Source: Pseudomonadota bacterium (GTDB lineage Bacteria > Pseudomonadota > Gammaproteobacteria > Steroidobacterales > Steroidobacteraceae). Taken from it: a stretch of DNA of 50,570 nt. Made by a program: the position numbers and the translations under genes. Positions within the stretch are counted from its first letter, which is position 1; each line of letters begins with the position of its first letter. Below the pieces are notes generated by a model. It ran no database searches. It saw only the letters and a program-made list of their open reading frames with translations, and was not told where the DNA came from. The stretch spans positions 1 through 50,570 of the forward strand of contig JANYBG010000026.1 in the NCBI GenBank assembly GCA_025360865.1, read 5' to 3'. Of the stretch, positions 1 through 50,570 are shown one piece after another.

Positions 1-752
1 AGGCGCGGCGCTTTGGCGCCGGGGATCAACACGGCGCCGATCAACAAATCAGCATTCGAGATCGAATCGAGAATATTGTGCCGATCGCTGTAAAGCGTGG
101 TGACGTTGGGGGGCATAATGTCGTCGATATAGCGCAGACGATCGAGATTGACGTCGAGCAGGATGACGTTGGCGCCCAGCCCCGCCGCCGTCTTCGCTGC
201 GTTGGCGCCGACTACGCCGCCGCCGAGAACCACGACGTTCGCGGGCAAAACCCCCGGCACGCCGCCCAGAAGGATGCCACGCCCTTCGAAAGGGCGCTCG
301 AGAAACTTTGCCCCTTCCTGGATGCTCATGCGTCCCGCAACTTCGCTCATCGGCGTCAAGAGCGGCAAGCTGCCGTTCTTATCCTTGATCGTCTCGTAGG
401 CGATGGCGGTGATGCCTGATTTCATCACGGCGTCGGTCAAGCCTCGGTCGGCCGCGAAGTGGAAATAGGTAAAAACGATCTGCCCGTTCCGCAGCAACGG
501 CCATTCCGCCGACATCGGTTCCTTGACCTTGACAATCAAGTCGGACCGCCCCCAAATCTCCGCAGCGCTGGCAACGATCTCCGCCCCGTTGACCGAATAT
601 TGCTCGTCCGCGATGCCGCTCCCCTGCCCTGCCCCGGCCTGGATCAGCACCTTGTGACCGGCGCGGGTCAGTTCTTCGACGCCGACCGGAATCATCGCCA
701 CGCGGTACTCGTCGGTCTTGATTTCCTTGGGAACGCCGATGGTGTGTTGCAT
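1..752 (-). CDS. ald: Alanine dehydrogenase (5' part, cut by the left edge)
   Basis: NAD-dependent L-alanine dehydrogenase (alanine to pyruvate plus ammonia), cytoplasmic. About 250 N-terminal residues of a protein usually ~370 long are present; the gene runs off the window. Reverse-strand translation begins MQHTIGVPKEIKTDEYR, the conserved opening of the AlaDH/PNT family. VKVKEP carries the substrate-binding Lys (~74) and YFHFA the catalytic His (~95). The Rossmann motif VLGGGVVGANAAK follows. Two ATG codons are adjacent (755 and 752); 752 is better spaced from the AAGG on the minus strand. It is transcribed away from the kinase gene at 939, with 186 bp between. Base composition matches the kinase region rather than the window beyond 2.7 kb. 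Identification is firm; the host lineage (planctomycete-like) is inferred. Confidence 0.93.
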   Translation of the reverse strand, partial: MQHTIGVPKEIKTDEYRVAMIPVGVEELTRAGHKVLIQAGAGQGSGIADEQYSVNGAEIVASAAEIWGRSDLIVKVKEPMSAEWPLLRNGQIVFTYFHFAADRGLTDAVMKSGITAIAYETIKDKNGSLPLLTPMSEVAGRMSIQEGAKFLERPFEGRGILLGGVPGVLPANVVVLGGGVVGANAAKTAAGLGANVILLDVNLDRLRYIDDIMPPNVTTLYSDRHNILDSISNADLLIGAVLIPGAKAPR

Positions 753-938
753 CATGCACCTTGCCCGTGAGAAGAAGGTCAATCCGGTTCCGCTGAGATA
801 CGCCTCGGCCCCCAAAGGTCAAGGCATACGGACCAGGGCTGAAAGCTGATCGTTGATAGCTGATACACTGGATTGGCTTCTGATTTGGCGCATTCGTAAA
901 CTGAACGCCACCCATCGTTCTCGTTCGTCGAGGCAACC

Positions 939-2396
939 ATGATCGCATTCACCTGCCCTAAATGTGGCAAGCAATTTCATCTCAAGCCGGAGTTCGCCGG
1001 GCGCAAGACGACCTGTTCGGGGTGCAAGGAGCCGCTCGTGGTGCCGGCGCCGGAACACCCGCAAACGGTGGCGCCCCAGGCCAAGGCGCGGATCTCGTTT
1101 TCGTGTACCAAGTGCGGCATGAAGTTCAACGTGTTGGCGGAGTTCGCCGGGCGCAAGACGACTTGTCCAGCCTGCAAAGAAGCGCTGGTCGTGCCGGCGC
1201 CGGACCAGACCGTTGCCTATGTGCCCTTAGCGGGAAAAATCGATGGCCCGGCGAGCAGTCTCGCCCAGGCGGAAGTCGAGGTCGGCGTGACGCTCGGCGG
1301 CGCCGCGGCGGGAAAATCTTCGCTGCCGAGCCTCATGGCCGGCAAATGCGGTGACGGCGCTCGCTACGTCATCGACAAAGAAATCGCCCGCGGCGGCATG
1401 GGGGCGGTGCTGCGCGCCGTCGATTGCGACATTCGCCGTGAGGTCGCCGTCAAGTATCTTCTCGATCAATCCAACGCGCAGAACAAGATCCGCTTTGTCG
1501 AAGAAGCCCAGATCACCGGCCAGCTCGAACATCCCAACATCGTGCCGATCCACGAGCTCGGCGTCGATGCCCAGAAGCGCATCTTCTTCACCATGAAAAT
1601 GGTCAATGGCCGCAGCCTTGGGCAAATCCTCAAGATGTTGCGCGATGAGCCGGCGGAGGCCGAGAAGGAATACGGGCTGAGCCGACTGCTGAATATCTTG
1701 GTCAACGTCTGCAACGGCCTGGCGTACGCTCATTCGCGTGGCGTCGTGCATCGCGATCTGAAGCCGGCCAATATCATGGTCGGCGATTTCGGCGAAGTCT
1801 ACGTGATGGACTGGGGCCTGGCGAAGGTGCTGGACAAAACCAGTTCGCTGGATACGGGTCCGCCGATGGCGATTGCCGTCGCCACTTTTGCTGGGCCGGT
1901 CGGCGCTGGGGTGATCCCTCTCGCTACTCCCGCGCTGCCGATGGCAACGCCGGTGGAAACGCCGCCTAGCTCGGGGGCCGGCGTCTCGTTTTCCGCCGGC
2001 TCGGGCAAAGTGGTGACAAGCCGTGAACTGGACGCCGACCTAACGCAGGCCGGCGCCGTTCTGGGCACGCCGCCAAGCCCGGCACCGTTCAAGGTGACGA
2101 ACTTGAGCTATTGCTCTTTCTTGTGGAAAAATAAGGAAACCGAGCTTCCGATCGCCTTACCGGACCCGGTCGCGGCCATTCGCTTCCGGATGGAGCAAGA
2201 CCAGTTGAAGCCCAAGGACTTGGTGCCGTACCTCGGCAGCAAGAGCAAGGTATCGGAGGTTCTTAGCGGGCAGCGACCCTTGAGCCTGACGATGATCCGA
2301 AACCTCATCACCGGACTGGGCATCCCGGCCGAAGTGCTGTTGCACAAGCCCGCAACGAAACGAGGGGCTGCGGCCCAGCAAATTTCGAGTGGATGA
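939..2396 (+). CDS. Double zinc-ribbon Ser/Thr kinase truncated in the activation segment and fused to a HigA-like HTH
   Basis: 485-aa ORF. Residues ~4-36 and ~52-84 are two copies of a ribbon with paired C-x2-C (FTCPKCGKQF, SFSCTKCGMKF), a planctomycete hallmark. The protein kinase N-lobe starts near residue 143: GGMG loop ~151-154, AVKYL Lys172, catalytic HRDLKPAN from His271, and DWG (Asp291) in place of DFG. A ~70-residue Pro/Ala-rich insert follows. The activation segment ends at VLGTP (374-378), where family members continue to the APE motif and the C-lobe. Instead the ORF runs into residues that match the HTH half of HigA antitoxins (LPDPVAAIRFRMEQ, SKVSEVLSGQRPL, GLGIPAEVLL; ~407-470). 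The C-lobe is absent, so a working kinase is unlikely. The start is supported by GAGG just upstream. It is either a deletion fusion or an assembly join. Confidence 0.8.
   Translation: MIAFTCPKCGKQFHLKPEFAGRKTTCSGCKEPLVVPAPEHPQTVAPQAKARISFSCTKCGMKFNVLAEFAGRKTTCPACKEALVVPAPDQTVAYVPLAGKIDGPASSLAQAEVEVGVTLGGAAAGKSSLPSLMAGKCGDGARYVIDKEIARGGMGAVLRAVDCDIRREVAVKYLLDQSNAQNKIRFVEEAQITGQLEHPNIVPIHELGVDAQKRIFFTMKMVNGRSLGQILKMLRDEPAEAEKEYGLSRLLNILVNVCNGLAYAHSRGVVHRDLKPANIMVGDFGEVYVMDWGLAKVLDKTSSLDTGPPMAIAVATFAGPVGAGVIPLATPALPMATPVETPPSSGAGVSFSAGSGKVVTSRELDADLTQAGAVLGTPPSPAPFKVTNLSYCSFLWKNKETELPIALPDPVAAIRFRMEQDQLKPKDLVPYLGSKSKVSEVLSGQRPLSLTMIRNLITGLGIPAEVLLHKPATKRGAAAQQISSG
989..1166 (+). repeat. Direct repeat encoding the duplicated zinc-ribbon
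   Basis: Two near-identical ~28-bp copies (989-1016 and 1139-1166) encode E-F-A-G-R-K-T-T-C and differ at one codon third position. A second shared block (about 1039-1052 and 1191-1204) encodes VPAP. The near-identity at DNA level suggests a recent intragenic duplication of the ribbon module. Confidence 0.75.
2072..2396 (+). pseudogene. HigA-like antitoxin remnant with a frame lesion near 2130
   Basis: Read from 2072 in a frame different from the kinase ORF, the DNA gives AKPGTVQGDELELLLFLVEK and then a TAA at 2132. From 2133, in the kinase frame, it gives KETELPIALPDPVAAIRF and the HTH. Together these reproduce the order seen in COG5499/HigA antitoxins: PGT-x-x-GD-E-L-x-x-L-x-x-L-V-E-x-Y, then LPDP-x-x-AI-x-FRMEQ, then SKVSEVL and GIPAEVLL. 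Loss of two bases at the AAATAA would explain the frame change and the missing Tyr. The first ~30 residues of a normal HigA are not present upstream, so the copy is truncated at both ends of its N-terminal half. No toxin gene is visible next to it. Confidence 0.65.
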
Positions 2397-2405
2397 GTGA
2401 GGAGT

Positions 2406-2462
2406 ATTTCCCCCTTCTCCCCTTCTCCCCTTCTCCCCTTCTCCCATTCTCCCCACTTCCCT
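2406..2462 (+). repeat. C/T-rich tandem tract (CCCCTTCT units)
   Basis: About 55 bases of almost pure pyrimidine made of repeated CCCCTTCT-like units, between the kinase/HigA stop and glmS. An open frame through it reads Ser/Pro/Leu/Phe repeats but shows no protein family, so I treat it as non-coding. Such tracts are common in planctomycete intergenic regions (family knowledge) and are not seen elsewhere in this window. Confidence 0.7.
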
Positions 2463-2549
2463 TTTTCCTACCCGAACTGGGATTGTTTTTCGCTGCGCGC
2501 GAAACGTATAACTTTGGCAGAGCAGAACGACATTCATGGAGGAAGTCGC

Positions 2550-4208
2550 ATGTGTGGCATCGTTGGATACATCGGTCAACGCGAAGCGGAACCCATTCTC
2601 GTCGAAGGCTTACGCCGGCTGGAATATCGCGGCTACGATAGCGCGGGCATCGCCACCTTGACCGGGCCCCACATGCATCTGCGCAAACGCGCTGGCCGAA
2701 TCGCCGATCTCGAGAAGCGCGGCTACCAGTTCTCCTCCGAGACCGACACCGAGGTCATCGCCCACCGCATCCACTTCCACCTGCGGACCGTGCGGGACCT
2801 GTTCAAGGCGGTGCGCGCCACCGTGGCTGAACTTGAGGGTGCCTATGCGCTCGTGGTGGTGAGTGAGCACGAGCCCGAGCGCCTCATCCTGGCGCGCGAG
2901 GGTTGCCCAGTCGTCATCGGCCTGGGCGTGGACGAGAACTTCGTCGCCTCGGACGTGGCGGCGCTGCTGCCGGTCACGCGCCGTTTCATCTTCCTCGAGG
3001 AGGGCGATGTCGCCGAGGTGCGCCGCCAGAGCGTGCGCGTCATCGACCGCGACGGCAACACCGCCGAGCGCCCCGTGCGCGAAAGCGAGCTGTCGGCCGA
3101 GTCCGCCGAGCGCGGGCAGTACCAGCACTACATGCTCAAGGAGATCCACGAGCAGCCGCGCGCGATCGCCGACACGCTGCAGGAGCGCGTCGCCAACGGT
3201 CGCCTGCTCGAGGCCGCCTTCGGTCCCGCGGCGACTGAGGTGTTCCGCCGAACGCAGAACGTGCACATCGTCGCCTGCGGCACGAGCTACCACGCCGCAA
3301 GCGTCGCGCGTTATTTCATCGAGCAGATCTGCAAGGTGCCGTGCGCGGTCGATATCGCCAGCGAATATCGCTACCGCAACCCGCTGGTGCCGGCGAACTC
3401 GCTGTTCGTCACTATCTCGCAGTCCGGTGAGACCGCCGACACCCTAGCCGCCCTGCGCCTGGCCAAGCAGTCCGGCTACCTCTCCTCGCTGTCCATCTGC
3501 AACGTGCCGGAGAGCTCGCTCGTGCGCGAGTCCGAACTCGTCATGCTCACGCGCGCGGGGCCTGAGATCGGCGTCGCCTCCACCAAGGCCTTCACCACGC
3601 AGATCGCGGCGTTGGGCATGCTCGTCGTGGCGCTCGCCAAGCACCACGGGGCTGATGCCGAGCGGGAGCGCGGGCTCGTTACCCGCCTGATCGAGCTGCC
3701 CGGCCTGGTGGAGAAGACGCTGCAGCTGGACCCGGTCATCCATCGCCTCGCGGAGCGCTTCGCCGACAAGCAGCACGCGCTTTTCCTTGGTCGCGGCGCC
3801 CTCTATCCGATCGCCATGGAAGGGGCGCTCAAGCTCAAGGAAATCTCCTACATCCACGCCGAGGCCTACCCCGCGGGCGAGCTCAAGCACGGACCGCTGG
3901 CGCTGGTGGACGCCGACATGCCCGTCGTGACGGTGGCGCCGAACAACGACCTGCTCGAGAAGCTCAAGTCGAACCTGCAGGAAGTGCGGGCGCGCGGCGG
4001 CGAGCTCATCGTGTTCGCCGATCCGGAGTCAGGGATCAAGTCCAGTGATGGGGTTACCGTCATCGAGATGCCGCGCCACGTCACCTATTTCCAGGCGCCG
4101 GTCGTGTACACCATCCCGCTGCAGCTGCTCGCCTACCACGCCGCGATCCTCAAGGGGACGGACGTGGACCAGCCGCGCAACCTCGCCAAGAGCGTGACCG
4201 TCGAATAG
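2550..4208 (+). CDS. glmS: Glucosamine-6-phosphate synthase with internal loss of the glutaminase core (chimeric or deleted)
   Basis: GlmS makes glucosamine-6-P from fructose-6-P and glutamine, the first step to UDP-GlcNAc. Start [15 protein letters not shown] with nucleophile Cys2. The product is 552 aa; E. coli GlmS is 609. The sequence runs ...AGRIADLEK then [16 protein letters not shown] with nothing between. The normal ~57-residue block with HTRWATHG and NGIIEN (glutamine-binding Arg/Trp/His and the oxyanion Asn/Gly) is missing, so glutaminase activity should be lost. Both SIS isomerase domains are complete ([46 protein letters not shown]-terminal [15 protein letters not shown]). The join lies near 2709-2720, where both parent sequences plausibly read L-E-K. 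The 5' part matches the planctomycete-like flank, the 3' part is gammaproteobacterial in style. Lower-frame N-terminal extension into the C/T tract is rejected. Confidence 0.85.
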
Positions 4209-4227
4209 GGTACGCCCCCTTCATGAG

Positions 4228-4437
4228 GTGGCGTTGAGCACCGCGAATCTTCTGTGGGGCCTGCTGTTCAGCTGCGTCGGGCTGGGCTTCTTCACCTATG
4301 GACGCAAGCAGCGCGGCGTCGTGCCGATGGTCTGCGGTGTGGTCCTGATGGTTTTTCCCTACTTCGTGCCCAGCACCATCGTGCTGGTGATCATCGGCGC
4401 AGCCCTGACGACGGTGCCGTACTTCCTCAGGAACTAG
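4228..4437 (+). CDS. Small two-helix membrane protein
   Basis: 69 aa from a GTG start 19 bases after glmS. Two hydrophobic helices are visible (~7-23 and ~33-62, the latter possibly two short segments) with a short basic loop GRKQRG between. It resembles a conserved family of ~70-aa inner-membrane proteins in Pseudomonas/Xanthomonas genomes that is sometimes annotated as 'amino acid transport protein' without evidence. Function unknown. Codon use fits the gammaproteobacterial neighbours and it may be co-transcribed with glmS. Confidence 0.7.
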   Translation: MALSTANLLWGLLFSCVGLGFFTYGRKQRGVVPMVCGVVLMVFPYFVPSTIVLVIIGAALTTVPYFLRN

Positions 4438-4508
4438 GTGCTCCGGAGGCCTGCCGGGCGCAGTCACCGGGCAGCGCCGCGGCCGCTTTGCGGTACGATC
4501 CGCCGACA

Positions 4509-6125
4509 ATGAGAACAACAGCATCGCTCGCCGACCTGCTCGCGGGCCTGTCGATCGCGGGGCTCTTGCTTCCCGAGGCGGTGGCCTACTCAGGACTTGC
4601 GAGCCTGCCGCCGCAGGCAGGCGTGATCGCGCTCTTCGCGGGCCTGTTCTGCTACGGACTCATCGGCCGCAGCCGATTCGCGATCGTGACCGCGACCTCA
4701 TCATCCGCCGCGGTACTGGCCTCCGCGACGTTGTTCCTGGGCGGCCCGGATCCCCTGGTGCGCATGGCGTTCGCTTCCTTGCTCGTGATCGGCACCGGCA
4801 TCGCCTTCACGCTCACGGCGAGCCTGCGGCTGGGAGCGATCTCGAGCCTCATCGCCCGCCCGGTGCTGCGTGGCTACGCGTTCGGGCTCGCGCTGGTGAT
4901 CGCGGTGAAGCAGTGGCCCCACCTGGTCGGGCTGCACACGCAGGCCACGGGATTTTTCCCGCTGTCAATTGAGATTGGGCGCGGGGTGTCCGCGTGGCAC
5001 ATGCCCAGTCTCGCCTGCGGGCTGGCCGCGCTCGCCGGGCTTTTCGCGCTCGAGCGTATCCCGCGCGTCCCCGGCGCGCTCGTGGTGATCATCGCGAGCA
5101 TCCTCGCATCGGGGGCGCTGGCGGCGCGGGGCGTGGTCCTGACCGGGCCGATCCACCTGTGGCTCGCGGCGCCGACGTTCACGCTGCCCGCCGGCACGCA
5201 CTGGCTGGCGGTGGTCGAATTCTCCCTGGCGCTGATGTTCATCCTCTTCGCCGAGTCTTATGGCTCGATCCGCACCTACGCGCTCAAGCACGAAGAGCCC
5301 GTGCAACCCAACCGCGACCTGCTCGCGCTGGGTGTCGCCAACATCGTCTCGGGGCTGCTGCAGGGAACCCCGGTCGGCGCGGGTTACTCGGGAACTTCCG
5401 CGAATGAGGCGGCCGGTGCCCGTTCGCGGTTCGCCGGGCTCGCCGCCGCCTGCGTCGTGGGTCTGCTGGTGCTGCTGTTCCTGCCGTGGATCGAGCGCAT
5501 CCCGGGGCCCGCGCTGGCGGGGATCGTCATCCACGCGGTGAGCAAGTCGCTGCGGCTGGACGTATTCGCCAATTACTTCCGGTGGCGGCGCGACCGCACG
5601 CTCGTGATCATCGCGATCCTCGCGGTCATGCTCCTGGGTGTCATGAACGGCCTCCTCGCGGCGATCGCCGTCAGCATCGCGATGCTCATCCGCTCGCTCG
5701 CTCGCCCCCGGTTGTCGGTGCTGGGCCTCGTGGGGGACCACGACTACGTGAGCACCACGCGCTTCCCCGCCGCCGTCACGCCCGCCGGGATTCTGGTGCT
5801 GCGACCCGAGGAGCCCCTGTTCTTCGCCAACGCTGAGCCAGTCATGGCGCAGGTACGCGAGCGGGTGCTGCGCGACCCGGGGGCGAAGCTCCTGGTGCTG
5901 AGCCTCGAGGAATCCCCGGACCTGGACAGCACGGCGCTGGAGGCCCTGGCCGAGTTCTGCGCCTGGTTCGCGCAGCGCGGCGGGGAGCTGCGCGTGGCGC
6001 GCCTCAAGGAGTCCGCGCGCGAGGCGCTGCTGCGCGCCGGGATCGGCCAGCTGCGCGCCGGCACCCTGGACTATTCAAGCGTGGACGATGCGGTTCGCGG
6101 GCGCGGCGTGCGGCCGCCGGACTGA
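4509..6125 (+). CDS. SulP-family anion transporter with C-terminal STAS domain
   Basis: 538 aa from ATG 4509, the start that gives a normal SulP N-terminus (LADLLAGLSIAGLLLPEAVAY). SLC26/SulP proteins carry sulfate, bicarbonate or other anions across the inner membrane. Roughly 10-12 hydrophobic segments span residues ~10-400, including the family's early PEAVAYSGLASLPPQAG stretch. A STAS domain (~415-530) follows, with FFANAEPVMAQVRERVL and LVLSLEESPDLDSTALEAL. In the STAS loop the usual D-S-T/S motif is kept (LDST). Substrate cannot be told from sequence; there is no neighbouring carbonic anhydrase or sulfate gene. A longer in-frame extension upstream to 4254 overlaps the preceding small gene and lacks family similarity. 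Confidence 0.9.
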   Translation: MRTTASLADLLAGLSIAGLLLPEAVAYSGLASLPPQAGVIALFAGLFCYGLIGRSRFAIVTATSSSAAVLASATLFLGGPDPLVRMAFASLLVIGTGIAFTLTASLRLGAISSLIARPVLRGYAFGLALVIAVKQWPHLVGLHTQATGFFPLSIEIGRGVSAWHMPSLACGLAALAGLFALERIPRVPGALVVIIASILASGALAARGVVLTGPIHLWLAAPTFTLPAGTHWLAVVEFSLALMFILFAESYGSIRTYALKHEEPVQPNRDLLALGVANIVSGLLQGTPVGAGYSGTSANEAAGARSRFAGLAAACVVGLLVLLFLPWIERIPGPALAGIVIHAVSKSLRLDVFANYFRWRRDRTLVIIAILAVMLLGVMNGLLAAIAVSIAMLIRSLARPRLSVLGLVGDHDYVSTTRFPAAVTPAGILVLRPEEPLFFANAEPVMAQVRERVLRDPGAKLLVLSLEESPDLDSTALEALAEFCAWFAQRGGELRVARLKESAREALLRAGIGQLRAGTLDYSSVDDAVRGRGVRPPD

Positions 6126-6339
6126 GCACGGGCCGGCCGAAAACAATCACTTACGGGTCGCCACCGCCGATGTTGAGTGGGCGGGCGAGGCTCGTGCTAG
6201 TCTTTCGCCTCAAATTGCAGGGGCGGTCCGGTCGCCGCGGCTCCCTGCGCCGTGCCAACAATAAGATACGGCGCACGAACTCGTAAGCCGCCGCGCGCTG
6301 CTCCTGAGCGTACCGATGAACACACGATCCGGAGGATAC

Positions 6340-6537
6340 ATGGCGGATGAGAAAACCCTGGTAAAGGAAAACCCCTACACGCAGACCCACGTCGTGGAGT
6401 CCGGCGAGACGTTGGGAAAGATCGCCAAAAAGTACTACGGCGACGCCTCGCTCTATAACCAGATCTTCGAGGCCAATCGCGATGTCCTGAAAGATCCGAA
6501 CAAGATCTTTCCCGGCCAGACACTGCGAATTCCCTGA
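6340..6537 (+). CDS. Stand-alone LysM-domain protein
   Basis: 65 aa. ATG at 6340 is preceded by a GGAGGA ribosome-binding site at 6331, which makes it a better start than the ATG at 6316. After ~17 charged residues almost the whole protein is one LysM domain (THVVESGETLGKIAKKYYGD to PNKIFPGQTLRIP). No signal peptide or membrane helix is seen, so the protein may be cytoplasmic. It resembles the LysM half of the BON-LysM protein Kbp/YgaU without its BON domain. A small lipoprotein gene follows 40 bp later on the same strand. Confidence 0.85.
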   Translation: MADEKTLVKENPYTQTHVVESGETLGKIAKKYYGDASLYNQIFEANRDVLKDPNKIFPGQTLRIP

Positions 6538-6577
6538 AGTCTCGTCCCACGATTAACCGCAACAGAGGATATTGAAA

Positions 6578-7177
6578 ATGAAGAAGCAATTGACGTGGCT
6601 CATGGCGGCGCTGATGGCGATGGTCATCATCGGCTGCTCGAACCAGAAGGGCGCGGCCGAGCAGGCCGTGGCCGGCGCCGAGTCCGCGTTGAGCGCGGTG
6701 CGCGACACGGCGCAGAAGTACGTCCCTGACCAGCTGGCCGCGACCGACGCGCAGCTCGCCGCCGTCAAGGAGTCACTCGCCAAGGGTGACTATAAGGGCG
6801 TGCTCGCCGGCGTTCCGCCGCTGAACACCGCCATCGGCGCGCTCAAGGAGTCCGCCGCCGCGAAGGCGTCCGAAGCCGAGGCCGCCATGGCGAAGGCGAA
6901 GGATGCCTGGGGTTCCACCAGCGCCGAGGTGCCGAAGATGGTCGCCGCGATTCAGAGCCGCGTCGACATCCTCAGCAAGTCCCACCACCTGCCGGCCGGG
7001 GTGACCAAGGATGCGCTGGCGAACGCCAAGTCGGGGCTGGAGACGATCAAGACTGCCTGGAGTGAGGCGATGAATTCGGCCAGCTCGGGCGCCTACAGCG
7101 CCGCGATGAGCAAGGCGGCCGCGGTCAAGGAACAGGCCACCGCCCTGGCGCAGTCCCTCGGGATGCCTTCGGGCTGA
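6578..7177 (+). CDS. Small helical lipoprotein of unknown function
   Basis: 199 aa from ATG 6578, preceded by AGAGGA at a good distance. A lipoprotein signal ends in VIIGC with Cys20 as the acylation site. The mature part is Ala/Lys/Glu-rich and mostly alpha-helical, with repeated AAKASEAEAAMAKAKDAW-like stretches that could form a coiled coil or helical bundle. No catalytic motif is visible. It follows the LysM gene closely and may be co-transcribed with it. Function unknown; an envelope structural role is an inference. Confidence 0.75.
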   Translation: MKKQLTWLMAALMAMVIIGCSNQKGAAEQAVAGAESALSAVRDTAQKYVPDQLAATDAQLAAVKESLAKGDYKGVLAGVPPLNTAIGALKESAAAKASEAEAAMAKAKDAWGSTSAEVPKMVAAIQSRVDILSKSHHLPAGVTKDALANAKSGLETIKTAWSEAMNSASSGAYSAAMSKAAAVKEQATALAQSLGMPSG

Positions 7178-7193
7178 AGTCAGTTTGCGGTTA

Positions 7194-7238
7194 TCACCGG
7201 TCGCCGAGCGCCCTATTTGGGCGCGAGGTGACCGGTGA
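7194..7238. terminator. Strong inverted repeat between convergent genes (possible bidirectional terminator)
   Basis: Outer arms TCACCGGTC (7194-7202) and GACCGGTGA (7230-7238) are perfect complements. Inner arms GCGCCC (7208-7213) and GGGCGC (7219-7224) flank a TATTT loop. It spans the end of rimO (TAG at 7213-7215) and part of its last codons, between convergent genes. There is no T-run on either side, so a canonical intrinsic terminator is not certain. Confidence 0.5.
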
Positions 7239-8589
7239 GATCGTAGGCGTCGGCGCCGGTGATCCGCACCCGCGCCCAGTCTCCCTCGCGTAGCTTCCCC
7301 CCACCCTCGATCCGCACCACGCCGTCGATCTGCGGGGCATCCGCCTCGCTGCGCGCGACGGCGATATCCCCGTCGACCGTATCCACAAGGACCCGCAGTT
7401 CCCGGCCGACGCGCGTGGCGAGCCTGCGGGCGCTGATCCGCGCGGCACGCTCCATGAAACGGGCGTAGCGCTCCTCCTGGACTTCTGGCGCGACGTGATC
7501 GGGAAGCGCATTGGCGGTGGCGCCTTCGACGGGTGAGTATTTGAAGCAGCCCACGCGATCGAGCTGCGCCTCGTCCAGCCACTTCAGCAGCTCGGCGAAC
7601 TCAGCCTCGGTCTCCCCCGGGAAACCCACGATAAACGTGCTGCGCAGGGTGAGGTCCGGGCAGTCATCCCGCCAGGCCCTGATGCGCGCGAGGGTGTCGA
7701 CCGCATGCGCCGGGCGGCGCATGCGTTTGAGCACGCTGGCGCTGCCGTGCTGGAACGGTATGTCGAGGTAGGGCAGCACGCGGCGCTCGGCCATGAGCGG
7801 TATCACCTTGTCCACGTGCGGGTACGGGTAGACGTAGTGCATGCGCACCCACACGCCGAGTTCGCCCAGCGCGCGCGCGAGGTCGATGAAGCGCGTGGCG
7901 TACTCCTGGCCGCGCCAGCTGCCGCGCGCATAGCGCAGGTCCGCGCCGTAGGCGCTGGTGTCCTGCGAGATCACCAACAGCTCCTTCACGCCCGCGTTCA
8001 CCAGGCGCTCCGCCTCGCGCATCACCTCATCGATCGGGCGGCTCACCAGATCCCCGCGCATCGTCGGGATGATGCAGAAGCTGCAGCGGTTGTTGCAGCC
8101 TTCCGCGATCTTCAGGTACGCGTAATGCCGCGGTGTGAGCCGCACGCCCTGGGGCGGCAGCAGGTCGAGGAATGGATCGGTCCTGGGCGGCAGATGCTCG
8201 TGCACCGCGCTCACCACCTCCTCGTAGGCGTGGGGGCCGGTGACCTTCAGCACGCGTGGATGCCGCTCGAGGATGCGCTCGGGTCTGGCCCCGAGGCAGC
8301 CGGTGACGATCACCCGACCGTTCCGTTCCAGCGCCTCGCCGATGGCATCGAGTGACTCATCCACGGCCGAGTCGATGAAGCCGCAGGTGTTGACCACGAC
8401 CACGTCGGCGGCCTCGTAGGTCGGTGCGACCTCGTAGCCCTCCGCGCGCAGCTGCGTGAGGATGCGCTCCGAATCCACGAGCGCCTTGGGGCAGCCCAGG
8501 CTCACGAATCCAACCTTGGGCACCCGTGTACCGCGCGGGCTGGCCTTGAGCTTGGCCCTGGCCTTTGGCTGTCCGGAAATACGGGGCAT
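7213..8589 (-). CDS. rimO: Ribosomal protein S12 methylthiotransferase
   Basis: 458 aa radical-SAM enzyme that methylthiolates the conserved Asp of ribosomal protein S12. Domain order: UPF0004 N-terminal domain ([43 protein letters not shown], supplying the auxiliary-cluster cysteines); radical-SAM core with [13 protein letters not shown] (C-x3-C-x2-C) and RGDLVSRP; C-terminal TRAM domain ending in the Y-D-L motif. KYSPVEGA and the VGFPGET motif are typical of RimO rather than MiaB. The first ~22 residues are a basic extension of uncertain reality; a GTG just before PKVGFV is an alternative start. It appears monocistronic, convergent with the lipoprotein gene. Confidence 0.95.
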
Positions 8590-8668
8590 GGGCTTGCGGG
8601 GCGGGCCTGAAAAAGGGCCGCCATCCTAGCCGCGGCGGTCCCGCGACGCCACAGGGGCGCCCGGGGGG

Positions 8669-8839
8669 TTATTGCCCCGGGGCGGGGGCGGGGGCCGATT
8701 GCACTGGCGGCGGGGACACCATGGGGCCAGAGTGCTGGTGGACGCGGTTCAGCGCGTAGAAGGCCCCGAGCACCACCAGCGGCATGACCAGCCACGGCCA
8801 GATGGCCGGGCGCCGCTCGCGCGTGCCACTAGCGGCCAT
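8669..8839 (-). CDS. Small single-helix membrane protein
   Basis: 56 aa starting MAASGTRERRPAIWPW, overlapping the 3' end of the PEBP gene by 11 bases. One hydrophobic helix (PWLVMPLVVLGAFYALN) is followed by a Pro-rich tail (SPPPVQSAPAPAPGQ). A single-pass protein with a short exported tail is likely. No family recognised. The overlap with the upstream gene suggests translational coupling. Confidence 0.5.
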   Translation of the reverse strand: MAASGTRERRPAIWPWLVMPLVVLGAFYALNRVHQHSGPMVSPPPVQSAPAPAPGQ

Positions 8840-9416
8840 AAAGACCCATGAGCTCCGCGGTCCCCAGTGACTGGGCGCGCACGTTGAAGCCGATGAAGGC
8901 CGCGGTGGCATCCTTGGGCAGGTCGAGCTTGGGCACCTTCAGCGCGTATAGCCGCAGGTAATAGTGGTGGGGCTTGCCCGGTGGGGGGCACGGGCCCCCA
9001 TAGCCAGTCGTGCCGAAGTCCGTGCGTCCCATGACCGCCCCACCCGGCAGGAGCATGCCCTTGGTGTTACCGGCATCGGCGGGCAGCGATGTCGTGGCGG
9101 CGGGAATGTTGTAGACCACCCAATGCCACCACCCGCTGCCGGTCGGCGCATCCGGGTCAAACATCATGAGCGCGAAGCTCTGCGTGTCCTTGGGCGCATT
9201 GGTCCAGGAAAGCTCCGGGGAGAGGTTGGCGCCCTTGCACCCGAAGTCGTTGAAGACCTGCGCGTCGGCGATCTTGCCGCCCGCCTTGATCTGAGGGCTT
9301 GCGAGCGTGAACTTGCCCGCCGCCACCGAGCCGGCCGGCCCCGCCGGGTCGGCAGCCGCCACCCCGAGAACGGCCGCCGCGAGCGCTGTGCCCGCCATCC
9401 ATACCGCGCACCTCAT
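8829..9416 (-). CDS. YbhB/YbcL-family PEBP protein, exported
   Basis: 195 aa. A signal peptide (MRCAVWMAGTALAAAVLGVAAA) is followed by a phosphatidylethanolamine-binding-protein fold: CKGANLSPELSWTNAP, the ligand-site motif FALMMFDPDAPTGSGWWHWV, YGGPCPPPGKPHHYYLRLYAL, and a C-terminal helix with AELMGLYGR. Bacterial YbhB proteins are periplasmic or cytoplasmic with no settled biochemical role; the name 'Raf kinase inhibitor-like' reflects homology only. The small membrane protein gene overlaps its end. Confidence 0.92.
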   Translation of the reverse strand: MRCAVWMAGTALAAAVLGVAAADPAGPAGSVAAGKFTLASPQIKAGGKIADAQVFNDFGCKGANLSPELSWTNAPKDTQSFALMMFDPDAPTGSGWWHWVVYNIPAATTSLPADAGNTKGMLLPGGAVMGRTDFGTTGYGGPCPPPGKPHHYYLRLYALKVPKLDLPKDATAAFIGFNVRAQSLGTAELMGLYGR

Positions 9417-9812
9417 GGATAATCACCTGTTCCTTCCCGACACCTGCCGATGGCGCAGTGTGCCGTCCCGCCCGCGCCCGCGCAATTGGCCGCGCCGGTT
9501 GCGGTGCGGCAGCCGGCGCGACCCTTGCGCGCGTCGCGGCGACCCAGTGACCGGGCGCCGTCCCTTCTCGTGCCGGGCATGCGCTTCCCAGCGGTACCCG
9601 GCCGCAGGGCTTCCCAGCGATCAGCTGGCTTCGTAGGACCATGCGCCGCCGATCGTTCACTCCGGTTGCCTCGCGATCCCTCGTGAGGACATATTCAAGA
9701 GCGCGCCACCGGTTCTCTGGCGCTCAACCGCGAGGCTCGAGCACATGAGTGTGATGAACTGGATGGCCGCCGCCGCGTCGGGGCGCGTCACATCTGGCTG
9801 TAGGTTAGTGGC
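9417..9812. other. Intergenic stretch without a supported gene
   Basis: About 400 bases between the divergent PEBP and methyltransferase genes. Open frames cross it on both strands but none shows a ribosome-binding site, conserved motif or hydrophobic pattern. Promoters for both genes presumably lie here, but I see no convincing -35/-10 pair. Confidence 0.5.
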
Positions 9813-10391
9813 GTGAAGTTCGATCGCGACTACTACCGCCGCTTCTACTACGACCCGACGACCGCGGTCGCCAACCGCGGCGAGATGGCCGCGCGCGCGC
9901 GCCTGATCGCGGCCATGACCGAGCACGCCGGCGTGCCGGTGCGGCGTATTCTCGAGGCCGGCTGCGGCACCGGCCTGCTGCGTTCCACTCTCAAGCGGCT
10001 GCTGCCGCGCGCGCGCTACACCGGGCTTGAGACCAGCGAGTACCTGTGCGATCGCTATGGCTGGGCCCACGGGCGCATCGAGCGATACACCGCGCGGGCG
10101 CCCTTTGATCTTGTGATCTGCTACGACGTGCTGCAGTACCTGGACGACAGGGCGGCGGTCCGCGCACTCGCCAATTTCGGCCGCCTGTGTCGCGGAGTGC
10201 TCTACTTCAGCGCCCTCACCAGCCACGACCTGAAGCACAACGCCGACCCCGAGCGCACCGACACCCACGTGCATCTGCGCAGCGCGCAGTGGTACCGCAA
10301 GCGCCTGCGGCGTCAGTTCCGCGAGGCGGGGCTGGGCTTCTGGCTGCGCCGCGGCGCGCCGATCACGCTCTGGGAGCTGGAGTCGGAGTGA
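9813..10391 (+). CDS. Class I SAM-dependent methyltransferase
   Basis: 192 aa from GTG 9813. The SAM-binding motif I is ILEAGCGTGLL (~46-55), motif post-I is the acidic YTGLETSEYL (~70), and motif II is FDLVICYDVLQYL (~99-111), a typical class I Rossmann methyltransferase. The N-terminus (KFDRDYYRRFYYDP) and C-terminus are compact, with no extra domain. Substrate unknown; small-molecule or lipid methylation is possible. Its 3' end overlaps that of the convergent permease by 29 bases. Confidence 0.85.
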   Translation: MKFDRDYYRRFYYDPTTAVANRGEMAARARLIAAMTEHAGVPVRRILEAGCGTGLLRSTLKRLLPRARYTGLETSEYLCDRYGWAHGRIERYTARAPFDLVICYDVLQYLDDRAAVRALANFGRLCRGVLYFSALTSHDLKHNADPERTDTHVHLRSAQWYRKRLRRQFREAGLGFWLRRGAPITLWELESE

Positions 10392-11793
10392 GCGGGACGC
10401 CCGGCCCCCGGCGGCGGAAGAACGGGTACAGCGGCAGCCCGAGCAGGATCAGCACGATCGTGGCGATCGATTCCCTAGGCGTGGTGATGAGCGCGCTCAC
10501 GACGATCCAGACCATGATCACGATCAGGGTCAGCGGCACCCAGGGATAGGCGGGCAGCCGGAACGGGCGCGCGAGGTCAGGGCGTTTGCGGCGCAGCGCG
10601 ATGATCGCGCACGTCACCGGGATCCAGAAGATCGCGTAACTCATCACGGCCATGTTGGTGAGCTGGTCGAAGGTGCCCGAGGCCGCCAGCACCGCCGCCC
10701 AGATGCACAGCAGCACCAGGGAGGTGACCGGCACGCGCGTGCGCGGGCTCAGGCGCCCGAAGGCGGAGAAGAACAGGCCATCGCGCGCGGAGGCGAACGA
10801 GACGCGCGCACGCGTGAGGATGGTGCCGTTGAGCGAGCCGACGGTGGAGATCAGGAATATCAGCGAGGCGACCGGCGCGGCGCGCGTGCCGAGGAAGGTC
10901 TGCACGGCGCGCGCGGCCACCGAGGGCGCGTCGGGGTAGGCGGTGGAGTTGGAAGTCGCGACCTGCCAGAAAGGCAGCGCGTACAGGTAGGCGCTGTTCA
11001 CCAGCAGGTAGATCACCAGCACCAGCAGCGTGCCGCCGATGATCGCGCGCGGCAGGTTGCGCTGCGGCTCACGCACCTCGCTCGCGGCCATCGGCAGGTA
11101 CTGCCAGCCGCTGTACGCCCACAGCGCCGCGAACAGCGCCGCGCCAAAGCCGGCGAAGCCCCCGGTCGCTGTGTGCGCGGGAGCCGTGAGATTGCCGGTA
11201 TCAGGCGTTCCGGAGAACAGGAACACCCCGCCAACCACGCCGAGGATCGCGATGACCTTGGCGACCGTGAGGATCGTCTGCACCCGCCCGCCCAGCATGA
11301 CGCCGGCGCAGTTGATCGCGGCGAAGATGGCGATGACGCCCATCGCGATCAGCTGGCGCGTGCCGAACTGCCAGGTGAACGCGCTGCCAAAGAAGGTGAA
11401 GGTATGCGAGAACCACTGGTGGTCAAAGGCGTGGATGTCGGACACGAAGATCGCCACCGCGGCGCCGTAGGCGGCGATGCTGGCGCCGCCGAGCAGGAAA
11501 CTGTTGCAGGCGTAGAGAAAGCCCGGCACCTCGCCGAAGGCGGCGCGCAGGTAGACGTACTCCCCGCCCGCGTCCGGCAGCATCGCGCCAAGTTCGGAGA
11601 AGCACAGCGCGCCCAGCAGCGCCACAATGCCGGCGACCACCCAGGCGCCCAGCACCAGGGCAGGTGTGCCGACCGCCTGCGCCATGGCGGCGGACTTGAG
11701 GAACACGCCCGTGCCGATGGTGATGCCCACCACCAGCGAAGTGGCGTGGGTGAGGGTGAGGTCGCGTCGGGGTTCGAGCAGGATGGTTTTCAC
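10363..11793 (-). CDS. APC-superfamily amino acid permease
   Basis: 476 aa from GTG 11793, which gives the normal family N-terminus (LTHATSLVVGITIGTGVFLKSA). About 12 transmembrane helices are evident. The GITIGTGVF motif in TM1 and the GGEYVYLRAAFG stretch in TM3 are characteristic of APC/LAT-type amino acid permeases. TM6 has FAALWAYSGWQYLP. Substrate not determinable. Longer upstream in-frame ATG codons would add Arg-rich sequence without similarity and would cover the divergent small ORF. Confidence 0.9.
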   Translation of the reverse strand: MKTILLEPRRDLTLTHATSLVVGITIGTGVFLKSAAMAQAVGTPALVLGAWVVAGIVALLGALCFSELGAMLPDAGGEYVYLRAAFGEVPGFLYACNSFLLGGASIAAYGAAVAIFVSDIHAFDHQWFSHTFTFFGSAFTWQFGTRQLIAMGVIAIFAAINCAGVMLGGRVQTILTVAKVIAILGVVGGVFLFSGTPDTGNLTAPAHTATGGFAGFGAALFAALWAYSGWQYLPMAASEVREPQRNLPRAIIGGTLLVLVIYLLVNSAYLYALPFWQVATSNSTAYPDAPSVAARAVQTFLGTRAAPVASLIFLISTVGSLNGTILTRARVSFASARDGLFFSAFGRLSPRTRVPVTSLVLLCIWAAVLAASGTFDQLTNMAVMSYAIFWIPVTCAIIALRRKRPDLARPFRLPAYPWVPLTLIVIMVWIVVSALITTPRESIATIVLILLGLPLYPFFRRRGPGVPLTPTPAPRA

Positions 11794-11804
11794 GCGCGCT
11801 ATCG

Positions 11805-11835
11805 TACAATCCCCCGGCGGTCTGCAAGGAGCTAA
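11805..11835 (+). promoter_or_regulatory. -10-like TACAAT and strong ribosome-binding site of the 32-aa ORF
   Basis: TACAAT (11805-11810) is a good -10 hexamer, but no good -35 sits 16-18 bases upstream. AAGGAG (11826-11831) precedes the ATG at 11840. The 46-bp gap also serves the divergent permease. Confidence 0.35.
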
Positions 11836-11839
11836 AACA

Positions 11840-11938
11840 ATGACAGCCCACGAATACCCGGCGCCGGAGCGCGGCGCGTCGCCGTCGGCCAATCTGGTCA
11901 CGGACCGGACCCGCCTCGATGCGGCGCGACATGTCTGA
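11840..11938 (+). CDS. 32-aa ORF, possible leader peptide
   Basis: MTAHEYPAPERGASPSANL... ends at TGA 11936-11938. AAGGAG eight bases before the ATG is one of the clearest ribosome-binding sites in the window. The stop overlaps the ATG at 11931 of the next gene by 8 bases (ATGTCTGA), an arrangement that allows translational coupling. The peptide is hydrophilic, with no signal or membrane helix. It may be a real small protein, a leader peptide, or the true N-terminus of the next gene if a frameshift error lies between them. Confidence 0.5.
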   Translation: MTAHEYPAPERGASPSANLVTDRTRLDAARHV

Positions 11939-12329
11939 GCCACTCGCGCGCTTCGCCGGCTCCGTCACGTGCGAGCGCGCGCCCGGCGCGCTGCGACTGG
12001 TACTGCGCGGGACCGGCGCGACGCAACCGCCGCGGCCACTGACGGTCGGATTCGCGGCGGCGGCCCCAGAGGGCTTGCCAGGAACATTGCGCGACGCGGT
12101 GATCGAGGCGGGCGCGCCAGGGCACTTCCGCATCAGTAGCGCCGCGGGAGAGTGGACGCTCGCGGCGCCTGCCGCGCACGTGCACGTCGATGCCGCCCAG
12201 GCCTTCTACCGCGCGATTCCACCACGACCGGTGCCGCTGACCAAGCGGATTTTCTGGAAGCTCGTGCTCATCCTGGCCGGCAATCGCGCCGGAATCGCGC
12301 TGCTGCGCTCACTGCGGGGACGTTCCTGA
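11931..12329 (+). CDS. Hypothetical protein coupled to a YdcZ-type membrane protein
   Basis: 132 aa from ATG 11931 (an in-frame ATG at 11919 is also possible). No family recognised. The N-terminal two thirds are Ala/Gly/Pro/Arg-rich with beta-strand-like alternation (ERAPGALRLVLRG, GEWTLAAPAAHVHVDA). The C-terminus is PRPVPLTKRIFWKLVLILAGN, an amphipathic to hydrophobic segment that could be a membrane anchor. Its TGA overlaps the ATG of the next gene by one base, so the two are very probably co-translated. Confidence 0.65.
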   Translation: MSEPLARFAGSVTCERAPGALRLVLRGTGATQPPRPLTVGFAAAAPEGLPGTLRDAVIEAGAPGHFRISSAAGEWTLAAPAAHVHVDAAQAFYRAIPPRPVPLTKRIFWKLVLILAGNRAGIALLRSLRGRS

Positions 12330-12772
12330 TGCAACAGAGCCTGTTGTACCTCCTCGCCCTCGGCGTGGGTGTCGGGCTGGTCTTGCAGGTGGGCATGAAT
12401 GTCACGCTGCGTGGGGCACTGGCGAGCCCCATGGTGGCAGCGCTCATCAGCTTCGTCGTGGGCTCGCTGGCGCTGCTGCTGTACATCCTCGTGACCTCCG
12501 CGCCGTGGCCGGCGCGCGCGCAGCTGGGCGCGGTACCGATGTGGGCCTGGTTCGGTGGCGTGCTCGGGGCCTTCTACGTCGCCTCCAGCATCATCGTGGG
12601 TCCGCGCCTGGGGGCCGCGGCGCTGCTGGCGCTGATCGTGCTCGGGCAGCTGGTGGCATCCCTGGTGCTCGATCATTTCGGCTGGCTTGGCTTCGCCCAG
12701 CATCCGATCAATCTCGCGCGCGTGATCGGGGCGGCTTTCCTCTTCTGCGGGGTGCTGCTGATCGTGCGCTAG
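12329..12772 (+). CDS. DMT-family membrane protein (YdcZ/DUF606 type)
   Basis: 147 aa, about five hydrophobic helices. The pattern QVGMNVTLRGALASPMVAAL, SFVVGSLALLLYIL, GGVLGAFYVASSIIVGPRLG and the final RVIGAAFLFCGVLLIVR match the YdcZ half-size branch of the drug/metabolite transporter superfamily. Such proteins are thought to work as dimers; substrate unknown. ATG overlaps the preceding stop codon. Confidence 0.88.
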   Translation: MQQSLLYLLALGVGVGLVLQVGMNVTLRGALASPMVAALISFVVGSLALLLYILVTSAPWPARAQLGAVPMWAWFGGVLGAFYVASSIIVGPRLGAAALLALIVLGQLVASLVLDHFGWLGFAQHPINLARVIGAAFLFCGVLLIVR

Positions 12773-12799
12773 CATCCGCGCGGGTAAGCCGCCGACACC

Positions 12800-13939
12800 T
12801 CAGGGACTGGGCGAGAGGATTTGTCCTTCGGGCAACCGCTGGCGCTGCGCGCCAACCAGGGATGCGTAGGTGGCCATCTGCGTGTGGAAGGCGCGTTGCC
12901 AGGTGAACTGCCTGACCACGCGGTCGCGCGCCGCGGCCCCGATGGCCGCGAGGTCGCGGTCATAGAGCGCGGCGATAGCGGCGGCCATGCTCTGCGAATC
13001 GTACGGTTCGGCCAGCGCCCCGACGCTCTCGTCGATCAACTCCGGGAAGGCGCCGGCGCGCGCCGCGACCACCGGCAGGCCGCAGGCCATGGCCTCCAGT
13101 ATCACCAGACCGAAGGTCTCCTTGGTTCCGGCGTGCACGAGCGCATCGGCCGAGGCGAGCCACTGCGCCAGCTCCACGCTGTCCCGCCGGTAGGGAATCA
13201 TGGTCACGTTGGCCGCGGGACGGGCCTCGCGGTCGCCGCCGACGAGCAGCAGGTGGTACGGCGAGCCCAGGCGCGCGAACGCCTGCAGCAGCACCGGCAC
13301 GTTCTTCTCCCCGGAGAAGCGCCCGGCGTAGATGAGGAGGCGCGCATTCCCGGGCAGCCCCAGGCGCGCGCGCAGGTCGGCGTTGCGCCGCGCGGGGTTG
13401 AAAATCTGCGCATCCACGCCCAGCGGCTGGTGCACGGCGTGCCGCACGCCAAGATCGTTCAGGTACGCGCACATCAGCCGGCTGGGCGCGAACACCACGT
13501 CGAAGCGCTGGTATACCCAGCGGATGTAGCGCCGCAGCGCCGGCGTCGTCAGCGAGCCGCCGACGCGCTTGCTGATGATCTGCGGCAGATTCGAATGGTA
13601 GAAGGCGGTGAGTGCGATGCCGCGCCGGCGCGCCACGCGTGCCGCGCACCAGGCCGGGTGGAAGGCGTCCCCGGCCTCAATGAGGGTGGGCTCGAGTTCA
13701 TCCAGCAGGCGCACCCAACGGCGCGGGTTCAGCGGCAGGCGGTAGTTGAAGGTCCCGGGTACCGGGTAACCCTGGATCGTGGAGACAGCGCCGCGTTCCA
13801 TGCGCGCCTCGCGCCCGGGCACCAGGATCGTGTGTTCCCAGGAGGTATGCGCCTTGAGCCAGGCGTGCTTCGCGGTCAGGTAGCGCTTAACCCCACCGCT
13901 GGTGGGGGAATAGAACACGGTCGTATCGACAAGATGCAT
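12800..13939 (-). CDS. GT4-family glycosyltransferase
   Basis: 379 aa from ATG 13939 (MHLVDTTVFYSPTSGGVKRY). GT-B fold: the N-terminal domain has the SGGVKRYL phosphate loop, and the C-terminal nucleotide-sugar domain has ARLLIYAGRFSGEKNVPVLLQAF, DALVHAGTKETFGLVILEAMA and GLPVVAARAGAFPELID, with the E-x7-E pair (ETFGLVILE). The family makes mannosyl or glucosyl linkages in lipids or polysaccharides; donor and acceptor cannot be assigned. No other polysaccharide genes adjoin it. A 20-residue upstream extension is possible but lacks similarity. Confidence 0.9.
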   Translation of the reverse strand: MHLVDTTVFYSPTSGGVKRYLTAKHAWLKAHTSWEHTILVPGREARMERGAVSTIQGYPVPGTFNYRLPLNPRRWVRLLDELEPTLIEAGDAFHPAWCAARVARRRGIALTAFYHSNLPQIISKRVGGSLTTPALRRYIRWVYQRFDVVFAPSRLMCAYLNDLGVRHAVHQPLGVDAQIFNPARRNADLRARLGLPGNARLLIYAGRFSGEKNVPVLLQAFARLGSPYHLLLVGGDREARPAANVTMIPYRRDSVELAQWLASADALVHAGTKETFGLVILEAMACGLPVVAARAGAFPELIDESVGALAEPYDSQSMAAAIAALYDRDLAAIGAAARDRVVRQFTWQRAFHTQMATYASLVGAQRQRLPEGQILSPSP

Positions 13940-14059
13940 GGATTCTTGCTTTCCGCTCGCGACCCCACGACCCACCAACTCGGGCCGGAAGCATTGCACC
14001 TTTATGGCGCAGGAGTGTCAAGCGCGGCCGCATGCCACGCGTGCGCCAAGCCGGGCGCG

Positions 14060-15544
14060 CTAGACGGGCTTGATGTTGGCGTTCATGCGAAACAAATTGT
14101 CAGGGTCGTAACGCTTCTTGATCGCCGTCAGCCGCGTGACATTGTCTCCATACGCGGAGTGCGCGCGATTCTCGGTCGCATCACTGGTCATGATGTTCAC
14201 GTAGTGGCCCTGCGAGAAGGGCTCTATCACTTTCCACGCCCCTTTCACCCACTCCGTGTTGCGCTCGGCGCCGTCCCCGGGCAACTTCCAGTAGCCGAGC
14301 GCGAGCAGGTTGAAGGTCGCCCCGCGGTTCCAGTAGGCCGTCGCCGTGGGGGCCACCCGTTTGATCGCTCCGCCCAGACTCTCGAAGCCTAGGTCGAACG
14401 TGTCCAAAGTTGTGTGCTCGAGGTAGTCGACCACGGCGTCGATCAGCGCCGGGGTGATCGATGGCACCAGGCCGCCCTTGATGTAGGCGCCCGCATCGCT
14501 CAGCCCGGGCATGTTGGCGCTGCCCTGCAGCGTGAGGTAGCTGGCGGGTCCTAGCTTGTCCTCGGTCGGCTTGCCCAGTTTGCGCAGCGGCGCGACGACG
14601 CGTTCGGCATCGGCGAGCGGTCCGCAGTAGCACACGGTTAGCGCGATCTCGCGCCCCCCTTTGCGGGCGGACTGCAGATCGACGTCCACGTCAAGTTCGT
14701 CGGGGGCGGTCGCCATGATCTGCGCGTAGCCACGCAGCAGCGCCCGCGCACCCTCGAACGGGAAGGTGATCGTGCCGCCGTAGATGACGGGGGCGAGTTC
14801 GTGCAGCTGGTACTCGAACGAGGTCACGACGCCGAAATTGCCGCCGCCGCCGCGCAGCGCCCAGAACAGGTCCGGGTTCTCGGTGGCGTTGGCACGGCGC
14901 CAGTTGCCGTCCGCTGTCACCAGCTCGAACCCCAAGACGTTGTCGCAGGTCAGCCCGAACTTGCGCGCCAGGCGACCGATGCCACCCCCCAGGGTAAGGC
15001 CCGCGACACCGGTGTCGGCGACTGTGCCGGCGGTGGTGGCGAGCCCGAACTCGGCCGCCTCCATGTCCAGCTGCCCGAGCAGCGTGCCGGAGGCGACCCG
15101 CGCGCGCCGGGCGACGGGATCGACGTCGACCATGCGCATGGGTGAGACATCGATGACCAGCCCGTTGTCGACAGAGGACTGGCCCGAGATGCTGTGGCCG
15201 CCACCGCGCACCGCTGTCAATAGCTTATGGGCGGTGGCGAAACTGACGGCACGCCTCACGTCCCCGGCCCCCGCGCAACGCACGATGAGCGCCGGGTGGC
15301 GGTCGAAGGTGGGGAACCACAGGCGGCGCGCGCTATCGTAGTTCGGGGATGTCGCGGTGATGAGTTCACCGCGCAGCCCGGCGCGCAGGTCCTGGATGTC
15401 GCTCGCGCTCAGGGTGAGCTGGCGCCCATCGATTCCAAGTATTGGCACGGAGCTCGCGGCATCCGCGCCAAAGACGCGACGGTACGGGAAAACGCTGGCG
15501 CCAAGCGTGGCGAGGCCAGTCGCGCAGAAATCTCTTCTTCTCAT
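14060..15544 (-). CDS. Tat-exported FAD-dependent oxidase (berberine-bridge type)
   Basis: 494 aa. The N-terminus MRRRDFCATGLATLGASVF has a twin-arginine pattern, so export as a folded flavoprotein is likely. PCMH-type FAD domain: PALIVRCAGAGDVRRAVSFA, then VRGGGHSISGQSSVDNGLVID (His is the usual 8-alpha flavin attachment site) and TVADTGVAGLTLGGGIGRLARKFGL followed by TCDN, whose Cys may be a second flavin link as in bicovalent members. A BBE domain ends the protein (ENRAHSAYGDNVTRLTAIKK, YDPDNLFRMNANIKP). Oligosaccharide or aromatic alcohol oxidation is typical of the family; substrate unknown. Confidence 0.92.
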   Translation of the reverse strand: MRRRDFCATGLATLGASVFPYRRVFGADAASSVPILGIDGRQLTLSASDIQDLRAGLRGELITATSPNYDSARRLWFPTFDRHPALIVRCAGAGDVRRAVSFATAHKLLTAVRGGGHSISGQSSVDNGLVIDVSPMRMVDVDPVARRARVASGTLLGQLDMEAAEFGLATTAGTVADTGVAGLTLGGGIGRLARKFGLTCDNVLGFELVTADGNWRRANATENPDLFWALRGGGGNFGVVTSFEYQLHELAPVIYGGTITFPFEGARALLRGYAQIMATAPDELDVDVDLQSARKGGREIALTVCYCGPLADAERVVAPLRKLGKPTEDKLGPASYLTLQGSANMPGLSDAGAYIKGGLVPSITPALIDAVVDYLEHTTLDTFDLGFESLGGAIKRVAPTATAYWNRGATFNLLALGYWKLPGDGAERNTEWVKGAWKVIEPFSQGHYVNIMTSDATENRAHSAYGDNVTRLTAIKKRYDPDNLFRMNANIKPV

Positions 15545-15683
15545 CGGTGTTTCCCCCCCGGCGGTTCAAGCGCCACGGCAGGTTGCGCCGCTCACGCGAG
15601 TCGCGTCAAGCTCACGCGCCTTGCACGCGCGGCCCCTGTGGCACACTAGCGCGGCTCGTCCCAGACTCTCAGGAGCTCAACGC

Positions 15684-16991
15684 GTGACAATTCTGATTAG
15701 CGCGATCGCGGCGACCCTCCTCGCCCGGACGCCCGCCGCCGGGCTCGACCCGTCGCGCCTCGACGAGCTGAACGCGAAGGAACTGCCGCGGGTGATCGCC
15801 TGGCGGCGCGACATCCATGCCCACCCGGAGCTGGGCAACCGCGAGACGCGCACCGCCAAGATCGTGACGGACGAGCTGCGCAAGCTCGGGCTCGTGGTGG
15901 AGACCGGCATCGCCCACACCGGGGTGATCGGCCTGCTCAAGGGGGGCCTGCCCGGCCCCACCGTCGCCGTGCGCGCCGACATGGATGCGTTGCCGGTCAC
16001 CGAGAAGACGGACGTTCCGTTCGCTTCACACCTCAGCACCACCTACCGCGGGGAGACCGTGGGCGTCATGCACGCGTGTGGCCACGACGCGCATGTCGCC
16101 ATGCTGCTCGGGCTCGCACAGACCCTCGCCGCCGAGCGCGCGAGCCTCCCCGGGAATGTCCTCTTCATCTTCCAGCCGGCCGAGGAAGGCGCGCCTGAGG
16201 GTGAGGAGGGCGGTGCGCAACTGATGCTCAAGGAGGGGCTGTTTGACAAGCATCCGCCGCAGGTGGTGTTCGGCATGCACGTTTGGGCGGGCGTGCCGGT
16301 GGGGCGGATCGGCTACCGATCAGGACCGCTCATGGCGGGCGTCGACTCGTTCAAGATCAACGTCAAGGGCAGGCAGTCCCACGGCGCGCGTCCCTGGCAG
16401 TCGATCGACCCGATCGTGACCTCGGCGCAGATCGTGGGCGCGCTGCAGACGGTGGTGAGCCGGGATGTCGACATCACCGCCAATCCCGCGGTCGTGAGCG
16501 TCGGGGCGATCAAGGGCGGCATCCGCTCCAACATCATCCCGGCCGAGGTGAACATGCTCGGCACCATCCGCACTTTCTCGGATGCCCAGCGTGCCGGCGT
16601 GCTGGAGCACATGAAGCTGATCATCGAGCACACCGCCCAGGCCAATGGCGCGACGGCCGAGTTCATCCTGGGCCCTGAGCGTTATCCGGTCACCTACAAC
16701 GATCCCGCCCTGACCCAGCGCGTGCTGCCCTCGCTCGAGGCGGTGGTCGGCGCCGCCAATGTCGAGCAGATGCCGCTGCTGACCGCGGCGGAGGACTTCG
16801 CGTTCTTCGCGCGCAAGGTGCCCGGCTTCTACTTCTTCGTGGGCATCACGCCTGTGACGCAGGATCCGGAGACGGCGCCAACGAATCACTCGGATTACTT
16901 CTACATCGACGAGGCCGGCATCGCCGTCGGCCTGCGCGCGATGACGCGCGTGGTGGTGGATTACTTTAACTCCGGCGGCACGCCAAAATGA
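15684..16991 (+). CDS. Secreted M20D amidohydrolase/carboxypeptidase
   Basis: 435 aa from GTG 15684, preceded by AGGAG at 15671. A short signal peptide (ILISAIAATLLARTPAAG) precedes the catalytic domain: RRDIHAHPELGNRETRTA, VRADMDALPVTE, MHACGHDAH (metal ligands), FQPAEEGAPEGEEGGA and AEDFAFFARKVPGFYFF. The dimerisation domain carries GRQSHGARPWQSIDP. The family (hippurate, IAA-amino acid and N-acyl amino acid hydrolases) removes acyl groups from amino acids. A periplasmic location is suggested by the signal. The longer in-frame extension upstream to 15357 is antisense to the FAD oxidase and rejected. Confidence 0.93.
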   Translation: MTILISAIAATLLARTPAAGLDPSRLDELNAKELPRVIAWRRDIHAHPELGNRETRTAKIVTDELRKLGLVVETGIAHTGVIGLLKGGLPGPTVAVRADMDALPVTEKTDVPFASHLSTTYRGETVGVMHACGHDAHVAMLLGLAQTLAAERASLPGNVLFIFQPAEEGAPEGEEGGAQLMLKEGLFDKHPPQVVFGMHVWAGVPVGRIGYRSGPLMAGVDSFKINVKGRQSHGARPWQSIDPIVTSAQIVGALQTVVSRDVDITANPAVVSVGAIKGGIRSNIIPAEVNMLGTIRTFSDAQRAGVLEHMKLIIEHTAQANGATAEFILGPERYPVTYNDPALTQRVLPSLEAVVGAANVEQMPLLTAAEDFAFFARKVPGFYFFVGITPVTQDPETAPTNHSDYFYIDEAGIAVGLRAMTRVVVDYFNSGGTPK

Positions 16992-17037
16992 TCGAACGCT
17001 GCGGATTTCGACGGTCACAACATCGACGTGGTATGTC

Positions 17038-18330
17038 ATGAACCAACTCCTGCGTCGCCTGGTCGTCCTGCAGCCCGGTGAGGCGCCTGCGCTGCTGGCC
17101 TCCTTCGCGACATTGCTGTGCACCTTCGCCAGCTACACGATCCTGCGCCCGGTACGCGACGCGCTTGGCATCACCTCGGGGCTGGACAAGATTCCCTACC
17201 TGTTCTGGGGCGTGTTCCTCGCCATGCTGTTGCTGCAGCCGGTGTATGGCTGGCTCACCTCGCGTTTCCCGCGTTCGGTGTTCCTGCCCTGGGTGTACGG
17301 CTTCTTCGCCGCCAATTTGCTGCTCTTCTGGATCTGGTTTCGCATGGAGGATGACCATACCTGGATCGCGCGCACCTACTTCGTGTGGACCAGCGTGTTC
17401 AGTCTCTTCGTCGTGGCGGCCTTCTGGAGCCTGATGGCGGATGTCTTCAGCCGCGAGCAGGCGGTGCGCCTGTTCGGCTTCATCTGGGCCGGCGCCAGCG
17501 CCGGCGGACTCCTGGGCCCCCTCATCGACCGTTTTCTCGCCGTGCCGCTCGGCGCGATCAATCTCCTGCCGCTGTCCGCGGGCCTGCTGTTGTTGTCGCT
17601 GGTGTTCATGGCGAAGGTCATCCGCTGGCAGCGGGCACAGCAGGCGAGCCAACCACAGACCGCGGCCACCAGGGCCGAGGCGGGCCGTGGTGTCGGCGGT
17701 GGCATATTCGCCGCCTTCGCCCAGGTGGCCCGCTCACCGTACCTTCTCGGGATCGCGGTGTTCGTGCTGTTCATGACCTGGGTATCGACGTTCCTGTACC
17801 TCGAGCAGGCGGCCTTCGTCGCCAAGGTGTTCCACAACGCCGACGAGCGCACGCGTTTCTTCGCGGGCATCGATCTTTACGTGCAGCTCGCTTCTCTCCT
17901 GCTGCAGGCCCTGCTATTCAGCCGGCTATTCAAGTGGCTTGGCATGCGCGCGATGCTGGTGGCGGTGCCGCTGATCATGGTGTTCGGCTACGCGCTGTTC
18001 GCGCTGGTGCCAACCTTCGCCGTTTTGATAGGGGTGTATTCGGTACGGCGGGTCGCCGACTATGGCATCACGCGGCCGTGCCGCGATTCGCTGTTCACGG
18101 TGGTGAGTCGCGAGGAGAAATACCAGGCCAAGAGCCTCATCGACACGTTCGCCTATCGCGGCGGCGACGCCCTGAGTGGTTCCCTCTACAAGGCACTCAC
18201 CGGTGGGATGGGCGTGGGCCCCTCGGCGATCGGCTGGCTCGGCGCGGGAGTCGCCGCGGTGTGGGCGGTGTTGGCGCTCGGCCTCGGGCGTGGATTCCAG
18301 CGGCGCGCGGACAGCGCGCGCGCCAGCTAG
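17038..18330 (+). CDS. MFS-like NTP/NDP exchange transporter
   Basis: 430 aa, 11-12 hydrophobic helices. FATLLCTFASYTILRPVRDALG in the first helix region, DKIPYLFWGVFLAMLLLQPVYGWL and EQAVRLFGFIWAGASAGGLLGP match the AAA (ATP:ADP antiporter) related MFS branch found in many free-living bacteria. There the substrate is often not a nucleotide. The C-terminal half has the basic loop TRPCRDSLFTVVSREEKYQAKS, typical of this family. Its stop overlaps that of the convergent kinase gene by 4 bases (CTAG). Confidence 0.82.
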   Translation: MNQLLRRLVVLQPGEAPALLASFATLLCTFASYTILRPVRDALGITSGLDKIPYLFWGVFLAMLLLQPVYGWLTSRFPRSVFLPWVYGFFAANLLLFWIWFRMEDDHTWIARTYFVWTSVFSLFVVAAFWSLMADVFSREQAVRLFGFIWAGASAGGLLGPLIDRFLAVPLGAINLLPLSAGLLLLSLVFMAKVIRWQRAQQASQPQTAATRAEAGRGVGGGIFAAFAQVARSPYLLGIAVFVLFMTWVSTFLYLEQAAFVAKVFHNADERTRFFAGIDLYVQLASLLLQALLFSRLFKWLGMRAMLVAVPLIMVFGYALFALVPTFAVLIGVYSVRRVADYGITRPCRDSLFTVVSREEKYQAKSLIDTFAYRGGDALSGSLYKALTGGMGVGPSAIGWLGAGVAAVWAVLALGLGRGFQRRADSARAS

Positions 18331-19805
18331 GCCGCGCTGCTCTGGGCGTCCCCGGCCGCCCCGTCACGCAACGCGGCGGCCGCGTCGATGATCTCGGCGG
18401 CCGTGGCGAAGCGATCGCCCCGGGATTTCGCCAGCAGGCGCGAGAGGAACGATTGGTAGCGCGACAGCTCCGGCGGCAGCGTCGGCATCGGCGCGCTGAC
18501 GTGCTGCTGCAGCACTTCCATCGCGGTACCACCCGTGTAGGGCTTGTCGCCGGTGAGCATTTCGTAGCAGATGACGCCCAGGCTGTAGAAGTCGGAGCGC
18601 GCGTCCAGGGTCTCGCCGAGCGCTTGTTCCGGGCTCATGTAATAGGGTGAACCGAGTAACACGCCCGTGTGCGTGCTGGCGGTGTTGCCCTGCAGCGAGC
18701 GCGCCAGCCCGAAATCAATGAGCGCGACGCCATCGTTCTCGCGCAGCATGACGTTCGGTGGCTTGAGGTCTCGATGCACGAGCCCGGCCTCATGCACCAC
18801 CTGTAGCGCCGAGGCGATCTGCGTCAGGTAGCGCAGGGTGTCCTGCTCATTCACGCCACGCTGGATGCGCGCCTTCAGGTCCCCGCGCGGCAGGTATTCC
18901 ATCGCGAGGTATTCAAGGCCCGCGTGCAGCCCGTAGTCGTAGATCTCCACCACCAGCGGGCTGCGCACCGCCATGATCGCGGTGTATTCGCGCTCGAGGA
19001 ACTGCCTGCCAGCGGACCCCTCGCTCAGTGTCTTGCTCACCTTCAGCGCGACGTTGTGGCCGCGATGGCTGCAGGTGGCAAGGTAGACGATTGCCTTCTC
19101 GGACTCGCCGATCCTCAGCCGCAGCGTGTAGCCGGGTATCACTTCGGCGTTGCCCGCGGCCAGCAGGGCGGCGACTCCCGCGGGCTGCAGCGCCTCGCCC
19201 GTCTCGCCCGGCGCCGCGCCCTCAGCCGGCGCGGAGGAGCTGATGGCGACGGCATCCTTGGGAGCCAGGGCCGGATCCACCGGCTCCTCGCCGAACGCGG
19301 CGGCCACGGCGGCTTCCGCCTGGGCCTGCAGCGCCTGCTCGCGCGAGAGGTTGGCGAGGCTCGCGAGGCGGCGCGCCACGCGACGCTCCACGCGGCGCAG
19401 CGCGATGTGCACCGCGGCGCGCAGCCGCTCAGCTGTCAGCAGGCGCTTGGGCAGGTAATCCACGGCGCCCAGTTGCAGCGCCCGGACCGCGGTGAGCTCG
19501 TTGCCGTCCGCGGCGAGGGCGATGACCGCGGGGGTCGCCGGCTGGTCGCGCAGCCGACGCAAGAGGGTGAGTCCGAGCGCGGCCGGATCGTCCGGCCCCG
19601 CGCCGAACGTACAGCCGAGTATCAGCAGGTCGCAGTCGCGGCCGGAGAACAGCGTGCACCAGCGCTCGAACTCGGACAGGTTCAGGATGCTGACGCTCGC
19701 CTGCGGGCACACCACGTCGAGGTGATGGCGCAGCCATTCGCCGTAGCGCACGTCATCATCCACCACCAGCAGGCGCGCGGGCGGTGCGCTGCGGTTCGCG
19801 GTCAC
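18327..19805 (-). CDS. Receiver-domain Ser/Thr protein kinase with degenerate phospho-acceptor
   Basis: 492 aa from a GTG start that overlaps the stop of the preceding gene (GTGA). Residues ~11-130 form a response-regulator receiver: acidic pocket VVDDD (16-18) and the conserved Lys in YLPK, but the phospho-acceptor position reads LLILGC with Gly64 in place of Asp. A linker with Ala/Glu-rich helices follows, then a Hanks kinase (~215-475): G-loop region RIGESEKAIVYLA (lacking the usual glycines), VALKVSK, VHRDLKPPNVML, IDFGLA, GSPYYMSPEQA and DARSDFYSLGVICYEMLTG. Catalytic residues are present, so the kinase should be active; the receiver probably acts as a binding module, not a phosphorylated switch. 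Confidence 0.9.
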   Translation of the reverse strand: MTANRSAPPARLLVVDDDVRYGEWLRHHLDVVCPQASVSILNLSEFERWCTLFSGRDCDLLILGCTFGAGPDDPAALGLTLLRRLRDQPATPAVIALAADGNELTAVRALQLGAVDYLPKRLLTAERLRAAVHIALRRVERRVARRLASLANLSREQALQAQAEAAVAAAFGEEPVDPALAPKDAVAISSSAPAEGAAPGETGEALQPAGVAALLAAGNAEVIPGYTLRLRIGESEKAIVYLATCSHRGHNVALKVSKTLSEGSAGRQFLEREYTAIMAVRSPLVVEIYDYGLHAGLEYLAMEYLPRGDLKARIQRGVNEQDTLRYLTQIASALQVVHEAGLVHRDLKPPNVMLRENDGVALIDFGLARSLQGNTASTHTGVLLGSPYYMSPEQALGETLDARSDFYSLGVICYEMLTGDKPYTGGTAMEVLQQHVSAPMPTLPPELSRYQSFLSRLLAKSRGDRFATAAEIIDAAAALRDGAAGDAQSSAA

Positions 19806-21634
19806 CGCTGCACCGCGAAGCGCACGCGGATTCTGGCGCGTTGCTCGACGGCCAGGCCGTCACGCAATACCGGCTGGTAGCGCCAGCGGCGCACGGCATC
19901 CAGCGCCGACTGCTCGAACACCCCAACTGGTTCGGCGCCCACGATCGCGACGTCCCCCACCGTGCCGTCCGTGCGAACCAGGAACTGCAAGTCGACCCAG
20001 CCTTCGATGCCACGCTCGTTGGCGGCCGGTGGGAACCGCGGGGCGCTATAGCGCGTACGGGTGAGGTCGCTGGCGCTGACGTAGGCGGCAAGTGCTGGCG
20101 CGGCGGCGGGCGCTGGCGCGGCGCTGGTCGGGGTGGTCTCCGGGACGGCGCTGGCCGTGCCGGTCTCCGCGGCCTTCAACGCGCTGTCGGTGGCCGGCTC
20201 CGCGATCCTGGACTGCGATGCGCGCGCGGTGACTTCTGGGAGCGCGGCAGATTCGGCGTGGCCGGCGGCGCGCAGCGGCTGGGCCGAGGCCCGCAGCGCC
20301 GCGACCTCGCTGGCATCGGCGCCCGCATCGGCGGCCGCGGTGATCCAGCTGTCCGCCGCGTCAGCGTTGCCGGCCGAGACGGACTGGTGGGCTTCGGTGA
20401 GCAGGCGCGTGGCGAGCTCGGCGCGCGCCTGCTGGACGGCCGGGCTGTTGGGTGCCAGCGCGCGCGCCGATTCCACATAGAAGCGCGCGTTCTGCTCGGT
20501 GGGCTGGACCACCGCGCCGGCGGCGAGCGCGCCGCGCGCGCGGGTGAGGAAGTCCGCGATGCGCGCATCAATCTGTTTCTGCGCGAGCTGCTGGCGCGCC
20601 TCATCGACCAGTGTCGAGCGGTGCGCGCCGCCGCGCGTCGCGTCATCAAGCACGGCCAGTGCCGAACTGACATCGCCGCTGGCCGCGGCGCGCTGAGCCT
20701 TGGACAGCACGAGGCGCTCGCGCTGCGCCCCGATCTGCGCCGACAGGAACGCGACCCGGGGATGATTGGGGCTGATGGCGCGCGCGGCGTCCGCGAGCTG
20801 CTGCGCCGCTTCAAGGTGATGTGCCTGCAGCTGCGCATCCGCGTCCGCCAGCAGTCGGTCGATGACCTGTTCGAGGCCGTTCACCGCGCGTGGGTCGCGG
20901 GCACTCAGGCGCAGCGCCTCGCGGAACAGGTCCGCCGCGTTCTCCCCGGGCGGGGCGACGAGGGCGCCGCTGGCCAGCGCACCATCGGCGCGCTGCAGCA
21001 GGCTCTCGAGCCGCGGATCGTCGGCCGCCTCATTCGCGGCGGCGCCGTGGCCGCCGGGCGAGCGCGTGAGGAACCAGGCGACCGGGATCGCAAGCACCGC
21101 GGCGGCGACCGCGATCAGCCACCAGGGTTTGCTCGCCTGTCGCGGGGGCGGGGCCGCGGCCTCCCGGCGGCCGCTGTCGCCCTCCTGCTGGCGTCGCCAT
21201 GCCGACTCGACGAACAGGCGCAGGCGCTGTTCGGACAGTGGCTTGTGGAGGAAACGGTGTACCGCGCCGTCGGTGACCTGGGCGGCCAGCGCGGACTGCT
21301 CGGCGGCGCCCCCGGCGACGATCAGCACGAGGTCAGGGAACTGCGCCCGCAGGCGCGCGGCGAGCTGCGCCGGCGGGGTCGCGAGCGCTGCGGCGTCGAG
21401 CACGGCGACACCTGCGTGGTGGGACATGAGCGCGGCGGAGAAATCGATCTCGGAGCCCGCGGCGCGTACGGTGTGCCCGGGCTCGGACACCTTGCGCAGG
21501 AGGGCGAGAAACTTCTCGTCCTGGCTCAGGACGATCAGCGGCGGCGACTCCGAAGCGAACGGCCCGGGCGCGGTGCCTTGCGGCGCCGTTCCTTTCGAGG
21601 CATGCGCTGGAGTACTCGTGGCCACGACTGTCAC
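19802..21634 (-). CDS. Receiver-like / TM / periplasmic helical / TonB C-terminal fusion
   Basis: 610 aa from GTG 21634. Residues ~32-150 look like a receiver domain (PPLIVLSQDEKFLALL, GVAVLDAAAL with a candidate acceptor Asp, VHRFLHKPLSEQRLR with the conserved Lys). One membrane helix follows (PWWLIAVAAAVLAIPVAWFL, ~178-196), then ~300 residues of Ala-rich helices resembling TPR-like repeats, and a Pro/Ala linker. The C-terminal TonB domain (~525-610) has PRFPPAANERGIEGWVDLQF and SALDAVRRWRYQPVL. Topology: receiver in the cytoplasm, TonB domain in the periplasm. Standard TonB lacks the receiver, and no exbB/exbD is nearby. It is coupled to the receiver-kinase gene. Confidence 0.85.
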   Translation of the reverse strand: MTVVATSTPAHASKGTAPQGTAPGPFASESPPLIVLSQDEKFLALLRKVSEPGHTVRAAGSEIDFSAALMSHHAGVAVLDAAALATPPAQLAARLRAQFPDLVLIVAGGAAEQSALAAQVTDGAVHRFLHKPLSEQRLRLFVESAWRRQQEGDSGRREAAAPPPRQASKPWWLIAVAAAVLAIPVAWFLTRSPGGHGAAANEAADDPRLESLLQRADGALASGALVAPPGENAADLFREALRLSARDPRAVNGLEQVIDRLLADADAQLQAHHLEAAQQLADAARAISPNHPRVAFLSAQIGAQRERLVLSKAQRAAASGDVSSALAVLDDATRGGAHRSTLVDEARQQLAQKQIDARIADFLTRARGALAAGAVVQPTEQNARFYVESARALAPNSPAVQQARAELATRLLTEAHQSVSAGNADAADSWITAAADAGADASEVAALRASAQPLRAAGHAESAALPEVTARASQSRIAEPATDSALKAAETGTASAVPETTPTSAAPAPAAAPALAAYVSASDLTRTRYSAPRFPPAANERGIEGWVDLQFLVRTDGTVGDVAIVGAEPVGVFEQSALDAVRRWRYQPVLRDGLAVEQRARIRVRFAVQR

Positions 21635-21828
21635 CGCTTCGAAAACCTGCCCGTCGGGCGCTCATGCCCCGCCGACAGAATGACGATGACGCAAGCCGGG
21701 TGGCCTGTCGCTGGTGGCGCCCGGATTCTGTGAAACTGGTCATATGTGTCAGGGCCCGGTCCCGCATCAGGGACCCAGGAGCAGCTAACAACCGCCAAGA
21801 AACAGCCCCTGAGAGGGCCCGCCCGGGC

Positions 21829-22539
21829 TTACTGGCTGGGTAGAATGAAGCGCGATCCGGAGTAGGAAAGGATGGCGCCGTCGGGTGTGATGCTCTCGAC
21901 ACGCACCCCCTCCGGCAGCGCATCCCCCTCGCGCAGCTTCTTCATGTTGATCATCACGAAGCGTTCCGCGGGACGTGCCGAGTAGACATGCAGGTCCAGG
22001 CGCAGTGCCGGGATGTGCGTGCCAGGGACCACCGCGGCGTCCTGGTAGAGCGGCACACCGTCGGCGGTGCCGCGCTTCACGTGGCTGCCCAACATCGGGG
22101 CGGGCTCCGCGGCCGGGGCGAGGTCCTCGGGGTTCGCGTCCCCGCCCGGGGTCGCGGCGGATGATGCTGGCGGGAAGCCCTGCGCCTGCGCCGCGTTGGC
22201 CACAGGCGTCGGCACCGTGGCCGCGGGCGCCGCGGGACCCACCACCGATGGGGTGGGCAGGGGCACCGCCTGTGACTGCGCGACCGGCGCGGTGACAGCC
22301 GGGGTCACCGGGGCCGCGGCGGGCGTCGCGGCGGCTACGGCGTCCGTGCGCGCGGCCGGGTGCCGCAGCAACATCCACACCACGATGATGAGATTGATGC
22401 CCAGGAGCACCCCGATGGCGATCGCCCACAGCGGCAGGCCGATGCGCCGCGGCGCGACCTTGACCTCGAACAACGCCGGCCCGTTCTGGCGCTGGCGATC
22501 GCTCTCGGATTTTTTCAGTGCGTCGAGGATGAATGACAT
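21829..22539 (-). CDS. gspB: General secretion pathway protein B
   Basis: 236 aa. It opens with the GspB/ExeB signature MSFILDALKKSESDRQR, then one membrane helix (LPLWAIAIGVLLGINLIIVVWMLL without export signal), a long Pro/Ala/Val linker and the C-terminal GspB domain (VPLYQDAAVVPGTHIPALRL, FVMINMKKLREGDAL, GVRVESITPDGAILSYSGSRF). GspB partners GspA in moving and assembling the type II secretion secretin through the peptidoglycan. The start follows gspA by 3 bases. No secretin or other gsp gene is in the window. Confidence 0.9.
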   Translation of the reverse strand: MSFILDALKKSESDRQRQNGPALFEVKVAPRRIGLPLWAIAIGVLLGINLIIVVWMLLRHPAARTDAVAAATPAAAPVTPAVTAPVAQSQAVPLPTPSVVGPAAPAATVPTPVANAAQAQGFPPASSAATPGGDANPEDLAPAAEPAPMLGSHVKRGTADGVPLYQDAAVVPGTHIPALRLDLHVYSARPAERFVMINMKKLREGDALPEGVRVESITPDGAILSYSGSRFILPSQ

Positions 22540-22542
22540 CGA

Positions 22543-24198
22543 TCACCCACCGTGAGGAGTTTCAATGGCGGACAGGAGTGGCACGCCGGCGCCCGCCACC
22601 GCGCTCGCCAGCGCGATCTGCGTCTGCACGCCGGCGATGCCGTCGACCGAAAGCTGGTGCTCGCGCTGGAAGTCTCGCACCTGGGAGGCCAGCTGCGCAT
22701 CGAATAAATCACCCGCCGGCGCATCGCCCGGCGCGCCGCGCAGCCGCTGCAGGCTCCGTCGCAGCCAGCGTACGTCCGCCCCGCGCATGCCGGTCGACAA
22801 CGTCTTGACGGGCGAGTTGGCCGGACGCCAGAGCATGACGAAGTCCCCGAGCCAGTAACGGGTGAGTTCGCCAATCGGCACGGCCTGCGTGCCGCCGAGC
22901 TGCAGGCTGGCCTTTTCATCGCCGAGGGCGGTGAGCACCACCTGGTGACTCGCGCCGGAGGGATCGGTGAGCAGCAGGATCGCCGGGTGATTGTACAGAC
23001 GCAGCTGTCCGAACGAGCCGCGCTCAGCGACGCATTCCAGTCCCTGCTGAGAGGCCTGCGTGCACGGATCGACGCTGCCGGGCTGGTACTTCGCGTTCCA
23101 CAGGGCGAAGAGCCTGGCGAAGGCGGTGTCGGTGTCGGTATCGGCGGCGTGTTGCGTCAGTAAATCGGCCAGGTGAGGCGCCGCGGTCGCCGTGGCCATC
23201 GGGACCGCCGTCGCGGCCGCCGCGCTGGCGGGCGTCAGCGCCGTCTCCGCGCTGGCCGGGGAGGGGACCTGCGCGACCGGCCGGTGGGCATTCCAGGGCT
23301 GGAAGTTCCACAGCGCCACCGTGGCGAGGGTGAGGGCCGCGGCGATGCCGGCGGTTATCGCCCAGGGCAGCCACCCGGGCGCGAAGCGTCGCCCGAACAC
23401 CTCGGTCGCCGCGTGGCGCATGAGGCCGGAGGTCACCCGGTGCCGGTCGAGGGTGTAGGCCCCCAGCAGCGCGCGGTCGCTGATGACGTTGATGACGCGC
23501 GGCACGCCCTCGGACAGGCGGAACGCCTCGCTGAGCGCCGACGGGGCGAAGATGTCGGTCGTTGACCCAGCCACCCGCAGGCGATGTCGCACGTAGGCCG
23601 CGGTCTCCTCCCGCGACAGCGGGTTGAGGTGATAGCGGCCGGTGACGCGCTGCGCGAGCTGGCGCAGCTCGTTGCGCCCGAGCAGCTCACGCAGCTCCGG
23701 CTGGCCGATGAGGATGATCTGCATTAGCTTCTGCGTATTGGTCTCGAGGTTGGTGAGCAGGCGCACCTGCTCGAGCACCTCGGGGGAGAGGTTCTGTGCC
23801 TCGTCCACGACCAGAACCACCCGGCGCCCGGCGGCGTGCGCGCGCAGCAGATAGTGGCTGAGGATGTCGACCAGGTCCTTGAGGCTCCCCAGCGCGGAGT
23901 CGGGCACCCCGATGCCCAGTTCCTCGCAGATCGTGAGCAGGAACTCCGCGGGGGTCATCTTCGGGTTGAGGATGAGGGCGATCTCGGCGTTCTTCGGGGT
24001 CTGCGCCAGGAGCGAGCGCACGATGGTGGTCTTGCCGGTGCCGACCTCGCCGGTGAGCTGCACGAACCCGCCGGCCTCGTTGATGCCGTACAGCAGGTGC
24101 GCCAGGGCCTCGGCGTGCCGCTCGCTCAGGTAGAGGTAGCGCGGATCGGGGGTGATCGCGAACGGCTTCTCGTTGAGGCCGAAGAACGTGAGGTACAT
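22543..24198 (-). CDS. gspA: ExeA/GspA-type AAA ATPase with peptidoglycan-binding domain
   Basis: 551 aa. The N-terminus YLTFFGLNEKPFAITPDPRYLYLSE is the family signature. The AAA domain has Walker A GEVGTGKTT (~45-53), Walker B VVLVVDEAQNL and a sensor region PRVINVISDRALLGAYT. One membrane helix (WAITAGIAAALTLATVALW) is at ~280. A periplasmic Ala/Thr-rich linker and a C39-like/uncharacterised segment follow. A PG_binding_1 domain closes it (GMRGADVRWLRRSLQ, VRDFQREHQLSVDGIAGVQT). Known role of ExeAB: remodelling or traversing peptidoglycan for T2SS secretin assembly. It is followed 3 bases later by gspB and preceded by dinB with a 9-base gap. Confidence 0.93.
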   Translation of the reverse strand: MYLTFFGLNEKPFAITPDPRYLYLSERHAEALAHLLYGINEAGGFVQLTGEVGTGKTTIVRSLLAQTPKNAEIALILNPKMTPAEFLLTICEELGIGVPDSALGSLKDLVDILSHYLLRAHAAGRRVVLVVDEAQNLSPEVLEQVRLLTNLETNTQKLMQIILIGQPELRELLGRNELRQLAQRVTGRYHLNPLSREETAAYVRHRLRVAGSTTDIFAPSALSEAFRLSEGVPRVINVISDRALLGAYTLDRHRVTSGLMRHAATEVFGRRFAPGWLPWAITAGIAAALTLATVALWNFQPWNAHRPVAQVPSPASAETALTPASAAAATAVPMATATAAPHLADLLTQHAADTDTDTAFARLFALWNAKYQPGSVDPCTQASQQGLECVAERGSFGQLRLYNHPAILLLTDPSGASHQVVLTALGDEKASLQLGGTQAVPIGELTRYWLGDFVMLWRPANSPVKTLSTGMRGADVRWLRRSLQRLRGAPGDAPAGDLFDAQLASQVRDFQREHQLSVDGIAGVQTQIALASAVAGAGVPLLSAIETPHGG

Positions 24199-24207
24199 AC
24201 AGCGATG

Positions 24208-25359
24208 CTACTCGATGGTGTTGCCGCGACGCAGCGCCTTGGCGCCGAAGCGCGCGCGCGCCTCATCCAGCGCGGCGTCCACGCGCCCGCCCTGGCGCGC
24301 ATCCTCGAACAGGCCCAGCTGCGCGGCCGGGGTCAGCTCAGTGAGGACCACGCCCAGCAGCCTAAGTTTCGTGCCCGGGTTGACCAGCAGCCAGCGGCTG
24401 AGCAATTCCGCGCACACCGCGCTTACCGTGCGTCCCTCGCTGGTCGGTGGGGCGACCGCGCGCTGGCGCGTGAAAGTGGTGAAGTCCCCGCGGCGGATCT
24501 TCACCCCGACGCAGCCGGCGACCAGGGATCGTGCCCGCATGCGGGTGGCGGCCAGGTCCGCGAGCTTCGCCAGCTCGCGCTGCAGGACCGGCCCATCACC
24601 GATGTCGTGCTCGAAGGTATCCTCGGCGCTGATGGACTTGTCCTCCGTGTCCGGCTGCACCGGGCGCTCGTCGATTCCTGAGGCGCGATCGCGCATCCAG
24701 CCGCTGTAACGACCGAAGAGCGGCCACAACACCGCGTCCGGCGCGCTGCGCAGCTGGCCCAGCGTGGCGATGCCGGCGGCCTCGACCTTAGCGCCGGTTT
24801 TTTTCCCCAGCCCCGGCATGCGCCGTACCGAGAGCGGATCGAGTACCTCGCGCACGCGCTCGGGCGCCACCTCGGTCAGCCCGTCGGGCTTGGCCAGGTC
24901 CGAGGCGATCTTGGCGACGAGCTTGTTGGGGGCGACACCGACGGAGGCGGTAAGGTCGGTGAGCTCCCGGATGCGCAGCTTCACCCGCTGCGCGATCGTC
25001 ACCGCATTCCCGAGCAGCCGCAGGCTCGCGGTCACATCGAGGAACGCCTCATCGAGGGACAAGCCCTGTACCAGCGGGGTGATCTCGTGGAAGGCGGAAA
25101 ACACCAGCTTCGAGACCTCCTGGTAGCGCGCCATCCGTGGCCGCACGCATACCGCCTGCGGACACAGCCGCAGGGCTTGGTGCATCGGCATCGCCGAGTG
25201 CACGCCGAAGCGGCGTACCTCGTAGCTCGCCGCTGCCACGACCCCGCGAGCGCCGTCCCAGCCGACGATGAGCGGCTTGCCCGTCAGCGCGGGGTCGTCG
25301 CGCTGCTCCACGGACGCGTAGAAGGCATCCATGTCGACGTGCAGAACGGCGCGCGCCAT
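24208..25359 (-). CDS. dinB: DNA polymerase IV (Y family)
   Basis: 383 aa translesion polymerase. The catalytic motifs are present: VDMDAFYASVEQRDDP (first Asp pair), SYEVRRFGVHSAMP, and SLDEAFLDVT with the Asp-Glu pair. They are followed by the HhH thumb (VRRMPGLGKKTGAKVEA) and the little-finger domain (KSISAEDTFEHDIGD). The length is slightly longer than E. coli Pol IV (351). It lies directly upstream of gspA by 9 bases, with no LexA box seen by eye in the 24-base gap from the previous gene. Confidence 0.95.
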   Translation of the reverse strand: MARAVLHVDMDAFYASVEQRDDPALTGKPLIVGWDGARGVVAAASYEVRRFGVHSAMPMHQALRLCPQAVCVRPRMARYQEVSKLVFSAFHEITPLVQGLSLDEAFLDVTASLRLLGNAVTIAQRVKLRIRELTDLTASVGVAPNKLVAKIASDLAKPDGLTEVAPERVREVLDPLSVRRMPGLGKKTGAKVEAAGIATLGQLRSAPDAVLWPLFGRYSGWMRDRASGIDERPVQPDTEDKSISAEDTFEHDIGDGPVLQRELAKLADLAATRMRARSLVAGCVGVKIRRGDFTTFTRQRAVAPPTSEGRTVSAVCAELLSRWLLVNPGTKLRLLGVVLTELTPAAQLGLFEDARQGGRVDAALDEARARFGAKALRRGNTIE

Positions 25360-25383
25360 CGCCGCGGCGCCCCTGGCGGCGGC

Positions 25384-25803
25384 CTATTCCGTGACCGTGA
25401 CGGTGATCTTCGGGGAGATCACCGCGGGGTCGTGCGGGATGTGGTTCATGTCGGCGAGCACCAGCTGCAGGGTATGCGTGCCGGGAGGAAGGTTCAGCGT
25501 GGTCTCGGTCTGTCCCTTACCGAAGTGCACGATCCGCTCCGTGCTCGGCAGCGGCAGAGAGAGATCGTCCGGCACCGCCGCGTCCACCAGCAGGTGATGG
25601 TGGCCGGTATTATCGAACTTAACTCCGGCGGGGGCGATGCCCATGCCCTTCAGTCCAAACAGCACGCGCACCGGCCCGTGGATCTTGGCGCCGTCCTTGG
25701 GGCTGATGATGTAGGCCTCGGCGCCCGTGGGCGAGGGCGTGCGGTCCGCGGCGAGCGCCAGCGGAGCGACCAGCAACAGGGCGGTGAGAATGAGGTTGCG
25801 CAT
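25384..25803 (-). CDS. DUF4399 periplasmic protein
   Basis: 139 aa from ATG 25803 with GGAGATTCC just upstream. Signal peptide MRNLILTALLLVAPLALAA. The mature part is one DUF4399 domain: EAYIISPKDGAKIHGPVRVLFGLKGMG, VKFDNTGHHHLLVDA (conserved His cluster) and LPPGTHTLQLVLADMNH. The family is found in proteobacterial and cyanobacterial periplasms, and its function is not established. The His triplet suggests metal binding (inference). It sits 10 bases after the DUF3667 gene. Confidence 0.9.
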   Translation of the reverse strand: MRNLILTALLLVAPLALAADRTPSPTGAEAYIISPKDGAKIHGPVRVLFGLKGMGIAPAGVKFDNTGHHHLLVDAAVPDDLSLPLPSTERIVHFGKGQTETTLNLPPGTHTLQLVLADMNHIPHDPAVISPKITVTVTE

Positions 25804-25813
25804 GGAATCTCCT

Positions 25814-26740
25814 TCAGAGCGTGAGGGCACTGTAGACACTGGTGGCCGCGAGCATGAGCATGCCGAACAGCAGGTATGAGCCGGCGAGGACCAGAAACTT
25901 CGCGCCGGTAGGGACCCGGCCCTGGCCGTAGGCGACGCGCATCGAATGATAGATGTACCAGGCGAAATAGACGAACACCGCGAACTGCAGCACCCCGCCG
26001 ATGGGCCGCACCAGCATCGTGGCCGCCCCCGCCAGCATGCTCACAAGGAACACGCAGCCGTGGTTGTGCACCAGCAGCAGCAGGTGCTCGACATAGTAGT
26101 GGCGCGGCCGCCGGTACAGGAGCGTCATCACGCCGGCCAGCAGCGGCAGGAACACGAACATCGCCCGCGGCACGTTGTGCAGGAACGCGACTCGCAGTTC
26201 GCGCCCGCCGTCGCCGGCGACGTTGCGGCAGGCGCGCGCCAGGGCCGGCTGCAACTGAGCGCTCCACGGGCCGTCATAGTTGGCATCACCGCAGAGGCGG
26301 TCCTGGCGCTGCTGCACGCTCTCGGCGCCGTTGATTTCCACGGGCTGAACGGTCTTCTTGTCCGCGTCCCACCGCAGCCCGGCCAGTTGGGGCTGCGTGG
26401 CCGCGGCGAACAGGAAGAACGCCAGTGACAGCACCAGGTAAAGCCTGATCGGCGGCAGGTAGCGCGCGCGCCGACCGGCGAGGAACTCCGCGGTCAGGAA
26501 CCCGGGTTTGAACAGCAGCGCGGCGAGGGTGCGCCACAGTCTCGAATCCGCGTGGGTGAGGTCCTCGATGGCCACCCTGGAGAAGTGCGGAAGCGAGTGC
26601 ACGGGTGGCTCCAGGCGCTGCCCGCAGGCGCCGCAGTAGGACTGACTCACCGGGTTGCCGCAGTTCTCACAACGCTGGCCCGCCGTGTCCGCGGCCGGCG
26701 GCGTCGCGAGGCTCGGTGACGGCGGCGCGCGCGCGTTCAT
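25814..26740 (-). CDS. DUF3667 zinc-ribbon membrane protein
   Basis: 308 aa. An N-terminal zinc ribbon (CENCGNPVSQSYCGACGQ, ~23-40) is followed by HSLPHFSRVAIEDLTHADSRLWRTL and KPGFLTAEFLAGRRARYLPPIRLYL, the DUF3667 signature. About five membrane helices follow, with a ~90-residue hydrophilic loop after the first. Function unknown. Its ATG overlaps the stop of fadE (ATGA), so it is probably co-translated with fadE. Confidence 0.88.
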   Translation of the reverse strand: MNARAPPSPSLATPPAADTAGQRCENCGNPVSQSYCGACGQRLEPPVHSLPHFSRVAIEDLTHADSRLWRTLAALLFKPGFLTAEFLAGRRARYLPPIRLYLVLSLAFFLFAAATQPQLAGLRWDADKKTVQPVEINGAESVQQRQDRLCGDANYDGPWSAQLQPALARACRNVAGDGGRELRVAFLHNVPRAMFVFLPLLAGVMTLLYRRPRHYYVEHLLLLVHNHGCVFLVSMLAGAATMLVRPIGGVLQFAVFVYFAWYIYHSMRVAYGQGRVPTGAKFLVLAGSYLLFGMLMLAATSVYSALTL

Positions 26741-29271
26741 GCCACGTGCGCGCTGGACAGGGGAACCGGCGGCGCCTGCGCGGCCAACTCGCGCGGGTCG
26801 AAGTCATCCACGTGGATCAGGTCCATGACCTTGCGGTCGTAGTCGCGCAGCGCCGCGGCCTCGGTCTCCGAGACGATCCCCGCGGCGAGGGCCTGCTGGA
26901 TCCGGCCCGGCAGGTCCAGCGCGGTGACGCGGCCGGTCTTGACGCCCTCGACGCGGATGCGCTTCTCGATCGGTTCCAGTTGCACGGCCAGCTGCAGCGC
27001 CTCCTGCAGCAGTCCCAGCGGGTTGCCCGGCTCGACGCGTCGGTAAGTGTACTCGCACAGCCGCTCGCGCACCTCGGTCGGGGCGGTCACCAATGCCGCC
27101 ACCTTGCGCCCCAGCCGGTCATCAGGGGCGGAGTAGATGCGGCCGCGCGGGAAGATCAGCAGGCGCATGACGCCGGCGAGGAAGCGGTTCGGGAAGTTGC
27201 GCAGGAAGCCGTGCAGGTGCTCCTGGGCATCGTAGAGGAGGTTGCGGCAGGCCCACTCGACCATCGGCAGGTCCTCCGCGCGCCGACCCTGGTTCTCGTG
27301 GTGCTTGAGCACCATCGAGGCCAGGTACATGTACGAGAGAACATCGCCCAAGCGCGCGGACAGATTCTCTTTCTTCTTGAGGTAACCGCCGAGGGTGAGC
27401 ATGGCCACATCCACCGCGAAGGCGAAGGAGGCGCTGAAACGCACCACGTGCTGGTAGTAGCGCGCGGTTGTGCCCTGTACCGGCGCGCGCGTGAAGCGCG
27501 CGTGCGTGAGCGCCATGACGAAGGAGCGCACGGCATTGGAGAGGGTGAAGCCGATGTGCCCGAACAGCGCCCTGTCGAACTCGTCGACGCCTGCGCGCCG
27601 ATCGGGATTGCGCGCCGCGTTCATCTCGCGCAGCACGAACGGATGACAGCGGATCGCGCCCTGCCCGAATATGATGAGATTGCGCGTCAGCAGGTTGGCG
27701 CCCTCGACCGTGATCGCCACCGGCACGATCTGGTAGCCGCGACCCAGGTAATTATTGGGTCCTAAGCAGATGCCCTTGCCGCCATGGATGTCCATCGCGT
27801 CGTTGGCGACCTGGCGCCCCATCTCGGTGACGTGGTACTTGAGCATCGCCGATGGCACCGAGGGTTTCTCGCCGCCGTCGATCGCGCCCGCGGTCACCGC
27901 GCGCGCGGCGTCCATCGTGTAGGTGAGGCCCACCATGCGCGCCAGCACCGCCTCCACGCCCTCGAAGCGGCCGATCGGGGTGTTGAACTGGCTGCGGATG
28001 CGCGCGTAGGCCCCGGTCGCCCACACGCCCGCCTTGGCGCCACCGGTGGCGCTCGAGGGCAGCGAAATGCAGCGGCCCACCGAGAGCTGTTCGACGAGCA
28101 TGCGCCAGCCGGCGCCGGCGAGCTTCACTCCGCCGACGATGAAGTCGAGCGGCACGAACACGTCCTTGCCCTGGATCGGCCCGTTCTGGAACGGGACGTT
28201 CAGCGGGAAATGGCGTCGGCCGATGCTGATCCCGGCGGTGTCACGCGGGATGAGCGCGACGGTGATGCCGATGTCGGCCTTCTCGCCCAGGAGCTTGTCC
28301 GGGTCGAACATGCGAAACGCCAGGCCGATGACCGTGGCCACGGGGGCGAGCGTGATGTAGCGCTTGGAGAAATTAAGCCTGAGCCCGAGCACCTCGCGCC
28401 CCTGCCAATTGCCGCGGCAGACGATGCCGGTGTCGGGAATCGAGCCGGCATCGGAGCCGGCGCGCGGGCCGGTGAGGGCGAAGCACGGCATTTCCTCGCC
28501 GCGCGCCAGGCGCGGCAGGTAGTGGTCCTTCTGCTCCTCGGTGCCATAGTGATTGAGCAGCTCCGCGGGCCCGAGCGAGTTGGGCACCGCGACGGTGGAT
28601 GAACAGGTGGTGCTGCGGCTGGCGAGCAGCGACAGCACGCAGGAATGCGCGTAGGCGGAGAACTCAAGTCCGCCGTATTTCCTCGGGATGATCATGGCGA
28701 AGAAGCCGCGGGTCTTGAGGAACTCCCACACCTGCGGTGGCAGGTCCGCGCGCTCGTGGGTGATGTTCCAGTCATCGAGCATCGCGCACAGCTGCATGCA
28801 GGGGCCATCGATGAACGCCTGCTCCTCGGCGGTGAGCACCGGCGGCTTCGCGGCGAGCAGCTTCTGCCAGCGCGGCGCGCCGGTGAAAAGCTCCCCGTCC
28901 CACCACACGGTGCCCGCCTCCAGCGCCTCCTTCTCCGTCTGCGACATGCTCGGCAGCAGGCGCAGGTAGGCCTTCATGAACGGGCGCGTGATCGCCGCCT
29001 TGCGCAGGGGGCGCGCGTTCAGCAGCCAAAGTACCGCGAGCAGCAGCCACAGGAAGCCCTTCCACAGATCGGCGGGCACGCCGGAGGCGCCGAACCAGGT
29101 GTAGGCGACCACGAGCGCGGTGAAGGTGAGCGTGAAGGCGAGCAGCGACAGGCGCCGGTAGGCCAGGATCAGCACCGCCGCGATGAACAGCAGCGTTATG
29201 ACTCCACCGACCTGCGTCACCGCGAACGCCACGGCCCCAAGTAACACCAGCCACACGAGCGCACCCAACAT
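26737..29271 (-). CDS. fadE: Long-chain acyl-CoA dehydrogenase
   Basis: 844 aa from ATG 29271 (an ATG 66 bases upstream is also open). FadE-type enzymes catalyse the first beta-oxidation step and are larger than ordinary acyl-CoA dehydrogenases; E. coli FadE is 814 aa. Two or three N-terminal membrane helices (LGALVWLVLLGAVAFAV, VGGVITLLFIAAVLILAYR). The dehydrogenase core has GFFAMIIPRKYGGLEFSAYA, CFALTGPRAGSDAGSIPD, and QYN-like RIRSQFNTPIGRFEGVE, and DIHGGKGICLGPNNYL. The DUF1974 C-terminal domain follows (LGRKVAALVTAPTEVRERL). It is followed by DUF3667 with an ATGA overlap and sits directly after mdh. Confidence 0.95.
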   Translation of the reverse strand: MLGALVWLVLLGAVAFAVTQVGGVITLLFIAAVLILAYRRLSLLAFTLTFTALVVAYTWFGASGVPADLWKGFLWLLLAVLWLLNARPLRKAAITRPFMKAYLRLLPSMSQTEKEALEAGTVWWDGELFTGAPRWQKLLAAKPPVLTAEEQAFIDGPCMQLCAMLDDWNITHERADLPPQVWEFLKTRGFFAMIIPRKYGGLEFSAYAHSCVLSLLASRSTTCSSTVAVPNSLGPAELLNHYGTEEQKDHYLPRLARGEEMPCFALTGPRAGSDAGSIPDTGIVCRGNWQGREVLGLRLNFSKRYITLAPVATVIGLAFRMFDPDKLLGEKADIGITVALIPRDTAGISIGRRHFPLNVPFQNGPIQGKDVFVPLDFIVGGVKLAGAGWRMLVEQLSVGRCISLPSSATGGAKAGVWATGAYARIRSQFNTPIGRFEGVEAVLARMVGLTYTMDAARAVTAGAIDGGEKPSVPSAMLKYHVTEMGRQVANDAMDIHGGKGICLGPNNYLGRGYQIVPVAITVEGANLLTRNLIIFGQGAIRCHPFVLREMNAARNPDRRAGVDEFDRALFGHIGFTLSNAVRSFVMALTHARFTRAPVQGTTARYYQHVVRFSASFAFAVDVAMLTLGGYLKKKENLSARLGDVLSYMYLASMVLKHHENQGRRAEDLPMVEWACRNLLYDAQEHLHGFLRNFPNRFLAGVMRLLIFPRGRIYSAPDDRLGRKVAALVTAPTEVRERLCEYTYRRVEPGNPLGLLQEALQLAVQLEPIEKRIRVEGVKTGRVTALDLPGRIQQALAAGIVSETEAAALRDYDRKVMDLIHVDDFDPRELAAQAPPVPLSSAHVA

Positions 29272-29337
29272 CGCTGTACCCTCCGCGTCGCTGCGCGTCC
29301 GGCCCGTCGGGTCGGTCGCGCCAGCGACAAGAAACAC

Positions 29338-30318
29338 TCAGCCCAGCAGGCTCTTCACCCCGTCGCGCTCCTCGAGCAACTCGGCGTGGCTCGCCTCCAT
29401 GCGCTTACGGCTGAAGTCATCGACGCCCAGTCCCTGCGCGATCTGGTAGTCGCCGTCGCGCACCGTGACCGGGTACGAGTAGATGACGCCCGCGGGGATG
29501 CCGTAGCTGCCATCCGCGGGCACCGCCATGCTGACCCAGTCGCCGTCCGCGGTGCCGTGTATCCAGGTGCGCACGTGGTCGATCGCCGCGGAGGCCGCGG
29601 AGGCCGCGGAGGATGAGCCCCGCGCCTTGATCACCGCGGCGCCACGCTGCTGCACGACCGGGATGAAGCCCTGCTCGATCCATTCCTGGGTGACCAGCCC
29701 CTTGGCGGCCTTGCCGCTCACGGTGGTATGGGACAGATCCGGGTACTGCGTGGCCGAGTGGTTGCCCCAGATGGTCATGCGGCGGATGTCGTTCACGTGG
29801 CTCGCGGTCTTCGCCGCGAGCTGCGAGAGCGCGCGGTTGTGATCGAGGCGCGTCATCGCGGTGAAGTTGCGCTGGTTGAGCCGCGGCGCATTGGCGCGCG
29901 CGATCAGCGCGTTGGTGTTGGCGGGGTTGCCGACCACGAGGACCTTCACGTCAGCGTGCGCGACCGCGTTCAGGGCCTTGCCCTGCGCGGAGAAGATCTG
30001 CGCGTTGGCGAGCAGCAGGTCCTTGCGCTCCATGCCCGGTCCGCGCGGGCGCGCGCCCACCAGCAGCGCCACCTGGCAGTCCCTGAAAGCCACCTGCGCG
30101 TCATCGGTCGCCAGCACCGTGTTGAGCGTCGGAAAGGCGCAGTCGTGCAGCTCCATGACCACCCCGTTCAGACCGGGCAGCGCGGCGCTGATTTCCAGCA
30201 GGTGCAGATTCACCGGGGTCTCAGGCCCCAGCAGGGCGCCTGAGGCCACACGAAAGGCGAGCGCGTAGCCGATCTGGCCTGCGGCACCGGTAATCGCGAC
30301 GTTCACGGGGGCTTTCAT
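29338..30318 (-). CDS. mdh: Malate dehydrogenase
   Basis: 326 aa NAD-dependent malate dehydrogenase of the TCA cycle, of the ~328-aa type found in beta- and some gammaproteobacteria. NAD-binding [20 protein letters not shown] (~6-25); substrate-site Arg residues in [30 protein letters not shown]; catalytic MTRLDHNRA and [12 protein letters not shown] (His). A 9-bp unit GCCGCGGAG occurs three times around 29591-29617, coding the S/A-rich helix [15 protein letters not shown] that is normal for this family. The fadE start lies 66 bases beyond the stop. Confidence 0.96.
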
Positions 30319-30525
30319 GGTCTGGCTCTTCAGTGGCGAAAACAGCCCGGAATTCTAGCGTGCGCGGCCGCCAATGCCCTGCGGCTGAAGCGATTCACCC
30401 CCGGCGGCTCTCCACAGGGCCGTACCGGCGGTGATCGGGTGGTCTTCCGGAGGCCTGCCACCGGCCTCCCGGAGGACCCCTCAGGAGCCTGCGGGAGGCA
30501 CTCGAAATATATTCAGTGAACTGGC

Positions 30526-30554
30526 TTGACACTTAAGTGGTGTACTACTAGAGT
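30526..30554 (+). promoter_or_regulatory. Sigma70-type promoter of the YtrA-ABC operon
   Basis: TTGACA (30526-30531) is a perfect -35. With a 17-base spacer, TAGAGT (30549-30554) serves as -10 (4 of 6 consensus). Local sequence is clearly AT-richer than the surroundings. Transcription would start near 30561 and lead into the gene at 30639. Confidence 0.65.
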
Positions 30555-30562
30555 ACAACACC
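30539..30562. promoter_or_regulatory. Imperfect palindrome, probable YtrA-type GntR operator
   Basis: GGTGTACT ... AGTAC-AAC-ACC overlaps the -10 element. The inner arms GTACT (30542-30546) and AGTAC (30552-30556) are perfect and the outer GGTGT/ACACC arms are offset by three bases. GGTGTA-type palindromes are the usual target of YtrA-subfamily GntR repressors, one of which is encoded 300 bases downstream. Autorepression is an inference. Confidence 0.55.
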
Positions 30563-30638
30563 AAGGGAGATGACTTGGCCCTGGCCAGAAAGCTCGACCG
30601 ACAAACCGACCGAAAACGACACATCAAGGAGACCGACC

Positions 30639-30830
30639 ATGACCCCCTTCGCCACCTTCTACCGCGACCTCACCTGCGCCGCCGCCGCCGCCCTCATCTC
30701 GGTCGTGGCCTCGCTGAGCTTCATCACCTCGACCGCCGTGCCCCCCGGCGCTCACGCGCGCGCGCCAAGCCCCGCGGCCGCCAGTGTCGCCTGGTTCGGC
30801 CAGCCCGAACCGGCCGTTTTGGTAGATTAG
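30639..30830 (+). CDS. 63-aa membrane peptide at the head of the YtrA-ABC operon
   Basis: ATG 30639 is preceded by AAGGAG at a good distance. MTPFATFYRDLTCAAAAALI then SVVASLSFITSTAVPP gives one membrane helix or an uncleaved signal, followed by a short Ala/Pro tail ending in WFGQPEPAVLVD. No family recognised. It is the first gene after the operon promoter and precedes gntR by 38 bases. It could be a small regulator or accessory subunit of the ABC exporter, or an exported peptide. Confidence 0.6.
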   Translation: MTPFATFYRDLTCAAAAALISVVASLSFITSTAVPPGAHARAPSPAAASVAWFGQPEPAVLVD

Positions 30831-30868
30831 TGGGCTAACCCGCCCTCACAGGTACGCGCTAAAAGATC

Positions 30869-31300
30869 ATGGACCCGCAATGGGATGACAGCCTGCCGAT
30901 TTACCGGCAACTGCGTGACCGGGTGGTCGCCATGATCCTGGAGGGCGTCCTGAAGGAGGGCGACGCGCTGCCCTCGGTCCGCAACGTCGCCGCGGACTTC
31001 AGGCTCAACCCGCTGACGGTCCTGAAGGGCTACCAGCAACTAGTCGACGAGCGATTGGTTGAGAAGCGACGTGGCCTTGGGATGTTCGTCAGCATGGGTG
31101 CCCGCAAGGCGCTGATGAAGGATGAGCGCCAGCGCTTCCTCGAGGAGGAGTGGCCCAAGGTGTTCGCCACCATCCAGCGCCTGGGGCTGAACGCGGACGA
31201 ACTGCAGCGCGCCGGCGCGGTGGCTCCCGCGACTCCCTGGCCACAGAGCGCCAACGCCCCCGCCCCAACTCCAGGTAAGGAAGATGACAGCAATCATTGA
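30869..31300 (+). CDS. YtrA-subfamily GntR transcriptional regulator
   Basis: 143 aa. GntR winged-helix: PIYRQLRDRVVAMILEGVLKEGDALPSVRNVA, then the recognition helix LNPLTVLKGYQQLVDERLVEKRRGLGMFV. The short C-terminal helical tail without a ligand-binding domain is typical of the YtrA subfamily, whose members repress the ABC operons they belong to. It overlaps the ATPase gene by 17 bases. Confidence 0.92.
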   Translation: MDPQWDDSLPIYRQLRDRVVAMILEGVLKEGDALPSVRNVAADFRLNPLTVLKGYQQLVDERLVEKRRGLGMFVSMGARKALMKDERQRFLEEEWPKVFATIQRLGLNADELQRAGAVAPATPWPQSANAPAPTPGKEDDSNH

Positions 31301-32144
31301 GGCACGCGGGCTCTCCAAGCGCTTCGGAGCGAATGTCGCGCTCGACAACGTGAGCTTCAGCATCGAGCCGGGACGCATCGTCGGGCTGATCGGCCCTAAC
31401 GGCGCCGGCAAGACCACCGCCATCAAGGCGATCCTCGGGCTCACCTCCTTCGGTGGTGATCTTAAGGTGCTGGGGCTCGACCCGCGCACGCAGCGCGACG
31501 AACTCATGCGCGATGTGTGCTTCATGGCCGACGTCGCGGTGCTGCCGCGCTGGCTGCGCGTCGCCCAGGCGCTCGACTACTGCGAGGGGGTGCACCCGCG
31601 GTTCGTGCGCGCCCGCGCCGAGGAATTCCTGCGCAAGACCGACATCCGCGTGAACAGCCGCGTGCGCGAACTGTCCAAGGGCATGGTCACGCAGCTGCAC
31701 CTGGCGCTGACCCTCGCCATCGACGCGCGCCTGCTGGTGCTGGACGAGCCGACCCTCGGGCTCGATCTGCTGTACCGCCGGGCCTTCTACGACACGCTTC
31801 TGAATGACTACTTCGACAAGGACCGCACCATCCTCCTGACCACACACCAGGTCGAGGAGGTGGAGAACCTGTTCACCGACGTTATCTTCGTCAGCCGCGG
31901 GCGCATAGCGCTGACGAGCTCAGTGGAGGAACTGGGCGGCCGCTACCTGCAGCTCACCACCGCCGCGGAGCGGGCGGCACCGGCGCGCGCCCTGAAGCCG
32001 TTCTACGAGCGCGAGGTGTTCGGCCGCGTCGCCATGTTCTTCGAGGGCCGCACGGCCGCGGAGCTCAGCCCGCTCGGGGACCTGCGCACGCCCTCGATCG
32101 CGGATCTGTTCGTGGCCACGATGCAAGGGACGATGAAGACATGA
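31284..32144 (+). CDS. ABC transporter ATP-binding protein
   Basis: 286 aa. Walker A GPNGAGKT (38-45), signature LSKGM (a variant of LSGGQ, ~132), Walker B LLVLDEPTLGLD, and the switch His in LLTTHQVEE. The C-terminal ~70 residues are an extension typical of YtrB/CcmA-like exporters. It overlaps gntR upstream and the permease downstream (ATGA). Likely substrates of this family are peptides or lipid-linked envelope compounds; not determinable here. Confidence 0.92.
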   Translation: MTAIIEARGLSKRFGANVALDNVSFSIEPGRIVGLIGPNGAGKTTAIKAILGLTSFGGDLKVLGLDPRTQRDELMRDVCFMADVAVLPRWLRVAQALDYCEGVHPRFVRARAEEFLRKTDIRVNSRVRELSKGMVTQLHLALTLAIDARLLVLDEPTLGLDLLYRRAFYDTLLNDYFDKDRTILLTTHQVEEVENLFTDVIFVSRGRIALTSSVEELGGRYLQLTTAAERAAPARALKPFYEREVFGRVAMFFEGRTAAELSPLGDLRTPSIADLFVATMQGTMKT

Positions 32145-33094
32145 ACAGCACAGCCGTTGCCGCCCCCCGCGGCTCCTCCAGCGATCTTCCCGCGCAGTCG
32201 CCGCCCACCGCGCGCACCACGCTCGCGACGCTGGTGCGGCGCGAGCTGTGGGAGCACCCCGCGCTGTGGCGCGCGCCGCTGGTCATCGCGGCGCTGCTCA
32301 TCGGGACAATGATCATCGGGGTGAGCATGGGCGGCGCGCACATCGGTATGGATATCAACGAATGGGAGGGCGGGACGAGCGCGGAGCGGCGCGCGCAGGC
32401 GTTCGCCGTGTCGCAGCTCGCACCCATGTTCCCGCTCTACCTCATCATGATGCTCGTGCTGAGTTTCTATCTGCTCGACTGCCTGTACGCGGAGCGCAAG
32501 GACCGCAGCATCCTGTTCTGGAAATCCATGCCTGTCTCCGACGGCCTCACCGTGCTCTCCAAGCTCCTGGTGGCGCTCATCGTCGTGCCCCTCGGCGTGC
32601 TGATGCTCGCGGCGGTCTGCCACGTGCTGCTGTTCCTGCTCTGGCAGATCGGCGTCGCCACCGGGCATGCCCCCGCGGTGCTCACCTGGAACACGGTGAT
32701 CTGGTTCAAGGTCGAGCTCGTGATGTTCCTTTGCTTCCTGCTGGGGGCGCTGTGGTACGCCCCCGTGGCGGCGGCCTTCCTGCTCGTCTCAGCCTGGGCG
32801 CGCCGCAGCCCGGTCATGTGGGTGACGCTCGCGCCGCTCGTGGCGATGATCGTGGAGTGGAAGCTGGGCACACACTACGTCGCCAGCCTGCTGAACTACC
32901 GCACCGTCGGCATCTGGCAAGTACTGGGCTTCGGAGGCGGCGACAAGCTTGAGCACCACAGCCTCAAGGCGGTGCTGGGCGACTTCCATTTCGCGGCCGC
33001 CTTCACCAACCTCAACCTGTGGCTGGGTGTGGCGGCGACCGCGCTGCTGATCTTGGCGACGGTGCGCGTGCGCCGCTACCGCGATGACACCTGA
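32141..33094 (+). CDS. ABC transporter permease of the YtrA operon
   Basis: 317 aa. Six membrane helices are visible, starting with LWRAPLVIAALLIGTMIIGV. A ~50-residue hydrophilic loop (GAHIGMDINEWEGGTS) follows TM1. The motif LDCLYAERKDRSILFWKSMPVSDGLTVLSK between TM2 and TM3 is characteristic of ABC-2-type permeases. It is coupled by ATGA to the ATPase, making a one-permease exporter that probably works as a homodimer. Confidence 0.9.
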   Translation: MNSTAVAAPRGSSSDLPAQSPPTARTTLATLVRRELWEHPALWRAPLVIAALLIGTMIIGVSMGGAHIGMDINEWEGGTSAERRAQAFAVSQLAPMFPLYLIMMLVLSFYLLDCLYAERKDRSILFWKSMPVSDGLTVLSKLLVALIVVPLGVLMLAAVCHVLLFLLWQIGVATGHAPAVLTWNTVIWFKVELVMFLCFLLGALWYAPVAAAFLLVSAWARRSPVMWVTLAPLVAMIVEWKLGTHYVASLLNYRTVGIWQVLGFGGGDKLEHHSLKAVLGDFHFAAAFTNLNLWLGVAATALLILATVRVRRYRDDT

Positions 33095-33433
33095 GGCGGT
33101 GCCGCGCACCCGCCGTTCGCGCGACTCCACGCAGCTGGGGTGGGCGCCCGGGCGCTCGCGCAGCGGGATCTGACTCCGCGCCGCCTCGAGGCCCCAGCGG
33201 AATGTCCACTCGCCGCGGTCGCCGGCCCGCGCGTGGCTGTTGATCTTTAGCCGCTGGGCCACCTCGCTCGCGCGCGGCGCCCAGCGGTGCCGGCGTACAG
33301 AATCCCACGGCGACAGCTCGCCCGCTTCCATCGCGCCGGTCACCGCGGTGTCCGGAGCCACGCCGATCCGCCCCCACCGGCGCCAAAGTAAATTCCCTGT
33401 CGAATTATTCGCTGAGGTAGACTTTTTGGTCAT
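33095..33433 (-). CDS. Weak candidate hypothetical ORF (start only; would run into antisense of the permease)
   Basis: From ATG 33433: MTKKSTSANNSTGNLLWRRW, then SPWDSVRRHRWAPRASEVAQ and DRGEWTFRWGLEAARSQIPL. Its codons have GC-rich third positions, as real genes here do, and the protein is Trp/Arg-rich. The frame stays open antisense to the permease until 32789, which argues against a complete gene. No ribosome-binding site or family seen. Possibly a decayed gene. Confidence 0.22.
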
Positions 33434-33562
33434 GGGCGCGGGCAGACGAACCCAACATAACCGCGTCGATAGGGCGCGCTTATGGCCGCGATCCGCACAG
33501 GCGATTGGCCTCGCCTCTGGCACGGATGATTAAACGCGGCCATGAATTCACAGGAGCCCGCC
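33095..33562. other. Intergenic region after the YtrA operon
   Basis: About 470 bases. An open frame on the minus strand starting at ATG 33433 has GC-rich third positions and is listed as a weak candidate. The stretch 33385-33435 is AT-richer (AAAGTAAATTCCCTGTCG, GAATTATTCGC), as expected of a promoter. No other feature seen. Confidence 0.45.
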
Positions 33563-33865
33563 ATGTTCCATTCCCGTAACGGCCTCCCGCTCGACGCGCG
33601 CACCACGGGCACCACCCTCGCGAGGCTCGCGCAGGTCGCGCGCGCCACCGCGCCGCAGCCGGCCCGCGTAGGCAGCGAGGCGGGCGCGCCGCACCTGAAG
33701 GGGCTCGCCACGGTACTCGCCCGGTGCGGCGCCCACGTGCGCGCGGGCGGCCAGCAGGCGGCCAAACTCACCGGTGCCCACACTCCCGATCTCCTCACCG
33801 GCGTTTCCGGCGAGGCCGACCGGAACCGGTGGCGTTTGGAAGCCCACCTGCGCGGCAAGCGCTGA
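33563..33865 (+). CDS. 100-aa hypothetical protein upstream of the Mla operon
   Basis: ATG 33563 is preceded by CAGGAG at 33550; an upstream ATG at 33542 is possible but less well placed. Residues are Ala/Gly/Arg/Thr-rich with helices (TTLARLAQVARATAPQ, GLATVLARCGAHVRAGGQQA). No signal peptide, membrane helix or family seen. It ends 21 bases before the STAS-permease gene and is probably co-transcribed with it. Confidence 0.55.
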   Translation: MFHSRNGLPLDARTTGTTLARLAQVARATAPQPARVGSEAGAPHLKGLATVLARCGAHVRAGGQQAAKLTGAHTPDLLTGVSGEADRNRWRLEAHLRGKR

Positions 33866-33886
33866 GCGGGGGCGGAGGCCTCCCGC

Positions 33887-35017
33887 ATGACCCTCGAGGT
33901 CCAGCGCACCGCGGACGCCGTGACGCTCAAGCTCAGCGGTGAGTGGGGCGTGCGCGAGTTCGGCGCGCTCGAGAAGGACTTCGCATCCGTGGACGTGCGC
34001 GGCGCGCACGCGGTGGTCATTGACGCCGGCGGGCTCAAGTCCCTGGATCTCTCCGGCGCCTGGGCGCTGCACGAGTTCGTGCGCCGCACGCGCGAGGCGG
34101 GCGCCGCGGTCAGCTTCCAGGGCGCGCCGCCGGACCAGCTGCGCCTGCTTGATGAGACCCTCAAGGAGACCGATGCCGCGGCGATCCCGGCCCAGCCCGC
34201 CGCCGCCGCGGGGCGCGCGGGCGGGCGCCTGCTCACGGGGCTCGGCCGCGAAACCGTCGCCTTCGTCGACAGCTCGCTCGAGGGCCTCGCCTTCCTCGGG
34301 CGCACCACGGTGAGCGGGCTGGGCGACTTCCGGCGCCTCAAGCACCTGCGGCCGATCTCGATCGCGCGCCACGTGTACGACACCGGCGTCACCGCGCTTC
34401 CCATCGTCGCGCTGATCGCCTTTCTCATCAGCGTCATCATCGCCTACATGAGCGCGACTCAGCTGCGCGGGCTGGGCGCGGACATCTACGTGGTGGATCT
34501 GGTGACCATCGGGGTGCTGCGCGAGCTGGGAGTTCTGCTGACCGCCATCATCGTCGCCGGCCGCTCCGGCAGCGCGTTCGCCGCGGAGCTAGGGTCCATG
34601 AAGCTCAACGAGGAGGTCGATGCGCTCGTGGCCACGGGGGTCGATCCGTTCGAGGTGCTGGTGGTGCCGCGCGTGGTCGGCCTGGTCATCGCGCTGCCCC
34701 TGCTGACGATCGTCGCCGACCTGGTCGGCATCGCCGGCGGGGCGCTCTTGTGTCGCCTGCTGCTCGATATGCCGTTCGCCCAGTTCATCGCCCGCGCCAA
34801 CGAGGCGATCGCCCCGACCACGTTCTGGGTCGGTGTTCTCAAGGCGCCGGTGTTCGCCGTGCTCATCGCCACCGCCGGCTGCTTTCGTGGCATGCAGGTG
34901 CGCAACTCCGCGCGCGAGCTTGGCCGCCTGGTCACCGTCGCGGTGGTCCAGGCCATCTTCCTGGTCATCCTCGCCGATGCCCTGTTCGCCATCCTCTTCA
35001 TGCAGATGGATATCTGA
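33887..35017 (+). CDS. mlaE: STAS-MlaE fusion: lipid ABC transporter permease
   Basis: 376 aa. Residues ~1-95 are a STAS domain (VTLKLSGEWGVREFGALEKD, VVIDAGGLKSLDLSGAWALHE); in E. coli this part is the separate protein MlaB. The MlaE permease follows (~120-376) with GVTALPIVALIAFLISVIIAY, the conserved GRSGSAFAAELGSMKLNEEVDAL and VPRVVGLVIALPLLTI, FWVGVLKAPVFAVLIA. MlaE dimers form the membrane part of the MlaFEDB phospholipid transporter that keeps the outer membrane asymmetric. Its stop overlaps the mlaF start by one base. Confidence 0.92.
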   Translation: MTLEVQRTADAVTLKLSGEWGVREFGALEKDFASVDVRGAHAVVIDAGGLKSLDLSGAWALHEFVRRTREAGAAVSFQGAPPDQLRLLDETLKETDAAAIPAQPAAAAGRAGGRLLTGLGRETVAFVDSSLEGLAFLGRTTVSGLGDFRRLKHLRPISIARHVYDTGVTALPIVALIAFLISVIIAYMSATQLRGLGADIYVVDLVTIGVLRELGVLLTAIIVAGRSGSAFAAELGSMKLNEEVDALVATGVDPFEVLVVPRVVGLVIALPLLTIVADLVGIAGGALLCRLLLDMPFAQFIARANEAIAPTTFWVGVLKAPVFAVLIATAGCFRGMQVRNSARELGRLVTVAVVQAIFLVILADALFAILFMQMDI

Positions 35018-35784
35018 TGGACCCCGTCGTGCAGGTGCGGGGGCTGGTCAACCGCTTCGGCGCGCAGGTCGTGCACGACGGGCTCGACATGGAGGTGAAC
35101 GGGGACGAGGTGTTCGGCATCGTCGGCGGCTCGGGCGCGGGCAAGTCGGTGCTGCTGCGCAGCATCCTTGGACTGCGCCGTCCGCAGGCGGGCACGGTGC
35201 GCATCTTCGGTCACGACATCACGCGGATGAACGAGGCGCAGCTGCGCGAGGTGAAGGCGCGCTATGGGGTCGGTTTCCAGTCCGGCGCGCTGTATTCCGG
35301 GCTCACGGTGCTGCAGAACGTGCAGCTGCCGATGATCGAACATCTCCAGCTGAACACGAGCGCGCTGGACGACCTGGCCATGCTCAAGATCCGCCTGGTG
35401 GGACTGCCGGCGGATGCCGGGGCGAAGTTCCCCGCGCAGCTGTCGGGCGGGATGATCAAGCGCGCCGCGCTGGCGCGGGCGCTGGCGCTCGATCCCAGCC
35501 TGCTGTTCCTCGACGAGCCGACCTCGGGCCTCGACCCGATCAGCGCGGCGGCCTTCGACGAGCTCGTGCTCTATCTGCAGAAGCAGCTGAAGCTGACCAT
35601 CATCATGATCACACATGATCTGGACAGCATCTTCCGTACCTGCAATCGTGTCGGGGTGATCGTGGACCGCCGCATGATATCTGACACCCTGAACAAGATC
35701 GTCGACGACCCGAACCCGTGGATCCAGGAGTACTTCCACGGTGAACGCGCGCGCGCGCGCCTGGAGGCGCCGCATGGAGCGTGA
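35017..35784 (+). CDS. mlaF: Mla-type ABC ATPase
   Basis: 255 aa from ATG 35017. Walker A GGSGAGKS (37-44), Q-loop VGFQSGALYSGLTVLQN, signature LSGGMIKRAALARALALD, Walker B LLFLDEPTSGLDP, H-loop ITHDLDS. LSGGM and the GALFS-like GALYSGLTVLQNV are typical of MlaF. It is overlapped at the end by mlaD (11 bases). It energises retrograde or anterograde phospholipid transfer; direction in this variant is unknown. Confidence 0.94.
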   Translation: MDPVVQVRGLVNRFGAQVVHDGLDMEVNGDEVFGIVGGSGAGKSVLLRSILGLRRPQAGTVRIFGHDITRMNEAQLREVKARYGVGFQSGALYSGLTVLQNVQLPMIEHLQLNTSALDDLAMLKIRLVGLPADAGAKFPAQLSGGMIKRAALARALALDPSLLFLDEPTSGLDPISAAAFDELVLYLQKQLKLTIIMITHDLDSIFRTCNRVGVIVDRRMISDTLNKIVDDPNPWIQEYFHGERARARLEAPHGA

Positions 35785-36709
35785 GGCTAACTACACGGCC
35801 GTCGGGGCGTTCGTGCTCCTGATCGCCCTCGCCGCCGCGGGGTTCGTGTACTGGTATTCCGGCTCGCGCGAGCACCGCGAGTACCACCGCTACGAGATCT
35901 ACTTCACTGGCAGCGTCAGCGGGCTCGACAAGGGCTCCGCGGTGCGTTACCTCGGCGTCGGCGTCGGCCGCGTGGTCAGCCTGCGCATCGACCCGCGCGA
36001 CTCCGGCCGGGTCGAGGTCATTGTCGACCTCGACGAGAGCACGCCCATCTCCGAGCACACCGTCGCCGAGCTGCAGCTGCAGGGGGTCACCGGCCTTCTC
36101 TACATCGACCTGATGGACGACCGCAACGGCAAGCGCGCGGCTCCCGCGATCGCCGGGTTCAAGTTCCCGGTGATCCGCTCCACGCCCTCGCGGTTCGACG
36201 TCTTTCTCTCCAGCCTGCCCGAACTGGTCGCGGACGCCGGGGAGGTCGTGCGGCGCGCGAATCAGCTGCTCAGTGACACCAACCTGAACGCGATCTCAAG
36301 CGCGCTGACCGGCATCGAGACCGCCTCGCGGAGCCTCCCGCAGACCTCGCGCGACCTGGGCGCGCTCGTGACCGAGCTGCGCGGCGCGACGGCCGAGCTA
36401 TCCGCCTCCGCCAAGGGGGCGCATGCGCTCATCGGCGCGACCACGCCGGACCTCGAGGCGGCCGCGCAGCGCCTGCGCGTGATCTCCGATCACCTGGCGC
36501 AGGCCAGCGGGCAGGTCGACGGGCTCCTGCACGACAACCGCGCCGACATCCGCGCCTTCGCGCGCGATGGACTGCCGGAGATCCAGCGCTTCCTGCGCGA
36601 GGGCAGGGCGGCCGCGGAGGACATCCGCGCGCTCGCCAACAGCCTGCGCGAGGATCCCGCGCAGCTTCTGTACGAGCCGCCACAGCGTGGCATGGAGATA
36701 CCGCGTTGA
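35774..36709 (+). CDS. mlaD: MCE-domain protein of the Mla-type system
   Basis: 311 aa from ATG 35774 (MEREANYTAVG, family-typical). One N-terminal membrane helix (AVGAFVLLIALAAAGFVYWYS) and an MCE domain (~38-120: EIYFTGSVSGLDKGSAVRYLGVGVGRVV and VTGLLYIDLM). A ~180-residue helical C-terminal part follows (repeated amphipathic helices such as AHALIGATTPDLEAAAQRL). E. coli MlaD is 183 aa, so the long tail resembles MCE proteins that reach across the periplasm. It overlaps mlaF upstream and the lipoprotein gene downstream. Confidence 0.93.
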   Translation: MEREANYTAVGAFVLLIALAAAGFVYWYSGSREHREYHRYEIYFTGSVSGLDKGSAVRYLGVGVGRVVSLRIDPRDSGRVEVIVDLDESTPISEHTVAELQLQGVTGLLYIDLMDDRNGKRAAPAIAGFKFPVIRSTPSRFDVFLSSLPELVADAGEVVRRANQLLSDTNLNAISSALTGIETASRSLPQTSRDLGALVTELRGATAELSASAKGAHALIGATTPDLEAAAQRLRVISDHLAQASGQVDGLLHDNRADIRAFARDGLPEIQRFLREGRAAAEDIRALANSLREDPAQLLYEPPQRGMEIPR

Positions 36710-37389
36710 ACCGCCTCCGATATCGCCTGTTCGCGCCGTTGCTGGGCGCGGTCCTGAGCGCGGGCTGCTCAGGCCTTTTCCACAGCAACGCGAAGGCCGA
36801 GCAGACCTATTACCTGCGCGCGACCGCGACAGCGGCCCCCGGAGCCAGCGCGTCCTCCGCGCCACCGGTGGCACTGCGGGTGGGGAATCCCGCGTCGAGT
36901 CCGGGGCTGGATACCTCGCACATCATGCTGGTGCAGCCTGATCACCGCATGGGGTTCTACACCGGCAGCCGCTGGCCGGCGCCCGCGCCGACGATGGTCG
37001 AGGCGCTGGCGGTGCAAACGCTGCGCGCCTCCGGCGGCTGGGCGGCCGTGCAGGGTTCCGGCAGCCCTTTCCCCGCGGCCTTCCTGCTGCAGCTGACGCT
37101 GCGGCGCTTCGAGGCCGACTACACCAGCGGCGCCGCGGCTCCCGAGGTGCACGTGGTGCTGGATGGCATTCTCGGCCGGCGTGACGCGAGTGACGTGGTG
37201 GGGACCTTCGAGGTGGCCGCGAGCGCACCGGCGGCGGCGAACCGCATGGGCGAGGTGATCACCGCCTTCGAGCAGGCGACCAACGTGGCACTCGCGGCGC
37301 TGTCGCAGAAGGCCCTGGAGGCGGCGAATAGCGCCCAGGATCCGCAGGCTCAGAACGCGGTGAAGCCGGACCCCTCGAGCAGCCGGTAG
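36706..37389 (+). CDS. ABC-type transport auxiliary lipoprotein (PqiC/DUF330 family)
   Basis: 227 aa; the start is TTG 36706, overlapping the mlaD TGA. A lipoprotein signal (RLFAPLLGAVLSAGC) places Cys near residue 21. The mature domain has TYYLRA near its start and DHRMGFYTGSRWPAPAPTMVEAL, LQLTLRRFEADY and EVHVVLDGILG, typical of ABC_trans_aux lipoproteins, which pair with MCE transporters in the outer membrane (as PqiC does with PqiAB). Its last ~40 bases overlap the convergent phospholipase-D-like gene. Confidence 0.85.
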   Translation: MNRLRYRLFAPLLGAVLSAGCSGLFHSNAKAEQTYYLRATATAAPGASASSAPPVALRVGNPASSPGLDTSHIMLVQPDHRMGFYTGSRWPAPAPTMVEALAVQTLRASGGWAAVQGSGSPFPAAFLLQLTLRRFEADYTSGAAAPEVHVVLDGILGRRDASDVVGTFEVAASAPAAANRMGEVITAFEQATNVALAALSQKALEAANSAQDPQAQNAVKPDPSSSR

Positions 37390-38815
37390 AGCCAGTAATC
37401 CGCCTGTTTCGAGTCGGCGAAGGCGGCGAAGTCGGCCGTGTACTCGATGCCCAGCGCGGCGCGGTTGCTCCACAGGGTGTCGAAGTAGCCTTGCGCCTGC
37501 TGCGCCAGCGTCGCATCGCGCAGCACTTCAATCGCCAGATTCGCCTCGAGGTTGTAGTCATCGAGGCCCCGCCGCGTGAGATTCGCCGAGCCCACCGTCA
37601 GCCACAGGCTGCGCCTGCCCGCGAACAGCGCGAGCGCGCTGTGGAAGCGCTCACCGTGGGTGCGATACCAGCGCACGCGCACCGTGCCGCCGCTGCGCGA
37701 GACGAGCTCGCTGGCGGCGGGCTGGTTGGGCAGCCCGGTGGGCAGCATGGTCGTCGCATCCTCGCTCGGGTCGAGGATGAGCCGCACCGTCACCCCGCGT
37801 CGTGATGCATCCAGCAGCGCCTCGATCACGCCCCGGTCCGCGAAGCCAAACAGCGCAAGATCGATCGTGTCCCCGCGGCCACTCGCGGCTGCGCGCCGCA
37901 GGAGCGCCGCGCGCAGCGCGCCTTCCGTGAGCACCTGTACGCGCGCGCTGTCGGCGCTCAGCGGCGCGAGCACGCTCGAGGCGGGCACCCCGCGCGAGCA
38001 ACTGTCGGGCGCGTGCGGGTCGGCCGCGCGCAGGTAGGGCTCGCTGTCCCCGGTCCATCCGGAGAAGCGCGCGATGGCCAGCTCGCCTTGCAGCAGTGAG
38101 CCCAGTGAATCCCCGCTGACACGCGCGGCGAGGTTCGACCAGCCGCTCTGCGCATCCACCGGGTTGGCCGAACCCACCACGGCCACGAGGGCGTCGCCGC
38201 CATCATCGGCGATGACCACCTTGCGATGGTCGGCCTTGAAGTTCAGCTCACGCGTGGCGAATCCGAGCGGTTCGCGCGGGCCGTCCCACCAGCGCAGTGT
38301 CAGGCGCCACAGGCTCGAGTAAAGGAAGTTCGGATCGCGCAGCGCGTCCAGGCGGGCAAGCACCACGTCGACTCCCGCCGCGCGCAGCAGCTGCAATTCG
38401 GGGGAGGGCCGCGCGCCGTAGCGCTCGTTCACCGGATCCGTGACGAACAGCACCTTGAGATCGGGGAACGCGCGCCGCTGCGCGATCAGGGCGTCGGTGA
38501 GCTCGCTGGCGAGGCGCCGCTGCGGCGTGGCCGCCGGGTCTCCGGGGCCGATCAGCGCGTAGTCGAGCACGATGAAGTGGCGCGCCGCGCGCACCAGCTT
38601 CAGCATCTCATCGAAGATGGCCTGGCTTATCGCCACGTGCCCGTAGGCGTCCGCCGCGGTGATGTCCGCCACGAAGCTCACCTGGTTCGCAGGTACCGCG
38701 CACAGCGCGGAGGCCAGGTGGGTCCCCTGGGGCAGGGGCTTGGTCGAGTGCAGGTACGCCGTCACGAGCCACACCACGAGGAGCGCGAGCAGCGCGAGAC
38801 GGCGCGCGCGGCGCC

Positions 38816-38819
<4 letters not shown>
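37350..38819 (-). CDS. Phospholipase-D/cardiolipin-synthase-like protein with one damaged HKD motif
   Basis: 489 aa, N-terminal membrane anchor (RLALLALLVVWLVTAYLHS) with the rest periplasmic. PLD half 1 has HRKVVIADDGGDALVAVVGSAN, a complete H-x-K-x4-D followed by G-S-A-N. Half 2 reads FHSALALFAGRRSLWLTVG then SANLTRRGLDDYNLEA: the family pattern is intact except that the Lys and Asp of the HKD motif are both Ala. Classical PLD needs both His motifs, so activity may be reduced, altered or dimer-dependent. Its ATG overlaps the ABC-F stop (ATGA). Adjacency to the Mla operon suggests a lipid role (inference). Confidence 0.85.
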
Positions 38820-40705
<1,886 letters not shown>

Positions 40706-40712
40706 GGAAGCG

Positions 40713-43202
40713 TCAGGCCGAGCGCGGGGCTGCCTCGTCGATGCGACGCAGCAGGTGTCCAAAAGGCGCGGGCCCCGAGGCCTGGTGCGCCAGCAGCGCG
40801 AGCAGGTCCCCGGCGGTGCACGGCTCACCGAAGAGCCGGCCCTGGCCGAAGTTGCAGTTGTTGTCGCGCAGGAACTCGAGTTGCGCCTGGGACTCGACGC
40901 CTTCGGCGATCACCCCGATGCCGAGGCTGCGTCCCATCTCGATGATGGTGCGCACGATGGTCGCGTCGTTGGCGTCCTCGCACGCGTCGCGCACGAAGGA
41001 CTGGTCGATCTTGAGCGTTCCGATCGGGAACTGTTGCAGCGCCGAGAGCGAGGAATAGCCGGTGCCGAAGTCATCGATCGACAGGTGCAGACCCATGGCG
41101 TAGAGCTCATCCAACAGGCGCACGGTGCGCTGCGGATCCGCCATCAGCGTGGTCTCGGTGATCTCCAGTTCGAAGGCGGTCGGGGAGACGTGGTGGCGGC
41201 GGAACACCGAGCGGCAGCGCAGGATGAAGCTCGCCTGGCGCAGTTGCTTGAGCGAGAGGTTGAGCGAGATGCGTCCCGGGTCCCCGCCCTGAGCCTGCAT
41301 CTGGCGGTAGTCCATGCACACCCGGTTCAGCACCCACTCGCCGATGTCGACGATGAGGTTGGTCTCCTCGGCCAGCGGGATGAAGTGCGAGGGCGGAATG
41401 TCCCCGTGCCCGGGCAGGCGCCAGCGCAGCAGCGCCTCGGCGCCGATGATCCGCCCGTTGCGCAGGTCCACCTTGGGCTGGTACTTGATCTCGAGCTCGT
41501 CGCGCTCCAGGGCGCGGCGCAGTTTGCTCTTGAGCATGAGTCGCTCGACCGCGGCGGCGTTCATCTCCGGGGAGTAGAAGGCGAAGGTGTTGCCGCCGTT
41601 CTGCTTGGAGTAGTACATCGCCGCGTCGGCGTTGCGCAGCAGGTCGATGACGTTCTCCGCGTCGCGCGGGTAGAGTGCGATGCCGATGCTGGCGGTGAGG
41701 AACACCTCGTGCTGGCTTAGCTGGAACGGTTTGCCCACCTCGACCAGGATCGCGCGCGCGAGCTGCGCGATCGGGCCGCGGTTGTCCGCATCCGCCGGCA
41801 GTCCCTCGACGAAGAGGGCGAACTCATCCCCGGCGAGGCGTCCCACCACGGTGTCCTTGGGCACCGAGCGCGTCAGCCGCTCGGCGAGCACCTCCAGCAC
41901 GCGGTCGCCGGCGCCATGGCCGAAGGTGTCGTTGACCTCCTTGAAGCGGTCCATGTCCAGGTACAAGGCGGCGACCACCTGACCGTTGCGCATGCTGCGC
42001 GCGATGGTTTGCTGCAGCACGTGGTGGAACTGCATGCGGTTGGGGATCTTGGTCAGCGCATCGTAGCGGGCGAGGTAGCGGATGCGCCGCTCGGCGCGCT
42101 TGCGGTCGGTGATGTTGCGCGCGACGAAGATGCTGCCCTGGAACTGCGGGTCATCGCTGTCGATGCGCGAGCCGGTGAAGGACACCGGGATCGTCTGGCC
42201 GGCGCGCGTGCGCATCACGGTCTCGCGTGTCTCCTGCGCGGCCTGCAGGAGGTCGAAGTCCTCGCGCTCGCGCTCATCCAGCACCGCGAGGATGGTGCGA
42301 CCCAGCAGCTCCTCCTCCGCGTACCCCAGAAGCTTGCAGGCGGCGACGTTCGCGATCTTGATGACCCCGTCCGGGGAGGTGACGAACACCGCATCGGTCA
42401 TGCTGTTGAGCACGCTGTGCAGGTAGCTCTTGTTGATCGTGGAGACGCGCAGGCGCCCGCGCATGCGCTCCAGCGCCTGCTCAAGACCCCCGAGGACGTC
42501 CGCGCGTCGCACCTCGACGGGGCGGGTGTAGTCGCCCTGGCCGATGCGCTCGACGCTCTTGATCAGCGAGGCCACGGGGCGCTGCAGGCGGCTCATCGCC
42601 CGCCAGGCGAGCAAGGCGGCGATCAGCGCGCCCAGGGCGGCCAGCGCCAGACTCAGGAACCAGGTGAGGCGGGTGCGTTGCGCGTTCGCCGCCCGCAGGC
42701 GGCCACCGACACTGAGCGCCGACACCGGGGCGGCCTGCTCAAGATCCAGGGTGAGCTCGGCGACCGTGGCCGGCGTGACAGCTCCTGGGATGTTCTCGAC
42801 GAAAGTGCGCACCGGCTCGGTCGCGCGCACCGAGAGCGCCCCGGCCGGGGGCTGCGTGTCGCGGTGCCAGCTGAACAGCACTCGTCCATCGGTGCCCGTG
42901 ACGGTGATCGCGGCCACGGTGTCGTTGTCGATGAAGGGCTGCAGGCGGCGCACCACGCCTGAGTTGTCACCGGCGCGCACCGCCCCGGCGATCGAGTCCG
43001 CGGCGTGCGCGGCCAGGCTCTGCGCGCGCGCCTGCAGTTCCGGCGTCACGCGCTCGCGCGCGGCCTGCTCGGCCATCGCGCCGAGGTTGCGGGTGTCCGC
43101 CTCATGGCGCACCAGGAACAGCGCGACCACGCCCACGGCGGCGAGCAGCACTACCAGGAATGCGCTCGCGGCGTACTTGAGCTTGAAGCTGGCGGCGGTC
43201 AC
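40713..43202 (-). CDS. Membrane PAS-GGDEF-EAL c-di-GMP enzyme
   Basis: 829 aa. TM1 (AASAFLVVLLAAVGVVALFLV) and TM2 (FLSLALAALGALIAALLAWRA) flank a ~140-residue periplasmic sensor. HAMP (VASLIKSVERIGQGDYTRPV), PAS (LNSMTDAVFVTSPDGVIKIANVAACKLLGY), GGDEF with RLAGDEFALF (A for first G), and EAL (GAEALLRW, LNLSLKQL, ELEITET, IDDFGTGYSSL, LKIDQSFV, AEGVES). EAL metal and catalytic residues look complete, so phosphodiesterase activity is likely; AGDEF can still be cyclase-active in some proteins. No R-x-x-D inhibitory site is seen before AGDEF. An HD-domain gene lies upstream on the same strand, ~100 bases away. Confidence 0.93.
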   Translation of the reverse strand: MTAASFKLKYAASAFLVVLLAAVGVVALFLVRHEADTRNLGAMAEQAARERVTPELQARAQSLAAHAADSIAGAVRAGDNSGVVRRLQPFIDNDTVAAITVTGTDGRVLFSWHRDTQPPAGALSVRATEPVRTFVENIPGAVTPATVAELTLDLEQAAPVSALSVGGRLRAANAQRTRLTWFLSLALAALGALIAALLAWRAMSRLQRPVASLIKSVERIGQGDYTRPVEVRRADVLGGLEQALERMRGRLRVSTINKSYLHSVLNSMTDAVFVTSPDGVIKIANVAACKLLGYAEEELLGRTILAVLDEREREDFDLLQAAQETRETVMRTRAGQTIPVSFTGSRIDSDDPQFQGSIFVARNITDRKRAERRIRYLARYDALTKIPNRMQFHHVLQQTIARSMRNGQVVAALYLDMDRFKEVNDTFGHGAGDRVLEVLAERLTRSVPKDTVVGRLAGDEFALFVEGLPADADNRGPIAQLARAILVEVGKPFQLSQHEVFLTASIGIALYPRDAENVIDLLRNADAAMYYSKQNGGNTFAFYSPEMNAAAVERLMLKSKLRRALERDELEIKYQPKVDLRNGRIIGAEALLRWRLPGHGDIPPSHFIPLAEETNLIVDIGEWVLNRVCMDYRQMQAQGGDPGRISLNLSLKQLRQASFILRCRSVFRRHHVSPTAFELEITETTLMADPQRTVRLLDELYAMGLHLSIDDFGTGYSSLSALQQFPIGTLKIDQSFVRDACEDANDATIVRTIIEMGRSLGIGVIAEGVESQAQLEFLRDNNCNFGQGRLFGEPCTAGDLLALLAHQASGPAPFGHLLRRIDEAAPRSA

Positions 43203-43244
43203 GTGCGGAGGCGCCCGCTGGAGCGCGAACTCCGGCCGGCGGCG

Positions 43245-43275
43245 ATATCCCCTTAATTTAAGAGGAACATCTTAA
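43245..43275 (-). promoter_or_regulatory. AT-rich palindromic stretch upstream of the GGDEF-EAL gene
   Basis: CTTAATTTAAG (43252-43262) is a palindrome around one central base, and a further CTTAA occurs at 43270. It is the most AT-rich patch in the 100-base gap and sits 43-70 bases before the GGDEF-EAL start. It could be a promoter or operator; no -35/-10 pair is clear. Confidence 0.3.
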
Positions 43276-43303
43276 CCGCCGCTTGGGAGGTAAGGCTAGG
43301 CGA

Positions 43304-44308
43304 TCAGCCGGCCGACCAGACTCGCTTGATGTGACCGAGCATGAGGTTGCGCATGGTGCTCATCGGGTCGGCGGTCGCGGCGAATATCGGCGGCCGCCGC
43401 CGCAGCAGCTGCCAGCTCTCGCTGCGCAGCACCTGTCGCAGATATTCGACATTGCGGTCGATCGACTCCATGTAGGGGTTGCGGCCGCCGTACAACACGT
43501 CCAGGTACTCGTAGGCCCGGTGGAACTCGTGATCCAGCCGCTTGGTGCGCACATCTGTCACGAAATCAGGGGTCTGGCGCAACAGGTCGAGCCCGGAGGC
43601 GTATTTCACCTGCGCGTTGCCGTCGCTGAAGGGCAGCGCCACCCCGCCCAGCACGAATTCCGCATACAGCCGGTCGCGGCACTTCTCCAGGTAACAGCGG
43701 TCGGCCATCTGGGCGATCATGTCAGCGGTTCCCAGCAGGTGCCCCATCGTTATGTCACGTCGATCGGGCACCAGGGCTTCGATCCGGGCGAAGGGAACCT
43801 CGTAGCCGGTGAAGTGAATGATCTGCGTGACCACCGGGATCCAGTGTCCGAGACCCAGCTGCGGCAGGTAGTCGGTGAGGAAGCGCGCGCCGCGCGAGAC
43901 GTGCGTCCGGGTGAACTCCGCGCCATTGCGCGAATCGAGGTCGTCCGCGCGGCGCAGGTAGCCCACGTCGTGGAACAGGCCGGTGATCAGGCCGACCATC
44001 GCCCGCTCGCTGCCGAGGCGCTGCGGGCCCGCGGCCTGGCGCTCGAATCCGACGATGAGGCGCGCCAGCGCAAGGGTGATGTCGAGGGTGTGCTGGCGGT
44101 CGTGGTAGACGGTATCGACGCCGTGGAAGCCTTGCACCTCGCCCGCGAACAGCCGTTCGAAGTGCTCGAAGGAGCGCGTCAGGGAGTCGAACGCGAGATC
44201 CGGCCAGACGGTGCGGAAGAGCTTTTCCACCGCGGCCAGGACCGCCCCGGGGGAGCTCACCTGCACCGTGTTGGTGACGTCGAAATCGCTGCGCCGGATA
44301 CTGGTCAT
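43304..44308 (-). CDS. HD-domain metal-dependent phosphohydrolase
   Basis: 334 aa from ATG 44308 (MTSIRRSDFDVTNTVQ). The N-terminal ~90 residues are helical. YHDRQHTLDITLALARL (Y-H-x3-H) and LITGLFHDVGYLRR (H-D) supply metal ligands in the order seen in class I cyclic-nucleotide phosphodiesterases. A further His is in THVSRGARFLTDYL and a second helical bundle carries GTADMIAQMADRCYLEK. Substrate unknown; a cyclic nucleotide is an inference from this motif and from the neighbouring GGDEF-EAL gene. HD-GYP is not supported (no G-Y-P). Confidence 0.82.
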   Translation of the reverse strand: MTSIRRSDFDVTNTVQVSSPGAVLAAVEKLFRTVWPDLAFDSLTRSFEHFERLFAGEVQGFHGVDTVYHDRQHTLDITLALARLIVGFERQAAGPQRLGSERAMVGLITGLFHDVGYLRRADDLDSRNGAEFTRTHVSRGARFLTDYLPQLGLGHWIPVVTQIIHFTGYEVPFARIEALVPDRRDITMGHLLGTADMIAQMADRCYLEKCRDRLYAEFVLGGVALPFSDGNAQVKYASGLDLLRQTPDFVTDVRTKRLDHEFHRAYEYLDVLYGGRNPYMESIDRNVEYLRQVLRSESWQLLRRRPPIFAATADPMSTMRNLMLGHIKRVWSAG

Positions 44309-44528
44309 TTTAAGACGGAAACTCTCGGACTGTGCGATGTGGATCCAGCCCCTGTCTGACCCCCGCGATCGCGTGACGCCAAGTCTAGGCACCCACCCAA
44401 GGCGCGTGATGAGACGCGGCGCACACTTCCGCCGGTGTCGGAATCGTCCCACTCAAGGTCGGGCATTGTGAAACGACTCCTCGCCACGGGAACTTCACTC
44501 ACGTGCTGGCGAAGTAAAACGCGCGCAT

Positions 44529-45128
44529 TCAGTAGATGCGCAGGCCACCGTACTTACGGCGTATGTTGCGATCAAGCACCCGCCAGCCCAGGGCGAACCC
44601 GAGCGCCAGTCCGGCGAGGCCGCCGCCGAGCGCCCACGGCCACACCCCTTGCGGGTACCAGCGCGCGGCGGGCGCGAACATCGTGCCCGACGGGGATGGC
44701 GGTTCATCGGTCACCGTGCCCGGTGCCGCCGGCGCGGCCGCGCGAGCCTGCGTCTCGTGCCGGGCGCTGGTGAGCGCGCCCAGCTGGCCTTCGAGCCGGC
44801 TTACCTGTCCCTGCAGCCGCGTCACCTCGGTTTCCGCCTGCGTGAGGCGTGGCTTGAGCGGCGCATCGCCGGAGAGGTAGATCGCCCGCAGCCAGCCTTC
44901 CTTGCCATCGGGCAGGCGCACGTGCACCGATTCCCCGGCGCGCTCGAGCAGCTCAACGCGGTCGCCGCTTTTGAGCGAGGCCACGCGCTCGCCGCCGCCG
45001 TCGGCCGCGGCGTTGACGCCCACGATGACCTGCTCGACGACGTAGAGGGGCTCGCCGCCGAAGGCTCCCGCACTGAGCACGAGCAGCAGCGCCGGCAGTG
45101 CGCGCAGCCAGTTCGGCGGCGAACTCAC
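44529..45128 (-). CDS. SH3-domain membrane protein (TIGR04211 type)
   Basis: 199 aa from GTG 45128, overlapping the prlC stop. Signal peptide (LRALPALLLVLSAGAFGGEPLYV), SH3b domain (VGVNAAADGGGERVASLKSG, VHVRLPDGKEGWLRAIYLSGD), coiled coil (LTQAETEVTRLQGQVSRLEGQ), linker, C-terminal helix (WPWALGGGLAGLALGFALGWRV) and RRKYGGLRIY tail. This order (SH3b, coiled coil, TM, basic tail) is that of TIGR04211/YgiM. Periplasmic role unknown. It is translationally coupled to prlC. Confidence 0.88.
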   Translation of the reverse strand: MSSPPNWLRALPALLLVLSAGAFGGEPLYVVEQVIVGVNAAADGGGERVASLKSGDRVELLERAGESVHVRLPDGKEGWLRAIYLSGDAPLKPRLTQAETEVTRLQGQVSRLEGQLGALTSARHETQARAAAPAAPGTVTDEPPSPSGTMFAPAARWYPQGVWPWALGGGLAGLALGFALGWRVLDRNIRRKYGGLRIY

Positions 45129-47164
45129 GCGCGCCGGGCCTGGAGCGCCCCGAGGATGCCGTGCTGCTTGAGCAGGGCCCGCACGTCGGGCGGCCGGCCG
45201 CGGAACTCGATGAAGGCATCCAGCGCGTCGCGGCTGCCGCCGCGACTGAGGATGGTGTCGAGGAAGCGCTGGGCCGTGGCGCGGTCGAACACCCCGCTCT
45301 CCTCGAAGGCCGCGAAGGCATCCGCCGCCAGCACCTCGGCCCACTTGTAGCTGTAGTACCCGGCGGCATAGCCGCCGGCGAAGATGTGCCCGAAGCTGTT
45401 CGGGAAGCGGTTCCAGTCGGGCACCGGCACCACCGCCACCTCGGCGCGCACCTCCCGCAGGAGTTCCAGGATCCGGCCGCCGCGTTCGGGGGAGTACTCG
45501 GTGTGCATGCGGAAGTCGAACAACGCGAACTCCACCTGCCGCATGGTCTGCAGGCCGCTGTGGAAACTGCGCGTCGCGATCAGCCGCGCCTGCTGCGGGG
45601 CGGGCAGCGGCGCGCCGGTCTCGTAGTGGCCGCTGATCCGCTGGAGCACCTCCGGGTGCCAGGCGTAGTTCTCGAGGAACTGGCTGGGCAGCTCGACCGC
45701 GTCCCAGGCGACGCCGTTGATGCCGGCGATGCTCGGGTAATCGACGCGCGTGAGCAGGTGATGCAGTCCGTGCCCGAACTCGTGGAACAGCGTGAGCACG
45801 TCGTCGTGCGTCAGCAGCGCCGGGCGCGACTCCCCTGGGGGGAGGAAATTACACACAAGGTAGGCCACGGGCAGCGCGGCGCCAGAGGCGAGGCGCTTGC
45901 GCCCGACGCACTCGTCCATCCAGGCGCCGCTGCGCTTGTGGGGGCGCGCGTAGGCGTCGAGATAGAAGCTGCCCACCGGCTCCCCAGCCGCGTCCTCGAT
46001 GTCGAACAGGCGCGCATCGGGGTGCCACACCGGGGCGCCGGTGCGCTCGATGATGCGCACGCCGAAGAGCCGCTCGGCGACCTCGAAGAGTCCGGCGAGC
46101 ACCCGCGGCAGCGGGAAGTAGGGACGCAGCTCCTCCTGCGAGACGCTGAAGCGCTCGCGCTGCAGCCGCTCCGAATAGAAGCCGAGGTCCCAGGCGGCAA
46201 GCGGGCGTCCGGCGAAGGCCTCGAGCTCCGCGAACTCCGCCTGCGCCGCGGCCCGGGCGGCGCCTGCCATCTCGTGCAGGAACTTCAGCACCTCCTCCAC
46301 GCTGTGCGCCATGCGCGTGGCGAGGGCGTACTCGGCGAAGTTCGAGAAATCCAGCAATCTCGCGGCCTCGTGCCGCCGCCTGAGGATCTGCTCCATCACC
46401 TGGGAGTTGTCCCAGCGACCCGCGTTCGGTCCCTGGTCCGAGGCGCGCGTGGTCCAGGCCTCGTAGAAGGCGCGGCGCAGCGGCTCGGATTGCGCATCCG
46501 TCACCACGGCGACGTACGTAGGCTGGTCGAGGGTGAGGATCCATCCCGGGAGCTTGCGTTCCTGGGCGCGCAGCCGCGCCTGCTCGATGAGCATCTCGTT
46601 GAGGCCGGCGAGCTCACCGGCCGCGGTGACATGGTGTGTCCAGCCGTTGGTGGCATCGAGGATGTTCTCCTCGAACTTCGCCTGCAGCTGGCTCAGCTCC
46701 AGCATCGCGGTCTTGAACAGCTCCTTGCGTTCGGCGGACAGCCCGACGCCTGCCAGGCGGAAGTCGCGCACGCGGTGCTCGATCAGCTGGCGCTGCACGG
46801 GCGCGAGCTCCGCGGCCTGCTCCTCGCCCACCCGCCGGTAGGCCCGGAAAAGAGGTTCGCTCTGCGCAAGGTCGGTGTGATAGGCCGAAAGCAACGGCAG
46901 GCAGGCGTTGTAGCCGGCGCGCAGGGCCTCGGAATTGAGCACCGCGTTCAGGTGGCTTACCGGGGACCAGGTGCGCGAGGTGCGATGGTGCAGCTCCTCC
47001 ATCGGCTCGACCACGCTTGCGAAGGTCGGCCGGAGCACGGTGGCGAGCGCCTCGACGCGGGCGCGGTTCTCCAGCAGCAGCTCGCGCACCGCGGGCTCCA
47101 CGTGTTCCGGACGGATCTTGAGGAACTGCGGCAGCGGTTCCTGGCCGAGTAGGGGGTTTTCCAT
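45125..47164 (-). CDS. prlC: Oligopeptidase A (M3 metallopeptidase)
   Basis: 679 aa from ATG 47164 (MENPLLGQEPLPQF); E. coli PrlC is 680. A cytoplasmic zinc oligopeptidase degrading short peptides such as signal-peptide fragments. Zn site LFHEFGHGLHHLL (HEXXH), third ligand region VAWDAVELPSQFLENYAW. The family opening FLKIRPEHVEPAVRELL and C-terminal YYSYKWAEVLAADAFAAFEE are present. It faces gor, with a 125-base gap for divergent promoters. Confidence 0.96.
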   Translation of the reverse strand: MENPLLGQEPLPQFLKIRPEHVEPAVRELLLENRARVEALATVLRPTFASVVEPMEELHHRTSRTWSPVSHLNAVLNSEALRAGYNACLPLLSAYHTDLAQSEPLFRAYRRVGEEQAAELAPVQRQLIEHRVRDFRLAGVGLSAERKELFKTAMLELSQLQAKFEENILDATNGWTHHVTAAGELAGLNEMLIEQARLRAQERKLPGWILTLDQPTYVAVVTDAQSEPLRRAFYEAWTTRASDQGPNAGRWDNSQVMEQILRRRHEAARLLDFSNFAEYALATRMAHSVEEVLKFLHEMAGAARAAAQAEFAELEAFAGRPLAAWDLGFYSERLQRERFSVSQEELRPYFPLPRVLAGLFEVAERLFGVRIIERTGAPVWHPDARLFDIEDAAGEPVGSFYLDAYARPHKRSGAWMDECVGRKRLASGAALPVAYLVCNFLPPGESRPALLTHDDVLTLFHEFGHGLHHLLTRVDYPSIAGINGVAWDAVELPSQFLENYAWHPEVLQRISGHYETGAPLPAPQQARLIATRSFHSGLQTMRQVEFALFDFRMHTEYSPERGGRILELLREVRAEVAVVPVPDWNRFPNSFGHIFAGGYAAGYYSYKWAEVLAADAFAAFEESGVFDRATAQRFLDTILSRGGSRDALDAFIEFRGRPPDVRALLKQHGILGALQARRA

Positions 47165-47289
47165 GCGCCTGTCGTCAACGGCAAGGCCGCCATTGTAGCG
47201 GCCCCGGCGCGGCGGCGGGTCCACGCTCACGGAACCTGCCCGGGCGCGCCCTCGTATAACATGGCCGCCCGCGTCGGAGCCGAGGGTCT

Positions 47290-48642
47290 ATGAGCGACGA
47301 ATTCGATCTGGTGGTCATTGGCGGGGGCAGCGGCGGGCTGGCCGCGGCGCAGCGCGCGGCCGAGTACGGCGCCCGCGTGGCACTGGTGGAGTCGGGGCCC
47401 CTGGGCGGCACCTGCGTCAATGTCGGCTGCGTGCCCAAGAAGATCATGTGGAACGCGGCCGATCTGGGCAGCGCCCTCATCGATGCCCCGGACTACGGCT
47501 TCAACCTCACCACCCAGGGCCACGACTGGAAGGGCCTCAAGCACAAGCGCGATGCCTACGTGAGCCTGCTGAACGGGATCTACGCGGCCAATCTCGCCAA
47601 GCGCAACGTGGAACTGGTGCGAGCGCGGGCGAGCTTCCACGATGCCCACACAGTGAGCGCCGCTGACCGCACCCTGGGCGCTGCCCACATCATCATCGCC
47701 ACGGGCGGGCGCCCGGCGATGCCCACCATCCCGGGCGTGGAGCTGGGCCTGAGCTCCGATGGCTTCTTCCTGCTGCCCGAGCGGCCGCGGCGGGTCGCCG
47801 TCGTCGGCGGCAGTTACATCGCCGTGGAACTGGCGGCCATATTCGCCGGCCTCGGGTCGCAGGTGACCCTGGTGCTGCGCGGGGAGTCGGTGCTGCGTTC
47901 CTTCGAGCCGATGCTGGGCGAGGCCGCGCTCAAGAGCCTGCGCGATGAGGGCATCGAGGTCGCAACGCACGCGGCCCCCAGCGCGCTGGTCAAGAAGCCC
48001 GACGGCACGCTCGAACTCGAAGTGGCCGGCGGCCGGCAGCTGGGGCCCTTCGATGCCGTGCAGTTCGCTATCGGCCGCGACGCGGTCGTGGAGGGCATGG
48101 GCCTGGTGCTCGCAGGCGTCGCCTTGAATGCCCGGGGATACATCGGCACCGACAAGTTTCAGGCGACCAACGTGCCGGGGATCTACGCGATCGGCGATGT
48201 GACCGGTCGCGTGCAGCTGACCCCGGTGGCGATCGCCGCCGGGCGGCGCCTGTGCGATCGTCTCTTCGGCGGCCAGGCCGGCCGCTACCTCGACTACGAG
48301 AACATCCCGACGGTGATCTTCGGCCACCCGCCGATCGGCACCGTGGGCCTGACCGAGCATGCCGCGCGCGAGCGCTTCGGCTCGGAAAACGTCAGGGTGT
48401 TCCGCTCAAGCTTCGTGCCGCTCTACCACGCCATCACCACAGCCAAGGTGCGCGTGGAGATGAAGCTGGTGACCACCGGCCTCGAAGAGCGCATCGTGGG
48501 CGTGCACATCGTGGGCGCCGGGGCGGACGAGATGCTGCAGGGATTCGCGGTGGCCCTGAGAATGGGCGCCACGAAGCAGGACTTCGACGACACCGTCGCG
48601 ATCCACCCGACCAGCGCCGAGGAACTGGTGACGATGCGCTGA
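47290..48642 (+). CDS. gor: Glutathione reductase
   Basis: 450 aa flavoprotein reducing glutathione disulfide with NADPH. FAD site [20 protein letters not shown], redox disulfide [18 protein letters not shown](P) site [27 protein letters not shown], and the C-terminal interface [15 protein letters not shown] with the catalytic His-Glu. The residues after the second nucleotide fold ([14 protein letters not shown]) fit NADPH use. aroE is convergent, 9 bases after its stop. Confidence 0.95.
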
Positions 48643-48651
48643 CGGGGGTGG

Positions 48652-49488
48652 CTAGACCGCGCCGAGGCGTTCCTTGAGGACCTCGAGCACCGCGCCGGTG
48701 GCGGGCCGCACCCCGCGCCAGAGCCGGAACGACTCGGCGGCCTGCTCGACCAGCATCCCCAGACCCTGCAGCGCCTGCGCGCAGCCCTGCCCGCGCGCCC
48801 AGCGCACGAACGCCGTCGCGGACTGCCCGTAGGCGAGGTCGTAGCAGATGGTCTGGCCGCTGATCGCCTCCGCGGGAATGGGCGGCATCTCCCCGGACAG
48901 GCTCGCGGAAGTCGCGTTGATGATGAGATCGAACGGGACGGCCTCGATGTAGTCAAAGCCGACACCCTGCGTCGAACCCAGGTCGGCGAACGCCGCGGCG
49001 AGCGCCTCGGCGCGCTCGGCCGTGCGGTTGGCGATGACCACCGTCGCGGGCGCCAGGCCGAGGATCGGCGCGAGGATCCCGCGGGTGGCGCCGCCGGCGC
49101 CGATGACCAGCACGCGGCGATTGGTGATGACCATGCCTAGGTTGTCGCACAGGTCGCGTACCAGACCCGCCCCGTCGGTGTTGTCGCCGAGGATGCCATC
49201 GCCCTTGGTCGCCAGCGTGTTGACCGCGGCGGCGTGCGCGGCGCGCGCCGTGAGTTCATCGGCCACCTCGACCGCGGCGATCTTGTGCGGCAGCGTCACG
49301 TTCAGGCCGCGGCCGCCTTGGGCGAAGAAATCGCGCACGCGCGCGGGGAACTCCGCGGGCGCGACATCGAACGCGCGGTAGCGCATCGCCTGCCCGGTCT
49401 GGCGCGCGAACAGTCCGTGGATGAACGGCGACAGGCTGTGGCTGACCGGGTGGCCGAACACCCCGTACTCGTCGGGCGCCGCGCTCAT
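48652..49488 (-). CDS. aroE: Shikimate dehydrogenase
   Basis: 278 aa, NADPH-dependent reduction of 3-dehydroshikimate in aromatic amino acid synthesis. Substrate site FGHPVSHSLSPFIHGLFARQ, catalytic Lys in LNVTLPHKIAAVEVADEL, NADP site VLVIGAGGATRGIL followed by VIANRTAERAEALA, and FDLIINATSASLSGEMPP. The ATG overlaps the rlmJ stop (ATGA). Confidence 0.96.
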   Translation of the reverse strand: MSAAPDEYGVFGHPVSHSLSPFIHGLFARQTGQAMRYRAFDVAPAEFPARVRDFFAQGGRGLNVTLPHKIAAVEVADELTARAAHAAAVNTLATKGDGILGDNTDGAGLVRDLCDNLGMVITNRRVLVIGAGGATRGILAPILGLAPATVVIANRTAERAEALAAAFADLGSTQGVGFDYIEAVPFDLIINATSASLSGEMPPIPAEAISGQTICYDLAYGQSATAFVRWARGQGCAQALQGLGMLVEQAAESFRLWRGVRPATGAVLEVLKERLGAV

Positions 49489-50348
49489 CGGGCGGGACCG
49501 GGCAACATGAGGGCACGGCTGCCCGCGGCCGGCGCATCCGAAAGCGCGGTCGTGAGCTGCGGCAGCCAGGCTTGCATGCCCTCCAGGATCTGATGCGGCG
49601 GGTTGGCGATGAGGATCCCGGAGCCGTTGAGCGCCACGCGCGAGTCAGGCGCGAACAACCACAGCTCGCTCACCAGCACCGGCACGTTCAGCGCATGTGC
49701 GCAGGCCTGCTGCCAGGTGCTCGTCGAGCGCTCGTCCTTGATGGGGTACCAGGCGGCCATCACCCCGGTCGGGAAGCGGCGCAAGCCGTCCGCGAACGCC
49801 TTCGTCACCGCGCCGAAGTCCTCGGAAGTCTGCTCGTAGGGCGGGTCGATGAACGTCAGTCCCCGGCGCTCGGGCGGGGGCAGCCACGCGCGCAGGCGCG
49901 CGTAGCCATCGCCGCGCTCGATCTGCGCCTGGAGGATCGGTCCCACGCGCGCCTTCGCGTAGTCGGCCACGGCGTGCTGCAGGGCGTTGACTTCACTTCC
50001 CTGCAACTCGATGAGCACGGCGCGGTCCTGGGGCCGCTGCGCGGCGAGCGCAACGAGCGGAGAGCCCGGGTAGAGGCGGCTCTGCCCGACCTGCGCGCGC
50101 ACCTGCGCCAACAGATCCATGTAGGCGCGGATCTCCGGAGCGGCCGGGGAGCTTCGCGCGAGCCGGCCAATGCCCGCGGCCGCGTCCGCGGTCGGGGTGG
50201 AGATGTCGTAGGCGCCGCGCCCGGCGTGCGTCTCCAGGTAAAGGAAGCCCTTGTCCTTCCTCCGCAGCGCGCTGATGAGAGCCAGCAGCGTCACGTGCTT
50301 GTGCACGTCCGCGAAATTCCCGGCGTGGAAGCTGTGGCGGTACTTCAT
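49485..50348 (-). CDS. rlmJ: 23S rRNA (adenine2030-N6)-methyltransferase
   Basis: 287 aa. Opens with MKYRHSFHAGNFADVHKHVT, the RlmJ signature, then FLYLETHAGRGAYD (SAM motif I) and LTFIDPPYEQTSEDF (DPPY catalytic motif for N6-adenine). Length is close to E. coli RlmJ (280). It follows a partial gene for a basic protein on the same strand and overlaps aroE. Confidence 0.95.
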   Translation of the reverse strand: MKYRHSFHAGNFADVHKHVTLLALISALRRKDKGFLYLETHAGRGAYDISTPTADAAAGIGRLARSSPAAPEIRAYMDLLAQVRAQVGQSRLYPGSPLVALAAQRPQDRAVLIELQGSEVNALQHAVADYAKARVGPILQAQIERGDGYARLRAWLPPPERRGLTFIDPPYEQTSEDFGAVTKAFADGLRRFPTGVMAAWYPIKDERSTSTWQQACAHALNVPVLVSELWLFAPDSRVALNGSGILIANPPHQILEGMQAWLPQLTTALSDAPAAGSRALMLPGPAR

Positions 50349-50390
50349 CGGCCCATGCCGCGCGCCCCCGGACGGCCGGGCGCGGCGCCT

Positions 50391-50570
50391 CTACTTGGCG
50401 CGCCGCGCGCGGCCGTTACCCGCGGGCGCGGCCGGCGGCTTCACGGCCGCGCTCTTGGGCGTCGCGGACCTGGCGGCCGCGCGTGGCTTGCGGGCAGCCG
50501 GTGTCGTCGCGCGAGTCTTCGCGTGCGTGGGAGCCGCGGTGTGCGCCGCGGGCCGCGCGGCCCGCCGCGG
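50391..50570 (-). CDS. C-terminal 59 residues of a very basic Ala/Pro/Arg/Lys-rich protein (cut by the right edge)
   Basis: The minus strand is open from the window edge to TAG at 50391-50393. The tail is low-complexity: AAPTHAKTRATTPAARKPRA and NGRARRAK at the end. It resembles histone-H1-like proteins or the disordered basic tails of RNA helicases and pseudouridine synthases; the rest lies outside the window. It ends 43 bases before the rlmJ start. Confidence 0.6.
   Translation of the reverse strand, partial: PRRAARPAAHTAAPTHAKTRATTPAARKPRAAARSATPKSAAVKPPAAPAGNGRARRAK

Follow-up and report, generated by a model that had tools for sequence, protein, structure and literature searches.

Is the shortened glmS at the start of this contig a real gene, whose product would have to work on free ammonia, or does it exist only as a product of the way in which the sequence was put together? 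The window, meaning the whole 50,570-nucleotide stretch of DNA that was analysed, is the entire contig C106. The genome to which it belongs comprises 3,814,095 bases on 257 contigs, has an estimated completeness of 96.36% and contamination of 3.13% and is apparently a metagenome-derived draft. The features discussed are collected in Table 1.

Table 1. Features at the start of contig C106, with window positions
Feature	Position	Strand	Details
Foreign contig-end segment	1-2701		Alanine-dehydrogenase-like piece, kinase front, HTH-like piece and first 51 glmS codons
Alanine-dehydrogenase-like piece (presumed name)	~1-755	minus	
Zinc-ribbon Ser/Thr protein kinase gene, front part	939-2072	plus	Pkinase 1.4e-28; break at about L-G-T-P
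HTH-like stretch, fused in frame to the kinase front	2073-2393	plus	HTH_31 0.0047 at 2076-2393
First half of glmS, from another organism	2550-2701	plus	Codons 1 to ~51; residues 1-55 compared
Join	2702-2722	plus	21 bases identical to C234; native sequence onward
Native second part of glmS	2702-4208	plus	Remainder of the glutaminase domain, plus the SIS domains
Overlap with C234	2702-2838	plus	Matches C234 142-278; 134 of 137 bases identical (blastn)
Native downstream neighbours: SulP-like transporter, short ORF, RimO-like radical SAM protein	4254-8589		Pfam and G001 gene order

The glmS frame encodes 552 amino acids from a start inside a 603-codon open frame that ends at 4208, compared with 610–612 residues for the GlmS of congeners. 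At about 2700–2730 the protein reads AGRIADLEK and passes directly into a further 16 residues (not shown). The motif L-E-K, which is found at residue 113 in an intact 5' half of glmS on a second contig of this genome, C234, lies here at residue 54, and hence 59 positions of the glutaminase domain are missing. An earlier note, made from the letters of this DNA, had described the glutaminase core as absent and the gap as some 57 residues long; the absence is borne out and the length becomes 59. Neither HTRWATHG nor an NGIIEN-type motif occurs in the window frame, whereas each of the 94 other glmS-like frames has both, a count made by a simple filter on 97 such frames from 129 loci in which the three motif-less frames (L001, L005 and L109) are repeat copies of the window and some of the 94 represent one place counted twice. 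Since 80 of the loci were kept by a search with the first half of the gene and were thus chosen for that half, the congener loci form the fair sample for these motifs.

Profile searches agree with this picture. The window GlmS lacks a full glutaminase domain, with GATase_6 reaching 24.1 bits against a cut-off of 27, and what remains of that domain passes GATase_7 (30.7 against a cut-off of 25) in a match that begins only at profile position 40. As a whole protein it passes NCBIfam TIGR01135, the family of glutamine--fructose-6-phosphate transaminase, with 731.7 bits (curated cut-off 418.05). The best stretch, residues 53–552, covers profile positions 111–607 of 607, so that the isomerase part is complete, and SIS is matched in two stretches (1.2e-55), indicating that both isomerase domains are present and, as had been claimed, untouched. 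After the join the protein is thus a GlmS of the usual kind, sharing 94% identity with its counterpart in a congener, and as assembled it differs from the family in being without the 59 glutaminase residues and in having a first half of another lineage.

The missing half of the native gene lies on C234, within this assembly. On its minus strand this contig (70,157 bases) encodes, from 607 to 179, residues 1–143 of a normal glmS, complete with HTRWATHG and NGIIEN. C234 overlaps the window with 3 mismatches in 137 bases and thereby supplies the sequence into which the native side truly continues; upstream of window position 2702 the two contigs diverge, C234 running on into the glutaminase core and the window turning to another first half. 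The 3 mismatches count against a chimera, and they indicate that C106 and C234 may come from different strains. C234 is also no clean bridge, because beyond the overlap it ends in 141 bases (1–141) that are unlike glmS and have no blastn match to the window. Four places in the genome match glmS, one in the window, two on C234 and one on C31 (weak, 37%), and among these there is no complete second glmS.

C234 seems to have a mis-join of its own at its end (C234:1-141; L105 1-141), on the opposite side of glmS. Its last 47 codons past the overlap encode what might be a TolC-like sequence; a search of these codons against Pfam gave no support for the label and only one weak, sub-threshold match, to another family. 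The matches that the TolC-labelled frame gained in the congener comparison were shadow-frame matches across glmS, and they were left out of account.

Gene order in congeners suggests how the two contigs relate. Downstream of glmS, congener G001 has a SulP-like gene, a short ORF and a RimO-like gene, which is the order of the window; the name RimO is our presumption for a radical SAM protein with Pfam matches to Radical_SAM, UPF0004 and TRAM_2. C106 and G001 are colinear over about 45 kb, from glmS to window position 47.3 kb, where the fetched G001 stretch stops, G001 having an additional 5 kb or so near window position 33 kb. On the other side, ORFs at about 3.2–12.6 kb of C234 match, in the same order, the DNA immediately upstream of glmS in congener G002. 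Between these ORFs and glmS, C234 has about 2.4 kb that is absent at that place in G002; one ORF within this interval matches DNA just upstream of G001 glmS (66%), and a C234 ORF, presumably glycosyltransferase-like, has its G001 match (55%) some 5 kb upstream of glmS. None of the ORFs of at least 120 amino acids within window positions 1–2396 matches the G001 or G002 stretch (E <= 1e-15). From this synteny C234 and C106 look like the two flanks of the native glmS locus. In G002 itself (G002:C17; L102 and L116), about 13 kb lies between glmS and the SulP-like gene, which are adjacent in G001 and in the window.

Composition and affinity both change at the join. The first 2701 bases have a GC content of 60.8% against 69.2% for the rest, the lowest background window of the same length standing at 65.6% (n=181). 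Their tetranucleotide distance from the rest is 0.41, compared with a background mean of 0.175 (sd 0.020, maximum 0.227), so that 0 of 181 background windows, which overlap one another and form part of the reference, are as distant. A separate search of the two halves, which the earlier note had proposed as a check for a chimera, gave a division: against the same eight congener loci, residues 1–55 are just 53–57% identical, the part after the join is 82–94% identical (94% over 495 amino acids to G001) and the first half on C234 is 74–88% identical. When the part after the join was compared with a plasmid collection, the nearest sequences were gammaproteobacterial GlmS proteins, at no more than 61.7% among the 15 of 777 records listed, and the host is therefore probably a gammaproteobacterium. 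Taken with the kinase matches described below, these identities and the composition place different lineages on the two sides. One congener, G023, also holds a second, distant glmS-like gene in two pieces (G023:C93:124842-126313; 39% and 51% identity) in addition to a normal glmS.

Upstream of glmS, a 485-codon frame (939–2393) consists of a Planctomycetota-like kinase front followed by the HTH-like stretch, whose HTH_31 match falls below the curated cut-off. With the first 366 residues as query (939–2036), the kinase front is matched at E <= 1e-40 in 87 of 149 sampled genomes from the phylum of a Planctomycetales MAG, G041, the best value being 2.7e-64 and at most 13 candidates per genome being scored among the matches listed; the 62 genomes without such a match include G041 itself. 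The same query gave best values of 1.9e-14 to 1.1e-24 in seven further-compared genomes, three Verrucomicrobiota-like, three Planctomycetota-like (G041 again among them) and one Peristeroidobacter, the best being that of the Limisphaerales genome. With the whole 485-residue frame as query, the best value among the host's 39 relatives is 2.0e-24, at 38% across the kinase domain, and the best elsewhere in the host's own genome is 1.8e-20. Judged by sequence, the kinase appears to resemble Planctomycetota far more than the relatives of the host, and the weak values in G041 and the six other genomes suggest that its source would be a part of G041's phylum or a group outside the sample.

The kinase frame contains a break of its own. 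The window has GTPPSPAP at L-G-T-P, but two of the four kinase loci compared (L128 and L118) continue there as GTPxxMAP; for the remaining two loci the match stops before this point. The fusion of kinase and HTH-like stretch at about 2073 is therefore probably a second mis-join, so that the contig end looks like a mosaic with at least two of them, and such a mosaic fits poor assembly better than a single transfer event.

The pieces of the segment point to no single sampled donor, which counts against a chimera. Residues 1–55 have their top match, at 73%, in a Limisphaerales MAG (best 80 of 580 loci). In genomes sampled from the order of that MAG, the alanine-dehydrogenase-like piece finds a match at E <= 0.001 in 125 of 196, at no more than 58% over its length, with one partial match at 60%; window bases 132–725 match the genome's own contig C16 at 64% only. 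Residues 1–55 are also matched at E <= 1e-15 in 34 of the 149 genomes of G041's phylum (best 2.3e-20) and in 19 of 143 genomes of the host's class, its own included (best other 8.5e-19). Since it finds matches in both groups, so short a piece does not by itself decide the phylum, and the kinase would seem to be the better marker of it. The 16 and the 21 bases at the join were found in no collected locus besides copies of the window and C234, and a megablast search of window positions 2300–2800 for a phage origin found no match in a phages collection.

Elsewhere in the window, ARAGORN reports a tRNA-like element with an undetermined anticodon at 19512–19605. It has no Rfam match, no Rfam family reaching its gathering score anywhere in the window, and it is probably a false positive.

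How the join came about is suggested by the sequence on either side of it. The earlier note had supposed that both parents read L-E-K at this point. That exact motif occurs in 9 of 79 GlmS first halves examined; it is the looser form, x-L-E, that proves common, in 21 of the 30 listed, and the native glmS reads ADLEKRG 59 residues further on. Two glmS genes from different organisms can therefore have a short identical stretch in common, although not in register. The contig's first 2.7 kb would then derive from at least one other organism and would have been wrongly joined to the native chromosome inside glmS. The join would have been made by the assembler, at a short sequence common to the two genes, presumably one that encodes A-D-L-E in both parents. 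Against such an origin stands the reading frame, which is open across the join; the chance expectation for this is one in three.

Misassembly of this kind, giving rise to chimeric contigs, is described in the relevant passages of the GUNC paper (PMC8201837) as a recognised, relatively rare error in metagenome-assembled genomes. C106 resembles the chimeric contigs described there in that fragments from different sources are joined in one contig, and differs from them, so far as those passages go, in that its join lies inside a gene, near the contig end and in frame.

Of the explanations on offer, we are confident in that of a chimeric contig end, at which the assembler mis-joined foreign DNA inside glmS. 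The overlap with C234, the synteny with G001 and G002, the break in composition and the differing affinities of the two sides all support it, and the suspicion of an assembly chimera raised in the earlier note is upheld on these grounds. The lack of a complete second glmS, the Planctomycetota-like kinase, the second apparent break, the frequency of x-L-E at this point and the state of the assembly, with its 257 contigs and estimated contamination of 3.13%, speak for it as well. A physical chimera, in which ligation or copying had linked the DNA pieces while the library was made or the whole genome amplified and the assembler then reproduced them correctly, would also account for breaks that lie close together at contig ends, as they do in the kinase and on C234; it is nevertheless improbable, because a single molecule would presumably only rarely yield a 2.7 kb contig end and because the join has a short A-D-L-E-encoding sequence of the type usual at that point of glmS.

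Real events in a living strain fare worse. The open frame and the glmS-like sequence on both sides would be expected had a strain acquired foreign DNA and recombined it into glmS to leave a fused gene, but this is very unlikely in the face of a normal 5' half in the same genome, native upstream synteny on C234 instead, a foreign segment that is itself apparently a mosaic and the disruption of an essential gene. Only the slightest chance is given to a form of that idea in which one strain carries an ammonia-using, cross-phylum fusion that lacks a working glutaminase and was made by recombination at a short shared sequence while other strains, represented by C234, stay normal. A real internal deletion leaving an isomerase that uses free ammonia is scarcely credible at all: the isomerase domains are intact, as it would require, but the native first 55 residues and upstream genes would be expected and both are foreign here, and the native half is present on C234. 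A deletion in place was likewise rejected on the change from 53–57% identity to the genus before the join to 82–94% after it. The earlier suggestion of a GlmS dependent on free ammonia is consequently not sustained, as the genome has a normal glutaminase half and what precedes the join is foreign DNA and not the native locus after a deletion.

The probable chimeric contig end has consequences for how this genome is read. Segment 1–2701 should not serve to infer the gene content of this organism or gene transfer into it, and a seemingly broken essential gene in a draft genome may find its explanation when the genome's other contigs are searched for the missing half. The shortened glmS is present in the assembly but very probably in no organism; it is very probably an ordinary artefact and no new kind of enzyme, and the organism itself would possess one normal, glutamine-using GlmS.
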